A DNA stretch of 61,139 nucleotides, taken from Pseudomonas sp. B6002. Its GTDB lineage: Bacteria; Pseudomonadota; Gammaproteobacteria; Pseudomonadales; Pseudomonadaceae. The notes beneath the pieces are model-generated. The model searched no databases. It saw nothing but the letters and a program-made list of their open reading frames with translations, and was not told the DNA's origin. The DNA lies in assembly GCF_013385985.1 (NCBI RefSeq), contig NZ_JACAOY010000011.1:1-61139 (forward strand), written 5' to 3'. The translations under genes and the position numbers were made by a program. Of this stretch, positions 1-61,139 are shown piece after piece (within the stretch, counting starts at the first letter, position 1; every line of letters begins with the position of its first letter).

Positions 1-105
1 TTTGTTTTGGGCGGTCGAAAAGCCAGCTAACATCCCGACTCCGCCAACAACGCCTCACAGTGCTAAAGTCGCACCCTCGATTTTGCTTTTCCCAAGGAAG
101 CCGTT

Positions 106-3100
106 ATGCCGGATGCGACGTCCCTCAGCGCTGGATTCATGGTGGTTCACGGCAACCGCCTGGACGAACTGCGCAGCCTGGTGGTCAGTTGGATGCGCCG
201 CTATCCCCTGGCGCCTCTGGAAAACGAAATCGCTCTGGTACAAAGCAATGGCATCGCCCAATGGCTCAAGCTGGCCCTGGCTGAAGACCCGGAAGAAGAC
301 GACATGGGCGGCTGTGGCATCGCAGCAGCAATCGACGTGCAACTGCCCGGCAGTTTCATGTGGCAGCTCTATCGCATGGTCTTGGGCAAAGATGAAATCC
401 CGCCCAAGTCTCTGCTCGATAAAGCCCCGCTGACCTGGCGCCTCATGCGCCTGCTTCCGGAGCTCATCAATCAACCGCACTTCGAACCGTTGCAGCGCTT
501 TCTCACCCATGACACCGACCTGCGCAAACGCTACCAACTCGCCGAGCGTCTGGCCGACCTGTTCGACCAATACCAAGTCTACCGTGCCGACTGGCTAGAG
601 GACTGGGCAGCCGGCCGTCACCAATTGCGCAGCGCTAGAGGTGAACCCAAGCCACTCAACCCCGCAAACTGCTGGCAAGCCGAGCTATGGCGCGCACTCT
701 TGTTGGACGTCGGTGAGGAGGGCATGGCCGAAAGCCGCGCCGGTGTTCACCAGCGTTTTATCGAACGTATTAATAGCCTCGAAAACGCTCCGGCAGGTCT
801 GCCCTCCCGGGTCATTGTGTTCGGCATCTCCTCTTTGCCCGCGCAAGCACTGGAAGCACTCGCCGGCCTGGCACGCTTCAGCCAAGTCTTGTTGTGCGTG
901 CACAACCCTTGTCGCCACCATTGGTCCGACATCGTCGCCGACAAAGACCTGCTGCGTAACGAATACAAACGCCAAGCCCGCAAAGCCGGCATGCCGGTCA
1001 CCATCGACCCACAAACCCTGCACCAGCACGCCCATCCGCTGCTGGCTGCCTGGGGCAAGCAAGGCCGCGACTACATCAGCCTGCTGGACAGCTACGACGA
1101 CCCCAACAGCTACCGCGCCGCCTTCCGCGACGGGCGCATCGACCTGTTCAGCGACAGTCAGCCCACCACGCTGCTCAACCAGCTCCAGGACGACATCCTC
1201 GAACTGCGCCCGCTCAACGAAACCCGCGAGCTATGGCCTGCCGTGGACCTGGAACACGACACCTCAATCCGCTTCCACATTGCCCACAGCGCCCAGCGCG
1301 AAGTGGAAATCCTTCACGACCAACTCCTCCAGCGCTTCAGCGCCGACCCCACGCTGCGCCCCCGGGACATCATCGTCATGGTCCCCGACGTCGACAGCTA
1401 CGCGCCGCATATCCGTGCAGTGTTCGGTCAACTGGAAAGAAGCGATCCACGCTTCATCCCCTTCACCCTCACCGACCAAGGCCAGCGCGGCCGCGATCCT
1501 CTGCTGATCGCCGTCGAACACCTGCTCAAGCTCCCCGATAGCCGCTTCCCCGTCAGCGAAATTCTCGACTTGCTTGACGTGCCCGCCCTGCGCGAGCGCT
1601 TCGCGATCAAGGAGCGCGACCTGCCCACGCTGCATCGCTGGATCGAAGGTGCCGGTATCCGCTGGGGGCTCAATGCCGAACAACGCGCCGGTCTCGGCTT
1701 GCCGGATGAGCTGGAGCAAAACAGTTGGCGGTTCGGCCTGCGCCGTATGTTGTTGGGCTACGCGGTCGGCACCGGCGCGGCGTGCAACGGTATCGAACCC
1801 TACGACGAAATCGGTGGCCTTGACGCTGCTCTTATCGGCCCCTTGGTCGCCCTGCTCGATGCATTGAATGAAGCGCACCACGCCCTGTCCCAATCAGCCG
1901 CCCCTCAACAATGGGGCGAGCGACTGCAGCGCTTGATGCAACTGTTCTTCCTGCCGAGCAGTGAACACGACGACTACCTGCTAGGCCAACTCGAGCAACT
2001 GCGCGAGACCTGGCTGGAAACCTGTGAGTCCGTCGGCTTGCAGGATGAGTTACCGCTCACCGTCGTCCGCGAAGCCTGGCTGGCCGGACTGGATCAAGGT
2101 CGCCTGTCCCAACGTTTCCTCGCCGGGGCTGTCAATTTTTGCACCTTGATGCCCATGCGTGCGATTCCGTTCAAGCTCGTATGCCTGCTCGGCATGAACG
2201 ACGGCGACTACCCGCGCGCCCAGCCACCCTTGGACTTCGACCTCATGGGCAGCGACTATCGCCCTGGTGACCGTTCACGCCGTGAAGACGACCGCTACCT
2301 GCTGCTCGAAGCCCTGCTGTCAGCCCGAGACCAGTTGTACATCAGCTGGGTGGGCCGCAGCATCCGCGACAACAGTGATCGCCCAGCCTCCGTGCTGATC
2401 GGCCAATTGCGTGACCACCTCGCCAGTGGCTGGCACAACGTAAATACAGCAGAGCTCCTGCTGGACGCCATGACTCAGGAACACCCACTCCAACCCTTCA
2501 GCGCGCGCTATTTCCACGAAGGCGACCCACTGTTCAGCTATGCCCGTGAATGGCAGTTGCTCCACGAAGCACCGGTTACCAGGCTTGAAGAAGAGGGGCT
2601 CCCGCAACACGAGCAGGAAGAACCCCTGACCCTCGGCCAGTTGCAGGACTTCCTGCGCAACCCGGTCAAACACTTCTTCAGCCAGCGTCTCAAAGTTTTC
2701 TTCGAGGCCGCTGAAGTGCCCCTTGCCGACGAAGAACCTTTCGTACTCGACGCGCTGCAACGCTACAGCCTCAGCGACAGCCTGCTGAGCGCCGCACTCA
2801 CACAGCCCGACCATCTCGACCAAGCCCTAAACGCCCAGGCCCTGCGTTTGCAAGGCAGCGGCCTGTTGCCCATGGTCGGCTTTGGCGAATGCTTGCGTAA
2901 CGAACTGATCGAGCCGTTGCCTGACCTGTTGCAACGCTACCAACAATTACTTGCCCTCTGGCCGACGCCTCACACTGGCGCGGAACCGATCGGTTTTGAG
3001 CATCAAGGCCTTCAACTTGATGGCTGGATCAGTGGTCTGCACCGGCGCAGTGATGGTGGCTTGCTGAGTGTCACCACCATCCCCAACAGCATCGGCTCGA

Positions 3101-3558
3101 TCAAATCACGCAAGTGGCATCGCCTGATCCGTCCCTGGGTCAATCACGTGGTTGCCTGCGCCTGCGGGCTGCCGTTGAGTACCGGCTTGGTGGCCAGCGA
3201 TGACACCTTGCTGCTGTCACCTCTGGATAAACCTGCCGCCCAGGAAATCCTCGGCCACCTGCTGCTGGCCTGGCATACCGGTATGAGCAAACCGCTGCCT
3301 GTCGCCGTTAAAACCGCCTTCGCCTGGCTCGGCCAAACCGATCCTGTTAAAACCCTGGCAGCGGCGAGTAAAGCCTACGAGGGCGACGGCCTCAAAACCG
3401 ATGGCGAACGCCGCGAAACCCCAGCGCTCACGCGACAGTTCCCCGACTTCGCCACCCTAATGGCGAGTGAAGAGTTTGAAGGTTGGTGCGAAACCCTCTA
3501 TCGCCCCCTGCTCAACGCTCCATGGCGATCACTGACAAGCGAGGAGGCCAGCGCATGA
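106..3558 (+). CDS. recC: Exodeoxyribonuclease V subunit gamma (RecC)
   Basis: This 1150-aa protein is the RecC subunit of the RecBCD helicase-nuclease, which processes double-strand breaks and loads RecA. In the family, RecC carries inactivated helicase and nuclease folds, splits the duplex and reads Chi. The N-terminus (MVVHGNRLDELRSLVV near residue 12) and the segment MPMRAIPFKLVCLLGMNDGDYPR near residue 685 are characteristic. The ATG at 106 follows an AAGGAAG ribosome site at 94-100. The stop overlaps the recB start as ATGA, and the order recC-recB-recD matches Pseudomonas. Length agrees with the family. The first 105 bases show no convincing gene. Confidence 0.97.
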   Translation: MPDATSLSAGFMVVHGNRLDELRSLVVSWMRRYPLAPLENEIALVQSNGIAQWLKLALAEDPEEDDMGGCGIAAAIDVQLPGSFMWQLYRMVLGKDEIPPKSLLDKAPLTWRLMRLLPELINQPHFEPLQRFLTHDTDLRKRYQLAERLADLFDQYQVYRADWLEDWAAGRHQLRSARGEPKPLNPANCWQAELWRALLLDVGEEGMAESRAGVHQRFIERINSLENAPAGLPSRVIVFGISSLPAQALEALAGLARFSQVLLCVHNPCRHHWSDIVADKDLLRNEYKRQARKAGMPVTIDPQTLHQHAHPLLAAWGKQGRDYISLLDSYDDPNSYRAAFRDGRIDLFSDSQPTTLLNQLQDDILELRPLNETRELWPAVDLEHDTSIRFHIAHSAQREVEILHDQLLQRFSADPTLRPRDIIVMVPDVDSYAPHIRAVFGQLERSDPRFIPFTLTDQGQRGRDPLLIAVEHLLKLPDSRFPVSEILDLLDVPALRERFAIKERDLPTLHRWIEGAGIRWGLNAEQRAGLGLPDELEQNSWRFGLRRMLLGYAVGTGAACNGIEPYDEIGGLDAALIGPLVALLDALNEAHHALSQSAAPQQWGERLQRLMQLFFLPSSEHDDYLLGQLEQLRETWLETCESVGLQDELPLTVVREAWLAGLDQGRLSQRFLAGAVNFCTLMPMRAIPFKLVCLLGMNDGDYPRAQPPLDFDLMGSDYRPGDRSRREDDRYLLLEALLSARDQLYISWVGRSIRDNSDRPASVLIGQLRDHLASGWHNVNTAELLLDAMTQEHPLQPFSARYFHEGDPLFSYAREWQLLHEAPVTRLEEEGLPQHEQEEPLTLGQLQDFLRNPVKHFFSQRLKVFFEAAEVPLADEEPFVLDALQRYSLSDSLLSAALTQPDHLDQALNAQALRLQGSGLLPMVGFGECLRNELIEPLPDLLQRYQQLLALWPTPHTGAEPIGFEHQGLQLDGWISGLHRRSDGGLLSVTTIPNSIGSIKSRKWHRLIRPWVNHVVACACGLPLSTGLVASDDTLLLSPLDKPAAQEILGHLLLAWHTGMSKPLPVAVKTAFAWLGQTDPVKTLAAASKAYEGDGLKTDGERRETPALTRQFPDFATLMASEEFEGWCETLYRPLLNAPWRSLTSEEASA

Positions 3559-6500
3559 GCAGCAAACCCTTGGCCCTGGCTTTCCCGCTAAAAGGCAGCC
3601 AGCTGATTGAAGCCAGCGCCGGTACCGGCAAGACCTTCACCATCTCCGCCCTCTATCTGCGCCTTGTGCTCGGGCACGGTGGTGATGAGTCAGGCTTTGG
3701 CCGCGAACTGTTGCCACCGCAAATCCTGGTGGTGACCTTCACTGATGCGGCCACCAAGGAACTGCGCGAGCGCATCCGCATCCGCCTGGCCGAGGCCGCG
3801 CGCTTCTTCCGTGACGAAATCCCGCAGCCCGATACCTTGATCGCCGACTTGCGCGATCAATATCTGCCGGAACAATGGCCTGCCTGCGCCAACCGCCTGG
3901 ACATCGCAGCCCAGTGGATGGACGAAGCTGCTGTCTCCACTATCCACAGTTGGTGCCAGCGCATGCTGCGCGAACACGCCTTCGACAGCGGCAGCCTGTT
4001 CACCCAGACCCTGGAAACCGATCACAGCGACCTGCTCGGCGAAGTCCTGCGCGACTACTGGCGGCTGTTCTGCTACCCCATGCACGACGACGCGCTCAAC
4101 TGGGTGCGCAATAACTGGGGCGGCCCTGCCGCATTGATGCCGCGAGTGCGTGCGCTGTTTGGCAGCGAACGGCCCACCGACGAAACCCGCGACCCCGCCG
4201 AACTGATCAACGCATGCCTGCAGGAGCGCCGTGAGGCGCTGGTACAACTCAAGGCGCCCTGGCAGCAATGGGCCGCCGAGTTGCGCGACATCTGCCTGCA
4301 AGCCGTGGCCGCCAAAGCCGTCGACGGCCGCAAGATGCAAGCCCGCTACTTCGAGCCCTGGTTTGAAAAGATCAGCGCCTGGGCCGCTGACGAAACCCTG
4401 GAGCAACTGGACATCGGCACCGGTTTCACCCGCCTCACGCCTGACGGCATGGCCGAAGCCTGGAAGGGTGAGCCGCCGCATCACCCCGGCATCGACGCCA
4501 TGGCCGGTCTCAAGGCTGCCCTCGATGCGTTGCCAAGCCCCGACGCCGCCGTGTTGCAACACGCCGCTGGCTGGGTCGGCAAACGCTTTGAGGACGAAAA
4601 ACGCCGTCGTGCCGAAATGGGCTTCGACGACATGCTCATCCGCCTCAATGCCGCGCTGCAAGCCGATGGCGGCGAGCGCCTGGCCAGCGTGATTCGCGAG
4701 CAATTCCCGGTGGCGCTGATCGACGAGTTCCAGGACACCGACCCGGTGCAATACAGCATCTTCGACAGCATCTACCGCATCGAAGAAAACCACCTCGACA
4801 GCGGCCTGTTCCTGATCGGCGACCCCAAGCAGGCGATCTACGCCTTCCGTGGCGCCGACATCTACACCTACCTGCGCGCGCGGCAGTCCACCACCGGCCG
4901 CCACCACACCTTGGGCACCAACTTCCGCTCCAGCCATGCGATGGTCGAGGCGGTCAACCACGTGTTCCAACGTGCGGAAACCGGCCGTGGTGCTTTCCTG
5001 TTCCGTCAGCCGGATGGCGAAAACCCGGTACCGTTCCAGTCGGTGCTGTCCCAAGGCCGCAAGGAACAGCTTCAAGTCGACGGGCAAACGCTGCCCGCCC
5101 TGAACCTCTGGCACTTGCCCACCGACCAGCCGATATCCAACGTGGTCTATCGCCAGCAACTGGCAGCGGCCTGTGCCACGCAAATTGTCGAGTTGCTCAA
5201 TGGCGGGCAGCAAGGTTCGGCGGGTTTCCTGCAGCCGGACACGAGCTTCAAGGGCGTGCTTCCGTCGGATATCGCCATCCTTGTGCGTGATGGCAAGGAG
5301 GCCCAGGCGGTGCGGGCCGAGTTGGCCGCCCGGGGCGTGCGCAGCGTTTACTTGTCGGATAAAGATTCCGTCTTTGCCGCCCAGGAAGCCCATGACCTGC
5401 TCGCGTGGCTCAAGGCCTGCGCCGAGCCGGATGTCGAGCGCCCCCTGCGCGCCGCCTTGGCCTGCGTCACCCTGAACCTTTCGTTACCGGAATTGGAACG
5501 TCTGAATCAAGACGAACTGGCGTGGGAAACCCGCGTCATGCAGTTCCGAGGTTACCGTGCGATCTGGCGCACCCAGGGCGTGCTGCCAATGTTGCGACGC
5601 CTGCTCCATGACTTCCAACTGCCACAAACCCTGATCGCCCGCAGTGACGGCGAGCGCGTGCTGACCAACCTGTTGCACCTCAGCGAACTGTTGCAGCAAG
5701 CCGCATCGGAACTGGACGGTGAACAGGCGCTGATCCGCCACCTGGCCGAGCACCTGGCGCTCTCCGGGCAGGCCGGTGAAGAGCAGATCCTGCGCCTGGA
5801 AAGCGATGAGCAACTGGTCAAGGTGGTGACCATCCACAAGTCCAAGGGACTGGAATATGACCTGGTTTTCCTGCCCTTCATCTGTTCGGCCAAGCCGGTC
5901 GATGGCAGCCGTTTGCCGCTTCACTACCATGATGAACACGGTAAATCCCACGTCAGCCTGCGCCCAACCGCCGAGCTGATCGCCCAAGCTGATGACGAGC
6001 GCCTCGCCGAAGACCTGCGCTTGTTCTACGTCGCGCTGACCCGCGCCAAACATGCGTGCTGGCTCGGCATTGCCGACCTCAAGCGCGGTAATAACAGCAG
6101 TTCCGTGCTGCACCTTTCGGCACTCGGTTATCTACTGGGTGCGGGAGCCTCGCTGGGCGAGTCCGCTGGCCTTGCACGTTGGTTGCTGGATCTCCAGGAA
6201 GGCTGCCAGGCAATCCACTATGGCCCGGTGCCCGAAGTCACCAGCATCGTGTTCCACCCGCCCAAAAATGAAGCTACTTTGCTTGCGCCTTTGCTACCCA
6301 AACGCAAGGCGGCAGAGAACTGGTGGATCGCGTCCTACAGTGCCCTGCGTATTGGCGACAGCATGAGCGCCGCCAGCCTCGAAGCGCCGGAAAGCCCTCA
6401 GGCCCAGAAGCTGTTCGATGACGAGCGCCTGGACCCCGACGCACCGCGCGAAGTAGCCGCGTCTGGCGGCGACATTCACCGTTTCCCGCGAGGGCCGAAC

Positions 6501-7229
6501 CCAGGTACGTTCCTCCACGGCCTGTTGGAATGGGCGGGTGACGAGGGCTTCAACGTCACCCCAGCAGACATCGAAAAAGCCGTGGGCGCCCGCTGCAACC
6601 GCCGCAACTGGGAAGGCTGGATTGTGACCTTGAGCGGTTGGCTGGGCCAACTGCTGCAAACACCGCTGCCGGTGGATAACGGCCGCATTACCCTCAGCGG
6701 CCTCACGCAGTACCAGATCGAAATGGAGTTCTGGTTCGCCAGCCACAAAGTCGACGTGCTCGCCCTCGACAAACTGGTGTGCCAGTACACCCACGAGGGC
6801 GTCTCTCGTGTCGCTGCCGAGCCGGTGTTGCTCAATGGCATGTTCAAGGGGTTTATCGACCTGACCTTCGAACACGACGGCCGCTACTACGTGGCCGATT
6901 ACAAATCCAACTGGCTCGGCCCTGACGATTCGGCCTACACCCATGACGCCATGGAGCAGTCGATCCTCGACCATCGGTACGACCTGCAATACGTACTTTA
7001 CCTGCTGGCCCTGCACCGACAACTGAAGGCTCGCCTGCCGGACTACGACTACGACCGCCACGTAGGCGGCGCGCTGTATGTGTTCCTGCGCGGCACCCAG
7101 TCCGCCAGCCAAGGCGCGTATTTCACCCGGCCACCACGGGCGTTGATCGAAGGTCTGGACCTGATGTTCCAGGGCAAATCCATCCCGCCGAAGGCCGAGC
7201 CCGCCTGGGAACAAGGAGTGCTGCTATGA
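3555..7229 (+). CDS. recB: Exodeoxyribonuclease V subunit beta (RecB)
   Basis: RecB is the 3'-5' helicase and only nuclease of RecBCD; this copy has 1224 residues. A Walker A motif ASAGTGKT lies at residues 20-27, the Walker B-like LIDEFQDTD near 388, and the UvrD-type motif VTIHKSKGLEYD near 760. The C-terminal nuclease domain shows GFIDLTFEHDGRYYVADYKSN near 1100, including the DYK catalytic signature. The ATG at 3555 overlaps the recC stop, which argues against the longer in-frame opening at 3483. The stop overlaps recD, so the three subunits should be translationally coupled. Confidence 0.97.
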   Translation: MSSKPLALAFPLKGSQLIEASAGTGKTFTISALYLRLVLGHGGDESGFGRELLPPQILVVTFTDAATKELRERIRIRLAEAARFFRDEIPQPDTLIADLRDQYLPEQWPACANRLDIAAQWMDEAAVSTIHSWCQRMLREHAFDSGSLFTQTLETDHSDLLGEVLRDYWRLFCYPMHDDALNWVRNNWGGPAALMPRVRALFGSERPTDETRDPAELINACLQERREALVQLKAPWQQWAAELRDICLQAVAAKAVDGRKMQARYFEPWFEKISAWAADETLEQLDIGTGFTRLTPDGMAEAWKGEPPHHPGIDAMAGLKAALDALPSPDAAVLQHAAGWVGKRFEDEKRRRAEMGFDDMLIRLNAALQADGGERLASVIREQFPVALIDEFQDTDPVQYSIFDSIYRIEENHLDSGLFLIGDPKQAIYAFRGADIYTYLRARQSTTGRHHTLGTNFRSSHAMVEAVNHVFQRAETGRGAFLFRQPDGENPVPFQSVLSQGRKEQLQVDGQTLPALNLWHLPTDQPISNVVYRQQLAAACATQIVELLNGGQQGSAGFLQPDTSFKGVLPSDIAILVRDGKEAQAVRAELAARGVRSVYLSDKDSVFAAQEAHDLLAWLKACAEPDVERPLRAALACVTLNLSLPELERLNQDELAWETRVMQFRGYRAIWRTQGVLPMLRRLLHDFQLPQTLIARSDGERVLTNLLHLSELLQQAASELDGEQALIRHLAEHLALSGQAGEEQILRLESDEQLVKVVTIHKSKGLEYDLVFLPFICSAKPVDGSRLPLHYHDEHGKSHVSLRPTAELIAQADDERLAEDLRLFYVALTRAKHACWLGIADLKRGNNSSSVLHLSALGYLLGAGASLGESAGLARWLLDLQEGCQAIHYGPVPEVTSIVFHPPKNEATLLAPLLPKRKAAENWWIASYSALRIGDSMSAASLEAPESPQAQKLFDDERLDPDAPREVAASGGDIHRFPRGPNPGTFLHGLLEWAGDEGFNVTPADIEKAVGARCNRRNWEGWIVTLSGWLGQLLQTPLPVDNGRITLSGLTQYQIEMEFWFASHKVDVLALDKLVCQYTHEGVSRVAAEPVLLNGMFKGFIDLTFEHDGRYYVADYKSNWLGPDDSAYTHDAMEQSILDHRYDLQYVLYLLALHRQLKARLPDYDYDRHVGGALYVFLRGTQSASQGAYFTRPPRALIEGLDLMFQGKSIPPKAEPAWEQGVLL

Positions 7230-9295
7230 GCCTGTCTCCGCTACCGCTTGAAGCGCTCGAGCCCCTCAGCCGCGCTGCCGACCTGGTGCAGTTGCTGGAA
7301 CGTTGGGTTGACCGCGGCTGGCTGCGTGCCTTGGACAAAGCGTTCGTCGGCTTCCTGCACGAACTCGACCCACAGGCCGATCCGTTGGTGCTGCTGGCAG
7401 CGGCCTTGACCAGCCACCAGTTAGGCCACGGTCACGTCTGCCTAGACCTGTTCGAAACCCTCAAGGCCCCCGACTTTGCCCTGTCCCTGCCGCCCGAAGG
7501 CGACCTGCAAACCGGCGCCATGCTGTTGCCGTCGCAACTGCTGGACGGGTTGGACGGTGCCCACTGGTGCCATGCGCTGGCTGCCAGCCACTTGGTCGCC
7601 CTGGCCGTCGATGGCAGCGAAGCCGCCCAAAGCCGGCCCTTGGTCCTGTCGGGCAAACGCCTGTACCTGCGCCGCTACTGGACTTACGAGCGGCGCATCG
7701 ACACGGCCCTGCGCGTGCGCCTGGCGACCCAGGAAACCGTCAGCGCCGACTTGCCCCAGCGCCTCAATGGCCTGTTCGACCAGCCCCCGCCCGACGGTGT
7801 GATCGACTGGCAGAAACTGGCCTGCGCCCTGGCCACTCGCGGTGCCTTCAGCATCGTCACTGGTGGCCCCGGCACCGGCAAGACCACCACCGTGGTGCGC
7901 CTGCTCGCGCTGTTGCAGGCCCCAGCCGTGGAAACCGGCAACCCGCTGCGCATCCGTCTGGCCGCCCCCACCGGTAAAGCCGCGGCACGCCTCACCGAGT
8001 CCATCAGCCAGCAGGTGCTGTCGCTGAAAGTGCCGGACAACGTGAAGGAAAAAATCCCGACCCAGGTCACCACCGTTCACCGCTTGCTGGGCAGCCGCCC
8101 GGGCACGCGGCACTTCCGTCATCACATCGGCAACCCGCTGCCCCTGGATGTGCTGGTAGTGGATGAGGCCTCGATGATCGACCTGGAAATGATGGCCAAC
8201 CTGCTCGATGCCTTGCCGCCTCATGCACGCCTGGTATTGCTGGGCGACAAGGACCAACTCGCCTCGGTCGAGGCGGGCGCGGTACTCGGCGATCTGTGCC
8301 GCGATGCCGAGGCTGGCTGGTACAGCCCTCACACGCGGCATTGGCTGCAAGCGGTCAGCGGCGAAGACCTCAGCGCCAGTGGCCTGCAAGAAGACCTCGA
8401 CGGCAGTCACCCGCTGGCGCAGCAGGTTGTGATGCTGCGTTATTCACGGCGATTCGGTGAAGGCAGCGGCATAGGGCAACTGGCGCGTTGGGTCAACCAG
8501 CAAAATGCCGAAGAAGCCCGCAAGCTCCTGGCGGCCCGCAGTCACGCCGACCTGTTCTGCGTCAGCCTCAAAGGCGAGCACGACCACGCATTGGAGCGCC
8601 TGGTGCTGGACGGGCAGGGCGACGGCGCCCAGGGTTATCGCTACTACCTCAACCTGCTGCAATGCGCCCGACCGCCTCTTGATACACCGCGCGAAGACGC
8701 GGCGTGGACCCACTGGGCGCAACAGTTGCTGCAAGCGTTCGATGCCTTCCAATTGCTCTGTGCCGTGCGTAAGGGGCCGTGGGGTGTCGAAGGTCTCAAC
8801 CTGCGTATCACGGCGGCCCTGCGCAAAGTGCGGCTGATCGAAGGCGATGATCAATGGTACGAAGGCCGCCCGGTACTGATGACCCGCAACGACTACGGCC
8901 TGGGCCTGATGAACGGTGACATCGGCATTGCCCTGAAATTACCCGAAAGCGACGGCCGTCCCCAGGTGCTGCGTGTGGCCTTCCCGCGCAACGATGGCCA
9001 GGGCGGTGTGCGCTTTGTATTGCCCAGCCGGCTCAATGATGTGGAAACCGTGTACGCCATGACCGTGCACAAGTCCCAGGGCTCGGAGTTCACCCACACC
9101 GCCCTGATCCTGCCGGACGCGCTGAACCCGGTGCTCACCAAAGAGCTGATCTACACCGGCATCACCCGGGCCAAGCGTTGGTTCAGCCTGATCGAGCCCC
9201 GTGGCGGTGTGTTCGAGGAGGCAGTGCGACGCAAGGTCAAGCGTTTGAGCGGGCTGATGCTGGAGCTGGAGCATGCAGCTGAAAAAATTGACTGA
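7226..9295 (+). CDS. recD: Exodeoxyribonuclease V subunit alpha (RecD)
   Basis: RecD is the 5'-3' helicase of RecBCD. The 689-aa product has a Walker A motif GGPGTGKTTT near residue 212, a DEAS Walker B (LVVDEASMID) near 309, and the C-terminal UvrD-like motif MTVHKSQGSEFTHT near 612. It starts inside the recB stop (ATGA) and ends about 55 bases before a strong terminator, so recCBD forms a complete transcription unit. Length is slightly above E. coli RecD and normal for Pseudomonas. Confidence 0.96.
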   Translation: MSLSPLPLEALEPLSRAADLVQLLERWVDRGWLRALDKAFVGFLHELDPQADPLVLLAAALTSHQLGHGHVCLDLFETLKAPDFALSLPPEGDLQTGAMLLPSQLLDGLDGAHWCHALAASHLVALAVDGSEAAQSRPLVLSGKRLYLRRYWTYERRIDTALRVRLATQETVSADLPQRLNGLFDQPPPDGVIDWQKLACALATRGAFSIVTGGPGTGKTTTVVRLLALLQAPAVETGNPLRIRLAAPTGKAAARLTESISQQVLSLKVPDNVKEKIPTQVTTVHRLLGSRPGTRHFRHHIGNPLPLDVLVVDEASMIDLEMMANLLDALPPHARLVLLGDKDQLASVEAGAVLGDLCRDAEAGWYSPHTRHWLQAVSGEDLSASGLQEDLDGSHPLAQQVVMLRYSRRFGEGSGIGQLARWVNQQNAEEARKLLAARSHADLFCVSLKGEHDHALERLVLDGQGDGAQGYRYYLNLLQCARPPLDTPREDAAWTHWAQQLLQAFDAFQLLCAVRKGPWGVEGLNLRITAALRKVRLIEGDDQWYEGRPVLMTRNDYGLGLMNGDIGIALKLPESDGRPQVLRVAFPRNDGQGGVRFVLPSRLNDVETVYAMTVHKSQGSEFTHTALILPDALNPVLTKELIYTGITRAKRWFSLIEPRGGVFEEAVRRKVKRLSGLMLELEHAAEKID

Positions 9296-9350
9296 CAGGT
9301 CACGCAATATTTCTGATTCAGTCGTCTGATTTTTCTGAAAAAATAGCGCG

Positions 9351-9383
9351 CCCCGCGAAGACCTACTCTTCGCGGGGTTTTCC
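9351..9383 (+). terminator. Rho-independent terminator after recCBD
   Basis: A perfect 10-bp stem (CCCCGCGAAG / CTTCGCGGGG) with a 7-base loop is followed by TTTT, 56 bases after the recD stop. Confidence 0.85.
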
Positions 9384-9437
9384 GCCGCTGTGCTATCGTT
9401 GCGGCATCACCCTGAAAACACCTGAGAGAATCGCTGC

Positions 9438-10013
9438 ATGAACGTGGCTGTCTCGCCCGCAGAGCGCAGTTTGAGCTGGAGACGCATGTTACTGGTGGCG
9501 GTTCTGTGCCTGCTCGCGCCCCGGGCATTTGCCCAGTCGCTTGCCCCGGCCAGCCTGGCTGACCAGCGTGCCCAGGCGGTCACCCAAGTGGTACTCGGCA
9601 TCCTCAGTTATGCCCGTTGGCCAGTGGAGCCTGCGCAATTGCGCCTGTGCATCATCGGGCCGACCCAATACACCGACGATCTGGTCAAAGGCACCACCCA
9701 GGCCACCGGCCGACCGGTGGTGGTGCAACGCCTGCTGGCGGATCATCCCGATATCGTCAACGCCTGCGACGCGGTGTACATCGGCAAGCTCACCGCCGAC
9801 GAACGCGGTCGCCTGTTTGCCTCGTTGATCGGCCACCCGGTGCTCAGCATCAGCGAAGGCGGCGATCAATGCACCGTGGGCAGCCTGTTCTGCCTGCGCG
9901 TGGCGGATGACCAGGTGTCTTTCGAGGTCAATCTCGACTCGGTCGCCCGCAGCGGCGTGCGTATTCACCCCAGCGTGCTGCAGTTGTCTCGCCGTCGAGC
10001 GCCTGCGCCATGA
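9438..10013 (+). CDS. yfiR: YfiR-family periplasmic repressor of the diguanylate cyclase YfiN
   Basis: The 191-aa protein has an N-terminal signal peptide (about residues 16-33, ending AFAQS) and the DUF4154 fold of YfiR. Conserved cysteines fall in LRLCIIGP, VNACDAVYIG, DQCTVGSLFCLR. In P. aeruginosa, YfiR sits in the periplasm, senses redox/envelope stress and holds YfiN inactive. The gene overlaps yfiN by 4 bases (ATGA), and the order yfiR-yfiN-yfiB matches the described tripartite signalling operon. Confidence 0.92.
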   Translation: MNVAVSPAERSLSWRRMLLVAVLCLLAPRAFAQSLAPASLADQRAQAVTQVVLGILSYARWPVEPAQLRLCIIGPTQYTDDLVKGTTQATGRPVVVQRLLADHPDIVNACDAVYIGKLTADERGRLFASLIGHPVLSISEGGDQCTVGSLFCLRVADDQVSFEVNLDSVARSGVRIHPSVLQLSRRRAPAP

Positions 10014-11272
10014 GCCTTGAAAAAGCGCGGCCAACCCTGCGCTCCGTCATCGGCCGAGGGCATTTGATCCTGGCGCTGGTGGCGGTGACGCTGGCGAGTG
10101 TCTCCCTGACCCTGCTCGGCGTGCTGGCGCTGCGGGTGTATGCCGAGCACAACCTGCACCTGATCGCGCGCTCCATCAACTACACCGTGGAGGCGGCGGT
10201 GGTGTTCAATGACAGCGCCGCGGCCACTGAGGCCCTGAGCCTGATTGCGTCCACCGAAGAGGTCGCCGAGGCCGAGGTGCAGGACGTGAATGGCAAGGTG
10301 CTCGCGCAATGGACTCGCCCGGAAACCGGCATGCTGTCGCGCGTCGAACTGGCGTTGGCCCATACCTTGCTCGAACAGCCGATCAATCAACCGATCCTTC
10401 ACCAGGGGCGAACCATCGGCAGCATTCACCTGACCGGCCATGGCGGCAGCTTGCTGCGCTTCTTGCTCAGCGGCCTGGCCGGGATCCTGATCTGTACGGC
10501 CCTCAGCGCGTGGGTCGCCTTGCACCTGGCGCGGCGCCTGTTGCGTGGCATCACCGGCCCTCTGCAGCGCCTCGCCTCCGTGGCTCACGCCGCGCGCAGC
10601 GAGCGCGATTTCGACCGCCGCGTGCCCCCTGCGCAAATCGCCGAACTCGATAGCCTGGGCAGCGACTTCAACGCGTTGCTCGGCGAGATGGAAGCCTGGC
10701 AAAGCCACCTGCAAAGTGAAAACGAATCCCTCGCCCACCAGGCCAACCACGACAGCCTCACCGGGCTGCCCAACCGCGCCTTTTTCGAAGGGCGGCTGAT
10801 TCGTGCCCTGCGCGGCGCGGCCAAGGCCAAGGAGCGGGTGGCGGTGTTGTATCTCGACAGCGACCGTTTCAAAGAAATCAACGACAGCTTTGGCCACGCC
10901 GCTGGCGATGCGGTGCTGGTGGCCGTCGCCGACCGCGTGCGGGCTCAACTGCGCGAAGATGACCTGGTGGCGCGCCTGGGCGGTGATGAGTTCGCCATCC
11001 TGCTCGCGCCCTTGCACAACGTGGAAGACGCCCAGCGCATCGCCGACAAAATCATTGCCAGCATGGACCTGCCGATCCCGGTGCCCGGCAACACCCAGGT
11101 GTTGACCTCACTCAGTATCGGCATTGCGATCTACCCCGATCATGGCGCCACGCCCGGCACCCTGCTCAATGCCGCCGACGCGGCGATGTACCAGGCCAAG
11201 CGTTTATCGTCCGGTGGCCAGCAAACGGCGGAGCCGGAGAGCCCCGTCGTCAACGTTCAACACAGGAGTTGA
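10010..11272 (+). CDS. yfiN: Membrane diguanylate cyclase YfiN/TpbB
   Basis: The 420-aa inner-membrane protein makes c-di-GMP. A transmembrane helix at about residues 17-45 is followed by a periplasmic sensor domain, a second helix near 150-170, a HAMP linker, and a GGDEF domain from about 230. The active-site signature RLGGDEFAILLA lies near residue 322 and is intact, so the enzyme should be active. An allosteric RxxD site five residues upstream is not obvious. Together with YfiR and YfiB it should link envelope state to biofilm formation. Confidence 0.93.
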   Translation: MSLEKARPTLRSVIGRGHLILALVAVTLASVSLTLLGVLALRVYAEHNLHLIARSINYTVEAAVVFNDSAAATEALSLIASTEEVAEAEVQDVNGKVLAQWTRPETGMLSRVELALAHTLLEQPINQPILHQGRTIGSIHLTGHGGSLLRFLLSGLAGILICTALSAWVALHLARRLLRGITGPLQRLASVAHAARSERDFDRRVPPAQIAELDSLGSDFNALLGEMEAWQSHLQSENESLAHQANHDSLTGLPNRAFFEGRLIRALRGAAKAKERVAVLYLDSDRFKEINDSFGHAAGDAVLVAVADRVRAQLREDDLVARLGGDEFAILLAPLHNVEDAQRIADKIIASMDLPIPVPGNTQVLTSLSIGIAIYPDHGATPGTLLNAADAAMYQAKRLSSGGQQTAEPESPVVNVQHRS

Positions 11273-11276
11273 TCCC

Positions 11277-11768
11277 TTGTTCTCGACCACGCGATTCATG
11301 TTTATCACCTTGCTGGTGGCGTTCCTTGCCCTCGGTGGCTGCCAGACAGCCCCGCAAAAAGGCCTGACCCCGGCCCAGGTCGCTGTGCTCAAGCAGCAAG
11401 GTTTCGAACTCACTGACGAAGGCTGGGCATTCGGCCTGTCCGGCAAAGTGCTGTTCGGCAGTGACGTCGAAACCCTCAACCAGCCCAGTACCGACATCGT
11501 CCAGCGTATCGGCAAGGCCCTGCTGGGCGTCGGTATCGAACGCGTGCGCGTCGACGGCCACACCGACGCCTCAGGTAAGGAAACCTACAACCAGCAACTG
11601 TCCCTGCGCCGCGCCAAAAGCGTGGCCACGGTGCTGCAAGGTGTAGGCATGAAAGAAGAAAACATCCAACTGCGCGGCCTGGGCAGCAGCGAACCGGTCG
11701 CGCCGAACACCACGGCAGCGGGGCGCACCGAAAATCGGCGAGTGTCGATTGTGGTGATTGCGGACTGA
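11277..11768 (+). CDS. yfiB: OmpA-family lipoprotein YfiB
   Basis: YfiB is the outer-membrane, peptidoglycan-binding lipoprotein that sequesters YfiR and so switches YfiN on. A lipobox LGGC follows a short hydrophobic leader, and the OmpA-like domain has VDGHTDASGKETYNQQLS and the LRRAKSV motif. The likely start is TTG at 11277, because AGGAG at 11263-11267 sits 9 bases upstream. An ATG at 11298 would shorten the leader and lacks such a site. The gene begins 4 bases after the yfiN stop. The mature protein has about 140 residues. Confidence 0.9.
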   Translation: MFSTTRFMFITLLVAFLALGGCQTAPQKGLTPAQVAVLKQQGFELTDEGWAFGLSGKVLFGSDVETLNQPSTDIVQRIGKALLGVGIERVRVDGHTDASGKETYNQQLSLRRAKSVATVLQGVGMKEENIQLRGLGSSEPVAPNTTAAGRTENRRVSIVVIAD

Positions 11769-11805
11769 ACCCGTCCCCCCAATCTCAATGTGAAACCCAA
11801 TCAAC

Positions 11806-11895
11806 TGTGGGAACTGGCTTGCCTGCGATAGCGGTGTCGCAGTACTGGATGTATTGACTGACACACTGCCATCGCAGGCAAGCCAGCTCCCACAG
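11806..11895. repeat. REP/REPIN palindrome (class CTGGCTTGCCTGCGAT)
   Basis: Inverted copies of GGGAACTGGCTTGCCTGCGA and its complement flank about 40 bases. It lies in the 311-base gap between yfiB and the DMT gene; the rest of the gap shows only the upstream region of that gene. Confidence 0.9.
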
Positions 11896-12079
11896 TTGGT
11901 TTGCGGTGTGCTTGAAACCGCGTTTGCTAAGTAATTTCTCCGTAGGAAAGCTCAGCCATGAAGAGCCTTGATGGCTAGGTTGATGAGGTTTCGCTTTTTC
12001 GCACGAGGTCGGCTTAGTTAAATGGCCGCTCTGAGTTGCCCCGAAGCTCATAACGTACATCCGCCACAAGTCGAGCCCC

Positions 12080-12928
12080 ATGGACAACTCCGATATTGCG
12101 ATCACGCTGGTCTTGATCTCTGCCTTCATGCACGCCACCTGGAACGCTGTTGTCCGCGCCGGCAGCAGTCGCTTCATGACCTTGGCCATGGTGGATGGCA
12201 CAGCGCTGGTGATATGCCTGTTGGCGCTGCCGCTTGTGAGCGCGCCGAGCCTCGATGTATGGGGCTACATCCTCGTCTCGGTGGGTCTCAATACGGTCTA
12301 TCGGTTGTTTCTGATCAAAGCCTATGAGACGGGGGATTTCGGTCAGGTGTACCCGGTGATGCGTGGGATACCGCCCGTGCTGGTCGCGCTGTTTTCCTAC
12401 TTTCTGTTGCATGAGCAGCTGTCACCCCAGGCGCTGGCGGGAGTGCTGCTGATTTGTGTGGGCATCATCAGCCTAACCTTTGTGCGCAGGATGACGGCGA
12501 AGATGTTCAAACCGATCCTGATGGCAACGTGTGCCGGAGCGTTTATCGCGGCTTACACGGTGGTGGACGCCAAAGGCGTAAGGGCCAGTGAGACGGTGTT
12601 GCAATACATCATCTACCTGACGGTGTTCCAGAGCATTCCGATCCCGGTGCTGGCGTTTTCCAGGGAGCGTTCAGCGTTGGCGAATGCGATCCGCGGGCAT
12701 TGGCGAGTCGGCGTGTTAGGCGGTGTTTTTTACCTGGCGTCTTACGGGTTGGTATTGTTTGCGTTGTCACTGGACGCGGTGGCCAAGGTCTCAGCGCTGC
12801 GGGAAACCAGTGTTATTATCGGCGCCATTATTGCCGCGCTGTTTTTTAAAGAACGGTTCGGTTGGCGACGGATGCTGTCGGCATTCATCATTGTTTGCGG
12901 GATCATCTCTATCAAAGTGAGCACCTGA
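12080..12928 (+). CDS. EamA/DMT-family transporter
   Basis: The 282-aa, very hydrophobic protein shows about ten membrane helices in two EamA repeats (DNSDIAITLVLISAFMHATW at the N-terminus, second repeat near residue 150). EamA members of the drug/metabolite transporter superfamily usually export amino acids, purines or related metabolites; the substrate here is not readable. The gene overlaps the next LysR gene (TGATG), so the regulator may control this exporter. Confidence 0.85.
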   Translation: MDNSDIAITLVLISAFMHATWNAVVRAGSSRFMTLAMVDGTALVICLLALPLVSAPSLDVWGYILVSVGLNTVYRLFLIKAYETGDFGQVYPVMRGIPPVLVALFSYFLLHEQLSPQALAGVLLICVGIISLTFVRRMTAKMFKPILMATCAGAFIAAYTVVDAKGVRASETVLQYIIYLTVFQSIPIPVLAFSRERSALANAIRGHWRVGVLGGVFYLASYGLVLFALSLDAVAKVSALRETSVIIGAIIAALFFKERFGWRRMLSAFIIVCGIISIKVST

Positions 12929-13875
12929 TGGCCCAGCGTCCGCCTCCCACACCGATGCTTCAAGCCTTCGTCAGCGCTGCGCAAACCGGTAGTTTTGCGC
13001 GTGCGGCGTCGGAGCTTAACCTTACCGCGAGTGCCATCAGCCATCAGATTGCAGGCCTGGAGGAGTGGTGGGGCGTGCAGTTGTTTGAGCGGCATTCACG
13101 CGGCGTCAAGCTGACGTCCGCGGGGCAGGCGTTGTTGCCGGTTACCGATGGATTTTTCAAGGCACTGGATGGGGTGCTGCATTCACTCAACCCTTCAAAG
13201 CCCCGACCGCTGTACCTCTCCTGCACATCTTCCCTCTGTTCGACGTGGTTGATCCCCAGGATGCACGGCTCTCACACCGAGGCCTCGTTCAACCTTGATC
13301 TGGTGTTGACCAGCGTCGACATCAACAGCGCCAGCCTGGAAGCGCATCAATACGATGTCGCTGTGGTGATGGGGCACGGCGATTACCCGGATCATCATGT
13401 TGAACTGCTGATGCGTGACGCGGTGTTCCCCGTTTGCTCGCCGGAATTTCTACAGTTGAAAGGGGATATTGCGCCGGGTGAAGTCGCCCAATACCCGCTG
13501 ATTCATCGGGTGGACGATCAGGTGTGTCCGGGGTGGGAAAGCTGGTTTGCGTTTCAGGGGCTGACGGCGCCGCCTTATCACCATGGACCGAGATTTCCCG
13601 ATTCGAGCCTGGCGATCAGTCTGGCGGTAAGGGGCACAGGGATCGCACTGGGCAGGACTGCGTTGGTGTATGACCAATTGGAAAACGGTGCATTGGTTGC
13701 GTTGAAAAGCCCCGTGATGATGTCCCCTGCGGCCTACTACATCATTTGTCGAAATGGGCGGCAGTCAGAGCCGGATATTGCTCGGCTGATTGAATGGCTC
13801 AAGACGCGTGCGGGTGAGTTCCTGCGCGACGTTCGAGCTCGTTATCCGAATATTGCCGGGGCTGGTACGGTGTAA
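12928..13875 (+). CDS. LysR-family regulator, GcvA-like
   Basis: The 315-aa protein has an N-terminal winged helix-turn-helix (LQAFVSAAQTGSFARAASEL, then TASAISHQIAGLE) and a C-terminal substrate-binding domain. The helix pattern and the FERHSRGVKLTSAGQ stretch resemble GcvA-type members. The ATG at 12928 overlaps the transporter stop by one base, which favours it over the upstream in-frame opening. The likely target is the co-transcribed DMT exporter; the effector is unknown. Confidence 0.85.
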   Translation: MAQRPPPTPMLQAFVSAAQTGSFARAASELNLTASAISHQIAGLEEWWGVQLFERHSRGVKLTSAGQALLPVTDGFFKALDGVLHSLNPSKPRPLYLSCTSSLCSTWLIPRMHGSHTEASFNLDLVLTSVDINSASLEAHQYDVAVVMGHGDYPDHHVELLMRDAVFPVCSPEFLQLKGDIAPGEVAQYPLIHRVDDQVCPGWESWFAFQGLTAPPYHHGPRFPDSSLAISLAVRGTGIALGRTALVYDQLENGALVALKSPVMMSPAAYYIICRNGRQSEPDIARLIEWLKTRAGEFLRDVRARYPNIAGAGTV

Positions 13876-13914
13876 GTCTATGAACGATGTGACGCTTACC
13901 TGTAGGGCTGCGTT

Positions 13915-14862
13915 TTAATCCGCGAACCGCATCTCCCGTGTCTCCCCCATCAACAACCCCTGGTTCTGCTCCGTCACTTCCCTGATGTAGTCCCACAACA
14001 ACGTTATCCGCTTCAACTTGCGCAAATCCTCCCGGCAATACATCCAAAATTGCCGCGTAATCGCTATCTGCTCCCCCAGCACCGGCAACAACCGTGGATC
14101 CTGCGCCGCTAAAAAGCACGGCAATATCGCCATGGACCGCCCCTGCTGCGCCGCCACGTACTGCGCGATCACGCTGGTACTGCGCAAACTGGCGCTGGCG
14201 CCGGGCACCACGTTGGCCAGGTACAGCAGCTCTGAGCTGAACGCCAAGTCATCCACATAGCTGATAAACGGGTGTTCGGCCAAATCCGCCGGTTTACGGA
14301 TCGGCGGGTGTTGGTCCAGGTATTCCTGGGTGGCATACAGCTGCAATTTGTAATCACACAGTTTGCAGCACACATAGGGCCCGTGTTCCGGCCGTTCCAG
14401 GGCGATGACGATGTCGGCTTCGCGCTTGGACAGGCTGATGAAGTGGGGCAGGGGCAGGATGTCCACCGAGATGGCGGGGTAGGTGTCGACGAAGTGGCTT
14501 AACTGCGGGGTGACGAAGAAGCTGCCGAACCCTTCGGTGCAGCCCATGCGTACGTGCCCAGACAGCGCCACGCCCGAGCCGGAGACTTGCTCACAGGCCA
14601 TGTGCAAAGTGCTTTCGATGGACTCGGCGTAACCCAGCAAACGCTGGCCCTCGTTGGTGAGCACGAAGCCATTGGTCCGGGATTTTTCGAACAGCAGCGT
14701 ACCGAGGGACACTTCCAGTGAGCTGATGCGCCGCGACACCGTGGTGTAGTCCACCGCCAGGCGCTTGGCCGCCACGCTGGCCTTGCGGGTGCGGGCCACT
14801 TCGAGGAAAAACTTCAGGTCATCCCAGTTCAGGGCGCCCAGGGACGTGATGTTTTTTTGCAT
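13915..14862 (-). CDS. LysR-family regulator divergent from mmsA
   Basis: The 315-aa protein has a LysR DNA-binding domain ([20 protein letters not shown], then [11 protein letters not shown]) and a periplasmic-binding-like effector domain. The ATG at 14862 (MQKNITSLG) was chosen because the helix-turn-helix follows at the usual distance; 27 upstream codons are open but look unlike LysR. It is divergent from mmsA with a 129-base gap, so it probably regulates mmsAB. P. aeruginosa uses an AraC-type MmsR there. Confidence 0.85.
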
Positions 14863-14884
14863 ATTGGTCCGGCTTTTATGTGCG

Positions 14885-14913
14885 TTCTTATTAGAGATTT
14901 GCACATCTATACT
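14885..14913 (+). promoter_or_regulatory. Candidate sigma-70 promoter of mmsA
   Basis: TTCTTA at 14885-14890 and TATACT at 14908-14913 are separated by 17 bases, in the gap between the LysR gene and mmsA. The -10 is good and the -35 weak, as expected for an activated promoter. The call rests on pattern only. Confidence 0.45.
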
Positions 14914-14991
14914 CGAAAAACAGTCCGAACGCCTCATTTCCAAGGCGATTCACGCGCCTTGTCTCTGCATAACTACAAGATTGGAGACCAC

Positions 14992-16509
14992 ATGAACGCA
15001 TCTGCCGATATTTCCGTGCAACAGGTCAAGCTGCTGATCAACGGTGAGTGGGTCGAGTCCAAGACCACCGAGTGGCACGACATCGTCAACCCGGCCACCC
15101 AAGAGGTGCTGGCCAAAGTCCCTTTTGCCACCGCCGGTGAAGTCAATGCCGCCATCGACGCCGCCCATCGCGCCTTCCAGACCTGGAAGCTGACGCCGAT
15201 CGGCGCGCGCATGCGCATCATGCTCAAGCTGCAAGCCTTGATCCGCGAACATTCCAAGCGCATCGCCGTGGTCCTCAGCGCCGAGCAGGGCAAGACCATT
15301 GCCGATGCCGAGGGCGATATTTTCCGTGGCCTGGAAGTGGTGGAGCACGCCTGCTCCATCGGCACCCTGCAAATGGGCGAGTTCGCCGAGAACGTCGCCG
15401 GGGGCGTCGACACCTACACCCTGCGCCAACCCATCGGCGTGTGCGCCGGCATCACCCCGTTCAACTTCCCGGCGATGATCCCGCTGTGGATGTTCCCGAT
15501 GGCCATCGCCTGCGGTAACACCTTCGTGCTCAAACCGTCCGAGCAGGACCCGTTGTCGACGATGTTGCTGGTGGAGCTGGCGCTGGAAGCCGGTGTGCCG
15601 GCTGGCGTGCTCAACGTGGTGCACGGTGGCAAGGACGTGGTGGATGCGCTGTGCACCCACAAAGACATCAAGGCCGTATCCTTCGTCGGCTCGACCGCCG
15701 TGGGCACTCACGTCTACGACCTGGCCGGCAAACACGGCAAGCGTGTGCAATCGATGATGGGCGCCAAGAACCACGCCGTGGTGCTGCCGGATGCCAACCG
15801 CGAACACACCCTCAATGCCCTGGTCGGCGCCGGTTTTGGCGCGGCGGGCCAGCGCTGCATGGCCACTTCGGTGGTGGTGCTGGTGGGCGCGTCCAAGCAA
15901 TGGCTGCCGGACCTGAAAGCATTGGCGCAGAAACTCAAGGTCAATGCCGGCAGCGAAGCGGGCACGGATGTCGGCCCGGTGATCTCCAAGCGCGCCAAGG
16001 CACGCATCCTGGACCTGATCGAAAGCGGCGTGAAAGAAGGCGCCAAGCTGGAGCTGGACGGCCGCGACATCAAGGTGCCGGGCTTCGAGCAAGGCAACTT
16101 TGTCGGCCCGACCTTGTTCTCGGGCGTGACTACCGACATGCAGATCTACACCCAGGAAATCTTCGGCCCGGTGCTGGTGGTGATCGAGGTTGCGACCTTG
16201 GATGAAGCCATCGCCCTGGTCAACGCCAACCCGTTCGGCAACGGCACCGGCCTGTTCACCCAGAGCGGCGCGGCGGCGCGCAAGTTCCAGAGCGAAATCG
16301 ACGTGGGCCAGGTCGGCATCAACATCCCGATCCCGGTGCCGGTGCCGTTCTTCAGCTTCACCGGCTCCCGTGGTTCCAAGCTTGGCGACCTGGGCCCGTA
16401 CGGCAAACAAGTGGTGCAGTTCTACACCCAGACCAAGACCGTCACCAGCCGTTGGTTCGACGACGACACGGTCAACGATGGCGTCAACACCACCATCAAC
16501 CTGCGCTGA
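14992..16509 (+). CDS. mmsA: CoA-acylating methylmalonate-semialdehyde dehydrogenase
   Basis: MmsA oxidises methylmalonate (or malonate) semialdehyde to propionyl-CoA (or acetyl-CoA) with NAD and CoA, late in valine and inositol breakdown. The 505-aa protein has the aldehyde dehydrogenase fold: the substrate/NAD region [30 protein letters not shown], and the catalytic cysteine in GQRCMATS at about residue 289. The ATG at 14992 has GGAGA 6-10 bases upstream; the longer opening from 14857 lacks family similarity. It is followed 15 bases later by mmsB. Confidence 0.95.
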
Positions 16510-16524
16510 CTCCGGGAGACGACC

Positions 16525-17412
16525 ATGAAGATTGCATTTATCGGCCTGGGCAACATGGGTGCGCCCATGGCCCGCAACCTGATCAAGGCCGGCCACGTGC
16601 TGAACCTGTTCGACCTGAACCAAGCCGTGCTCAAGGAACTGGCCGAACTGGGCGGCACCATCAGCTATTCACCGCGTGATGCGGCCACCGGCGCTGAACT
16701 GGTGATCACCATGCTGCCCGCCGCCGCCCATGTGCGCAGCGTGTGGCTGAATGAAGACGGCGTACTCGCCGGCATTGGCAAAGGCGTGCCGGCGGTGGAT
16801 TGCAGCACCATCGACCCGCAGACCATCCGCGACGTCGCGACAGTGGCGGCCAAGCAAGGTGTGGCCGTGGCCGACGCCCCCGTCTCCGGAGGCACCGGCG
16901 GCGCCGCGGCAGGGACGTTGACCTTCATGGTCGGCGCCACCGCGGACCTGTTCGCCACCCTGCAACCGGTGCTGGCGCAGATGGGCCGCAACATCGTGCA
17001 CTGCGGCGACGTAGGCACCGGGCAAATCGCCAAGATCTGCAACAACCTGCTGTTGGGGATCAGCATGGTCGGCGTCAGCGAAGCCATGGCTTTGGGCGAC
17101 GCATTGGGCATCGACACCCAGGTGCTGGCGGGGATCATCAACAGCTCGACCGGGCGTTGCTGGAGTTCTGACACCTACAACCCGTGGCCCGGCGTGATTG
17201 AAACGGCGCCGTCGTCCCGTGGCTATACCGGTGGGTTTGGCGCCGACCTAATGCTCAAGGACCTGGGCCTGGCCACCGAAGCTGCGCGTCAGGCCAAGCA
17301 ACCGGTGATTCTCGGCGCCGTGGCCCAGCAGTTGTATCAATCGATGAGCCAGCGCGGGGAAGGGGGCAAGGACTTCTCGGCGATCATCAACAGCTATCGC
17401 AAGCCCAAATAG
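16525..17412 (+). CDS. mmsB: 3-hydroxyisobutyrate dehydrogenase
   Basis: The 295-aa NAD-dependent enzyme oxidises 3-hydroxyisobutyrate to methylmalonate semialdehyde, the substrate of MmsA. The Rossmann motif GLGNMG is at residues 7-12, the substrate-binding DAPVSGGTGGA near 118, and the catalytic-lysine segment GQIAKICNNLLL near 167. It is co-transcribed with mmsA (CGGGAGA ribosome site) and ends at a strong terminator. Confidence 0.95.
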   Translation: MKIAFIGLGNMGAPMARNLIKAGHVLNLFDLNQAVLKELAELGGTISYSPRDAATGAELVITMLPAAAHVRSVWLNEDGVLAGIGKGVPAVDCSTIDPQTIRDVATVAAKQGVAVADAPVSGGTGGAAAGTLTFMVGATADLFATLQPVLAQMGRNIVHCGDVGTGQIAKICNNLLLGISMVGVSEAMALGDALGIDTQVLAGIINSSTGRCWSSDTYNPWPGVIETAPSSRGYTGGFGADLMLKDLGLATEAARQAKQPVILGAVAQQLYQSMSQRGEGGKDFSAIINSYRKPK

Positions 17413-17420
17413 GGGCGTTT

Positions 17421-17455
17421 CCGGGAACCCACCGTGGGTGGGTTCCCGGGTTTTT
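17421..17455 (+). terminator. Rho-independent terminator after mmsAB
   Basis: A 10-bp stem (CCGGGAACCC / GGGTTCCCGG) is followed by a run of five T. It could also serve the convergent cupin gene. Confidence 0.8.
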
Positions 17456-17460
17456 GCGGC

Positions 17461-17805
17461 TCAAGCAAACACAAAATACTTACGCACCGTCTCAACCACT
17501 TCCCACGTCCCCTTCATCCCTGGCTCCACCACGAAGATATCCCCAGCCCGCAGGTGAATCGGCTCCAGGCCTTCCGGGGTGATGATGCAGTAGCCTTCCT
17601 GGAAGTGGCAGTATTCCCACTTCACGTAGTCCACGTACCACTTGCCCGGGGTGCAGATCCAGGTGCCCATGATCTTGCTGCCGTCTTCGCTGGTGTAGGC
17701 GTTGAGGTTGACGGTGTGCGGGTCGCCTTCGAGTTTTTCCCATTTACAGGCGTCCAGGACCGGCAAGGGGTGGGTGTCGCGCAGTACGGTGATGGGCTTG
17801 GACAT
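17461..17805 (-). CDS. Small single-domain cupin protein
   Basis: The 114-aa cytosolic protein has a cupin fold of the DUF861/EutQ type: GTWICTPGKWYVDYVKWEYC, then EGYCIITPEG, then LRAGDIFVVEPGMKGTWEV. The usual two-histidine cupin metal site is not evident, so a catalytic role is uncertain. It is convergent with mmsB and 318 bases from the kynB start on the other strand. The ATG at 17805 follows GGAGAC. Function is unknown; such proteins often sit beside amino-acid catabolic genes. Confidence 0.75.
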   Translation of the reverse strand: MSKPITVLRDTHPLPVLDACKWEKLEGDPHTVNLNAYTSEDGSKIMGTWICTPGKWYVDYVKWEYCHFQEGYCIITPEGLEPIHLRAGDIFVVEPGMKGTWEVVETVRKYFVFA

Positions 17806-17922
17806 GATGTCTCCAGGGCAGGGAATGGAAAGAGCCACCCTAAGGCCTTGGGCTTAGCAACAGTGGTCTGAACTCGACATCGGGATGCCCAGAAGCGCAG
17901 GTCCTGCACAATGCCAAACCCC

Positions 17923-17986
17923 GTAGGAGCCGGCTTGCCGGCGATGGCGCCCTTCAGAACGCCATCGCCGGCAAGCCGGCTCCTAC
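17923..17986. repeat. REP/REPIN palindrome (class GCCGGCTTGCCGGCGAT)
   Basis: GTAGGAGCCGGCTTGCCGGC and its exact inverted copy flank a short spacer, in the 318-base gap between the cupin gene and kynB. Confidence 0.92.
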
Positions 17987-18057
17987 AATTGAAATATCCA
18001 ATCACGAATAGCGCATTTCTTCGCAGTAAGTACGAAAGATTTCCGTCCCGGCGCCAG

Positions 18058-18078
18058 AATTCGCAAGAAAATTCGCAA
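18058..18078. promoter_or_regulatory. Tandem AATTCGCAA repeats upstream of kynBA (possible KynR site)
   Basis: AATTCGCAA occurs at 18058-18066 and 18070-18078, a 12-base period, 46 bases before the kynB start. AATTCG also occurs before kynU. The tryptophan genes are controlled by the Lrp-type KynR in P. aeruginosa, so this is a candidate operator; the link is inference. Confidence 0.4.
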
Positions 18079-18123
18079 CAGGCCCTCGTATCATTCACCC
18101 CAGTAACCGCCGAGAGCCTTCAG

Positions 18124-18774
18124 ATGAACCCAATAAAAACGTGGTGGGATATCAGCCCGCCCTTGAGCACGGCGACCCCGACCTGGCCGGGAGATACGCC
18201 GTTCCAGGAAGAGCGCGTGTGGCAGTTTGGTCCGGAGTGCCCGGTGAATGTGGGGCGCATCACCTTGTCGCCGCACACCGGCGCCCACGTGGACGCACCG
18301 CTGCATTACAGCGCCGACGGCGCGCCGATTGGCGAGGTGTCGCTGGACGTGTACATGGGCCCGTGCCGCGTGCTGCATTGCCTGGGCAGCGGCGCCCTGG
18401 TGCAGCCGCATCAGCTGGAAGGGCGTGTGGATAACTTGCCGGAGCGCGTGCTGCTGCGCACTTATCCACAAGCGCCGCTGACCGAATGGGATTCGAACTT
18501 CACCGCCATCGCCCCGCAAACCATCGAGCTGCTCGCCAGCCTGGGCGTGCGTTTGATCGGCATCGACACCCCGTCCCTGGACCCGCAGCAGTCCAAGACC
18601 ATGGATTCGCACAACGCCGTGGCGCGCCATGGCATGGCGGTTCTCGAAGGCATCGTGCTCGACGACGTACCGGAGGGCGACTATGAACTGATCGCCCTGC
18701 CGCTGCGATTTGCCAACCTCGACGCCAGCCCGGTCCGCGCCATTCTCCGCCCGCTCAAGGAGCCCACGCGATGA
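18124..18774 (+). CDS. kynB: Kynurenine formamidase
   Basis: KynB hydrolyses N-formylkynurenine to kynurenine and formate, step two of tryptophan breakdown. The 216-aa protein belongs to the cyclase family of metal-dependent amidohydrolases; the metal-binding signature [12 protein letters not shown] begins at about residue 51, and [20 protein letters not shown] is near 143. The ATG at 18124 gives the family length; the longer opening from 17911 runs through a REP. It overlaps kynA by 4 bases (ATGA). Confidence 0.95.
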
Positions 18775-19628
18775 GCCAATGCCCTTTCTCTGCTGATTAT
18801 CAGCCGCCCGAAGAATGGCATAACGCCGAACTGAATTTTTCCGAGTCCATGAGCTACGGCGATTACCTGGACCTGGGCAAAGTCCTCAGTGCCCAACACC
18901 CGCTGTCGCCGGACCACAACGAAATGCTCTTCATCATCCAGCACCAGACGTCCGAGCTGTGGATGAAACTCATGCTCCACGAACTCAAGGCCGCCCGCGA
19001 ACACGTGCGCCTGGGCGAGTTGCCGCCGGCGTTCAAGATGCTGGCGCGGGTGTCGCGGATCTTCGACCAACTGGTGCACGCCTGGGCAGTACTGGCGACC
19101 ATGACGCCGTCGGAGTACAAGGCGATCCGCCCGTTCCTGGGGCAGTCGTCGGGGTTCCAGTCGTTCCAGTACCGCGAGATCGAATTCATCCTCGGCAATA
19201 AAAGCGCGGCGCTGTTACGGCCCCACGCCCATCGGCCAGAGCTGTTGAACGAGTTGAAAGTGGCGATTGCCACGCCGTCGCTGTATGACGAGGCGATCAA
19301 CCTGATGGCCAAGGCCGGCCTGGCGATTGACCCGAAACGCGCCGAACGCGACCCGACGGCGCCGACGGTACACGATGACTCCGTGGAGGCGGCGTGGCGT
19401 GAGGTGTATCGCGACCCGAGCCGTTATTGGGATTTGTATCAGTTGGCCGAGAAATTTATCGACCTGGAGGACTCGTTCCGCCAGTGGCGTTTCCGCCATG
19501 TGACGACGGTGGAACGGATCATTGGCTTCCAGCCGGGCACCGGCGGCACCGAGGGCGTGGGGTATTTGCGCAAGATGCTCGACACCGTGCTGTTCCCGGA
19601 ACTCTGGCGAGTACGCTCCACGCTCTAA
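18771..19628 (+). CDS. kynA: Tryptophan 2,3-dioxygenase
   Basis: KynA is the haem enzyme that opens the tryptophan indole ring to N-formylkynurenine. The 285-aa protein has the proximal/active-site region [18 protein letters not shown] near residue 58, [13 protein letters not shown] near 127, and the C-terminal [17 protein letters not shown] that closes over substrate. It is translationally coupled to kynB and followed at once by a terminator, so kynBA is a two-gene operon. Confidence 0.97.
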
Positions 19629-19630
19629 AC

Positions 19631-19661
19631 AAAAAAGCCCCGGATTACCGGGGCTTTTTAT
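19631..19661 (+). terminator. Rho-independent terminator after kynBA
   Basis: AGCCCCGG-ATTA-CCGGGGCT is flanked by an A-run and a T-run, so it may work in both directions. Confidence 0.85.
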
Positions 19662-19680
19662 TGGTTGAAACACACCCTTT

Positions 19681-19761
19681 GTAGGAGCCCGGCTTGCCGG
19701 CGATGGCGTCTTCGATATCGGCGCAAGGCTTGAGGCCCATCGCCGGCAAGCCGGCTCCTAC
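19681..19761. repeat. REP/REPIN palindrome (class GCCGGCTTGCCGGCGAT)
   Basis: Inverted copies of GTAGGAGCCGGCTTGCCGGC (the left one with an extra C) lie between the convergent kynA and permease genes. Confidence 0.9.
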
Positions 19762-19765
19762 AAGG

Positions 19766-21169
19766 TTATTGTGCGTTGACCACCGCATTGCCTTTGCGAA
19801 CCCGCAACCGGTAGGCCACATAAATAATCCCCACCCACACCGGCATCGCATACACCGACTCGCTGATGCCCGGAATCGCCAGCATCACGCTGATGATCAT
19901 CACCATGAACGCCAGGCACAGGTAGTTGCTGAACGGGAACCAGAAGGTCTTGAACGACGGGGTCACGCCTTGCTGGCCCATGGCTTTGCGGAACTTGATG
20001 TGGGTGATGCTGATCAGCGCCCAGTTGATCATCAGCGAGGCAACCACCAGCGCGAACAACAGCTCCAGCGCGCTTTTCGGTGCCACGTAGTTGACCACCA
20101 CGCACAGCATCGTCACCAACGCCGAAATCGCCAGGGCGCGGATCGGCACGCCTTGCTTGTTCAGCTTCATCAGCGATTTCGGTGCATCGCCTTGCTCGGC
20201 CAGGCCGAACAGCATGCGGCTGTTGCAGTACACGCCGCTGTTGTACACCGACAGCGCCGCGGTCAGTACCACGAAGTTGAGGATGTGCGCGGCGGTGTCG
20301 TTACCGATCAGCGAGAAGATCTGCACAAACGGGCTGCCGCTGTAGGCATCGCCCGACGCGCCGAGGGTTTGCAGCAGTTGGTCCCATGGGTACAGCGACA
20401 GCAGCACGGTCAGGGCGCCGACGTAGAAAATCAGGATGCGGTAGACCACCTGATTGATCGCCTTCGGGATCACCTTGCGTGGCTCGCTGGCCTCGGCCGC
20501 AGTAATGCCCACCAGCTCCAGGCCGCCGAACGAGAACATGATGAACGCCATGGACATCAACAGCCCCATGCCGCCATTGGGGAAGAATCCGCCGTGGCTC
20601 CACAGGTTGCTGACGGTCGCTTGCGGGCCACCGGTGCCGCTGAACAGCAGGTAGCAGCCGAGCACGATCATGCCGACAATCGCCACCACCTTGATGATCG
20701 CGAACCAGAACTCGGCCTCACCGAAGAACTTCACGTTCAGGGTGTTGATCAGGTTCACGGCCACAAAGAACACCAGCGCACTGACCCAGGTCGGGATCTC
20801 CGGCCACCAGAACTGGATGTACTTGCCCACCGCCGTCAGTTCGGCCATGCCCACCAGGACGTAGAGCACCCAGTAGTTCCAACCCGCCAGGAAGCCTGCG
20901 TAGCCGCCCCAGTATTTGTGGGCGAAGTGGCTGAAGGAACCGGCCACCGGCTCTTCGACGATCATCTCGCCGAGCTGGCGCATGATCAGGAACGCGATGA
21001 AGCCGGCAATCGCGTAACCCAGGATCATCGACGGCCCCGCCGACTTGAGTACCCCGGCCGAGCCGAGGAACAACCCCGTACCAATCGCCCCTCCCAAGGC
21101 GATCAGCTGAATATGCCGGTTCTTCAGGCCACGCTTGAGGCCTACCGGGTTAACCATGTCATCCGCCAT
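19766..21169 (-). CDS. Aromatic amino acid permease (AroP/PheP type, APC family)
   Basis: This protein of about 467 residues and 12 membrane helices belongs to the amino acid-polyamine-organocation family. The N-terminus LKNRHIQLIALGGAIGTGLF is the family signature, and EMIVEEPVAGSF and ITAAEASEPRKVIPKAINQV match the AAT subfamily. The start at 21169 was preferred because AGGGA lies 7 bases upstream; an ATG two codons earlier is in frame. Beside kynBA and antABC it is probably a tryptophan or other aromatic amino acid importer. Substrate is inferred from context. Confidence 0.85.
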   Translation of the reverse strand: MADDMVNPVGLKRGLKNRHIQLIALGGAIGTGLFLGSAGVLKSAGPSMILGYAIAGFIAFLIMRQLGEMIVEEPVAGSFSHFAHKYWGGYAGFLAGWNYWVLYVLVGMAELTAVGKYIQFWWPEIPTWVSALVFFVAVNLINTLNVKFFGEAEFWFAIIKVVAIVGMIVLGCYLLFSGTGGPQATVSNLWSHGGFFPNGGMGLLMSMAFIMFSFGGLELVGITAAEASEPRKVIPKAINQVVYRILIFYVGALTVLLSLYPWDQLLQTLGASGDAYSGSPFVQIFSLIGNDTAAHILNFVVLTAALSVYNSGVYCNSRMLFGLAEQGDAPKSLMKLNKQGVPIRALAISALVTMLCVVVNYVAPKSALELLFALVVASLMINWALISITHIKFRKAMGQQGVTPSFKTFWFPFSNYLCLAFMVMIISVMLAIPGISESVYAMPVWVGIIYVAYRLRVRKGNAVVNAQ

Positions 21170-21238
21170 TAACATTCCCTTCTACTTGTTTTTCTTAGGG
21201 TAAGTGCACGCGCAGCTGCCCCTCAGAAGTACTGAGGG

Positions 21239-22246
21239 TCAGATATTACTCTGCGTAAACTTTTCGTAATACAGCTGAACGCCATCAAGTGCCTGATCCG
21301 CCAGCCATTGTTGGACGGATTCGACCATTGGAGGGGGGCCGCACAGGTACATATCTGCCGAACTGTCCCGCCATTCGGCCACCTCGAAATGCTCGGTGAG
21401 GTAGCCGCGCTTGCCGGGCCAGTCTTCGGCGGGCGCGCTGAGCACCTCGGTGTAGCGAAAGCCCGCGATTTTCGAAGCATAGGCCTGGATGCGCGCCGCT
21501 TCGCACAAGTCTTCGGCACCCCGCACGCCGTAATACAGGTGAACGGGGTGGTCGCAGCCGTTGGCGGCCAGTTCGTCGAGCATGCCCAGCAAGGCCGACA
21601 GCCCGGTTCCACCGGCCACCAGCACCAGCGGCTTGGTCACGTGGCGCAAGTAAAACGCGCCCAGCGGGGCTTCGATCAACAGCTCATCGCCCACCTGGCA
21701 GCGTTTGCGCAGGTAGTTGCTCATCACCCCGTCGGGCAGCAGGCGCACCAGGAACTGCAGGTGATTCCCCGGCAGGTTGGCGAAGGAGTACGACCGCCAA
21801 CTGTCCGTGCCTGGCACCGACAGGCGTGCATATTGGCCGGGCAGAAAATCCAGGGCCTGTTCCAACTGCACCTGCAGGATCGCCGTGCTGGCCGACACCT
21901 GCTCCACCGCGCTCACGGTGCCCCTTACCTGCACGGGCCCCGGCGCATTGCAAAGGCTTGAGTCGAAGTCGAAATAGAACGTCGCGTCGGACTTCACCCG
22001 CGTCTGGCAACTGAGCATCTTGCGCTGCTGCAGGTCGAGGCTGGACAGGGCTTCTTCGTCGACATAATCCTGGGTGTAATCGCCGCTCTCGCAGCGCCCC
22101 TGGCAGGTGCCGCACACGCCTTCGCGGCAATCCAGCGGGATCTTGATGCCATTGCGCAGCGCCGCATCCAGCAGGACTTCATTGGCGCCCACCGGAAGAA
22201 ACAGGGTCTTGCCATCGGCAAAACTGAAGGCCACTTTATGATTCAT
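21239..22246 (-). CDS. antC: Anthranilate 1,2-dioxygenase electron-transfer component
   Basis: AntC passes electrons from NADH through FAD and a 2Fe-2S centre to the AntAB oxygenase. The 335-aa protein has a plant-type ferredoxin domain with cysteines 40, 45, 48 and 80 (CREGVCGTC), then the FAD motif RSYSFANLPG and the nucleotide-binding VLVAGGTGLSALLGML. It is third in antABC. A 117-base gap containing a REPIN separates it from antB, unlike the overlapping antA-antB pair. Confidence 0.93.
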   Translation of the reverse strand: MNHKVAFSFADGKTLFLPVGANEVLLDAALRNGIKIPLDCREGVCGTCQGRCESGDYTQDYVDEEALSSLDLQQRKMLSCQTRVKSDATFYFDFDSSLCNAPGPVQVRGTVSAVEQVSASTAILQVQLEQALDFLPGQYARLSVPGTDSWRSYSFANLPGNHLQFLVRLLPDGVMSNYLRKRCQVGDELLIEAPLGAFYLRHVTKPLVLVAGGTGLSALLGMLDELAANGCDHPVHLYYGVRGAEDLCEAARIQAYASKIAGFRYTEVLSAPAEDWPGKRGYLTEHFEVAEWRDSSADMYLCGPPPMVESVQQWLADQALDGVQLYYEKFTQSNI

Positions 22247-22273
22247 CCACCATTCTCCATGGATTCGATAACT

Positions 22274-22359
22274 GTAGGAGCTGGCTTGCCAGCGATAGCG
22301 GTCTGGCGGGCGGCAGTGCTCAACAGGTCAGACGCCATCGCCGGCAAGCCGGCTCCTAC
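22274..22359. repeat. REP/REPIN within the ant operon (antB-antC gap)
   Basis: GTAGGAGCTGGCTTGCCAGC on the left and its near-complement GCCGGCAAGCCGGCTCCTAC on the right are two slightly different halves. It sits between antB and antC inside the transcription unit, where it could affect mRNA stability. Confidence 0.88.
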
Positions 22360-22363
22360 AGGG

Positions 22364-22855
22364 TCAGAGGTGATAGAAGTCGAGCACCGAGTTGATGGTG
22401 TCGTTGAGCAGCAGCGTATGCTTGCGGGTGATCAACCAGCTGTCGCCATCGGGCTTGAGGCGGTACGTGGCATGCCCGTAGAACTGCTCCGACGTGGCCA
22501 GGCGATAGAACAGCGTGTGCCAGTTCAACTTCACCTCCAGCGTTCCATCCACCTGCTCGGCAATGCGCACGTTGTTGATCAGGTGCAAAGTGCGCGGCAT
22601 CGGCGTGGCTGACGCGGCTTTGCCGGTGCGCAAACGAAATACACGGTCTTCCAGGCCCGAGCGGTTGGCGTAGTAAATCAACGACATTTCGCGCTTGGGG
22701 TCGCGGGTGTAGACGTGCTCCGAGTCCCACTGCGGCAGGTGGAATTCACTCTGCGGGTCGAACAGCTGCACATAGGCGTCCCAGTCCTGGGCATCACACA
22801 GCTCGGCCTTGCGATAGAAGAACTGCTCGATCCGATACTGCAATTGGGCGTTCAT
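22364..22855 (-). CDS. antB: Anthranilate 1,2-dioxygenase small subunit
   Basis: The 163-aa beta subunit of the ring-hydroxylating dioxygenase folds as an alpha+beta cone of the SnoaL/scytalone dehydratase type and supports the alpha subunit without cofactor. Visible signatures are IEQFFYRKAELCDAQDWDAY and the C-terminal DSWLITRKHTLLLNDTINSV. Its start codon shares one base with the antA stop (TAATG), so the two subunits are coupled. Confidence 0.94.
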   Translation of the reverse strand: MNAQLQYRIEQFFYRKAELCDAQDWDAYVQLFDPQSEFHLPQWDSEHVYTRDPKREMSLIYYANRSGLEDRVFRLRTGKAASATPMPRTLHLINNVRIAEQVDGTLEVKLNWHTLFYRLATSEQFYGHATYRLKPDGDSWLITRKHTLLLNDTINSVLDFYHL

Positions 22856-24246
22856 TACTCCACCTCCCGCAGTGTCAGCGCTTGCTTGTCGAGGCCTTTG
22901 AGCAGGAACTGCTGCCAGTTGCGGTGCTGGTTCACATACAGGCCTTCGTGGGTGAATTCGGTGCCGGTCATGGCCGGTTGAATGCCGATGGCTTCGCTGT
23001 TGGGCGTGGGCCCGGTCTCCCAGCGATGGCTGCCGCGCGAGATATCGCTCCAGCGCTCCAGGCGGCCCTGGAAACCGCGCTGGGCTTCGCGAAACTCCAC
23101 CAGGTCATCCGGCGTGCCCATGCCCGAGACGTTGAAGAAATCCTCGAACTGGCGGATACGGTTTTCGCGGTCGGCGTCGGACTCGTTCTTGACCCCCAGG
23201 CACTGGCTGATGATCTCGGTCTTGTTCCACGCCACCGGGCGGATGATGCGCAGTTGCGAGCTGATCTGGTCGAGAAAGAACAAGCTCGGGTAGATGTTCA
23301 GGTTGCGCAGGCGGTGCATCATCCACTCGGCCTTCTGCTGGCCGTGTTCCTCTACCAAGCGCGGCATGATGGTGGCGTAGCCGGAGCGCACGCTCGGGTT
23401 GGGCATGTCGCTGAACAACAGGCTGTGGCCGTTGTTGAACGCAAACCAGCCGTCATCGGTGTTTGCGTCGCCCGCGCCGAGCTTGCTGTAGTCCAGGGTG
23501 CTGCCAGCGCCTGTGCCGTTCTCGGTGTTGACCTGCTGGCGGTGCTGCACCGTGGCCACGTAGTTGTAGTGCACGGTGCTGACGTGATAACCGTCCAGGC
23601 CGTTCTCGTTTTGCAGCTTCCAGTTGCCGTCGTAGGTGTAGGCGGATTTGCCCGGCAGCACTTCCAGTTCGCCGGTGGCGGACTGGGCGACCATCATGTC
23701 GAAAAACACTTTGGCATCGCCGAGGAAGTCTTCCAGGCTGTCGGTGCCGTTGACGTCCAGGCTGATAAACACAAAACCTTTGTAGCTCTCGATGCGGGCC
23801 TTTTTCAGGCCGCGCGTGGCTTTGTCGAAACCTTCCGGGTACTCCTCCGGTGCCTTGACCTTCACCAGCCGGCCGTCGCTCTTGTAGCACCAGGCGTGGA
23901 ACGGGCAGGTAAAGGTCGATTGGTTGCCCTTGCCGACCCGCGTCAGGGTGGTGCCGCGATGCTGGCAGGCGTTGATCAGCGCATTGAGCCGGCCTTCGCC
24001 ATCACGGGTGATGATCATCGGCTGGCGCCCGGCGCGCATCGTCACGAAGTCGTGGGGGTTGGCCAATTCGCTTTCGTGGCAGGCGTAGATCCAGTTCTTT
24101 TCGAAGATCAGTTCCATCTCCAGGTCGAACAACTCCGGCTCGGTGAACATGTCCCGGGCGATGCGGAACACTTCATCCTCCGGGCGAAAATCCAGACAAC
24201 CTTCGATAAACGTTTTCCACTGCTCGACGCTTCTTGCACCACTCAT
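22855..24246 (-). CDS. antA: Anthranilate 1,2-dioxygenase large subunit
   Basis: AntA is the catalytic subunit converting anthranilate to catechol with loss of CO2 and ammonia. The 463-aa protein has the Rieske motif C94-x-H96-x17-C114-x2-H117 and the mononuclear iron site GLDGYHVSTVHYN near residue 205. The ATG at 24246 (MSGARSVEQW) was taken as start; a GTG three codons upstream is also possible. antABC is transcribed away from antR across a 327-base gap. Confidence 0.96.
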   Translation of the reverse strand: MSGARSVEQWKTFIEGCLDFRPEDEVFRIARDMFTEPELFDLEMELIFEKNWIYACHESELANPHDFVTMRAGRQPMIITRDGEGRLNALINACQHRGTTLTRVGKGNQSTFTCPFHAWCYKSDGRLVKVKAPEEYPEGFDKATRGLKKARIESYKGFVFISLDVNGTDSLEDFLGDAKVFFDMMVAQSATGELEVLPGKSAYTYDGNWKLQNENGLDGYHVSTVHYNYVATVQHRQQVNTENGTGAGSTLDYSKLGAGDANTDDGWFAFNNGHSLLFSDMPNPSVRSGYATIMPRLVEEHGQQKAEWMMHRLRNLNIYPSLFFLDQISSQLRIIRPVAWNKTEIISQCLGVKNESDADRENRIRQFEDFFNVSGMGTPDDLVEFREAQRGFQGRLERWSDISRGSHRWETGPTPNSEAIGIQPAMTGTEFTHEGLYVNQHRNWQQFLLKGLDKQALTLREVE

Positions 24247-24345
24247 GGGAGGCACCTTTTTTGATCAGGGCTAATCGGTGGTTCATTAGAGGGGGCGGGG
24301 CAGGGCGCGGGCTATCCGCTAAATGGGCGAACCTGCGCCGGAAAG

Positions 24346-24370
24346 TTGGGCCGCAAAATTGGGCAGCAAA
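24346..24370. promoter_or_regulatory. Tandem TTGGGCnGCAAA repeats between antA and antR
   Basis: TTGGGCCGCAAA (24346-24357) and TTGGGCAGCAAA (24359-24370) are direct repeats with a 13-base period in the 327-base divergent gap. No other gene-like feature is seen there. They are a candidate site for AntR, although AraC-family half-sites are usually about 21 bases apart, so the assignment is tentative. Confidence 0.4.
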
Positions 24371-24573
24371 TACCCAACCCGGTGCAGGGCGGTGACGGGA
24401 TGCGCTACTGTCTTGCGGGGCAAAGGGCGCGCAAACCGGCGACTTATCCACATAGTCGATCGTTGCTATCCACTCAGTGGCCATGGGGCGGGTGTGGCGC
24501 ATAACTTGCTGTCGAACAATAACGACGCGCCGACAGAGCGTGCAAAAAGCCTAACCGCCGTGGGTGCACCTTG

Positions 24574-25566
24574 ATGAGTAGCCATACACGCGAAATCCAT
24601 ATTCAACGCTTTGACCTGGAAGGTGCCTGCAGCTGGATGTCCGGCATTTGTGGGCCGCACCGGCTGGCGACGTCCACGCCCGAACGCCTGCGCTTTCACC
24701 ACAGTGCCAATGTGTTCAAGTCCCGCGCCACCACCTTGGGCGTGATCGAATACGGCACCGACGTGACCATCGACATTGAAGACGCCGAACACTTCAGCAG
24801 CTACAGCCTGAGCCTGCCGCTGGTGGGCGAACAGGAACTGAGCAAGAACGGTGAGCGCCTGAGTTCCAACCGCGACCAAGGCGTGATCCTCTCGCCCAAT
24901 GAGCATCAGGTGCTGGCCATCTCTGGCGACTGTCGCAAGTTGCAGGTGGTGATCACCCGCGCGGCGATGAGCGAAACGCTGGAAGGTTTGCTGCAACGAC
25001 CGATCGAGGCACCGCTGCGGTTCGAGTCGGTGATGGATGCAGTGGACGGCGCGTCGGCGTCGTGGTGGCGCATGGCGCGTTACTTCATTGCAGAGCTGGA
25101 GCGCAGCAGCGAGTTATATGAGCAGGCCGCGTTTACCCGAGACCTGGAAAGCTCGCTGATCAAGGGGTTGATCCTGGCGCAGCCGAACAACTACTCCGAA
25201 GAGCTGCGCGACGTGCTCGGTGTGAAGCTGCCGCACTATCTGATTCGGGCGCGTCAATACTTGCATGACAACGCCCGCGAAGCGGTGTGCCTGGAAGACT
25301 TGGAAGCTGTCTCCGGGGTCACGCGCTTCAAGCTGTTTGATGCCTTTCGCAAGTACTTCGCGCTGTCGCCCATGGCGTATTTGAAGAAGCATCGGTTGGG
25401 TGCGGTGCGCCAGGAGATTCTCGAGCAAGGCTCCACGCGCACCATCTCCGAAATTGCCCTGGGGTGGGGGTTTACGCACCTGGGGCGGTTCTCCGCGGAG
25501 TACCGCAAGTTGTTCGATGAATCCCCCAGCCAAACCTTGCAGCGCAAGCGCTTGCGCAGCCTTTGA
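24574..25566 (+). CDS. antR: AraC-family activator of the ant operon
   Basis: The 330-aa protein has an N-terminal AraC-binding-like effector domain and a C-terminal AraC double helix-turn-helix (CLEDLEAVSGVTRFKLFDAF, then ISEIALGWGFTHLGRFSAEY). AntR of P. aeruginosa activates antABC in response to anthranilate; divergent position next to antA supports the same role. The ATG at 24574 was preferred to the adjoining TTG. The helix-turn-helix is complete. Confidence 0.92.
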   Translation: MSSHTREIHIQRFDLEGACSWMSGICGPHRLATSTPERLRFHHSANVFKSRATTLGVIEYGTDVTIDIEDAEHFSSYSLSLPLVGEQELSKNGERLSSNRDQGVILSPNEHQVLAISGDCRKLQVVITRAAMSETLEGLLQRPIEAPLRFESVMDAVDGASASWWRMARYFIAELERSSELYEQAAFTRDLESSLIKGLILAQPNNYSEELRDVLGVKLPHYLIRARQYLHDNAREAVCLEDLEAVSGVTRFKLFDAFRKYFALSPMAYLKKHRLGAVRQEILEQGSTRTISEIALGWGFTHLGRFSAEYRKLFDESPSQTLQRKRLRSL

Positions 25567-25584
25567 TCCCCATGAAGATCCAAA

Positions 25585-25656
25585 TGTGGGAGCTGGCTTG
25601 CCTGCGATGACGGTAGTGCAGACACCACCGCTATCGCAGGCAAGCCAGCTCCCACA
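25585..25656. repeat. REP/REPIN palindrome (class CTGGCTTGCCTGCGAT)
   Basis: TGTGGGAGCTGGCTTGCCTG and its inverted copy lie between the convergent antR and catR genes. Confidence 0.92.
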
Positions 25657-25681
25657 GGGGATTTGTGGTGTTTGGGAGGAA

Positions 25682-26557
25682 TCAGATCAATTCTTCCACC
25701 AGTTGCAGGCAATGATTCAGCCCAGGCGACTGGTCATTCACCCGTCGGCTGAGAATGATCGGCGAGGTTGCCGTGGCCTCCACAATCGGCGTATACCCGA
25801 TGTCCGCACGGTGCAGCACCTGCACCGACGCCGGCACCAGCGTCACGCCCATCCCCGCGCCCACCAGCCCGATGGCGGTCTGCAATTCGTTGGTCCACTG
25901 CGCCACTTTGAGGCTCAGGCCGTGGGCGTCGAACAGCGCGATCACATGGTCGGCATAACTGGGTCGTGGGTTACCGGGGTAGAGCACAATGGGTTCGGCG
26001 GCCAATTGGGCGAGGGTGGCCGGCGCCTCCAGCAACGGGTGGCCGGCGGGCAGCACGGCCACCAGTCGATCTTCCACCAGCACGCGCTGGACAATGGCTG
26101 GGTCGTCGATGCGAATCCGCCCGAACCCTACATCAATGCGTCCGGCCTTGAGCGCTTCGACCTGCTGCAAGGTGGTCATTTCCGACAGCCCCAGCTCCAG
26201 TTCCAGCGCCTCATGGGTGCGCAGGCGACGGATCAGTTCCGGCAGCACGCCGTACAGGGTCGACGGCGCAAAGCCGATGCCCAGCCAGGTCTTTTCGCCC
26301 TGGCCAATGCGGCGCGTGTTGTCGCAGACCTTGTTCAACTGCTCCAGCAACACATTGGCATGTTCGTAGAAAAACCGCCCGGCCTCGGTCAGCCGCAGCG
26401 GCCGGCCGCGTTCGAGCAGGATGACCCCCAATTCGTCCTCCAATTGCTGGATCTGCCGGCTCAACGGCGGCTGGGCGATGTGCAGGCGTTCGGCGGCGCG
26501 GGTGAAGTTGAGGGTTTCACCCAGCACCTGGAAATAGCGCAGATGACGCAGCTCCAT
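25682..26557 (-). CDS. catR: LysR-family activator of catBCA
   Basis: CatR is the muconate-responsive LysR activator of catechol genes. The 291-aa protein begins MELRHLRYFQVLGETLNFTR, typical of the CatR/BenM/ClcR branch, with PPLSRQIQQLE as recognition helix. The ATG at 26557 was chosen; upstream codons run antisense through catB. It is divergent from catB across 114 bases that contain a matching palindrome. Confidence 0.94.
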   Translation of the reverse strand: MELRHLRYFQVLGETLNFTRAAERLHIAQPPLSRQIQQLEDELGVILLERGRPLRLTEAGRFFYEHANVLLEQLNKVCDNTRRIGQGEKTWLGIGFAPSTLYGVLPELIRRLRTHEALELELGLSEMTTLQQVEALKAGRIDVGFGRIRIDDPAIVQRVLVEDRLVAVLPAGHPLLEAPATLAQLAAEPIVLYPGNPRPSYADHVIALFDAHGLSLKVAQWTNELQTAIGLVGAGMGVTLVPASVQVLHRADIGYTPIVEATATSPIILSRRVNDQSPGLNHCLQLVEELI

Positions 26558-26570
26558 GACGGCTCCTTTC

Positions 26571-26585
26571 ATACCTTTAGGGTAT
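26571..26585. promoter_or_regulatory. CatR operator (ATACC-N5-GGTAT)
   Basis: A perfect interrupted palindrome ATACC-TTTAG-GGTAT of the LysR T-N11-A type lies 13 bases upstream of catR and 87 bases upstream of catB. This is the placement of the CatR recognition site that both represses catR and activates catBCA in P. putida. Confidence 0.75.
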
Positions 26586-26671
26586 TGCTCAAGACCCATT
26601 CTATATTGGAAGCCTTTAAAGATACGGCACAGAATCGGCTCAAACCTAAAAAGAACCCAACGGGTATAGCC

Positions 26672-27799
26672 ATGCCGATTTGCGCCATCGAGTCGATCGA
26701 GACGATCATCGTCGACCTTCCTACCATTCGCCCGCACAAGCTGGCGATGCACACGATGCAAAACCAGACGCTGGTGATCATCCGCCTGCGTTGCGCCGAC
26801 GGCATTGAAGGCATCGGCGAAGCCACCACCATCGGCGGCCTGAGCTACGGCAACGAAAGCCCCGACAGCATCAAGATCAACATCGACCGCCACTTTGCCC
26901 CGCTGCTGATCGGCCAGGACGCCAGCAACATCAACGCGGCCATGTTGCGCCTGGAGCGCAGCATCCGTGGCAACACCTTTGCCAAGTCCGGGATCGAAAG
27001 CGCCTTGCTCGATGCCTTGGGCAAGCGCCTCAACCTGCCGGTCAGCGAACTGCTCGGCGGTCGCGTACGCGATGCCTTGCCGGTGGCCTGGACCCTGGCC
27101 AGCGGCAACACCGAAAAGGACATTGCCGAAGCCGAAAAGATGCTCGACCTGCGCCGCCACCGCATCTTCAAGTTGAAGATCGGCGCCGGTGACGTCAGCC
27201 AGGACTTGGCCCATGTGATCACGATCAAAAAAGCCCTGGGCGATCGCGCCAGCGTGCGGGTCGACGTCAACCAGGCGTGGGATGAAGCCGTCGCCCTGCG
27301 CGCGTGCAAGGTGTTGGGTGACAACGGCATCGACCTGATCGAACAACCGATCTCGCGCAACAACCGTGGCGGCATGGCACGGCTCAACCTGTCGAGCCCG
27401 GCGCCGATCATGGCCGATGAGTCCATCGAGTGTGTCGAGGATGCCTTCAACCTGGCCCGCGAAGGTGCGGCCTCGGTGTTCGCCCTCAAGATCGCCAAGA
27501 ACGGCGGCCCGCGCGCTGTGTTACGCACCGCCGCAATTGCCGAAGCGGCGGGCATTGGCCTGTACGGCGGCACCATGCTCGAAGGCGGCATCGGCACGCT
27601 GGCCTCGGCCCATGCCTTCCTCACGCTGAACAAACTGGCGTGGGACACCGAGCTGTTCGGCCCGTTGCTGCTCACCGAAGACATCCTCGTCGAGCCACCG
27701 GTTTACCGCGATTTCCAGCTGCACGTTTCCACCGCCCCGGGCCTGGGCCTGGCCATCGATGAAGAGCGCCTGGCGTTCTTCCGTCGTGACAAACACTAA
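26672..27799 (+). CDS. catB: Muconate cycloisomerase
   Basis: CatB converts cis,cis-muconate to muconolactone. The 375-aa enolase-superfamily enzyme shows the catalytic KxK in FKLKIGAG near residues 166-169, metal ligands in RVDVNQAWD (near 195) and DLIEQPISRNN (near 225), and the second acid/base lysine in FALKIAKNGG near 272. The ATG at 26672 (MPICAIESIE) gives the usual length. It is the first gene of catBCA. Confidence 0.96.
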   Translation: MPICAIESIETIIVDLPTIRPHKLAMHTMQNQTLVIIRLRCADGIEGIGEATTIGGLSYGNESPDSIKINIDRHFAPLLIGQDASNINAAMLRLERSIRGNTFAKSGIESALLDALGKRLNLPVSELLGGRVRDALPVAWTLASGNTEKDIAEAEKMLDLRRHRIFKLKIGAGDVSQDLAHVITIKKALGDRASVRVDVNQAWDEAVALRACKVLGDNGIDLIEQPISRNNRGGMARLNLSSPAPIMADESIECVEDAFNLAREGAASVFALKIAKNGGPRAVLRTAAIAEAAGIGLYGGTMLEGGIGTLASAHAFLTLNKLAWDTELFGPLLLTEDILVEPPVYRDFQLHVSTAPGLGLAIDEERLAFFRRDKH

Positions 27800-27811
27800 G
27801 AGGCGCCTGCC

Positions 27812-28102
27812 ATGTTGTTCCACGTAAAAATGACCGTGAACCTGCCGCTCGACATGAACCCGGAGCGCGCCGCTGGCCTCAAGGCCGAAGAAAAAGCCCT
27901 GGCCCAGCGGCTGCAACAGGAAGGCAAATGGCGCCATTTGTGGCGCATCGCCGGGCACTACGCCAACTACAGCGTGTTCGATGTCGACAGCGTGCAGGAC
28001 CTGCACGACCTGCTGATGCAACTGCCGCTGTTCCCCTACATGGCCATCGAAGTGAATGCCCTGTGCCGGCACCCTTCGTCGATCCATGAGGACGACCGTT
28101 AA
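27812..28102 (+). CDS. catC: Muconolactone delta-isomerase
   Basis: CatC isomerises muconolactone to beta-ketoadipate enol-lactone. The 96-aa protein starts MLFHVKMTVNLPLDM and is the full family length. Typical stretches are WRHLWRIAGHYANYSVFDV and LPLFPYMAIEVNALCRHPSS. It starts 12 bases after catB and 41 bases before catA, so the three are one operon. Confidence 0.96.
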   Translation: MLFHVKMTVNLPLDMNPERAAGLKAEEKALAQRLQQEGKWRHLWRIAGHYANYSVFDVDSVQDLHDLLMQLPLFPYMAIEVNALCRHPSSIHEDDR

Positions 28103-28143
28103 GCCTGCTTCAACACTAATAACTACAAGATGAGGATTGCACC

Positions 28144-29073
28144 ATGTCCATCCGACTGTCCCAGACTGCCCATGCCCAACAGTTTCTCGAAGAAGCCAGC
28201 GGCAACCTCAACGACGGTGGCAACCCGCGTACCAAGGCGCTGATCTACCGGATCCTGCGCGATACCGTGAACATCATCGAAGACCTGGAAGTGACCCCGG
28301 AAGAGTTCTGGAAGGCGGTCAACTACCTCAACGAACTGGGCAAGCATCAGGAAGCCGGTTTGCTCGCGGCCGGCCTGGGACTGGAGCATTACCTGGATTT
28401 GTTGATGGACGCTGCCGACGAAGAAGCCGGTAAATCCGGCGGTACACCGCGTACCATCGAGGGCCCGTTGTATGTGGCTGGGGCGCCTTTGTCGAAATAC
28501 GAGGCACGCCTGGACGACGGCACTGACGCGGCGGTGCCGCTGTTCATGCGCGGGCAGGTGCGCGACACGCATGGCAAGCCATTGGCCGGGGCGATTGTGG
28601 ATGTGTGGCAGGCCAACACGGGCGGCACTTACTCTTGGTTCGACCCGACGCAATCGGAGTTCAACCTGCGTCGGCGCATCGAAACCGATGCCCAGGGCAA
28701 CTACCGTTTTCGCAGCATCGTGCCGTCGGGCTACGGCTGCCCACCGACCGGCCCGACCCAGCAGTTACTCGATCAACTGGGGCGCCACGGGCAGCGGCCG
28801 GCGCACATTCACTTCTTCATTTCGGCGCCTGGGCATCGACACCTGACCACGCAGATCAACCTGTCGGATGACCCGTACCTGCATGATGATTTCGCCTACG
28901 CGACGCGGGATGAATTGATTGCTGAAATCCGCTTCAGTGACGATCAGCAGCTGGCGCGGGAGTTCGGTGTGGAAGGGCGATTTGCGCAGATCGATTTTGA
29001 CTTTGAATTGCAGGCCTCGGCGGCACCGGTCGAGCAAAAACGCATGCAGCGCGTGCGCGCCCTCGAAGACTGA
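28144..29073 (+). CDS. catA: Catechol 1,2-dioxygenase (intradiol)
   Basis: CatA cleaves catechol between the hydroxyls to cis,cis-muconate. The 309-aa protein carries all four Fe(III) ligands of the family: Tyr163 (GTYSWFDP), Tyr197 (VPSGYGCP), His221 and His223 (PAHIHFF). The N-terminal helical linker used for dimerisation is present. It is last in catBCA and followed by a REPIN. Its substrate comes from AntABC encoded 5 kb away. Confidence 0.96.
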   Translation: MSIRLSQTAHAQQFLEEASGNLNDGGNPRTKALIYRILRDTVNIIEDLEVTPEEFWKAVNYLNELGKHQEAGLLAAGLGLEHYLDLLMDAADEEAGKSGGTPRTIEGPLYVAGAPLSKYEARLDDGTDAAVPLFMRGQVRDTHGKPLAGAIVDVWQANTGGTYSWFDPTQSEFNLRRRIETDAQGNYRFRSIVPSGYGCPPTGPTQQLLDQLGRHGQRPAHIHFFISAPGHRHLTTQINLSDDPYLHDDFAYATRDELIAEIRFSDDQQLAREFGVEGRFAQIDFDFELQASAAPVEQKRMQRVRALED

Positions 29074-29093
29074 ACAACGAACACGCTTCAACA

Positions 29094-29165
29094 TGTGGGA
29101 GCTGGCTTGCCTGCGATAGCGGTGGTGAATGTTACATAGCTATCGCAGGCAAGCCAGCTCCCACA
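29094..29165. repeat. REP/REPIN palindrome (class CTGGCTTGCCTGCGAT)
   Basis: TGTGGGAGCTGGCTTGCCTG and its inverted copy lie between the convergent catA and kynR genes. Confidence 0.92.
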
Positions 29166-29203
29166 GGTTCCAGTTTTCGCAGGTTTTTTTGTGGTGTTGC
29201 TGG

Positions 29204-29677
29204 TTATTTGCGGATAACCAAATCCAGCACCTCATCCCGATCCTTGATCTTCTGCAGCACAATCTCCGAACGAATATCCATCACCCCCGCCGTGCGGTTC
29301 AGGTGGTTCACGATAAAGTCCGAAAAGTGCTTGAGGTTGCGTGCCTGCACCCGCAGCACATAGTTGCTGGCGCCGGTGATCACGTAGGCACTGGCCACCT
29401 CGGGCCAGCCTTGTACCTTCTTGATAAACGTCTCGTGCCAATCCTCCACATCCTGGCGCAACGACAGGTGCACGATGGCCTCCAGCTCGATGCCCAATTG
29501 CTCGGCGTTGAGCACTGCGCGATACCCGCTGATGATTCCTTCGCTCTCCAGCAGGCGCAAACGGCGCAGGCAGGCGGAGGGCGACAGCGCGACTTTTTCC
29601 GCCAGCTCCTGGTTGCTGATACGGCCATCCTGTTGCAGGAAATGCAGGAGGCGCAGGTCGGTGGCGTCGAGAATCAT
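29204..29677 (-). CDS. kynR: Lrp/AsnC-family regulator of kynurenine genes
   Basis: The 157-aa protein has the Lrp helix-turn-helix (LLHFLQQDGRISNQELAEKV, then SPSACLRRLRLLE) and the RAM/AsnC ligand domain (ASAYVITGASNYVLRVQARN). It is divergent from kynU with a 143-base AT-rich gap, as in P. aeruginosa, where KynR activates the kyn genes with kynurenine. The name rests on that context. Confidence 0.88.
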   Translation of the reverse strand: MILDATDLRLLHFLQQDGRISNQELAEKVALSPSACLRRLRLLESEGIISGYRAVLNAEQLGIELEAIVHLSLRQDVEDWHETFIKKVQGWPEVASAYVITGASNYVLRVQARNLKHFSDFIVNHLNRTAGVMDIRSEIVLQKIKDRDEVLDLVIRK

Positions 29678-29820
29678 GGTTAGAATAAATCCGCGTGTTT
29701 GGGGGTTAAATTCGAATTTCCTACAGCTTAATTAGCCTTTTACCCGTTACTTTGCACGAAAATTTTGTAAAGCTTCGTTCAATATTTTGTCCATCGTCAC
29801 TTATAAAAACAGGACAACCC

Positions 29821-31071
29821 ATGACCACTCGAAGCCACTGCCAAGCCCTCGATGCCCAGGACCCGCTGGCGCCCTTGCGCCGTCAGTTCGCGCTGCCAGA
29901 CGGCGTGATCTACCTCGACGGCAACTCCCTGGGCGCACGCCCGGTGGCCGCACTGGAACGGGCGCGGGCGGTGATCGCCGAGGAATGGGGCAATGGCTTG
30001 ATCCGCAGTTGGAACAGCGCCGGTTGGGCCGACTTGTCGCAACGCCTGGGCAACCGCCTGGCCCCGCTGATCGGCGCACGCGACGGCGAGGTGGTGATCA
30101 CCGATACCACCTCGATCAACCTGTTCAAGGTACTCAGTGCCGCCCTCACGGTGCAGCGCCAACGTACGCCGGCGCGCAAGGTGATCGTCAGCGAAGCCAG
30201 CAACTTCCCCACTGACCTGTACATCGCCGAAGGCCTCACCGAGTTGCTGCAACAGGGCTATTCCCTGCGCCTGGTCAACAGCCCGGACGAACTGCCCCAG
30301 GCCATCGACAGTGACGTGGCGGTGGTGATGCTCACCCACGTCAACTACAAGACCGGCTACATGTACGACATGCAGGCGGTCACGGCCTTGAGCCACGAGT
30401 GCGGCGCGCTGAGTATCTGGGACCTGGCGCATTCGGCGGGCGCGGTGCCCATCGACCTGCACACCGCCGGTGCGGACTACGCGATTGGCTGCACCTACAA
30501 ATACCTGAATGGCGGCCCCGGCTCCCAGGCGTTCGTGTGGGTCAACCCGGCCCTGGTGGACGTGGTGCGCCAGCCGCTGTCGGGCTGGTTCGGGCATACC
30601 CGCCAGTTCGCCATGGAATCCAACTACGCGCCGAGTGCGGGCATCGCCCGTTACCTGTGCGGCACGCAGCCGATCACGTCGCTGGCCATGGTGGAATGCG
30701 GTCTGGAGATCTTTGCCCAGACCGACATGGCCAGCCTGCGCAGTAAATCCCTGGCATTGACCGACCTGTTTATCGCATTGGTCGAAGCGCGATGCGCCGC
30801 CCATGGCCTGGTGTTGATCACCCCGCGTGAGCACGCCAAGCGCGGCAGTCATGTGAGCTTTGAACACCCTGAAGGCTACGCGGTAATCCAGGCGCTGATC
30901 GCCCGTGGCGTGATCGGTGATTACCGTGAGCCGCGCATCATGCGGTTCGGGTTTACGCCGTTGTACACAAGCTTTACCGAGGTGTTCGACGCCGTGGAAA
31001 TCCTCGGCGAAATCCTCGACAACCACACCTGGAACCAGCCGCAGTTCAAGGTGCGCAACAGCGTTACCTGA
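29821..31071 (+). CDS. kynU: Kynureninase
   Basis: KynU is the PLP enzyme that splits kynurenine into anthranilate and alanine. The 416-aa protein has the cofactor lysine at about residue 227 ([15 protein letters not shown]), preceded by the PLP aspartate motif [16 protein letters not shown]. The ATG at 29821 ([10 protein letters not shown]) fits the family; the opening from 29752 lies in the promoter. Anthranilate produced here feeds AntABC. Confidence 0.96.
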
Positions 31072-31089
31072 CACAACGCCCCATTTCCT

Positions 31090-31155
31090 GTAGGAGCCCG
31101 GCTTGCCGGCGATAGCGCCCGTGAGATTGCCATCGCCGGCAAGCCGGGTTCCTAC
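31090..31155. repeat. REP/REPIN palindrome (class GCCGGCTTGCCGGCGAT)
   Basis: Inverted halves beginning GTAGGAGCCCGGCTTGCCGG lie between kynU and the following co-oriented permease gene. Confidence 0.9.
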
Positions 31156-31204
31156 AAGGGCGCGCGCCAGCAACAACCATCACAATAATAAAGGGGCACA
31201 CCAC

Positions 31205-32611
31205 GTGACCACGCCAGACAACGGCTTTGCAGAGATCACCCACCGCGAACTGGGCCTGAGGCGCCAGCTCACTTCCGGCCAGATGAGCATGATCGCCATC
31301 GGTGGCGCCATCGGCACCGGGCTGTTCATGGGCAGCGCCTATGCCATTGGTTACGCCGGGCCCAGCGTACTGGTGAGCTACGCCATCGGCGCGTTGATCA
31401 CCTTGCTGTTGATGGGCTGCCTGGCGGAGATGACGGTGGCCCATTCCACCTCGGGTTCGTTTGGTGCCTACGCCGAGTTCTACATCAGCCCGCTGGCGGG
31501 GTTCCTGGTGCGTTACGCCTACTGGGCGGCGATTGTGTTGGCCGTGGGCGCCGAGGTCACGGCGGTGGCGATGTACATGAAGTACTGGTTCGCCAACGTG
31601 CCGGAATGGGTGTGGATCGTGTCGTTTTCCAGCGTGCTGATCCTGCTTAATGCGATCAGCGTGAAGACCTTCGGCAACTTCGAATACTGGTTTTCCACGA
31701 TCAAGATCAGCGCCATCGTTGGCTTCATCATCCTCGCCGTCTATGTGGTGTTCGGCTCGGGCAACCCGGAATACGGCGTGCAGAACTACACGGCCCACGA
31801 CGGCTTTTTCCCCCATGGCCTGAGCGGCATGTGGATCGCGGTGATTGTGTCGATCTTCAGCTACCTGAGCGTGGAGATGATCGCCGTGGCCGCCGGTGAA
31901 GCCGCCGACCCGGAGCAGGCGGTGAAGAAAGCCTTCCGTGCCACGATCGTGCGCCTGGTGGTGTTTTACCTGCTGACGCTGGCGTTGATGCTGGCCATCG
32001 TACCGTGGAACCAGGCCGGGCAGACCCAGAGCCCGTTCGTCACGGTGATGCAGACCATCGGCATTCCCGGCGCCACGGGGGTGATGAATTTCGTGATCCT
32101 GATCGCGGCGTTGTCGGCGATGAACAGCCAGCTCTACATCACCACGCGCATGATGTTCAGTCTGTCCCGCGCCGGGTTTGCGCCCAAGGCCATGGGCGCC
32201 TTGAGCAAGAGCGGCATCCCGCTGAACGCGCTGTTGCTGTCCAGCTCGGGGATTGCCTTGGCGACGTTGCTCAACGTGGTGTACCCGGAAAGCTCGTTCA
32301 CGCTGATGATGGCTATTTCCATGTTTGGCGCGATCTTCACCTGGTTCATGATTTTCCTCACCCACTTCTTCTTCCGCCGTTACCGCAAGCGCCATGGCGG
32401 GCCGAAGCTGTCGTTCCAACTGCGCCTGTTTCCCTACAGCACGCTGCTGGGCCTGGTGCTGATGGGCGCAGTCATGATCACCACCTATTTCACCGAGGCG
32501 TTCAAGATGACCCTGGTGTTTGGCGTGCCCTTCCTGCTGATCCTGTCGGCGGTGTACTACGGGTTTTTCCGCAAGGGCAGGGCCAAGGCGTCGAACAAGG
32601 CCTTGGCGTAA
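31205..32611 (+). CDS. Amino acid permease next to kynU (APC family)
   Basis: This protein of about 468 residues and 12 helices is an amino acid-polyamine-organocation permease. The AAT signature LTSGQMSMIAIGGAIGTGLF is at the N-terminus, and ISPLAGFLVRYAYWAAI is the TM3 region. The GTG at 31205 is the most likely start, with AAGGGG about 9 bases upstream. P. aeruginosa has a permease gene in the same place beside kynU, so uptake of tryptophan or kynurenine is likely. The last 55 bases overlap the convergent LysR gene. Confidence 0.82.
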   Translation: MTTPDNGFAEITHRELGLRRQLTSGQMSMIAIGGAIGTGLFMGSAYAIGYAGPSVLVSYAIGALITLLLMGCLAEMTVAHSTSGSFGAYAEFYISPLAGFLVRYAYWAAIVLAVGAEVTAVAMYMKYWFANVPEWVWIVSFSSVLILLNAISVKTFGNFEYWFSTIKISAIVGFIILAVYVVFGSGNPEYGVQNYTAHDGFFPHGLSGMWIAVIVSIFSYLSVEMIAVAAGEAADPEQAVKKAFRATIVRLVVFYLLTLALMLAIVPWNQAGQTQSPFVTVMQTIGIPGATGVMNFVILIAALSAMNSQLYITTRMMFSLSRAGFAPKAMGALSKSGIPLNALLLSSSGIALATLLNVVYPESSFTLMMAISMFGAIFTWFMIFLTHFFFRRYRKRHGGPKLSFQLRLFPYSTLLGLVLMGAVMITTYFTEAFKMTLVFGVPFLLILSAVYYGFFRKGRAKASNKALA

Positions 32612-33447
32612 CCGGGCAACTGTTCGAACGCACGCGCCGCGAGCAGCAATTTTCGGCAGGCCCAGTCTTCCTGCAAAGGCTGGGTGTTGAAACGCGGCGC
32701 CGACGGCCAGCGCTCCAGTGCCGCCTGCGGGACAATCCCCAGGCCCGCACCGCCGGCGACCATGCGCATCACCCCATCAAACCCTTCGGCGCGGATGCGC
32801 GTTTGCAGGCGGAATCCTGCGTGCAGCGCCTGTTCTTCCAGGTACACGGTCAATGCGCTGTTGGCAGCCAGGCCGACGAAGTCGTGTTGCAGGCTGTCGA
32901 TAAAACTTCCTCCCGTGAAGGGATGATCCAGCGGCGTGATCAGCACCAACGGATCGTCGCGAAAGGGCAGGGTTTGCAGGCCATGGGTGTCCACCGCGTC
33001 GGAAATGATCCCGAGGTCTGCCGTGCCCTGACGCAGGGCTTGGGTGATGCGCAGGCTCGGCAGCTCTTGCAGGTCGATATCGAGGTTGGGGTGCTGGCGC
33101 AAAAAGTCGGCGAGCAATTCCGGCAGGTATTCACTGAGTGCTGTGGTATTGCACAGCAGGCGCACTTGGCCTTTGATGCCGTTGGCGTATTCCGCAAGGT
33201 CCTGTTGCAGGTGTTCGGCCTGTTGCAGCAACAGGCGGGCGTGACGGGCCAGGGCTTTGCCTGCGGGGGTGGGCGTGACACCGCGGCGGTTGCGCTCCAG
33301 GAACTCGATGCCCAGTGAGGCTTCCATCGCGCGGATGCGTGCGCTGGCAGCGGCCAGGGACAGATGGCTGCGGGCTGCGCCGGCGGTGATGTTGCCGGTG
33401 TCGAGGATGTGCAGGTAGAGGCGCAGGTCGATCAGGTCAAAGTGCAT
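32557..33447 (-). CDS. LysR-family regulator
   Basis: The 296-aa protein has a LysR winged helix (LIDLRLYLHILDTGNITAGA, then SLAAASARIRAME) and a substrate-binding domain. Its 3' end lies antisense to the final 55 bases of the kynU-linked permease. The divergent neighbour is a TauE/SafE exporter gene 189 bases away with a REPIN between them; that exporter is the most likely target. Effector unknown. Confidence 0.85.
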   Translation of the reverse strand: MHFDLIDLRLYLHILDTGNITAGAARSHLSLAAASARIRAMEASLGIEFLERNRRGVTPTPAGKALARHARLLLQQAEHLQQDLAEYANGIKGQVRLLCNTTALSEYLPELLADFLRQHPNLDIDLQELPSLRITQALRQGTADLGIISDAVDTHGLQTLPFRDDPLVLITPLDHPFTGGSFIDSLQHDFVGLAANSALTVYLEEQALHAGFRLQTRIRAEGFDGVMRMVAGGAGLGIVPQAALERWPSAPRFNTQPLQEDWACRKLLLAARAFEQLPGYAKALFDALALPLRKNP

Positions 33448-33477
33448 GGTGTGAGGTTCTCGGTGTCTGGGCGGGCC

Positions 33478-33553
33478 TCATCGCCGGCAAGCCGGCTCCT
33501 ACAGTTGAATGTATTCACACATCCCAATGTAGGAGCCGGCTTGCCGGCGATAG
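33478..33553. repeat. REP pair in inverted (tail-out) arrangement
   Basis: ATCGCCGGCAAGCCGGCTCC comes first and GGAGCCGGCTTGCCGGCGAT second, the reverse order of most other pairs in the window, with a 27-base spacer. Confidence 0.88.
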
Positions 33554-33636
33554 CGTCATCAGCCTCCCGCAAAACAAGAGGCTGCCTCAGTATATGGCGA
33601 ATTTCCGAACAGGCCGAAATCCCCCACAATCCCCCC

Positions 33637-34401
33637 ATGAATACCTTCCTAGCGTTCTACCAAGACATCGGCCCGGCCTTGACGCTGTTAGTAATCGGCA
33701 CTTTCCTGCTGGCTGGCACCGTCAAGGGTGTGATCGGCCTCGGTCTGCCTACCGTGGCCATGGGCCTGCTCGGCCTGGCTATGCTGCCGGCGCAGGCTGC
33801 GGCGTTGCTCATCATTCCGTCGACGGTCACCAACCTGTGGCAACTGGCGTTCGGCGGTCATTTGAGTGCGTTGCTCAAACGCCTGTGGCCGATGCTGCTG
33901 CTGATTTTCCTTGGCACCGGGCTCGGTACGCTGTGGCTGGGCATGGACGGCGGTGGCTGGGTGGTTCATGCATTGGGCGGCGCGTTGCTGGTGTATGCGC
34001 TCAGCGGGTTGTTCCTGCCCACCTTCAAGGTCAAGCCTGAAGCCGAGCGCTGGCTGGGCCCGGTGTGCGGTGTGATCACCGGCATCATCACCTCGGCCAC
34101 CGGCGTGTTCGTGATTCCTGCGGTGCCGTACCTGCAAGCCTTGGGCTTGAACCGTGATCAACTGGTGCAGGCGCTGGGGCTGTCGTTCACCGTGTCGACC
34201 CTGGCACTGGCCGCCGGGCTGGCTTGGCGCGGCACCTTGGGCGGCGGCGAGATCAATGCGTCGCTGCTGGCGCTGGTGCCTGCGTTGCTGGGCATGTGGC
34301 TGGGCCAGGCGGTGCGCCAGCGCATCAACGCGGTGCTGTTCAAGCGCGTGTTTTTCGTCGGCATGGCGTTGCTGGGTGCTCATCTGCTGATCAGTGGTTA
34401 A
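33637..34401 (+). CDS. TauE/SafE (TSUP) family membrane exporter
   Basis: The 254-aa protein has about eight membrane helices and two TauE/SafE repeats (FLLAGTVKGVIGLGLPTVAM near residue 23; GVITGIITSATGVFVIPAVP near 147). Family members move sulfite, sulfoacetate or related anions. The ATG at 33637 begins the typical length. It is divergent from a LysR gene. The substrate cannot be told from sequence alone. Confidence 0.87.
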   Translation: MNTFLAFYQDIGPALTLLVIGTFLLAGTVKGVIGLGLPTVAMGLLGLAMLPAQAAALLIIPSTVTNLWQLAFGGHLSALLKRLWPMLLLIFLGTGLGTLWLGMDGGGWVVHALGGALLVYALSGLFLPTFKVKPEAERWLGPVCGVITGIITSATGVFVIPAVPYLQALGLNRDQLVQALGLSFTVSTLALAAGLAWRGTLGGGEINASLLALVPALLGMWLGQAVRQRINAVLFKRVFFVGMALLGAHLLISG

Positions 34402-34519
34402 AGATCAACGCCTTATTCGTGCATTTTGATCAAATGTATTTTGCCGCGCCGCTGCTTATTCCGAGGGGGCAATGTCGATAGCCTGCCGGCAGACATTTCT
34501 AACCCTTTGGATTCCCCCC

Positions 34520-35110
34520 ATGAAAAAAGTCCTCCTGCTCAACGGCGGCAAGCAATTCGCCCACTCCGACGGCCGCTACAACACCACCCTGCATGACGCC
34601 GCCGTGGCGGTATTGGACCGTGCCGGCATCGACGTCAAGGTCACCCACATCGACGCAGGCTACGACGTGGCCGAAGAAGTCGCCAAATACCTCTGGGCCG
34701 ACGTGATCATCTACCAGATGCCCGGTTGGTGGATGGGCGCGCCGTGGATCGTCAAGAAGTACATCGACGAAGTCTTCACCGAAGGCCACGGCAGCCTCTA
34801 CGCCAGCGACGGCCGCACGCGCTCCGATTCGTCGCAGAAGTACGGCAGCGGCGGGCTGATCCAGGGCAAGCAGTACATGCTGTCGCTGACTTGGAACGCG
34901 CCGCAGCAAGCCTTCGACGACCCTACCGACTTCTTCGAAGCCAAGGGTGTGGACGCTGTGTACTTCCCGTTCCACAAGGCCAACGAATTCCTCGGCATGA
35001 CCGGCCTGCCGACCTTCCTCTGCGTGGACGTGATGAAGCGCCCGGCGATCGAGGCTGACGTGGCGCGCTACGAAGAGCATCTGGCGCAGGTGTTCAATTT
35101 CTCGGTGTAA
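34520..35110 (+). CDS. mdaB: NAD(P)H:quinone oxidoreductase, MdaB-like
   Basis: The 196-aa flavodoxin-fold protein belongs to the NQO1/MdaB family, which reduces quinones by two electrons with FAD and so limits oxidative stress. Signatures are KVLLLNGGKQFAHSDGRYN at the N-terminus, YQMPGWWMGAPWIVKKYIDE near 73, and SLTWNAPQQAF near 120. The stop is 30 bases before a co-oriented LysR gene, a pairing common in Pseudomonas and likely regulatory. Confidence 0.9.
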   Translation: MKKVLLLNGGKQFAHSDGRYNTTLHDAAVAVLDRAGIDVKVTHIDAGYDVAEEVAKYLWADVIIYQMPGWWMGAPWIVKKYIDEVFTEGHGSLYASDGRTRSDSSQKYGSGGLIQGKQYMLSLTWNAPQQAFDDPTDFFEAKGVDAVYFPFHKANEFLGMTGLPTFLCVDVMKRPAIEADVARYEEHLAQVFNFSV

Positions 35111-35140
35111 GCTGCCAGCAACCGAAAACGAGGACAGCCC

Positions 35141-36037
35141 GTGAAAGCCCGATCCGATGAGCTACAGATCTTTGTCAGCGTGATTGAGTGCGGTTCGATT
35201 TCCGCGGCGGCCGAGCAGGTCGGGCAGACGCCGTCGGCGGTCAGCCGCACCTTGTCGCGCCTGGAAGCCAAGCTCGACACCACGCTGATCAACCGCACCA
35301 CGCGGCGCATGGACCTGACCGAGGAGGGCAAGTACTTCTTCGAGCAGGCCAAGGTGATCCTGGCGCAGATGGATGAGCTGGAAGAGCGCCTGTCGTCGCG
35401 TCAGAAAAAACCGGCCGGGCGGCTGCGGATCAACGCCGCCGTGCCGTTCATGCTGCATGGGATCGTGCCGTACATCGCCGAATTTCGCAGCCTGTACCCG
35501 GACATCCAGCTGGAGCTCAACAGCGATGACCTGATCATCGACCTGCTGGAACAGAGCACCGACATCGCCATCCGCATTGGTGTGCTGGCCGACTCCACCC
35601 TGCACGCGCGCTCCCTCGGTTGCACGCCGCTGCATATCCTCGCCAGCCCGGACTACCTCAAGCAGCACGGCACCCCGCAGACGGTCGCCGAATTGGCGGA
35701 GCACACCTTGCTCGGTTTCACCCAGACCGAAACCCTCAACCACTGGCCGCTGCGTCATGTGGAGGGCGATCGCTGGCTGATCCAGCCCAGTGTGGCGGCC
35801 TCCAGTGGTGAAACCGTGCGGCATCTGGCCTTGGAGGGGCAGGGCATTTGTTGCCTGTCGAACTTCATGACCATCGACGACATCGAGGCCGGGCGCCTGG
35901 TGCCGGTGCTGGAGAGCTTCAACAGCGGGTATCGCCAGCCGATCCACGCGGTGTTCTACCGTAACTCGCAGCTGGCGTTGCGTATCCAGTGCTTCCTGGA
36001 CTTTATGCAGGCCAAGTTGGTGCGGTATGCCTGCTGA
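35141..36037 (+). CDS. LysR-family regulator downstream of mdaB
   Basis: The 298-aa protein starts at GTG 35141 with CGAGGA upstream. The winged helix (LQIFVSVIECGSISAAAEQV, then TPSAVSRTLSRLE) and the PAGRLRINAAVPFMLH linker resemble the large group that regulates neighbouring oxidoreductases. It is probably co-transcribed with mdaB. Confidence 0.85.
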   Translation: MKARSDELQIFVSVIECGSISAAAEQVGQTPSAVSRTLSRLEAKLDTTLINRTTRRMDLTEEGKYFFEQAKVILAQMDELEERLSSRQKKPAGRLRINAAVPFMLHGIVPYIAEFRSLYPDIQLELNSDDLIIDLLEQSTDIAIRIGVLADSTLHARSLGCTPLHILASPDYLKQHGTPQTVAELAEHTLLGFTQTETLNHWPLRHVEGDRWLIQPSVAASSGETVRHLALEGQGICCLSNFMTIDDIEAGRLVPVLESFNSGYRQPIHAVFYRNSQLALRIQCFLDFMQAKLVRYAC

Positions 36038-36195
36038 TTCGTGATCTTCGCGCAAGAGTGAATTGGGCGGGACGGGCTTATTCGATAGCCGTCGTCCCTT
36101 CATCATCTAGGCATACATCGAGTCGCACCCATCGCAGCCTCGCTTGCGCTCGACAACTCCTACACCCATCACTTACCCAGTCAGGAGAACACTCC

Positions 36196-37089
36196 ATGAA
36201 CGTATTCGTAACCGGTGCCGCAGGTTTTATCGGCGGTTCCATTGCTACTGGCCTGGTCAAGGCTGGCCATCACGTTACCGGCTTGGTGCGCAGCACCGAA
36301 CAGGCGGCCGAGATGACTTCGCTGGGCATTACCCCCGTCATCGGCACCCTGGATGACGCCGCTGTATTGACCGAACAGGCGCGGAAGGCCGACGCCGTGA
36401 TCAACGCCGCCAGCAGCGACCACCGCGCCGCCGTGGAAACGTTGCTCGCTGCGCTGAAAGGTTCGAACAAACCCTTCCTGCACACCAGCGGTTCGAGCAT
36501 TGTTGGTGACGCGTCGGGTGGTAAGCCCAGCGACGTTATTTACTTCGAAGATAACTTGCCCGAGCCGACGGTGGATAAAGCTGCTCGCGTGGCGATCGAC
36601 AACCTGATCCTGGCCGCCGCCCAAGAAGGCGTGAACTCGGCAGTCATCTGCAACACCTTGATCTACGGCCACAGCCTGGGCGTGAAACGTGACAGCGTGC
36701 AATTGCCGCGCTTGCTCAAGCAGGCCCGCAAGAGCGGTGTGGTGCGCCATGTGGGCACCGGGCAGAACATCTGGTCCAACGTGCACATCGAAGACGTGGT
36801 GGCCTTGTACCTGCTGGCGCTGACCAAGAATGTGCCGGGCACGTTCTACTTTGTCGAAAGCAGCGAAGCGTCGTTTATCGACATGACCACCGCGATTGCT
36901 CAAGCCCTGAACCTGGGTGAACCGCAGGATTGGCCATTGGCCGACGCCGAAGCCGAGTGGGGCTATGAAATGGCCAACTATGGCCTGGGCTCCAACAGCC
37001 GGGTGCGTGGCAAGCATGCTCGCGAGCTGCTGGGCTGGGCGCCGAAGCGTACGTCGGTGGTGGAGTGGATTCGCCACGAGATGGTGTGA
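36196..37089 (+). CDS. Atypical extended SDR / NAD-dependent epimerase family protein
   Basis: The 297-aa protein opens with a Rossmann motif GAAGFIGG (residues 7-14) and continues as an NAD(P)-binding epimerase-type fold; ICNTLIYGHSLG sits where the active-site Tyr region is expected. No YxxxK pair is clear, so it may bind rather than turn over substrate. The ATG at 36196 has CAGGAGA upstream. The 158-base gap before it holds no other gene. Function unknown. Confidence 0.8.
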   Translation: MNVFVTGAAGFIGGSIATGLVKAGHHVTGLVRSTEQAAEMTSLGITPVIGTLDDAAVLTEQARKADAVINAASSDHRAAVETLLAALKGSNKPFLHTSGSSIVGDASGGKPSDVIYFEDNLPEPTVDKAARVAIDNLILAAAQEGVNSAVICNTLIYGHSLGVKRDSVQLPRLLKQARKSGVVRHVGTGQNIWSNVHIEDVVALYLLALTKNVPGTFYFVESSEASFIDMTTAIAQALNLGEPQDWPLADAEAEWGYEMANYGLGSNSRVRGKHARELLGWAPKRTSVVEWIRHEMV

Positions 37090-37114
37090 TGTTCGCTTAG
37101 CACCGCGTCGTTGC

Positions 37115-37247
37115 AATCGCAGGCAAGCCAGCTCCCACACTCGAATGTGTTCACAAATCAAAATGTGGGAGCTGGCTTGCCTGCGATGAGGCCCTTGAGA
37201 TCGCCGCTGGCCTTGAGGTAGCCATCGCCGGCAAGCCGGCTCCTACT
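37115..37247. repeat. Composite REP cluster: inverted pair plus a half of another class
   Basis: A tail-out pair of class CTGGCTTGCCTGCGAT (37115-37189) is followed by a single half of class GCCGGCAAGCCGGCTCCTAC (37222-37247). It lies between the SDR and SulP genes and mixes two REP classes. Confidence 0.88.
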
Positions 37248-37309
37248 GGTTCTGGCTCGCTCAATTCCGTACCATCCCCCGCCTTATCCCCGCATTACCC
37301 TGGTACCTC

Positions 37310-38755
37310 ATGACCCTTTCCCGTCTGCGCGCCGATGCCCTGGCCGGCCTCACCACGTCGTTCGCGCTGCTGCCCGAATGCATCGCCTTTGCCCTGGTGG
37401 CCCACCTCAACCCGTTGATGGGGCTCTACGGCGCCTTCATCATTTGCACCCTCACGGCGTTGTTCGGTGGCCGGCCGGGCATGGTCTCGGGCGCAGCCGG
37501 GTCGATGGCGGTGGTGATCGTCGCGCTGGTGGTGCAACACGGTGTCGAGTATCTGCTGGCCACGGTGCTGCTGGGCGGGTTGATCATGATCGCCTTTGGC
37601 CTGTTGCGCCTGGGCAAGCTGGTACGCATGGTGCCGCACCCGGTGATGCTGGGGTTCGTCAACGGTCTGGCGATCATCATTGCGCTGGCGCAACTGGAGC
37701 ACTTCAAGAGCGGTGAGCATTGGCTTAATGGCACGCCGCTGTACGTGATGATCGGTTTGGTGCTGGTGACCATGGCCATCGTGTACCTGCTGCCACGTAT
37801 CACCCGCGCCGTGCCGCCGGCCCTGGTGGCGATCCTCGGCGTAGGCCTGGCGGTGTACCTGCTCGGTTTGCCCACACGCACCCTGGGCGACATGGCGCAC
37901 ATCGCCGGCGGCCTGCCGACCTTCGCGCTGCCGCAGGTTCCCTGGACACTGGAAACCCTCGCCATCATCGCGCCCTATGCGTTCCTGATGGCCATGGTTG
38001 GCCTGCTGGAAACCCTGCTCACCCTCAACCTCACCGATGAAATCACTGAGACCCGTGGCTACCCTGACCGCGAAAGCGTGGCCCTGGGCGCGGCGAATAT
38101 GGTCTCGGGCGTGTTTGGCGGCATGGGCGGTTGCGCGATGATCGGGCAAACCGTGATCAACCTCAGCTCCGGTGGGCGTGGGCGCTTCTCCGGCGTGTTT
38201 GCCGGGGTGATGATCCTGTTGTTCATCCTGTTTCTGTCGCCGTTCATCGAACGGATCCCGCTGGCGGCGCTGGTGGGGGTGATGTTTGTGGTGTCCCAGC
38301 AAACGTTCGCCTGGGCGTCCTTGCGGGTGATCAACAAGGTGCCGCTCAACGACGTGCTGGTGATTCTGGCGGTGACGGTGATCACGGTGTTCACCGACCT
38401 GGCCACGGCTGTGTTGTGCGGAATCGTGATTGCGGCGCTGAACTTCGCCTGGCAGCAGGCGCGGGAGCTGTATGCCGATGAGCACTTGGAAGCCGATGGC
38501 GGCAAGTTGTACCGCGTGCACGGCACGTTGTTCTTCGCCTCGACCACGCCGTTTTTGAACCGGTTCGACCCGGCCAACGACCCGGCCCAGGTGACGCTGG
38601 ATTGCCGTCACCTGAGCTTTGTCGACTATTCAGCGATTGCTGCGCTGATGACCCTGCGCGAGCGCTATACCAAGGCTGGCAAGCACCTGCGAGTGCTGCA
38701 CCTGTCCGAGCGGTGCAAGAAGCTGCTCAAGCGCGCCAAGGTCCACCACGACTAA
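37310..38755 (+). CDS. SulP-family anion transporter with STAS domain
   Basis: The 481-aa protein belongs to the SulP/SLC26 family, which moves sulfate, bicarbonate or related anions. The N-terminal part has 10-12 membrane helices; the motif FALLPECIAFALVAHLNPLM at residues 19-38 is typical, as is FGGMGGCAMIGQTVINLSSG near 270. A short cytosolic STAS domain occupies about residues 390-481. Substrate unresolved; SulP bicarbonate carriers have a similar short form. Confidence 0.88.
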   Translation: MTLSRLRADALAGLTTSFALLPECIAFALVAHLNPLMGLYGAFIICTLTALFGGRPGMVSGAAGSMAVVIVALVVQHGVEYLLATVLLGGLIMIAFGLLRLGKLVRMVPHPVMLGFVNGLAIIIALAQLEHFKSGEHWLNGTPLYVMIGLVLVTMAIVYLLPRITRAVPPALVAILGVGLAVYLLGLPTRTLGDMAHIAGGLPTFALPQVPWTLETLAIIAPYAFLMAMVGLLETLLTLNLTDEITETRGYPDRESVALGAANMVSGVFGGMGGCAMIGQTVINLSSGGRGRFSGVFAGVMILLFILFLSPFIERIPLAALVGVMFVVSQQTFAWASLRVINKVPLNDVLVILAVTVITVFTDLATAVLCGIVIAALNFAWQQARELYADEHLEADGGKLYRVHGTLFFASTTPFLNRFDPANDPAQVTLDCRHLSFVDYSAIAALMTLRERYTKAGKHLRVLHLSERCKKLLKRAKVHHD

Positions 38756-38758
38756 CCT

Positions 38759-38840
38759 GTAGGAGCCGGCTTGCCGGCGATGGCTGCCTCACTATCAACG
38801 TTGATATTGAGGGCCTCATCGCCGGCAAGCCGGCTCCTAC
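38759..38840. repeat. REP/REPIN palindrome (class GCCGGCTTGCCGGCGAT)
   Basis: Inverted copies of GTAGGAGCCGGCTTGCCGGC lie between the convergent SulP and DUF1311 genes. Confidence 0.92.
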
Positions 38841-38848
38841 GGTTGGGG

Positions 38849-39241
38849 TTACGGCCCGACCAGGTCTTCGAGTTCCTGGGCGCGGGTCTGGGTCATGTCG
38901 AGCACACAGCCGGTGCCGTTGACCTGGTCGATGGTGCCGCCCGTGGCGCTGCCAGCGAAGCCGCAATTGGCGTCGCGGTATTTGATCCACAGGCGCTGCA
39001 CGTCTTGCAGCTTCTGTTTGCGGTCGCCTTCCTGGGCGGCCAGCGCGGTCTTGTAGGCTTTGTTCAGTCGGTCATCCTGCACCTTGGCCTCCTTGGTGTT
39101 GCAGCCGACCATGTCCGCGGTGGTGTTGGCGCCGTCCATGCACTTTTTCAGCGCCGGGTTATCGGCGGCCGACGCGTTGCCGCACAGGGCGAGCAGCAGG
39201 GCGCTGGCGGCAAAAGGAACTAGCAGGGCTTTGCGATTCAT
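38849..39241 (-). CDS. Periplasmic DUF1311/LprI-family protein
   Basis: The 130-aa protein has a clear signal peptide (residues 1-25, ending GNASA) and a DUF1311 domain with the pattern VGCNTKEAKVQDDRLNKAYK and LWIKYRDANCGF. Four cysteines could form two disulfides. Members include proposed lysozyme inhibitors, but many are uncharacterised. The ATG at 39241 starts the signal peptide. Confidence 0.8.
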   Translation of the reverse strand: MNRKALLVPFAASALLLALCGNASAADNPALKKCMDGANTTADMVGCNTKEAKVQDDRLNKAYKTALAAQEGDRKQKLQDVQRLWIKYRDANCGFAGSATGGTIDQVNGTGCVLDMTQTRAQELEDLVGP

Positions 39242-39333
39242 TGTCTGTTTTTTCCTGGTCGTGAGTACTGGGCGGTGAGGGCGCCGAAATCTGAGACTCG
39301 GCCCCGGCCATTGAGTTTCGGCACGCAAAAAAC

Positions 39334-39428
39334 TTCATGTAAAAACACCCTCCGGATTTTCATGAACGGGCGCGTGGCATATCCCCAAGCGACAGCGCTT
39401 ATCCGTGGACGAAAATTACTTTCATGAA
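39334..39428. promoter_or_regulatory. Repeated TTCATG(AA) sites upstream of the GntP operon
   Basis: TTCATG at 39334-39339, TTCATGAA at 39359-39366 and TTCATGAA at 39421-39428 (within the palindrome TTTCATGAAA) occupy the 262-base gap before the permease gene. RpiR regulators bind short palindromes, and one is encoded in the operon, so these are candidate operators. Confidence 0.4.
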
Positions 39429-39503
39429 AATTGAAAATACTCCTCGGTAATGATTTATGAGTTTCACCAACAAATCGACGTGACCCTTTCCGAGGAGTAC
39501 CGC

Positions 39504-40853
39504 ATGGCCGCATCACCGGGCTTCGGGCTATTGGCATACGCTGCCATTGCCATCATTGCATTGATCGTGCTGATTGCACGTTACCGGCTCAACCCGTTCA
39601 TCGTCATCACCCTGGTGTCGATTGGCCTGGCGCTGATGGCTGGCATGCCGGCCGACACCATCATGGGCTCCTACGAGGCGGGCGTCGGCAAGACCCTGGG
39701 GCATATCGCCCTGGTCGTGGCGCTGGGCACCATGCTGGGCAAGATGATGGCCGAGTCCGGTGGCGCCGAGCAGGTGGCGCGTACGCTGATCAACCGTTTC
39801 GGCGAGCGCAATGCCCACTGGGCCATGGTGTGCATTGCCTTCCTGGTGGGGTTGCCGCTGTTTTTCGAGGTCGGTTTTGTGCTGCTGGTGCCAATCGCCT
39901 TTACCGTGGCGCGGCGTGTGGGCGTGTCGATCCTGATGGTCGGCTTGCCCATGGTTGCCGGTTTGTCGGTGGTGCACGCGTTGGTGCCGCCGCACCCAGC
40001 GGCGATGATGGCGGTGCTGGCATACAACGCGTCAGTGGGGCAGACCGTGCTGTATGCGATTCTGATCGGCATTCCTACTGCAATCATCGCCGGGCCCGTC
40101 TACGCCAAATTTATCGTGCCGCGTATTCACTTGCCGGCCGAAAACCCGCTGGAACGCCAGTTCATTGACCGTGAACCGCGCACTCGTCTGCCGAGCTTCA
40201 CGCTGACCATGGGCACTATTTTGCTGCCGGTGGTGCTGATGATGATCGGCGGTTGGGCCAATGTGATTTCCACACCGGGCACCGGCTTCAATCAGTTCCT
40301 GTTGTTTATCGGCAACTCGGTGATCGCGTTGCTGGTGGCGACCTTGGTGAGCTTCTGGACCTTGGGCATCGCACAGGGCTTCAATCGCGAGTCGATTCTC
40401 AAGTTCACCAATGAGTGCCTGGCACCGACCGCGAGTATCACCTTGCTGGTGGGCGCGGGCGGTGGTTTGAATCGCATCCTGGTCGACGCGGGCGTTACCA
40501 ACGAAATCCTCGGTTTGGCCCACGCCTTTCATCTGTCGCCATTGGTAATGGGTTGGCTGTTTGCTGCGCTGATGCGTATTGCTACGGGCTCGGCCACTGT
40601 GGCGATGACGACCGCGTCCGGCGTGGTTGCACCTGTGGCCGTGGGCCTGGGTTATCCACACCCCGAATTGCTGGTACTGGCCACTGGCGCGGGCTCGGTG
40701 ATCTTTTCCCACGTGAACGACGGTGGCTTCTGGCTGATCAAGGAATACTTCAATATGACGGTGATCCAGACCTTCAAGACCTGGACCGTGTTGGAGACCC
40801 TGATTTCAGTGGTCGCCTTCGGTCTGACCTATGGTCTGTCCTGCATCCTGTAA
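39504..40853 (+). CDS. GntP-family permease
   Basis: The 449-aa protein has about 12-14 membrane helices and the gluconate:proton symporter fold (IALVVALGTMLGKMMAESGG near residue 67; VGAGGGLNRILVDAGVTNEI near 316). GntP members carry gluconate, other hydroxy acids or D-serine. The ATG at 39504 follows GAGGAG; the earlier opening at 39450 is not needed. Only 12 bases separate it from the RpiR gene, and the D-aminoacylase gene follows, so an N-acyl-D-amino acid or D-amino acid substrate is plausible. Confidence 0.88.
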   Translation: MAASPGFGLLAYAAIAIIALIVLIARYRLNPFIVITLVSIGLALMAGMPADTIMGSYEAGVGKTLGHIALVVALGTMLGKMMAESGGAEQVARTLINRFGERNAHWAMVCIAFLVGLPLFFEVGFVLLVPIAFTVARRVGVSILMVGLPMVAGLSVVHALVPPHPAAMMAVLAYNASVGQTVLYAILIGIPTAIIAGPVYAKFIVPRIHLPAENPLERQFIDREPRTRLPSFTLTMGTILLPVVLMMIGGWANVISTPGTGFNQFLLFIGNSVIALLVATLVSFWTLGIAQGFNRESILKFTNECLAPTASITLLVGAGGGLNRILVDAGVTNEILGLAHAFHLSPLVMGWLFAALMRIATGSATVAMTTASGVVAPVAVGLGYPHPELLVLATGAGSVIFSHVNDGGFWLIKEYFNMTVIQTFKTWTVLETLISVVAFGLTYGLSCIL

Positions 40854-40865
40854 CCCGGAGACCCC

Positions 40866-41726
40866 ATGGACATCCTCTACCAGATCCGCGCCCGCCAGGA
40901 TTCCTTCAGTGCCGGTGAAGGGCGCATCGCCAAGCTGATGCTTGAGGACGTGGGTTTTGCCGCGTCGGCCAGCCTGGAAGCGTTGTCGCAACGGGCCGAG
41001 GTCAGCACGGCCACCCTGTCGCGGTTTGCGCGCAGTGTGGGCTGTCGGGATCTGCGTGATTTGCGCCTGCAACTGGCCCAGGCCAGTGGGGTGGGCAGCC
41101 GCTTCCTGGACCCGTCGGGGTTGCCGGAGCAGTCGGCGTTTCATCGGCAGATCCTGGGGGATATCGAGGCGACCCTGCGCCAGCATTTGTCGGGTTTCAA
41201 CCAGGCGAGTTTTGCCGACGCGGTGAGCTTGTTGGGCAAGGCGCGGATGATCCATGCGTTTGGCATGGGCGGCCCGTCGAGCCTGTGCAGCGATGAGTTG
41301 CAGGTCCGCCTGGTGCGCCTGGGTTATTCGATTGCCGCCAGCCATGACCCGGTGATGATGCGGGTCACTGCCGCGACGTTGGGCCCTGAGCACGCGTTGA
41401 TCGTGTGCTCGCTCACCGGCCTTACGCCGGAGCTGCTGGACGTGGTCAGGCTGGCGCGCAACTACGATGCGCGCATCCTCGCCATCACCCTTGCCGGTTC
41501 CCCACTGGCCGAACTGGCCGACGTGGTGCTGCCGCTGCAACCGGCCGAAACCAGTTTTATCTACAAACCCACGGCGGCGCGCTACGGAATGCTGCTGGCC
41601 ATCGACCTGCTCGCCACCGAGCTGGCGCTGGCCATGCCGGACGACAACCAGGAGCGCCTGCGCCGGATCAAGCTGGCCCTGGACGATTATCGCGGCGGCC
41701 CCGACAGCCTGCCGCTTGGAGACTGA
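40866..41726 (+). CDS. RpiR/MurR-family regulator with SIS domain
   Basis: The 286-aa protein has an N-terminal RpiR helix-turn-helix (LEALSQRAEVSTATLSRFAR) and a C-terminal sugar-isomerase (SIS) fold (IHAFGMGGPSSLCSDELQVR, then ALIVCSLTGLTPELLDVV). It lies between the GntP permease and D-aminoacylase genes and ends one base before the latter, so it probably regulates this operon through a phosphorylated or acylated ligand. Confidence 0.88.
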   Translation: MDILYQIRARQDSFSAGEGRIAKLMLEDVGFAASASLEALSQRAEVSTATLSRFARSVGCRDLRDLRLQLAQASGVGSRFLDPSGLPEQSAFHRQILGDIEATLRQHLSGFNQASFADAVSLLGKARMIHAFGMGGPSSLCSDELQVRLVRLGYSIAASHDPVMMRVTAATLGPEHALIVCSLTGLTPELLDVVRLARNYDARILAITLAGSPLAELADVVLPLQPAETSFIYKPTAARYGMLLAIDLLATELALAMPDDNQERLRRIKLALDDYRGGPDSLPLGD

Positions 41727-41727
41727 C

Positions 41728-43194
41728 ATGAAGTACGACACGCTGATTCGCCAGGCGCTGATCATCGATGGCAGCAACACGCCCGGTTATGTCGCTGACG
41801 TTGGGGTGCGCGAGGGGCGCATCGAGGCCATCGGTGATTTATCCGAGGCGACGGCCACTCATGAAGTGGACGCGATGGGGCGCGTGTTGGCGCCGGGCTT
41901 TATCGACGTGCACACCCACGATGACACGGTGGTGATCCGCCAACCGCAGATGCTGCCCAAGCTCAGCCAAGGGGTTACGACGGTGATTGTCGGCAACTGT
42001 GGCATCAGTGCCTCGCCGGTCAGTTTGCGGGGTGATCCACCGGACCCGATGAACCTGTTGGGCACGCGCGCGGCGTTCACTTACCCGCGTTTTGCCGACT
42101 ACCGTGCGGCGGTGGAGAGTGCTCACCCTGCGGTCAACGTCGCCGCGCTGATCGGCCATACGGCCTTGCGCAGCAATCATATGGATGACCTGCATCGCAC
42201 CACAACGCCGGATGAAATTTCGGCCATGCGTGTGCAACTGCAAGAAAGCCTCGAAGCCGGTGCCCTCGGTTTATCCACAGGCCTGGCCTACGCCAGTGCC
42301 TTCAACGCCGAGACCGATGAAGTGCTGCAACTGAGTGAAGAGCTGACGGCGTTTGGCGCGGTGTACACCACCCATTTGCGCAGTGAATTCGAACCGGTAC
42401 TGGAGGCGATGGACGAGGCTTTCCTGATCGGCCGGCATGCCAGGGCGCCGGTGATCATTTCCCACCTCAAGTGTGCTGGCGCCGGTAACTGGGGGCGTAG
42501 TCCACAGCTGTTGGCGTCGCTGGAGCACGCGGCGAAAACCCATCCGGTAGGGTGTGATTGCTACCCCTATGCGGCGAGTTCTTCGACGCTGGACCTCAAG
42601 CAGGTTACCGATGCGTTCCGCATCACCATCACCTGGTCGACGCCACACCCGGAGATGGGCGGGCGTGATTTGCAGGCTATTGCCGCCGAGTGGGATGTTT
42701 CGCTGATGGATGCTGCACGCCGGCTGCAACCGGCGGGGGCGGTGTATTACGGAATGGATGAGGCGGACGTGCGGCGTATTCTGGCGCATCCCTTGTCGAT
42801 GGTGGGCTCGGATGGGCTGCCGGAGGATCCGTTCCCGCATCCGCGTTTGTGGGGGGCGTTTCCACGGGTGCTGGGGCATTTCAGTCGGGATGTCGGTCTG
42901 TTCCCGCTGCATACCGCGGTGCATAAGATGACCGGGCTGTCGGCCGCACGTTTTGGGTTGTCCGAACGTGGCGAAATCCGCGAAGGGCACTGGGCTGACC
43001 TGGTGCTGTTCGACCCGTTGCGCGTACGTGATGTGGCGGACTTCAAGGAACCGCAACGGGCGGCAGAGGGCATTGATGGCGTGTGGGTCAACGGCGTATT
43101 GAGCTACAGCGAAGGGCAGGCGAACGGCGAAAGGCCGGGGCGGTTCCTGGCGCGCAGTGGGGATTTGCGGGGTGGGTTCGTGGCGGGGCGGTAG
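41728..43194 (+). CDS. D-aminoacylase (N-acyl-D-amino-acid deacylase)
   Basis: The 488-aa zinc amidohydrolase removes the acyl group from N-acyl-D-amino acids. Zinc ligands are visible: His62 and His64 in DVHTHDD and Cys91 in VGNCGIS, with further histidines in TTHLRSE and ISHLKCAGAGNWG. An Asp in GSDGLPEDP near residue 362 is the expected catalytic acid. The ATG at 41728 begins one base after the RpiR stop. It completes a permease-regulator-enzyme operon; no RidA or D-amino acid oxidase gene accompanies it. Confidence 0.9.
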   Translation: MKYDTLIRQALIIDGSNTPGYVADVGVREGRIEAIGDLSEATATHEVDAMGRVLAPGFIDVHTHDDTVVIRQPQMLPKLSQGVTTVIVGNCGISASPVSLRGDPPDPMNLLGTRAAFTYPRFADYRAAVESAHPAVNVAALIGHTALRSNHMDDLHRTTTPDEISAMRVQLQESLEAGALGLSTGLAYASAFNAETDEVLQLSEELTAFGAVYTTHLRSEFEPVLEAMDEAFLIGRHARAPVIISHLKCAGAGNWGRSPQLLASLEHAAKTHPVGCDCYPYAASSSTLDLKQVTDAFRITITWSTPHPEMGGRDLQAIAAEWDVSLMDAARRLQPAGAVYYGMDEADVRRILAHPLSMVGSDGLPEDPFPHPRLWGAFPRVLGHFSRDVGLFPLHTAVHKMTGLSAARFGLSERGEIREGHWADLVLFDPLRVRDVADFKEPQRAAEGIDGVWVNGVLSYSEGQANGERPGRFLARSGDLRGGFVAGR

Positions 43195-43206
43195 ATCGGT
43201 TTGGCC

Positions 43207-43237
43207 TTCATCGCAGGCAAGTCAGCTCCCACAGTGG
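43207..43237. repeat. Single degenerate REP half
   Basis: TCATCGCAGGCAAGTCAGCT resembles the CTGGCTTGCCTGCGAT class with one change; no partner half is present nearby. Confidence 0.6.
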
Positions 43238-43350
43238 ATCGGGGTGGGGCTGGATGAATGCGATCCACTGGGGGAGCTGCCTGCGATTGCGGTCTGCCAT
43301 TCAACAATGGAACCCCCTATAGTTGTGGTTTCAGACACGGAGGCGGATGC

Positions 43351-43719
43351 ATGCACTTAGGAAAAGTCACCCCCATTTTGCGGATTTTCGACGAAGCCAA
43401 GGCGCTGGAGTTTTACGTTGATCTCCTGGGGTTCAAGGTGGATTGGCAGCATCGCTTCGAGGCGAATTTTCCGCTGTATTTGCAGGTTTCGCTGGGCGAT
43501 TGCGTACTGCATTTGTCCGAGCATCATGGCGATGCGTCACCGGGCGCAGCGGTGCGGATTCAGGCGCAAGGGGTGGACGCCTATCAGCAGCAGTTGGTGG
43601 GCAAGGACTATCGGTATGCCAAGCCTGGGGTTGAAGAAACGCCCTGGGGCTCGCGGGAGATGAGCATCAAGGACCCGTTTGGGAATCGGGTCGTGTTTGT
43701 CGAGGAAGGCGAGGGCTGA
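43351..43719 (+). CDS. Glyoxalase/bleomycin-resistance (VOC) family protein
   Basis: The 122-aa protein is a single vicinal-oxygen-chelate unit pair: LRIFDEAKALEFYVDLLGFK at the N-terminus and MSIKDPFGNRVVFVEE at the C-terminus. A His near residue 7 in glyoxalase I is absent; HLSEHHGD near 49 could give a metal ligand. The ATG at 43351 has GGAGGCGG upstream. Such proteins range from bleomycin-binding resistance proteins to dioxygenases; the specific role is unknown. Confidence 0.82.
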   Translation: MHLGKVTPILRIFDEAKALEFYVDLLGFKVDWQHRFEANFPLYLQVSLGDCVLHLSEHHGDASPGAAVRIQAQGVDAYQQQLVGKDYRYAKPGVEETPWGSREMSIKDPFGNRVVFVEEGEG

Positions 43720-43742
43720 GGGGAAATCGCAGGCAATAAAAA

Positions 43743-43770
43743 ACCGCCTTAGTAAGGGCGGTTTTTTATT
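43743..43770 (+). terminator. Rho-independent terminator after the VOC gene
   Basis: ACCGCC and GGCGGT flank a short loop and are followed by six T. Confidence 0.75.
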
Positions 43771-43800
43771 GCAAACCCAGTTAGTGGCTGGGGTTGCACT

Positions 43801-43823
43801 CTCAAAGGACGCAATCGACCCGC
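43801..43823. repeat. Upstream copy of a 23-base repeat (core GGACGCAATCGAC)
   Basis: This stretch matches 44123-44145 at 21 of 23 positions. It lacks the complementary arm that turns the downstream copy into a hairpin. Nothing else gene-like is visible between 43771 and 43980. Confidence 0.6.
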
Positions 43824-43984
43824 AGGCAGATACTAACGCCCGTCATTTCATCACGCAAGGCCGAGCGATGCCTGATAAAGCTCGCTTTACCGCATTTTTT
43901 CTGCACAGGCTCAACTGCAAAAACTTGTAATGAATCCAGCGAACGATACTGGATATTTGACCACTGTCGGACACACCTCAAACG

Positions 43985-44005
43985 AGGATCTTCGTTAGGA
44001 TCTTC
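43985..44005 (+). promoter_or_regulatory. Tandem AGGATCTTC repeats before a structured leader
   Basis: AGGATCTTC occurs at 43985-43993 and 43997-44005, a 12-base period, about 25 bases before the leader fold begins. Response regulators of the OmpR family often bind direct repeats of 10-12 bases. No regulator is identified. Confidence 0.35.
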
Positions 44006-44031
44006 CCCGTTCTGCGTTTGTCGCTTTTTGG

Positions 44032-44206
44032 GTGAGCCGGGTATGCGCGCGAATTCTGGACCGACCGCCACGGGCTAGTAATCCGTGCCGGATTGATGCG
44101 GAAGGACCATTAGCCCGGCCACCTCAATGGACGCAATCGACTCGCGTCCGAAGGCTCACGTGTTCCGGTAAGTGCGCTGGAGGTAAGGCCCAACCTAGGG
44201 AGGGCC
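44032..44206 (+). ncRNA. Candidate structured 5' leader RNA
   Basis: A long-range 7-bp stem GTGAGCC (44032-44038) / GGCTCAC (44153-44159) encloses smaller stems: CACGG (44069-44073)/CCGTG (44083-44087) and GGACGC (44129-44134)/GCGTCC (44144-44149). GGGCTA near 44073 can alternatively pair with TAGCCC near 44111. A further hairpin GGCCC (44187-44191)/GGGCC (44202-44206) takes in part of the Shine-Dalgarno of the following 32-codon ORF. No known riboswitch family was recognised. Folding was done by eye. Confidence 0.5.
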
Positions 44207-44210
44207 GAGT

Positions 44211-44309
44211 ATGTCTAAGTTTGCACGACGTACGTGGGACCTCGTAGTGAATGCCTTGCGTGTTTATCACGTGTGGACATTCCTGCGGGACAGCTTCGAT
44301 GACCTGTAA
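44211..44309 (+). CDS. Putative 32-aa small protein
   Basis: The ORF reads MSKFARRTWDLVV at the start and WTFLRDSFDDL at the end. It has an excellent Shine-Dalgarno (AGGGAGG at 44197-44203, 7 bases before ATG), a structured leader upstream and a strong terminator 14 bases after its stop, so it seems to be the only protein of its own transcript. The sequence has three tryptophan/aromatic-rich positions, a basic N-terminal part and an acidic tail (SFDDL), and could form one amphipathic helix. There is no signal peptide. I do not recognise a family, and translation is unproven. Confidence 0.55.
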   Translation: MSKFARRTWDLVVNALRVYHVWTFLRDSFDDL

Positions 44310-44323
44310 GGCCTGAGAAGTGA

Positions 44324-44358
44324 AGCCGCCTCGGTGCATGCCGAGGCGGCTTTTTTTG
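44324..44358 (+). terminator. Strong Rho-independent terminator after the 32-codon ORF
   Basis: AGCCGCCTCGG-TGCATG-CCGAGGCGGCT, an 11-bp perfect stem, is followed by a run of T. It is 6 bases from the stop of the convergent chemoreceptor gene but lacks an A-run on that side. Confidence 0.9.
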
Positions 44359-44363
44359 GTTTG

Positions 44364-46283
44364 TCAGACCCGGAAATGACTGACCATCTGCTGCAACTGG
44401 CTGCCCAAACGCGCCAGTTCCACACTCGACTTGGCGGTCTCGTCACTCGCCGTTGCGGTCTGCTCCGACACATCCCGCACATTCACGATGCTGCGACTGA
44501 TCTCTTCCGCCACGGCGCTCTGCTGCTCGGCGGCGGCCGCAATCTGCTGGTTCATCGACTGGATGTTCGACACCGTACGGGTGATGTTCTCCAGTGACAC
44601 ACCGGCCTTGCGCGTCAGTTCGACGCTGCTGTCGGTGAGGCTGCGGCTGTTGTTCATCACGTTGGCCACTTGCTGCGTGCCGTTTTGCAAACCGGCGACC
44701 AGGCCTTCGATTTCCTCGGTGGACTTCTGCGTGCGCTGGGCCAGGCCGCGCACTTCGTCGGCGACCACGGCAAACCCGCGGCCGGCCTCACCGGCCCGCG
44801 CGGCTTCGATCGCAGCGTTGAGGGCGAGCAGGTTGGTCTGTTCAGCCACGGCCTTGATCACGTCCATCACGCTGCCGATCTTGTTGCTCTCTTGCTGCAG
44901 GTGCGTCATTGCGTCCGTGGAGCGCGCCACTTCGGCGGCCAGGCGCTCGATCTGAGCGATGGCTTCGGCCACCACCTTGTCGCCTTCACGGGCTTGGCCG
45001 TCCGCGTCGGACGCGGCCTGAGAAGCTTGCTCGGCATTGCGCGCCACTTCCTGCACGGTGGCGGTCATCTCGTGCATGGCAGTGGCCACTTGATCGGTCT
45101 CGATCTTCTGGCTGTTCACGCCTGCACTGGTCTGTTCGGTCACGGCCGACAACTCTTCGGCGGCGCTGGAGATCTGCATCACGCCGTCGCGGATACCACT
45201 GATCAACTCACGCAAGGTGGTGCCCATGCGCTGGATGCCTTGTTGCAGCACGCCCAGCTCATCGCGGCGGGTCACCTGGATGTTGTGGCTCAAGTCGCCC
45301 GAGGCGATGCGTTCAACCACGGCCAGGGTGTCTTGCAGAGGGCGAGTGATCTGGCGGGTGATGACCAGGGCGGCAACGATGCCGACCAGCAGGGCCAGCA
45401 AGGTGCTGATCAGTTGCAGGCTGCGGGCTTGGGCGCTTTCCGCGTCGCGGCGGTCGAGCTGGATGTCGTAGAGCTTATCGCTGATCGAAACGATGTCAGT
45501 GCCCTGGGTGGTCATCTCGGCACGGGCAGTGACGATGTTGGCGTTGGCGGCCTTGTAGCTTTGCACGGCGGTGCGGTAAGCGCCGAGGGCGGTCTCTAGC
45601 GAGGCCAATGCCGCTTGCTGGCTGCTGCCGAACGCGGCGCTGAGATGCTTCAAGCCACTGATGGCTTTCTCGATTTGCGCGGCGGCGCGGGCTTCGGTTT
45701 CGGCGTTGACGTTGTTGGTGTAGCCGCGCACTTCGTAGCGAGCCAGTTGGAAGTCTTCCTTGGCATTGGTCACGGCCTGGTATTGCGTGTAGCGCTCGGC
45801 ACTCTCGGGCATTTGTTGCACGCTGGTGTCCAGGGCGTTGATCTGTGCGTTGGCGATGTCTGCCTTGTCGCCCATGACTTGGCGCGCAGCGCTGCCGTTG
45901 CGGTAGGCCTCGCGCATCTTGTTCAGGGACTGCTGGTACGCGGTGATGATGGTCTTCTGCTCGTTGAGCAGCTTGAGGTTTTCCGGGCTCTTGAAGCTGT
46001 CCAGCAGTTTCTGTTGCTGGGCGGCGAAGGCGTCGAGGTTGGTCTGTACGTTCTGCGCCACCGCTTCGTCGCCGTTGGCCAGCATGTATTGCAGGCGCAC
46101 GATGCGCAGCTTGGTCAGCGAGGCGTTGAGCTGGGTAATGTCGCTCATCCAGTTGCTGCGATCGATCAGGCCGCCCAGGCTGGTCCAGCCGGTCAAGGCC
46201 AGGATCGAGGTGAGGACCAGTACCAGGCCGAAGCCCAGGCCCAGTTTGAGGTTGACGCTGATGTTGCCGAACCAGCTGTTCAT
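44364..46283 (-). CDS. Methyl-accepting chemotaxis protein, helical bimodular-type sensor
   Basis: The 639-aa chemoreceptor has a transmembrane helix at residues 12-33, a long helical periplasmic domain to about 290, a second helix ([20 protein letters not shown]), a HAMP domain, and the signalling tip [20 protein letters not shown]. Length and helical sensor resemble the HBM-domain receptors of P. putida such as McpS, which sense organic acids; the ligand here is inferred only. There is no C-terminal CheR-binding pentapeptide. The ATG at 46283 starts just before helix 1. Confidence 0.9.
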
Positions 46284-46448
46284 CGAATGCTCCGCAAGTT
46301 GATGTTTGTCTGCTGGACGGTGTTGTTGTTTGACCCAGCCAAAGTAAGTAGATGGGTATCGGCGGCGATACATGATTCTGAAATGACTTTTTCGGCTGGG
46401 GGGGTGAAACAGGCACTCTGCCCGATGAACGGGCAGGGTGCTGGCGAC

Positions 46449-49400
46449 TCATCCGGCCACTTGTGTTAACCCCATGCCTCTTGGGGGAGGGGTTTTGAGC
46501 GCCTCGACCAATTGAGACAAGTAGTAGAAGCGCAGGGGGCTGAAGGATTCCCAGCGCTCGACGAAGTACTGGCCCTTGTCGTCGATTTGAATCGGCGTGG
46601 TGAGAATTTCATTGCTGCGCGAGAAGTGCACAAGATTGGCCTCACCGTCAGTGGGGCGCTCGATAAAGAACTGCCCGGGCGTCGTCAGCTTGCTGCGGTC
46701 CGGCAACGGTTCGACGGGGGGCAGCGGCCGCCCTGCAATGCCCACTTCAACGCGGTAGTCGCTGCGCAAGGCCACGCCATAGCGCTCGTCACCCATCTGC
46801 CAGCCAGCGCTGTGCAATGGCTTGGCCAGTTCTGGCACGGTATCGCGCACATGCAGGCTGACAGCATCCTGCAACTGCGCGATGCCCGGTACGCCGACAT
46901 ACATGTCTGTGTGTGTACTGCTCATGAACGCCACCCACTTATGCGGACCAAGGGCCTGTTGGTCCGCGCTGATTACCTGGTTGGCAAAGTAGCTGAACAG
47001 CCGGGCGCGGGAGTTCTGCTCACTAAGGCCTTTGACGTGATAGCTGGCGGTACAGTCCAGCGCACGGATGCGCAGCCCATATTTGTTCGCAGCCTTGATT
47101 ACGTTGGTGAAGGTGTCCGGGCCGTGGTATCGCGGCATGTGGCCCGCGTCCAGGCTGAACAGGTAGTCCTTCAAGATGTCCGGCATTTTCAGCGTGCGCT
47201 GATAGGTCTCCAGCGCTGTCTGGTGCAGGTCGGTAAGCAGGTGCTCCATGTACAGCGTTTTCACGCCTTGTTTTTTCAGGTGCTTGAAGCTGTCGATCAG
47301 CAGTCGCTTGCTGGAGCGTGCGATATGGGCTTCGCCGATGACCAGGCCGAGTTTTTGTTGATACAGGCGTTCAATGAATACCGTTTCACTGCTCGTCGTG
47401 GCCAGGTTCGCCGGCAAACTGCGCGGGGGCAATGTGAGCTCGTTGAAAAATACCTTGGCCTTGTCCGAAAGCCGCTGCCGGATTTCGCTGAAGGTGAACT
47501 GCACGGCGGCATGCCTTGGATTGACGTGTGTGTAGTGTGTGTCGAGGCCGTGACGGGTGTGTCTGATCAGTTCAATATCGCCGCGAATATCCAGGGGCAG
47601 GTCGAACTCGGTGTAATGGCTGACAGCGACCGCCGGCGTGCCCGACGTACTGGGGCTGGGCAACGTGACGTGGGTGGTTGGCAGGGCCAAGATGAAGTCA
47701 CCGCGAGACTGCACGCGGGTGGAGGTGTCTGGCCACACGCCGATGCGCTGGCCGGGTGCGGCGTCTTCAACCCGCAGGGCCGGGGTATTTTGTAGATCTG
47801 CCAGGCCCGCGACCTGTTCATGAGTGCCCAGGCGGTTGGAGTCCACCAGCGCCACCCAGCCTTCGCCGGGGTTGTTTTTCAGGTTCTGCTCAATCACCGA
47901 GTGGGAGTAGAAATTGCGCAGCTTGCTGCTGCGGGGAATGAAGCGCGGGCCATCCCCCAGAGCCAGTACGTGCTCCATATGGTACGAGGCGGACCCGTCG
48001 ATGCCATCGATGGCGATATTCAAGCGTTGGGTTTCCAGCAGCAATTTTCGATAAGTGAAGGGGGCATCGGCCGTGAGCCCCAGGGTTTGATCGACTTGAA
48101 TCAGATGCCGCTCGATCTGTGTCAGCGCCTGAGCCTTGCTGCCGCTGAGCTGATTGTTGAGGACCTTCAGCTTGCGGTGGAACAGGTCGCGGGGCAGGTT
48201 TTCGATATAGACGCGCTTGAGCCCCTGTTCGGCCAGCGCAGGCAGTTGTTCGATCAACAGTTGCTTGCTGGCAATGGAGCTGTCGAGGGCGCCGATGATC
48301 AGGCGCTTGTTGCGATTGAACAGGGGCTTGAGGATGTCCGCAGGTGCGGCATCGACGGCGAACGCGGGCAAGGGGGATTTGGGCGCGACAGTGGGTAACG
48401 CCTGGAAGAAGGCGTCGGCGCGCTGGTTCAGCCGCTCGACGTGCTTGGCGTACGCCGTGCGCAACGGGGCCGCTTCCGTGAAGGCATTACCTTGGGCTGC
48501 ACCACCATATTCGGTCCCCATCCCCTCAAGGCGGGCCTTGAACTCCGGGTCAAGCAACGTGCGGAAGGTCTTGGCTTGCTCGGGCGCGACGTCGAACACT
48601 TCCAAGGGGCTGCTCTCGTCGGCCAACAATGTTTCGTATTTCTTGCGCCCGCCACCGACCAAGCCGGAACGCACCCATTGGCCGTCGGCATTGCGGTTGA
48701 CCAACCGTGTGGTGGACAGCAAATGGCCGCTCTGCGGGTCATGGCGATACAGCAAATAACGGCCCAGTGCATCCGGGGTGTGTGACGCCCACAGTGAGTT
48801 TCCATCGAACAGTACCGGCTGCATGCCCTCGGGTTTGAGCACGTCTAGCTGGCTGAGCACGGCGTTGTCGGCAGCTTGCGTGCTGGTGCGGATCGTCGGG
48901 CGCAGTGACTTGAAGGCGCCCTTCAATGCCGGGCGCGCGTCGAACAACAGCGCGCCGCCCATATTGGCCAGGTAGCCGAGATAGTGTTGCAGGGCGCTGT
49001 CTGTGTCGTTCTGGTGGTAGGCGTTGAGGGCGAGCATGGCGTCCTTGAAGGCCAGTAGCCCCCCCAGGGTCAGGCTGAGCAGTGGGAACGGCATGGTGGC
49101 TACGGCGGTCAGCCACTCGACGCAGGTCCAGAGAACGCCGGTGATCATCTGGAGCCGATTGACTGTCGTTGCGTGCACGTCATCGATCTTGCGTTGCAGG
49201 TTCATGTTGTAGAACTCATGGCGCAAATCGGTCAGCGGCGTGGTGTGCTGGATGCTGTCATGTCGGGCAGGGCTGGGGGTGGTGCGGTCGATTTCGACTG
49301 GCAACCCTTTACGAGCGGTTTTCAGGAACTGCGCAATCCGTGCCTTTGACTGCAGCGGTACCCGCGCGCCCCAATAAGCAGGCATGCCCTCGACTTTTTT

Positions 49401-52142
49401 GAGCAGGTAGTTGAACAGCTTGGCCTCGCGCCAACTAATGCCGTCCGGCGCATCAGGGGTATAAAGCAGTATCGGGTTGTCGCCGTGGCTGAACAGGTAG
49501 TTGCCGATGACCCAGTCCCCATCAATGGACAGCCGGTGCACCCTGTAGGTGTGGCGCTCGGTGTTGCCGCTGTCGGAAAGCCTTTCGATGGCCTGCTCCA
49601 GCCAGGCCTGGTCAGCCTGAGTGAGATGCCCTTGCAGGCGGGACTCCAGAGCAGCGCTTTTCATCTGTAGTTGCACGATTGCCAACACGGCAGTGCGTCG
49701 TTCGTCATAGCCTGGGCTGTCGCTGTTTTGCAGGCGTCGGCGGATTTCGTCGGTATAGCGTTGACCGATCCAGACGCCCGTGACGGAGCGTGCGACGTTC
49801 TGCGCAGTCAACGGGCTCAGGTCTACGTTGGGTGGGCCGCGGAAGGTCGCGGAAGTTGAGAATTTTTCATTGAGAAAGCCGATGCCGTCTTCATACCCAT
49901 CGCGATACAGCGTGGTGTACGACACTGGCGTCGCCGCAGCGCCGACCAGTGGTTTGGGTGCATAGGCAAATACTGTATCCGGGTCAATATCGTTTTGCTG
50001 GCGACCTAACAGCCGGTTGAGACTGAGCCTGGCTTGGTCATGCAGGTAGCGTTCAAACGCAGGGACGCTGGATTCTGCGTCCGGCCGGGCGTTGTAGACA
50101 CGCAGTGCGCCCGCGGCATCATCGGCCAGGCTTGCCAGGCGGCTGCGGTCACTGACAGAGGCCGTACGGTACCAGGCCGGCGAGCTGAACTCGTAGTCAT
50201 CCAACTGTATCGTCAGTTGGTGCGCGGCTATCGCTTCCAGGCAGTCGGTATAGGTGCTCGGTTTGCCGAAGGTTACTTCCAGATGCTCGTTGACGTCAGG
50301 GCGCAGGCTGATACTGCGCAGGAAGTCACGCATCTTTGGCCTGAAACGCCGCGGCACCTGTTCCAGCAGGTACTCGCTCATGGTGCGCCCGTTGAGGCGA
50401 GCCTTGCTGTCCGTCCAGCCGATGATATGGGTCTGGCATTCGCGCAGCGTGTTGAATGCGATGAACTGTTGGACGCTCGGTGCATCGGGCGTACACAGCA
50501 GCAAGCGTTTGACCTGGCCCTGGCTGTCTTCTTCGCGCAGCAGCCACAGGTCCTTGAGTTGTGCGCCGTGGAGCAACACGGTCTGGGCGTACAAAGGTTG
50601 ACGTGTGTTTTTTTGCAGGTCCTCAAAGCGTTTGAAATCAGCCTGGTTCAGATGGCCTTGCAGCCGGGCGACGTTGGCCATGAGCGTCAGGCGCTGATGG
50701 AAGAACCCGCGTGCCGCCAGCTTGATTTGTGGAGTGGCCAGTGCCGTTTTCAGCGTGATGGCGAAGTCCAAACGCGGTTGCAGGTCTTGCAGCAGCATAA
50801 GCAGGGTTTGCACGTTGAGATGGGCGTGGGCCACACGGAGCGGCGCACCGGCGTAGCTCAGGGTGCTGCGCTCGAGGAATGCCGAACCGGGTGTACTGTC
50901 GCCAGGATGCAGGCCGCGCAGGGTCAACTCCACCAATGAGCGTTGCTGGTTGTAGGTGCCGACCTGAGGCACCGTACGAGCGGTGGTGATGTGCAGCAGG
51001 TCCGGGTCCAGGTCGTGGATATCCAGCTCATCGGCCAGTTGCTCAGCCCATTGATGGCGGGCCAGTGCCTGAGGGGTCGCGGCAGGGCCGAACAGATCGA
51101 GGAAAGCCTGGCGAGCCGTGTTGTAGCGGTGCAGGTGCTGGTCAATGGTCGTGCGCTCGAGCCTGTTGGCGCTGCGATACCAATCGGGCAGGGCCTTGAA
51201 CAGGTTGCGCTCAAGCAGGCGCTGGGCGCGAAAGTCCAGGCGCGCCGTGAGGTCGGGCAGCGCGGCGTGTAGAGCGTCGTCAAGGTGTTGCTTGAGCTGG
51301 GTGGCATTCAGCTGAGCGTTTTCGGCCAGGGTCAGGGCGTGGTGGATGTCTTTTTTGCGCTTTTCGAGCACGGCTTGATAGGCGTGTTCGAACAGCGGTT
51401 GATCCGTGATTGGTTGCAGAGCCAGCGGCCAGATATCGGTGATGGCCAGGTGCTGATACCGCACCGGCAAATGACGGCTGAATTCAGCGTGGCCGCTGCG
51501 CAGTGCCATGGTTTGCAGCAGGCCGCGGTCGAGTTCTTGCAAGGTAGCGAAGGCTTCCAGCCCGCGTGAGGGCGTGAAGAGCAGCACCGGCCCGACGCTC
51601 GCGTCGCCGCTCAGGCTGTCAACATGTGGGTTGGCCTGGCGTGTCAGCACGAACGCCCCGGCGAATTCGATGCGCTCGTCCTGGTAATCGAAGGTCAAGG
51701 CGTACAGGCCGGGGCGTAACGCCGGAGGTCGGGAGCAGTCTTCCAGCATCTGCAGGTCGGAGGGGGATAGCAGGGCATCACTGACGTTAAGCCGGGTTTC
51801 CTGTTCCAACGCTTTGATGCCGGCGGTGTCGGTCAGGTAGGTCTTGCGGCTCTGACCATTGACGGCACTGGTGTCATCCAGATCTTGCAGTTGGGTGGCG
51901 AGGCGGGTTTTCAGTGGGCTCAGTTGGCTGGGGTCGCTCAGGTCCAGCCCCTGATAAAAGGCGCTGGCCTGAGTCATGTAGGCCAGGTTGATGCGCTTGA
52001 GGGTGGTGTTGAGGGTGTCCAGTGCCAGCCGCTCGGCTGGCAGGGTGACGGGGCGCCGACTGTAAGGGCGCAGTGTCGGATCGATTTCCAGCAGATGGCT
52101 ATGGATTTGTTGCAGGGCAAGCGGGTTATTCGGCGTACTCAT
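46449..52142 (-). CDS. Giant DUF6543/dermonecrotic-toxin-like protein with two ChaN/EreA-like modules
   Basis: The 1897-aa protein has an N-terminal half like the Pseudomonas DUF6543 (dermonecrotic toxin) proteins, with three LL-x-TP segments (LLFTPSRG near 186, LLLCTPDAP near 548, ILLYTPDAP near 892) and two RLQGHLxQAD units near 490 and 834. A hydrophobic stretch lies at about 1002-1035. Two related C-terminal modules follow: 1275-1460 and 1597-1795. The second keeps GEAH (1603-1606), MEHLLTD, DCTASYH and SSTHTD, as in ChaN/EreA/TIKI-like enzymes or membrane-targeted effector domains. The first has GALD (1284-1287) instead. No signal peptide, immunity gene or secretion gene is seen. Target unknown; effector/toxin role is inferred. 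Confidence 0.75.
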   Translation of the reverse strand: MSTPNNPLALQQIHSHLLEIDPTLRPYSRRPVTLPAERLALDTLNTTLKRINLAYMTQASAFYQGLDLSDPSQLSPLKTRLATQLQDLDDTSAVNGQSRKTYLTDTAGIKALEQETRLNVSDALLSPSDLQMLEDCSRPPALRPGLYALTFDYQDERIEFAGAFVLTRQANPHVDSLSGDASVGPVLLFTPSRGLEAFATLQELDRGLLQTMALRSGHAEFSRHLPVRYQHLAITDIWPLALQPITDQPLFEHAYQAVLEKRKKDIHHALTLAENAQLNATQLKQHLDDALHAALPDLTARLDFRAQRLLERNLFKALPDWYRSANRLERTTIDQHLHRYNTARQAFLDLFGPAATPQALARHQWAEQLADELDIHDLDPDLLHITTARTVPQVGTYNQQRSLVELTLRGLHPGDSTPGSAFLERSTLSYAGAPLRVAHAHLNVQTLLMLLQDLQPRLDFAITLKTALATPQIKLAARGFFHQRLTLMANVARLQGHLNQADFKRFEDLQKNTRQPLYAQTVLLHGAQLKDLWLLREEDSQGQVKRLLLCTPDAPSVQQFIAFNTLRECQTHIIGWTDSKARLNGRTMSEYLLEQVPRRFRPKMRDFLRSISLRPDVNEHLEVTFGKPSTYTDCLEAIAAHQLTIQLDDYEFSSPAWYRTASVSDRSRLASLADDAAGALRVYNARPDAESSVPAFERYLHDQARLSLNRLLGRQQNDIDPDTVFAYAPKPLVGAAATPVSYTTLYRDGYEDGIGFLNEKFSTSATFRGPPNVDLSPLTAQNVARSVTGVWIGQRYTDEIRRRLQNSDSPGYDERRTAVLAIVQLQMKSAALESRLQGHLTQADQAWLEQAIERLSDSGNTERHTYRVHRLSIDGDWVIGNYLFSHGDNPILLYTPDAPDGISWREAKLFNYLLKKVEGMPAYWGARVPLQSKARIAQFLKTARKGLPVEIDRTTPSPARHDSIQHTTPLTDLRHEFYNMNLQRKIDDVHATTVNRLQMITGVLWTCVEWLTAVATMPFPLLSLTLGGLLAFKDAMLALNAYHQNDTDSALQHYLGYLANMGGALLFDARPALKGAFKSLRPTIRTSTQAADNAVLSQLDVLKPEGMQPVLFDGNSLWASHTPDALGRYLLYRHDPQSGHLLSTTRLVNRNADGQWVRSGLVGGGRKKYETLLADESSPLEVFDVAPEQAKTFRTLLDPEFKARLEGMGTEYGGAAQGNAFTEAAPLRTAYAKHVERLNQRADAFFQALPTVAPKSPLPAFAVDAAPADILKPLFNRNKRLIIGALDSSIASKQLLIEQLPALAEQGLKRVYIENLPRDLFHRKLKVLNNQLSGSKAQALTQIERHLIQVDQTLGLTADAPFTYRKLLLETQRLNIAIDGIDGSASYHMEHVLALGDGPRFIPRSSKLRNFYSHSVIEQNLKNNPGEGWVALVDSNRLGTHEQVAGLADLQNTPALRVEDAAPGQRIGVWPDTSTRVQSRGDFILALPTTHVTLPSPSTSGTPAVAVSHYTEFDLPLDIRGDIELIRHTRHGLDTHYTHVNPRHAAVQFTFSEIRQRLSDKAKVFFNELTLPPRSLPANLATTSSETVFIERLYQQKLGLVIGEAHIARSSKRLLIDSFKHLKKQGVKTLYMEHLLTDLHQTALETYQRTLKMPDILKDYLFSLDAGHMPRYHGPDTFTNVIKAANKYGLRIRALDCTASYHVKGLSEQNSRARLFSYFANQVISADQQALGPHKWVAFMSSTHTDMYVGVPGIAQLQDAVSLHVRDTVPELAKPLHSAGWQMGDERYGVALRSDYRVEVGIAGRPLPPVEPLPDRSKLTTPGQFFIERPTDGEANLVHFSRSNEILTTPIQIDDKGQYFVERWESFSPLRFYYLSQLVEALKTPPPRGMGLTQVAG

Positions 52143-52318
52143 CGGTACGGTCCCAGGGTGATGAATGGAATCACCAGCATGGGCGGCGGCGGCCTGTGCC
52201 CGGCTGTAGATAGCTATGCCGTGACGCTCATCAAGGTTGGGTGTTGTGTGCTAGTCTGCTGGCCCTTTTAGATCTGGAGGGCACGTTAAATCGTGCCGTC
52301 CTACAGCGGAGCACCTTC

Positions 52319-52936
52319 ATGTCCGAAGTTAATCTGTCCACCGACGAAACCCGCGTCAGCTACGGTATTGGCCGCCAACTGGGCGACCAACTGCGCGACA
52401 ACCCGCCACCGGGCGTGAGCATCGACGCGATCCTGGCCGGCCTGACCGACGCTTTCGCTGGCAAGCCAAGCCGTGTCGACCAAGAGCAAATGGCTGCCAG
52501 CTTCAAGGTCATCCGCGAAATCATGCAAGCCGAAGCGGCTGCCAAGGCTGAAGCGGCTGCTGGCGCTGGTCTGGCATTCCTGGCTGAAAACGCCAAGCGT
52601 GATGGCATCACCACCCTGGCTTCCGGCCTGCAATTTGAAGTGCTGACTGCCGGTACTGGCGCCAAGCCAACCCGTGAAGATCAAGTGCGTACCCATTACC
52701 ACGGCACCCTGATCGACGGCACAGTGTTCGACAGCTCCTACGAGCGCGGCCAGCCTGCAGAATTCCCGGTTGGCGGCGTGATCGCTGGCTGGACCGAAGC
52801 CCTGCAACTGATGAATGCCGGCAGCAAATGGCGCCTGTACGTGCCGAGCGAACTGGCTTACGGCGCTCAAGGTGTTGGCAGCATCCCGCCGCACAGCGTT
52901 CTGGTGTTCGACGTCGAGCTGCTCGACGTTCTGTAA
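52319..52936 (+). CDS. fklB: FKBP-type peptidyl-prolyl isomerase (FklB)
   Basis: The 205-aa protein has an N-terminal helical dimerisation domain (YGIGRQLGDQLRDNPPPGVS) and a C-terminal FKBP domain from about 110 (VRTHYHGTLIDGTVFDSSYE, ending SIPPHSVLVFDVELLDV). It assists folding of proline-containing proteins, probably in the cytoplasm as no signal peptide is seen. The ATG at 52319 has CGGAG upstream. It neighbours the same genes in P. aeruginosa. Confidence 0.93.
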   Translation: MSEVNLSTDETRVSYGIGRQLGDQLRDNPPPGVSIDAILAGLTDAFAGKPSRVDQEQMAASFKVIREIMQAEAAAKAEAAAGAGLAFLAENAKRDGITTLASGLQFEVLTAGTGAKPTREDQVRTHYHGTLIDGTVFDSSYERGQPAEFPVGGVIAGWTEALQLMNAGSKWRLYVPSELAYGAQGVGSIPPHSVLVFDVELLDVL

Positions 52937-52967
52937 GACCTGCTGATTACTGCGGGTGTTGGGCTTG

Positions 52968-53054
52968 TGTGGGAGCGGGCTTGCTCGCGAATGCATCAAC
53001 GCGGTCTGTCTGATACACCGTGTTGTCCGCTTCGCGAGCAAGCCCGCTCCCACA
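52968..53054. repeat. REP/REPIN palindrome (class GCGGGCTTGCTCGCGAA)
   Basis: TGTGGGAGCGGGCTTGCTCG and its inverted copy lie between the convergent fklB and 85-aa-protein genes. Confidence 0.92.
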
Positions 53055-53087
53055 TAAAGCCCATTCCCAAAGACCGTACAGTTTGCT

Positions 53088-53345
53088 TCATGGATGGAAC
53101 TTGCCATTCAACTCCGTGGCCGGGCGCAATGCTCGGGCATAGCAGAACAGAAACAGATTACGCACCACTTCCTTCAGCACCCCAGGCTCACTGGAACTCA
53201 GGCCGTTCACGTCCAGGTCGCCCTGGTCCTGCAGTTCATTCAGCGCTTCTTCTTCCAGTACCGCACAGACTTCACCGGTTTCCCGATGCAGGATCCGCAG
53301 GTAAGGGTGTGGGCGATCCAGCCAGGCATCGATCAAATACGTCAT
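53088..53345 (-). CDS. Conserved 85-aa hypothetical protein
   Basis: The small, acidic cytosolic protein starts MTYLIDAWLDRPHPYLRILH and contains EEEALNELQDQGDLDVNGL. No catalytic motif is seen. A clear AAGGAG lies 8 bases before the ATG at 53345. A small gene is found in the same place (between fklB and ispB) in other Pseudomonas, which supports it as real. Function unknown. Confidence 0.8.
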   Translation of the reverse strand: MTYLIDAWLDRPHPYLRILHRETGEVCAVLEEEALNELQDQGDLDVNGLSSSEPGVLKEVVRNLFLFCYARALRPATELNGKFHP

Positions 53346-53505
53346 GAGTCATTCTCCTTGATGAGTTTCAATGAGAATAATTCTTATTCGTGGAATAGCA
53401 AGTGCCTATTGGCGGATTCTGGATTTTTCTGTGTGGATATTGCGCGGGGTCAACGGGGAGGGCGAAACGCCATCCCGCGACGGGCGCGGGATGGAAGCAG
53501 CAGGT

Positions 53506-53847
53506 TCAGACCTTGCGCACGAACTCGGACTTGAGCTTCATCGGGCCGATACCGTCGATCTTGCAGTCGATATCGTGGTCGCCGTCGCACAGGCGGATGT
53601 TCTTGACCTTGGTGCCGACCTTGACCACCAGAGAGGTGCCCTTGACCTTGAGGTCCTTGATCACGGTAATGGTGTCGCCGTCCTGCAGCACATTGCCGAC
53701 GGAGTCTTTCTTCACGGTTTCATCGCCGGCCGCTTCGGTCTCGCCGTTGGCGGACCACTCATGGGCGCATTCCGGGCAGACCAGCTGGGCGCCGTCTTCG
53801 TAGGTGTATTCGGAATTGCATTTCGGGCAGGGTGGCAACGTGCTCAC
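53506..53847 (-). CDS. Zinc-ribbon YjdM/PhnA-family protein
   Basis: The 113-aa protein has an N-terminal zinc ribbon with cysteines 7, 10, 24 and 27 (CPKC, CPEC) and a C-terminal beta-rich PhnA domain ([20 protein letters not shown]). The GTG at 53847 is the start, with AAGGAG 5 bases upstream. Despite the PhnA name, YjdM proteins have no established phosphonoacetate hydrolase role. Confidence 0.87.
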
Positions 53848-53941
53848 TAAGGCTCCTTGAGAGTCAGGGGTGGCTAAAGGGCGCACATTATATAGGGTTT
53901 TTAGTCCGGGGCGGGATGGTGAGTTGGTAATACAAACTAAA

Positions 53942-54030
53942 TGTGGGAGCGGGCTTGCTCGCGAAAGCGGTGTGCCAGTCACGTCTTTGTTTACTGACCC
54001 ACCGCCTTCGCGAGCAAGCCCGCTCCCACA
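53942..54030. repeat. REP/REPIN palindrome (class GCGGGCTTGCTCGCGAA)
   Basis: TGTGGGAGCGGGCTTGCTCG and its inverted copy lie between ispB and the YjdM gene (same strand). Confidence 0.92.
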
Positions 54031-54055
54031 CAAGCCCGCTCGCTACAGATCTGCG

Positions 54056-55024
54056 TTAGTGCGTACGGGCTACCGCAAATTCACTCAGCTCTACCAGGGC
54101 ATCCCGATACTCGCTGGCGGGAATCACTTCCAGGCACTGGATGGCGCGGGCGACGAAGTCACGCGCCAGTTGGGCGGTGTAGTCCAGTGAGCCCGAAGCC
54201 TCGACGGCGGCACGGATGGCCTCCAGGTCTTCGATCCCGCCTTTCTGGATCGCTTTGCGCACCAGGGCGGCCTGTTCCGGCGTGCCTTCGCGCATGGTGT
54301 AGATCAGCGGCAGGGTTGGCTTGCCTTCGGCCAGGTCATCACCGACGTTCTTGCCCAGGGTTTCGGCATCGCCACGGTAGTCGAGCAGGTCGTCCACCAG
54401 TTGGAATGCCACACCCAGGTGGTCGCCAAAGGTGCGCAGCGCTTCGGCCTGTTCGGCGGTGGCACCACACAATGCAGCGGCACTGTGGGTCGAGGCTTCG
54501 AAGAGCATTGCGGTCTTGCCGCGAATCACTTCCATGTAGGTTTCTTCGGTGGTGCTGGCGTCGCGGACCTTCGACAGCTGCAACACTTCGCCCTCGGCGA
54601 TGATGCGCGTGGCCTGTGAAAGAATCTTCATCACCGGCATCGAGCCCAGCTCGACCATCATTTCGAACGAGCGCGAATACAAGAAATCGCCCACCAGTAC
54701 GCTGGGGGCGTTGCCCCACATTGCGTTGGCGGTCTCGCGGCCACGGCGCATGCCGGACATGTCGACTACGTCGTCATGCAGCAGGGTGGCGGTGTGCAGG
54801 AACTCAATGGTGGCGGCCAGGAGGCGCAGGTCATCGCCCTCACGGCCCAGGGCCTTGCCACATAGCAACACTAATAAAGGACGCAGGCGTTTGCCGCCCG
54901 CCGACGTAATGTAGTCGCCAATTTTGGAGACCAGCGGCACTTTGGACGTCAGCTGCTGCTTGATGATGCCGTCGACGGCGCTAAAATCGTCCGCGACCGC
55001 GCGGTAGAAAGCTTGGGGTTGCAT
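54056..55024 (-). CDS. ispB: Octaprenyl diphosphate synthase
   Basis: IspB builds the polyprenyl side chain of ubiquinone from isopentenyl diphosphate. The 322-aa trans-isoprenyl synthase has the first aspartate-rich motif LLHDDVVDMSGMRRG near residue 84 and the second, QLVDDLLDYRGDAETLGK, near 211, plus the GKRLRPLLVLL substrate region near 44. It is divergent from rplU across 239 bases, the standard gene order. Confidence 0.96.
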   Translation of the reverse strand: MQPQAFYRAVADDFSAVDGIIKQQLTSKVPLVSKIGDYITSAGGKRLRPLLVLLCGKALGREGDDLRLLAATIEFLHTATLLHDDVVDMSGMRRGRETANAMWGNAPSVLVGDFLYSRSFEMMVELGSMPVMKILSQATRIIAEGEVLQLSKVRDASTTEETYMEVIRGKTAMLFEASTHSAAALCGATAEQAEALRTFGDHLGVAFQLVDDLLDYRGDAETLGKNVGDDLAEGKPTLPLIYTMREGTPEQAALVRKAIQKGGIEDLEAIRAAVEASGSLDYTAQLARDFVARAIQCLEVIPASEYRDALVELSEFAVARTH

Positions 55025-55103
55025 CAGCGACAGTCGCTCCAGAAGGGTTGCGCGGCATGCTAGGACCCTGACCCCCGGGTGTCAAGGCGCGATAGACGGC
55101 CCC

Positions 55104-55132
55104 TTGCAAGGCATCTATAGCTTGCGTACAAT
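55104..55132 (+). promoter_or_regulatory. Sigma-70 promoter of rplU-rpmA
   Basis: TTGCAA (55104-55109), a 17-base spacer and TACAAT (55127-55132) form a near-consensus promoter. Transcription would start near 55139, giving a leader of about 125 bases before rplU. Confidence 0.8.
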
Positions 55133-55263
55133 CGCGCACCCTGAACTTCCTGGGCAGCACCTGCCTTACGCAATTGCATTCGGGACGTCCATCCCATGCA
55201 GCCATGCCAGCCAATACCTTTTCTTATAAAGCGCTGGGTGAGCAGGATTATCGGAGAAATACC

Positions 55264-55578
55264 ATGTCGTACGCAGTAATTGTTACTGGTGGCAAGCAAT
55301 ACAAGGTCGCCCCAGGTGAATACCTGAAGATCGAAAAACTGGAAGTCGCTACTGGCGAATCCGTGACTTTTGATCGCGTTCTGTTGGTCGCCAATGGCGA
55401 TGACGTGAACATCGGCGCTCCAGTTGTTGCTGGCGCTACCGTTGTGGCTGAAGTGATCTCCCAAGGTCGTCACGATAAAGTCCGCATCATCAAGTTCCGT
55501 CGTCGTAAGCACCACATGAAGCGTATGGGCCACCGCCAGTGGTACACCGAGATCAAAATCACCGGTATTCAGGCTTAA
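55264..55578 (+). CDS. rplU: 50S ribosomal protein L21
   Basis: The 104-aa L21 binds 23S r[23 protein letters not shown] and the basic [20 protein letters not shown] segment are diagnostic. The ATG at 55264 follows CGGAGA; the earlier opening at 55174 lies in the leader. It is 34 bases from rpmA. Confidence 0.98.
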
Positions 55579-55612
55579 TTTCAGCCTAATTCCTCACTAG
55601 GAGAATTGACTC

Positions 55613-55870
55613 ATGGCACACAAAAAAGCTGGTGGTAGTACCCGTAACGGTCGCGACTCAGAAGCCAAACGCCTTGGCGTTAAGATGTATGGCGGCCAGA
55701 AAATCATTCCGGGCAACATCATCGTGCGTCAGCGCGGCACCCAATTCCACGCCGGTTACGGTGTAGGCATGGGTAAAGATCACACTCTCTTCGCGAAAAT
55801 CGAAGGCGTGATCAAGTTTGAAGTAAAAGGCGCGTTCAACCGCCGTTACGTGAGCGTTGTCGCAGCTTAA
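55613..55870 (+). CDS. rpmA: 50S ribosomal protein L27
   Basis: The 85-aa L27 begins [20 protein letters not shown], whose N-terminal tail reaches the peptidyl transferase centre. It has no N-terminal cleavage extension. TAGGAGA precedes the ATG, and a terminator follows. Confidence 0.98.
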
Positions 55871-55886
55871 TTGCGAGATCGCTGGA

Positions 55887-55915
55887 AAAGCCCTGTCTTG
55901 CGACGGGGCTTTTTC
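55887..55915 (+). terminator. Rho-independent terminator after rpmA
   Basis: AAGCCCTGTC-TTGC-GACGGGGCTT with one T:G pair is followed by a T-run. Confidence 0.8.
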
Positions 55916-56033
55916 GTTTGTGGGGTGAGTCTCTTGCAAAGCTGTTTGTGATGGGCTCAAGCGCTGGTTTTGCGGTCGTTGATTGAGGTCGCTGCGCTCA
56001 TTTTTGCAAGAGTCTTATGTCTTGGTTTCTTAA

Positions 56034-57287
<1,254 letters not shown>

Positions 57288-57305
57288 TTCGTTGCAGTAA
57301 ACTTG

Positions 57306-57334
57306 AACGCCGCTCCTTTTAGAGCGGCGTTTTA
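57306..57334 (+). terminator. Rho-independent terminator after obg
   Basis: AACGCCGCTC and GAGCGGCGTT form a perfect 10-bp stem around a 6-base loop, then TTTAG. Confidence 0.8.
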
Positions 57335-57398
57335 GTATCCGGGTTTAACGTTATGGGCCGCGCTGGGTCGCGCAGCCCTCAATCTAAGGTTGAAGATG

Positions 57399-58517
57399 AT
57401 GCGGAGCAAAGTGACAGGTGCGCAGCGCTGGGTCGTAAAGATCGGAAGTGCGCTGCTGACGGCGGATGGCAAAGGTCTGGATCGCGCAGCCATGGGCGTC
57501 TGGGTCGAGCAGATGGTGGCCTTGCATGAGGCCGGTGTGGAGTTGGTGCTGGTGTCGTCCGGGGCGGTTGCTGCCGGGATGAGCCGCCTCGGCTGGACCG
57601 CGCGACCCAGCGCGATGCACGAACTGCAAGCCGCCGCCGCCATCGGCCAGATGGGCCTGGTGCAAGCCTGGGAATCCAGCTTCGCCGAGCACGGCCGTCA
57701 CACGGCGCAGATCCTGCTGACCCACGACGACCTGTCCGACCGCAAGCGCTACCTCAACGCCCGCAGTACCCTGCGCGCGCTGGTAGAGCTGAAAGTCATC
57801 CCGGTGATCAACGAAAACGACACCGTGGTCACCGACGAAATCCGTTTTGGCGACAACGACACTCTCGCCGCCCTGGTGGCCAACCTGGTGGAAGCCGACT
57901 TGTTGGTGATCCTCACCGACCGCGATGGCATGTTTGACGCTGACCCGCGCAACAACCCCGATGCCCAGTTGATCTACGAAGCCCGCGCCGACGATCCGGC
58001 CCTGGACGCCGTGGCCGGCAGCGTCGGCGGTGCCCTGGGCCGTGGCGGCATGCAGACCAAGCTGCGCGCGGCACGCCTGGCTGCACGTTCCGGCGCGCAC
58101 ACGATCATCGTCGGTGGGCGCATTGAGCGCGTGCTGGACCGCCTCAAGGCCGGCGAGCGCATCGGCACGCTGCTGTCGCCGGAACGCGGCATGCTGGCGG
58201 CGCGCAAACAGTGGCTGGCCGGTCATCTGCAAACCCGTGGCACCCTGGTGCTGGACGATGGTGCGGTGTCTGCCTTGTCCCAAGGCAACAAGAGCTTGCT
58301 GCCGGTCGGCGTCAAGCTGGTGCAGGGCAGCTTCCGGCGTGGTGAGATGGTGGTGTGCGTTGCGCCGGATGGTCGTGAGATCGCCCGTGGCCTGGCCAAC
58401 TACAGCGCCCTGGAAGCCCAGAAAATCATTGGACAATCGTCCGATGCGATTGTCGGACTATTGGGTTACATGGCGGAACCGGAACTGGTTCACCGCGACA
58501 ATCTGATCCTGGTCTAA
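57399..58517 (+). CDS. proB: Glutamate 5-kinase
   Basis: ProB phosphorylates glutamate in the first step of proline synthesis. The 372-aa protein has an amino-acid-kinase domain ([18 protein letters not shown], then [16 protein letters not shown], then [20 protein letters not shown]) and a C-terminal PUA domain from about 280. The ATG at 57399 ([10 protein letters not shown]) fits the family; an ATG and a TTG one and three codons upstream are alternatives. Confidence 0.97.
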
Positions 58518-58532
58518 CCAAAGGAATACACG

Positions 58533-58997
58533 ATGCGCGTAATGAAGGGATTACTTGGCCTGCTGCTGGCCATGCCGCTGTTGGCTTCGGCTGAAGAAAT
58601 CGGACAGGTGTCGACCGTATTCAAATTTGTCGGCCCCAACGACCGGATCGTCGTCGAAGCCTTCGATGACCCCAAGGTCGACGGCGTGACCTGTTACCTG
58701 TCGCGCGCCAAGACCGGTGGCGTTAAAGGCGGCCTGGGCCTGGCTGAAGACCGCGCCGAAGCCTCGATTGCCTGCCGCCAGGTGGGCCCGATCCGCTTCA
58801 AGGGCGAGCTCAAGGACGGCGATGAAGTGTTCAAGGAGCGCACCTCCCTGGTGTTCAAGACCATGCAGGTGGTGCGCTTCCTCGACAAGAAGCGCAACAC
58901 TCTGGTTTACCTGGTGTACAGCGACCGATTGATCGAAGGCAGCCCGCAAAATGCGGTGACCGCGATTCCGATTCTGCCCTGGCCGACCGCTCAGTAA
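58533..58997 (+). CDS. creA: CreA-family periplasmic protein
   Basis: The 154-aa protein has a signal peptide (residues 1-20, ending LLASA) and the CreA domain ([20 protein letters not shown], then [20 protein letters not shown]). The biochemical role of CreA is not established. It starts 15 bases after proB and is probably co-transcribed. Confidence 0.9.
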
Positions 58998-59098
58998 CCC
59001 GCAGGCGAGTTTTGCAATCGACGGCTATGATTGCAGGCTTGCGGGTTGTAATCTCGAAGCGCCGCAATGCGAAGAACATGGGATATCTGGAGTTCGTC

Positions 59099-59581
59099 AT
59101 GAGTGCTTTCCACGACCTGAAACTCAAAGCTTTGGACGGACAAGAGCTACCGCTGGCGCCCTTCAAGGGGCAAGTAGTGCTGGTGGTGAATGTGGCCTCC
59201 AAATGTGGTTTGACCCCGCAATACGCGGCTTTGGAAAACCTCTACCAGCAATACAAGGACCAGGGGTTTACCGTGCTTGGCCTGCCGTGCAACCAGTTTG
59301 CCGGCCAGGAGCCAGGCACCGAAGAGGAGATCCGCGAGTTCTGCAGCTTGAACTACGGCGTGACATTCCCTCTGGGCAGCAAGCTCGACGTCAATGGCCA
59401 TGACCGTCATCAGTTGTACCGTTTGCTGGCGGGCGAGGGCGCTGAGTTTCCAGGCGATATCACCTGGAACTTTGAAAAATTCCTGCTGGGCAAGGATGGC
59501 CGCGTGCTTGCGCGCTTCTCGCCGCGTACCGCGCCAGATGATCCAACGATTGTCCAGGCCATCGAAAAAGCCCTGAGCTGA
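59099..59581 (+). CDS. Glutathione peroxidase (cysteine type)
   Basis: The 160-aa thioredoxin-fold enzyme reduces hydroperoxides. The peroxidatic cysteine is Cys36 (VASKCGLTPQ), with the Gln of LPCNQFAGQEPGT near 70 and the Trp of ITWNFEKFLLG near 130 completing the catalytic group. A second cysteine in LPCNQF and one in EFCSLNYG could resolve it. The ATG at 59099 gives the bacterial length; an upstream opening at 59012 is less likely. Confidence 0.92.
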   Translation: MSAFHDLKLKALDGQELPLAPFKGQVVLVVNVASKCGLTPQYAALENLYQQYKDQGFTVLGLPCNQFAGQEPGTEEEIREFCSLNYGVTFPLGSKLDVNGHDRHQLYRLLAGEGAEFPGDITWNFEKFLLGKDGRVLARFSPRTAPDDPTIVQAIEKALS

Positions 59582-59589
59582 ACCCCCCT

Positions 59590-59669
59590 GTAGGAGCCGG
59601 CTTGCCGGCGATGAGGCCCCTATTCAATACAAGGCTTGAGGGCGCTATCGCCGGCAAGCCGGCTCCTAC
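59590..59669. repeat. REP/REPIN palindrome (class GCCGGCTTGCCGGCGAT)
   Basis: GTAGGAGCCGGCTTGCCGGC and its inverted copy lie between the peroxidase and Old Yellow Enzyme genes. Confidence 0.92.
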
Positions 59670-59779
59670 AGAGCTTGCGCCGCTTTTACCCCTTAATCAC
59701 CCAAATCAATAGTGCTATCCAACACGTTGCACTCTCCATATTATCCACATCATAAATCCCTCTGACGTGGAGTGCTCCC

Positions 59780-60883
59780 ATGCCTGTGCAAGCCTTGTTC
59801 AAACCCTTCCAGCTCGGCGCATTGCAACTGTCGACCCGTGTCGTGATGGCGCCGATGACCCGCTCGTTCTCCCCGGGTGGCGTGCCTAACTCCAAAGTGA
59901 TCGAGTACTACCGTCGTCGCGCCGCTGCCGGCGTGGGACTGATCATCACCGAAGGTACTGTGGTCGGCCACCAGGCTTCCAATGGCTACCCGAATGTGCC
60001 GCACTTCTACGGCGAAGCTGCCTTGGCCGGTTGGAAGAAAGTGGTCGATGCCGTGCACGCCGAGGGCGGCAAGATCGTCCCGCAGCTGTGGCACGTGGGC
60101 AGCGTGCGCCGTATCGGTACCGAGCCTGATGCCAGCGTGCCGGCTTACGGTCCGATGGAAAAACTCAAGGACGGCAATGTGGTCGTCCACGGCATGACCC
60201 AGCAAGACATCAAGGACGTGATCAACGCCTTCGCCCAGGCCGCCAAGGATGCCCAGAGCATCGGCATGGACGGTGTGGAGATCCACGGTGCCCACGGTTA
60301 CCTGGTGGACCAGTTCTTCTGGGAAGGCAGCAACCAGCGCACCGACGAATACGGCGGCAGCCTGGCCAACCGTTCACGTTTTGCCATCGAACTGATCCAG
60401 GCCACCCGTGCCGCCGTTGGCCCGGATTTCCCGATCATCTTCCGATTCTCCCAGTGGAAGCAGCAGGACTACACCGCACGCCTGGTGCAAACCCCCGAGG
60501 CGTTGGGGGAGTTCCTCAAGCCGTTGTCTGACGCGGGTGTGGATATTTTCCACTGCTCCACTCGTCGTTTCTGGGAGCCGGAATTCGAAGGTTCCGACCT
60601 CAACCTGGCCGGCTGGACCCGTCAGCTCACAGGCAAGCCGACCATCACCGTGGGCAGCGTCGGCCTGGATGGCGAGTTCCTGCAGTTCATGGTCAATACC
60701 GATAAGGTCGCGCAACCGGCCAGCCTGGAGAAGCTGCTGGAGCGCTTGAATAACGACGAGTTTGACCTGGTTGCCGTGGGCCGAGCCCTGCTGGTGGACC
60801 CGGATTGGGCGCTGAAGGTGCGCGAAGGGCGCGAGAGCGACATTCTGCCGTTCAGTCGTGAGGCGCTGACCACGTTGGTCTGA
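59780..60883 (+). CDS. Old Yellow Enzyme family oxidoreductase (NADH:flavin)
   Basis: The 367-aa FMN-dependent ene-reductase has the TIM-barrel signature APMTRSFSPGGVP near residue 22, VEIHGAHGYLVDQFFWEGSN near 173 (FMN/substrate His-Asn region), RTDEYGGSLANRSRF, and AVGRALLVDPDWALKV near the C-terminus. Members reduce alpha,beta-unsaturated carbonyls, nitro groups or N-ethylmaleimide. It appears monocistronic between a REPIN and a terminator. Confidence 0.92.
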   Translation: MPVQALFKPFQLGALQLSTRVVMAPMTRSFSPGGVPNSKVIEYYRRRAAAGVGLIITEGTVVGHQASNGYPNVPHFYGEAALAGWKKVVDAVHAEGGKIVPQLWHVGSVRRIGTEPDASVPAYGPMEKLKDGNVVVHGMTQQDIKDVINAFAQAAKDAQSIGMDGVEIHGAHGYLVDQFFWEGSNQRTDEYGGSLANRSRFAIELIQATRAAVGPDFPIIFRFSQWKQQDYTARLVQTPEALGEFLKPLSDAGVDIFHCSTRRFWEPEFEGSDLNLAGWTRQLTGKPTITVGSVGLDGEFLQFMVNTDKVAQPASLEKLLERLNNDEFDLVAVGRALLVDPDWALKVREGRESDILPFSREALTTLV

Positions 60884-60907
60884 TCAGGCCGGTTGGGCGT
60901 TGGAGAG

Positions 60908-60939
60908 GGGCCGGGTATGTCGATACCCGGCCCTTTTTA
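60908..60939 (+). terminator. Rho-independent terminator after the ene-reductase gene
   Basis: GGGCCGGGTAT and ATACCCGGCCC form an 11-bp perfect stem followed by TTTTT. It may also stop the gene entering from the right. Confidence 0.88.
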
Positions 60940-60941
60940 TT

Positions 60942-61139
60942 TCAGCGGTTCCTCAAGCGGTGGGGCGTTTGTACAGGCTGTCGCTCGGCGTAGGGCGTCC
61001 GGTAGATGTCCTCGTGGTTGCGCTCTGTCGGTGCAGGCCTTGTTGTGGTCTGCAGATAGTCCCTGCCAAGTTGCGCATAATCGTAATCCGGTTGAGGTGG
61101 GTAGGGATCATTCCAGTCTGGCTGGGTGTGCTGGTAGTC
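60942..61139 (-). CDS. 3' end of an unidentified gene (partial)
   Basis: An open frame enters from the right edge and ends with TGA at 60942-60944. The 65 visible residues are hydrophilic and rich in Pro, Tyr, Gln, Asp, Arg and Thr (for example DWNDPYPPQPDYDYAQLG), with no recognised domain. It is convergent with the ene-reductase gene and stops 3 bases from its terminator. It is probably the tail of a longer protein. Confidence 0.55.
   Translation of the reverse strand, partial: DYQHTQPDWNDPYPPQPDYDYAQLGRDYLQTTTRPAPTERNHEDIYRTPYAERQPVQTPHRLRNR

What the first reader, a model, noticed from the sequence alone, without database searches (positions are those of the whole stretch)
44032..44358. 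Structured leader, 32-codon ORF and terminator: an undescribed-looking small-protein unit
Between a VOC gene and a chemoreceptor gene lies a self-contained unit. A long-range stem GTGAGCC/GGCTCAC encloses two hairpins; then comes a hairpin overlapping a strong AGGGAGG; then a 32-aa ORF, then an 11-bp terminator. A small protein whose ribosome site is part of a fold suggests regulated translation, by ligand, ion, temperature or sRNA. I recognise neither the RNA nor the peptide.
Basis: partly seen in the sequence, partly recalled or inferred. Interest (0 to 1): 0.72.

Follow-up and report, generated by a model that had tools for sequence, protein, structure and literature searches.

The report
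Pseudomonas small-toxin gene with RNA antidote
This stretch carries a gene for a 32-residue peptide next to a tiny RNA that matches and probably silences its message; the same pairing recurs in many Pseudomonas genomes in differently coded versions and looks like a new family of self-poison-and-antidote systems.

Summary
The small-protein unit is real, but it is half of a larger locus. About 390 nt upstream of the start codon, on the other strand, the window encodes an ~86-nt sRNA (about 43823 to 43738) with promoter, hairpin and terminator. Its first 23 nt can pair with the peptide's mRNA leader (44123-44145). I collected 117 distinct tblastn matches; 112 keep a full-length ORF, and 110 of these have an sRNA of the same family nearby. 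The pairing segment differs between loci, but both sides change together: own-pair score sum 1183 against a maximum of 716 in 10,000 permutations, 71 copies. The ORF is under purifying selection. Copies lie on chromosomes, near a phage portal gene and on six plasmids. sRNA-only loci occur repeatedly; only two toxin-only copies were seen. Best reading: a new Pseudomonas family of type I toxin-antitoxin, working like tisB/istR or zor/orz but without a sequence match to known families, and with an amphipathic, not clearly transmembrane, peptide. Expression and toxicity are untested.

The parts
43853..43858 (-). predicted -35 (TTGCGT) of the sRNA promoter
   Evidence: sequence; promoter pattern in 103 of 105 copies against 3.5 shuffled (pattern recalled sigma-70 consensus)
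43830..43835 (-). predicted -10 (TAGTAT) of the sRNA promoter, 17-nt spacer
   Evidence: the -10 usually ends 5-7 nt before the pairing segment
43738..43823 (-). antitoxin sRNA, about 86 nt (ends predicted): 5' pairing segment, hairpin, terminator
   Evidence: covariance model R1 hit 43736-43824 (the window copy is one of the 38 sequences in the model); folds: central hairpin in 87 of 90 and terminator in 90 of 90 non-redundant copies
43801..43823 (-). sRNA pairing segment (guide)
   Evidence: direct repeat of 44123-44145, 20 of 23 identical letters; duplex -45.4 kcal/mol
43996..44001 (+). predicted -10 (TAGGAT) of the toxin mRNA; a conserved ACACCT lies at the -35 distance and is not a sigma-70 -35
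   Evidence: group A alignment
44008..44210 (+). structured leader of the toxin mRNA (start predicted)
44036..44119 (+). leader helix P1: 44036-44041 with 44114-44119
   Evidence: 84.3% of cells paired, 4 of 6 pairs changed on both sides
44069..44087 (+). leader hairpin P3: 44069-44073 with 44083-44087
   Evidence: 96.1% of cells paired
44088..44168 (+). long-range leader helix 44088-44092 with 44164-44168, enclosing the sRNA target
   Evidence: 97.3% of cells paired; compensated in L063
44123..44145 (+). sRNA target site, 88 to 66 nt upstream of the start codon
44179..44183 (+). conserved GGAGG outside the hairpin, candidate ribosome standby element (function inferred)
   Evidence: invariant or nearly invariant in A4
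44187..44206 (+). hairpin over the Shine-Dalgarno
   Evidence: pattern in 106 of 112 copies
44211..44309 (+). 32-aa peptide gene, presumptive toxin
44324..44358 (+). intrinsic terminator

Best explanation
A type I toxin-antitoxin locus of a new family that seems confined to Pseudomonas. The + strand mRNA has a ~200-nt folded leader and encodes a 32-aa amphipathic helix, presumptively growth-inhibiting. Its Shine-Dalgarno sits in a hairpin, so ribosomes probably load first on an upstream standby region (about 44146-44186, with GGAGG) and then reach the start codon. A divergent ~86-nt sRNA pairs through its 5' end with 44123-44145, blocking standby loading or the long-range leader helix and probably exposing the duplex to RNase III. 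Shown by computation: ORF family and its selection, sRNA architecture and promoter pattern, locus-specific covarying complementarity, conserved ribosome-site hairpin and leader helices. Inferred: transcription, toxicity, target, standby mechanism, RNase III.
For: Own-locus guide/target score median 18 against 7 for 3484 sampled cross-locus pairs; at least 13 in 101 of 117 against 235 of 3484. Without selecting on the repeat: 71 group A copies, own sum 1183, permuted mean 582, maximum 716 of 10,000; among 772 ordered pairs of close relatives own beats swapped in 659, ties in 88, loses in 25. Duplex energy own median -42.3 (105), cross -23.2 (1247) (set selected for the repeat); in 19 genomes or plasmids with two or more copies own -42.3, cross -22.45 (46 pairs). 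Promoter pattern 103 of 105 against 3.5 shuffled. Ribosome-site hairpin 106 of 112. pN/pS A 0.26, B 0.17, C 0.55, D 0.10, E 0.46. 110 of 112 full-length ORFs have an R1 sRNA in their locus; exceptions L064, L078 (the model was built from 38 of these sRNAs). sRNAs without a family ORF: L056, L060, L061, L065, L066, L067, L072, L074, L080, L084 and, with no matching target within 620 nt, L202, L211, L213, L216, L222, L223. Six plasmids, portal neighbour in L082, tandem copies in L044 and L057.
Against: No growth, RNA or ribosome data. The peptide lacks a clear transmembrane segment (best 19-residue Kyte-Doolittle mean 0.67; 1.09 at most in six family peptides), unlike most membrane-acting type I toxins (PMC8309996, passages). 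Guide/target differences do not favour wobble-keeping changes: 43 against 36 breaking transitions, p 0.5. In group A 29 of 71 guides score some other locus's target higher than their own, usually by a few points. Five of 19 genomes have a paralogue duplex of -31 kcal/mol or stronger, the own genome included (-36.0 against own -45.4), so orthogonality is incomplete. An excess of sRNA-only loci could also arise if the peptide is merely dispensable. Both toxin-only copies: L064 matches the unit only from 44176 on, L078 diverges in the 5' half of the leader, so silence is likely but not shown.
Confidence: 0.82

Rival explanations
1. A non-toxic small regulatory or membrane-associated protein whose translation is controlled by a dedicated antisense sRNA; the same RNA logic without a toxin.
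For: Toxicity is untested; the peptide is not strongly hydrophobic; 47 of 117 copies sit at one conserved glyoxalase-chemoreceptor place, like a settled chromosomal gene.
Against: Plasmid copies, tandem copies, dispersed places (61 of 117 with neither neighbour), sRNA-only remnants and 110 of 112 ORFs keeping an sRNA are what addiction modules show; diversified pairing segments are described for zor/orz (PMC11264685, passages).
Confidence: 0.13
2. A cis-acting sensor leader (riboswitch, thermosensor, ion sensor) controlling a small protein.
For: Conserved leader helices and a hidden ribosome site.
Against: Rfam gathering search negative; the covarying partner of the leader lies in a separate divergent RNA; the most changeable part of the otherwise conserved leader middle is the pairing site (mean conservation 0.82 against 0.89 and 0.93 on its two sides).
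Confidence: 0.02
3. A spreading repeat family (REP/MITE-like DNA) with no gene function.
For: Multicopy and dispersed; remnants with REP-like sequence after codon 5 (REP motif recalled).
Against: Reading frame under purifying selection; locus-specific covariation of two separated 20-nt segments; promoter pattern conserved.
Confidence: 0.03

Closest known systems
zorO-orzO (type I TA, E. coli)
   Same: Small peptide, long leader, antitoxin sRNA whose pairing region varies between loci (proposed to prevent cross-talk), orz-only loci, suspected standby site with a GAG core (PMC11264685, passages).
   Different: OrzO-P model only 20.2 bits against a cutoff of 60 on the sRNA strand; peptide without NCBIfam or Pfam match; own conserved leader helices.
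tisB/istR-1 (type I TA, E. coli)
   Same: Antisense sRNA that pairs at a ribosome standby site upstream of the toxin's ribosome site (PMC11264685, passages).
   Different: tisB is LexA-controlled; here CTG-N10-CAG occurs in 9 of 113 promoters against 4.5 expected (motif recalled).
dinQ/agrB (type I TA, E. coli)
   Same: AgrB is the highest-scoring sub-threshold Rfam hit on the sRNA strand (27.3 bits, E 0.022).
   Different: Below the cutoff of 40; much of the match is the terminator hairpin.
timP/timR (type I TA, enterobacteria)
   Same: A pseudoknot in the toxin mRNA is needed for translation and is broken by the sRNA (PMC11228461, abstract); here a conserved long-range helix encloses the target.
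   Different: Pseudoknot function untested here; peptides not compared directly.
hok-sok in P. syringae
   Same: The only type I system reported in a survey of 339 P. syringae genomes (PMC8790059, passages).
   Different: Not compared directly; the survey's list of type I families does not include this one. P. syringae and P. viridiflava records do carry it (L144, L154, L159).

Membership tests
type I toxin-antitoxin (general) | small protein under about 60 aa, maintained by selection | tested here: met
   31-38 aa; pN/pS 0.10-0.55 within groups A-E
type I toxin-antitoxin (general) | nearby sRNA gene with own promoter and terminator | tested here: met
   by sequence only:
type I toxin-antitoxin (general) | sRNA complementary to the toxin mRNA, specific to the locus | tested here: met
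   specificity incomplete
type I toxin-antitoxin (general) | protein inhibits growth and the sRNA prevents this | not testable with these tools
   needs expression
type I toxin-antitoxin (membrane class) | hydrophobic peptide with a transmembrane helix | tested here: not met
   best KD19 mean 0.22-1.09 in six family peptides, hydrophobic moment 0.50-0.66: amphipathic; Kyte-Doolittle only, no dedicated predictor
zor/orz | match to the Rfam OrzO-P model | tested here: not met
   20.2 bits, cutoff 60; no gathering match in 16 loci
tisB/istR | LexA box at the toxin promoter | tested here: not met
   9 of 113 against 4.5 expected
tisB/istR | translation through a standby site blocked by the sRNA | not testable with these tools
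   only a conserved GGAGG and hidden ribosome site seen
dinQ/agrB | match to the Rfam AgrB model | tested here: not met
   27.3 bits, cutoff 40
timP/timR | pseudoknot needed for translation | not testable with these tools
   conserved long-range helix only

The most novel reading that the evidence does not exclude
Pseudomonas carries a large unreported superfamily of type I toxin-antitoxin loci in which a standard sRNA and leader chassis bears an exchangeable ~20-nt barcode, diversified so that paralogues on chromosomes, prophages and plasmids largely ignore one another, joined to a non-transmembrane amphipathic toxin whose nearly invariant LRD motif suggests a specific target rather than plain membrane damage.
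Probability: 0.4. Interest if true: 0.85.

Novelty: new variant of a known kind. Interest (0 to 1): 0.74.

Why it matters
[quoted passage not shown] syringae genomes found only hok-sok (PMC8790059, passages). A family found in 87 of 399 sampled genomes of the genus and on plasmids would change that picture. Over a hundred natural sRNA-target pairs on one chassis (105 extracted) make two open questions directly testable: how antisense specificity diverges without losing repression, and how much pairing suffices to avoid cross-talk between paralogues. Such pairs could also serve as a source of orthogonal RNA regulators for Pseudomonas.

Tried and rejected
Null result: the expected bias of guide/target differences towards wobble pairs is absent. 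RNAalifold on the sRNA alignment found only the terminator helix, because the central hairpin is misaligned between subfamilies; its presence rests on single-sequence folds. A first set of named leader helices was misplaced by my own coordinate error and redone. A first repeat scan with wobble-friendly scoring was replaced by a symmetric one. Paper searches that gave nothing on this family: (listings; passages read in PMC5521070, PMC9424990, PMC8790059, PMC11264685, PMC8309996; abstract and outline of PMC11228461).

Full report
What was reported and what is there. The ORF (44211-44309), the Shine-Dalgarno in a hairpin, and the terminator are all present, and 44020-44370 folds better than 100 of 100 shuffles. 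No Pfam, NCBIfam or Rfam family matches the unit.

The unit is one of many. The own genome holds a second copy on another contig (83% over 361 nt). By DNA similarity 76 of 399 sampled genomes of the genus have a match, own included (only two candidates per genome were scored, so this is a lower bound on copies). With a 19-protein profile 87 of 399 have one at E 0.01 or better, but only 4 of 293 genomes in the order, 3 of them the own genus and the fourth marginal at E 0.003. Named records include P. orientalis, P. lactis, P. syringae, P. viridiflava, P. poae, P. simiae, P. gingeri and P. fluorescens (54 loci), plus six Pseudomonas plasmids, none with the peptide annotated (E 3e-5 to 0.8). The weakest plasmid hit (L198) is supported by its own perfect 21-nt guide/target repeat. 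A gut-phage record also carries a copy (L199).

The peptide. 117 distinct matches were gathered from 199 loci, 112 with a full-length ORF of 31-38 residues. Five groups plus singletons share an N-terminal basic amphipathic helix and a near-invariant LRD motif. Synonymous differences exceed nonsynonymous ones within every group tested (pN/pS A 0.26, B 0.17, C 0.55, D 0.10, E 0.46 with 3 sequences; between groups 0.29-0.70). The window peptide is amphipathic (moment 0.66) with no clear transmembrane segment. A second divergent type (MR[LF][FI]KLSCRAAWE...) lies about 740-770 nt downstream of a group C copy in L063 and on plasmid pD4A-46 (L197), each with its own guide/target repeat.

The missing half: a divergent sRNA. 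A weak Rfam hint on the minus strand (AgrB 27.3 bits, OrzO-P 20.2, both below cutoff) and a 13-nt exact repeat seen by eye led to the test. Upstream of the ORF, mostly 385-410 nt before the start, lies a near-exact repeat of the leader segment at about -90 to -66. With symmetric scoring the own-locus score is at least 13 in 101 of 117 copies, against 235 of 3484 sampled cross-locus pairs (medians 18 and 7). In 71 group A copies with fixed windows and no selection for the repeat, the own-pair sum is 1183; 10,000 permutations average 582 with maximum 716; among 772 ordered pairs of close relatives own beats swapped 659 times, ties 88, loses 25. So the two segments change together although they are about 320 nt apart, as expected of an RNA and its target.

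The upstream segment is the 5' end of an sRNA. In 105 extracted copies a promoter pattern precedes it on the minus strand in 103 (3.5 in shuffles), with the -10 usually ending 5-7 nt before the segment. Folds show a central hairpin in 87 of 90 and a terminator in 90 of 90 non-redundant sequences. A covariance model finds it at 43736-43824 and at the second own-genome copy, and in the locus of 110 of 112 full-length ORFs, with two sRNAs wherever the locus has two copies; 38 of the sequences built the model, so those match by construction. Weak model matches in many genomes (99 of 120 at E 0.001) are probably terminators alone and are not counted.

Pairing and specificity. Predicted duplexes have a median of -42.3 kcal/mol for own pairs (105) and -23.2 for cross pairs (1247). 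Within 19 genomes or plasmids with several copies, own is -42.3 and paralogue cross -22.45 (46 pairs); five of the 19, the own genome included, have a cross duplex of -31 or stronger. In group A, 29 of 71 guides score some other locus's target above their own. Orthogonality is therefore a tendency, not absolute. Wobble-keeping differences are not preferred (43 against 36).

The leader. On 52 leaders five helices hold: P1, a variable P2 (68.6% paired), P3, a long-range helix enclosing the target, and the ribosome-site hairpin; together 86.4% of cells pair and 14 of 27 pairs change on both sides, 0 of 500 shuffles reaching either (structure named from this alignment). The hairpin over the Shine-Dalgarno is present by pattern in 106 of 112 copies, and the divergent type builds it from other letters. 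A conserved GGAGG lies outside it at 44179-44183.

Places and decay. 47 of 117 copies lie between the same glyoxalase-like and chemoreceptor genes as in the window, 9 beside a chemoreceptor only, 61 elsewhere (glyoxalase named). Neighbours elsewhere include a phage portal gene (L082) and a KorA/TrfB-like repressor (L062); plasmid L193 has ParB and TrfB-like genes nearby. Ten loci keep the sRNA but no family ORF, four of them clearly with REP-like sequence after codon 5, and six further sRNAs have no matching target downstream. Several remnants begin exactly at the target (query 119-137), as if the promoters had been lost by recombination between the two repeat copies (inference). Only two full-length ORFs lack an sRNA, L064 and L078, and both have an altered leader.

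Mechanism. The anatomy is that of a type I toxin-antitoxin locus of the standby type: hidden ribosome site, exposed upstream loading region, antisense sRNA pairing far upstream. tisB/istR-1 and zor/orz work so or are thought to (PMC11264685, passages), and a leader pseudoknot serves timP (PMC11228461, abstract). I infer that the sRNA blocks standby loading or the long-range helix. No promoter control was identified: no LexA box is conserved, and the conserved ACACCT at the -35 distance of the mRNA promoter is unexplained.

Verdict. The paired architecture (sRNA plus target plus coding ORF) is nearly certain from comparison; that the peptide is a toxin is likely but untested. It works like known type I systems, is not a member of those tested, and the hydrophobic transmembrane feature of the membrane class is not met. 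I found no report of it in the searches listed.

Noticed in passing
L063 (rc 3132 and 3900) and plasmid locus L197 (4001 and 4742): Two different toxin types stand 740-770 nt apart in tandem, each with its own sRNA; the second type (38 aa) uses unrelated letters for the same ribosome-site hairpin.
   Followed up: partly
L194 4290-4372 (-) and L097 2722-2804 (+): A second sRNA of the family beside the first copy (plasmid pPT14-32 and a near-identical chromosomal or plasmid stretch) with no recognised toxin: a possible further toxin type under an annotated hypothetical gene.
   Followed up: no
L098 4405-4490, L100 1824-1909, L070 2464-2549: Prophage-type C4 antisense RNA (RF01695) within about 0.5-1.4 kb of three copies.
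   Followed up: no
L060, L061, L065, L072 after codon 5 of the toxin ORF: Toxin ORF interrupted by a REP-like palindromic sequence (motif recalled) while the sRNA remains intact.
   Followed up: partly
L219 (G072 C3:14419 and 56859): sRNA with a 22-nt matching target and a still more divergent ORF ending ...AYEFIRDHWKDWF; two copies in one genome.
   Followed up: no
window 43970-43978: Conserved ACACCT block at the -35 distance of the group A toxin promoter, not a sigma-70 -35; its regulator is unknown.
   Followed up: no
window 43737-43772: Hairpin terminator with T runs on both strands, shared by the glyoxalase-like gene and the sRNA.
   Followed up: no
window 46449-52142 (-): Very large ORF of 1897 aa next to the chemoreceptor gene, function not examined.
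   Followed up: no
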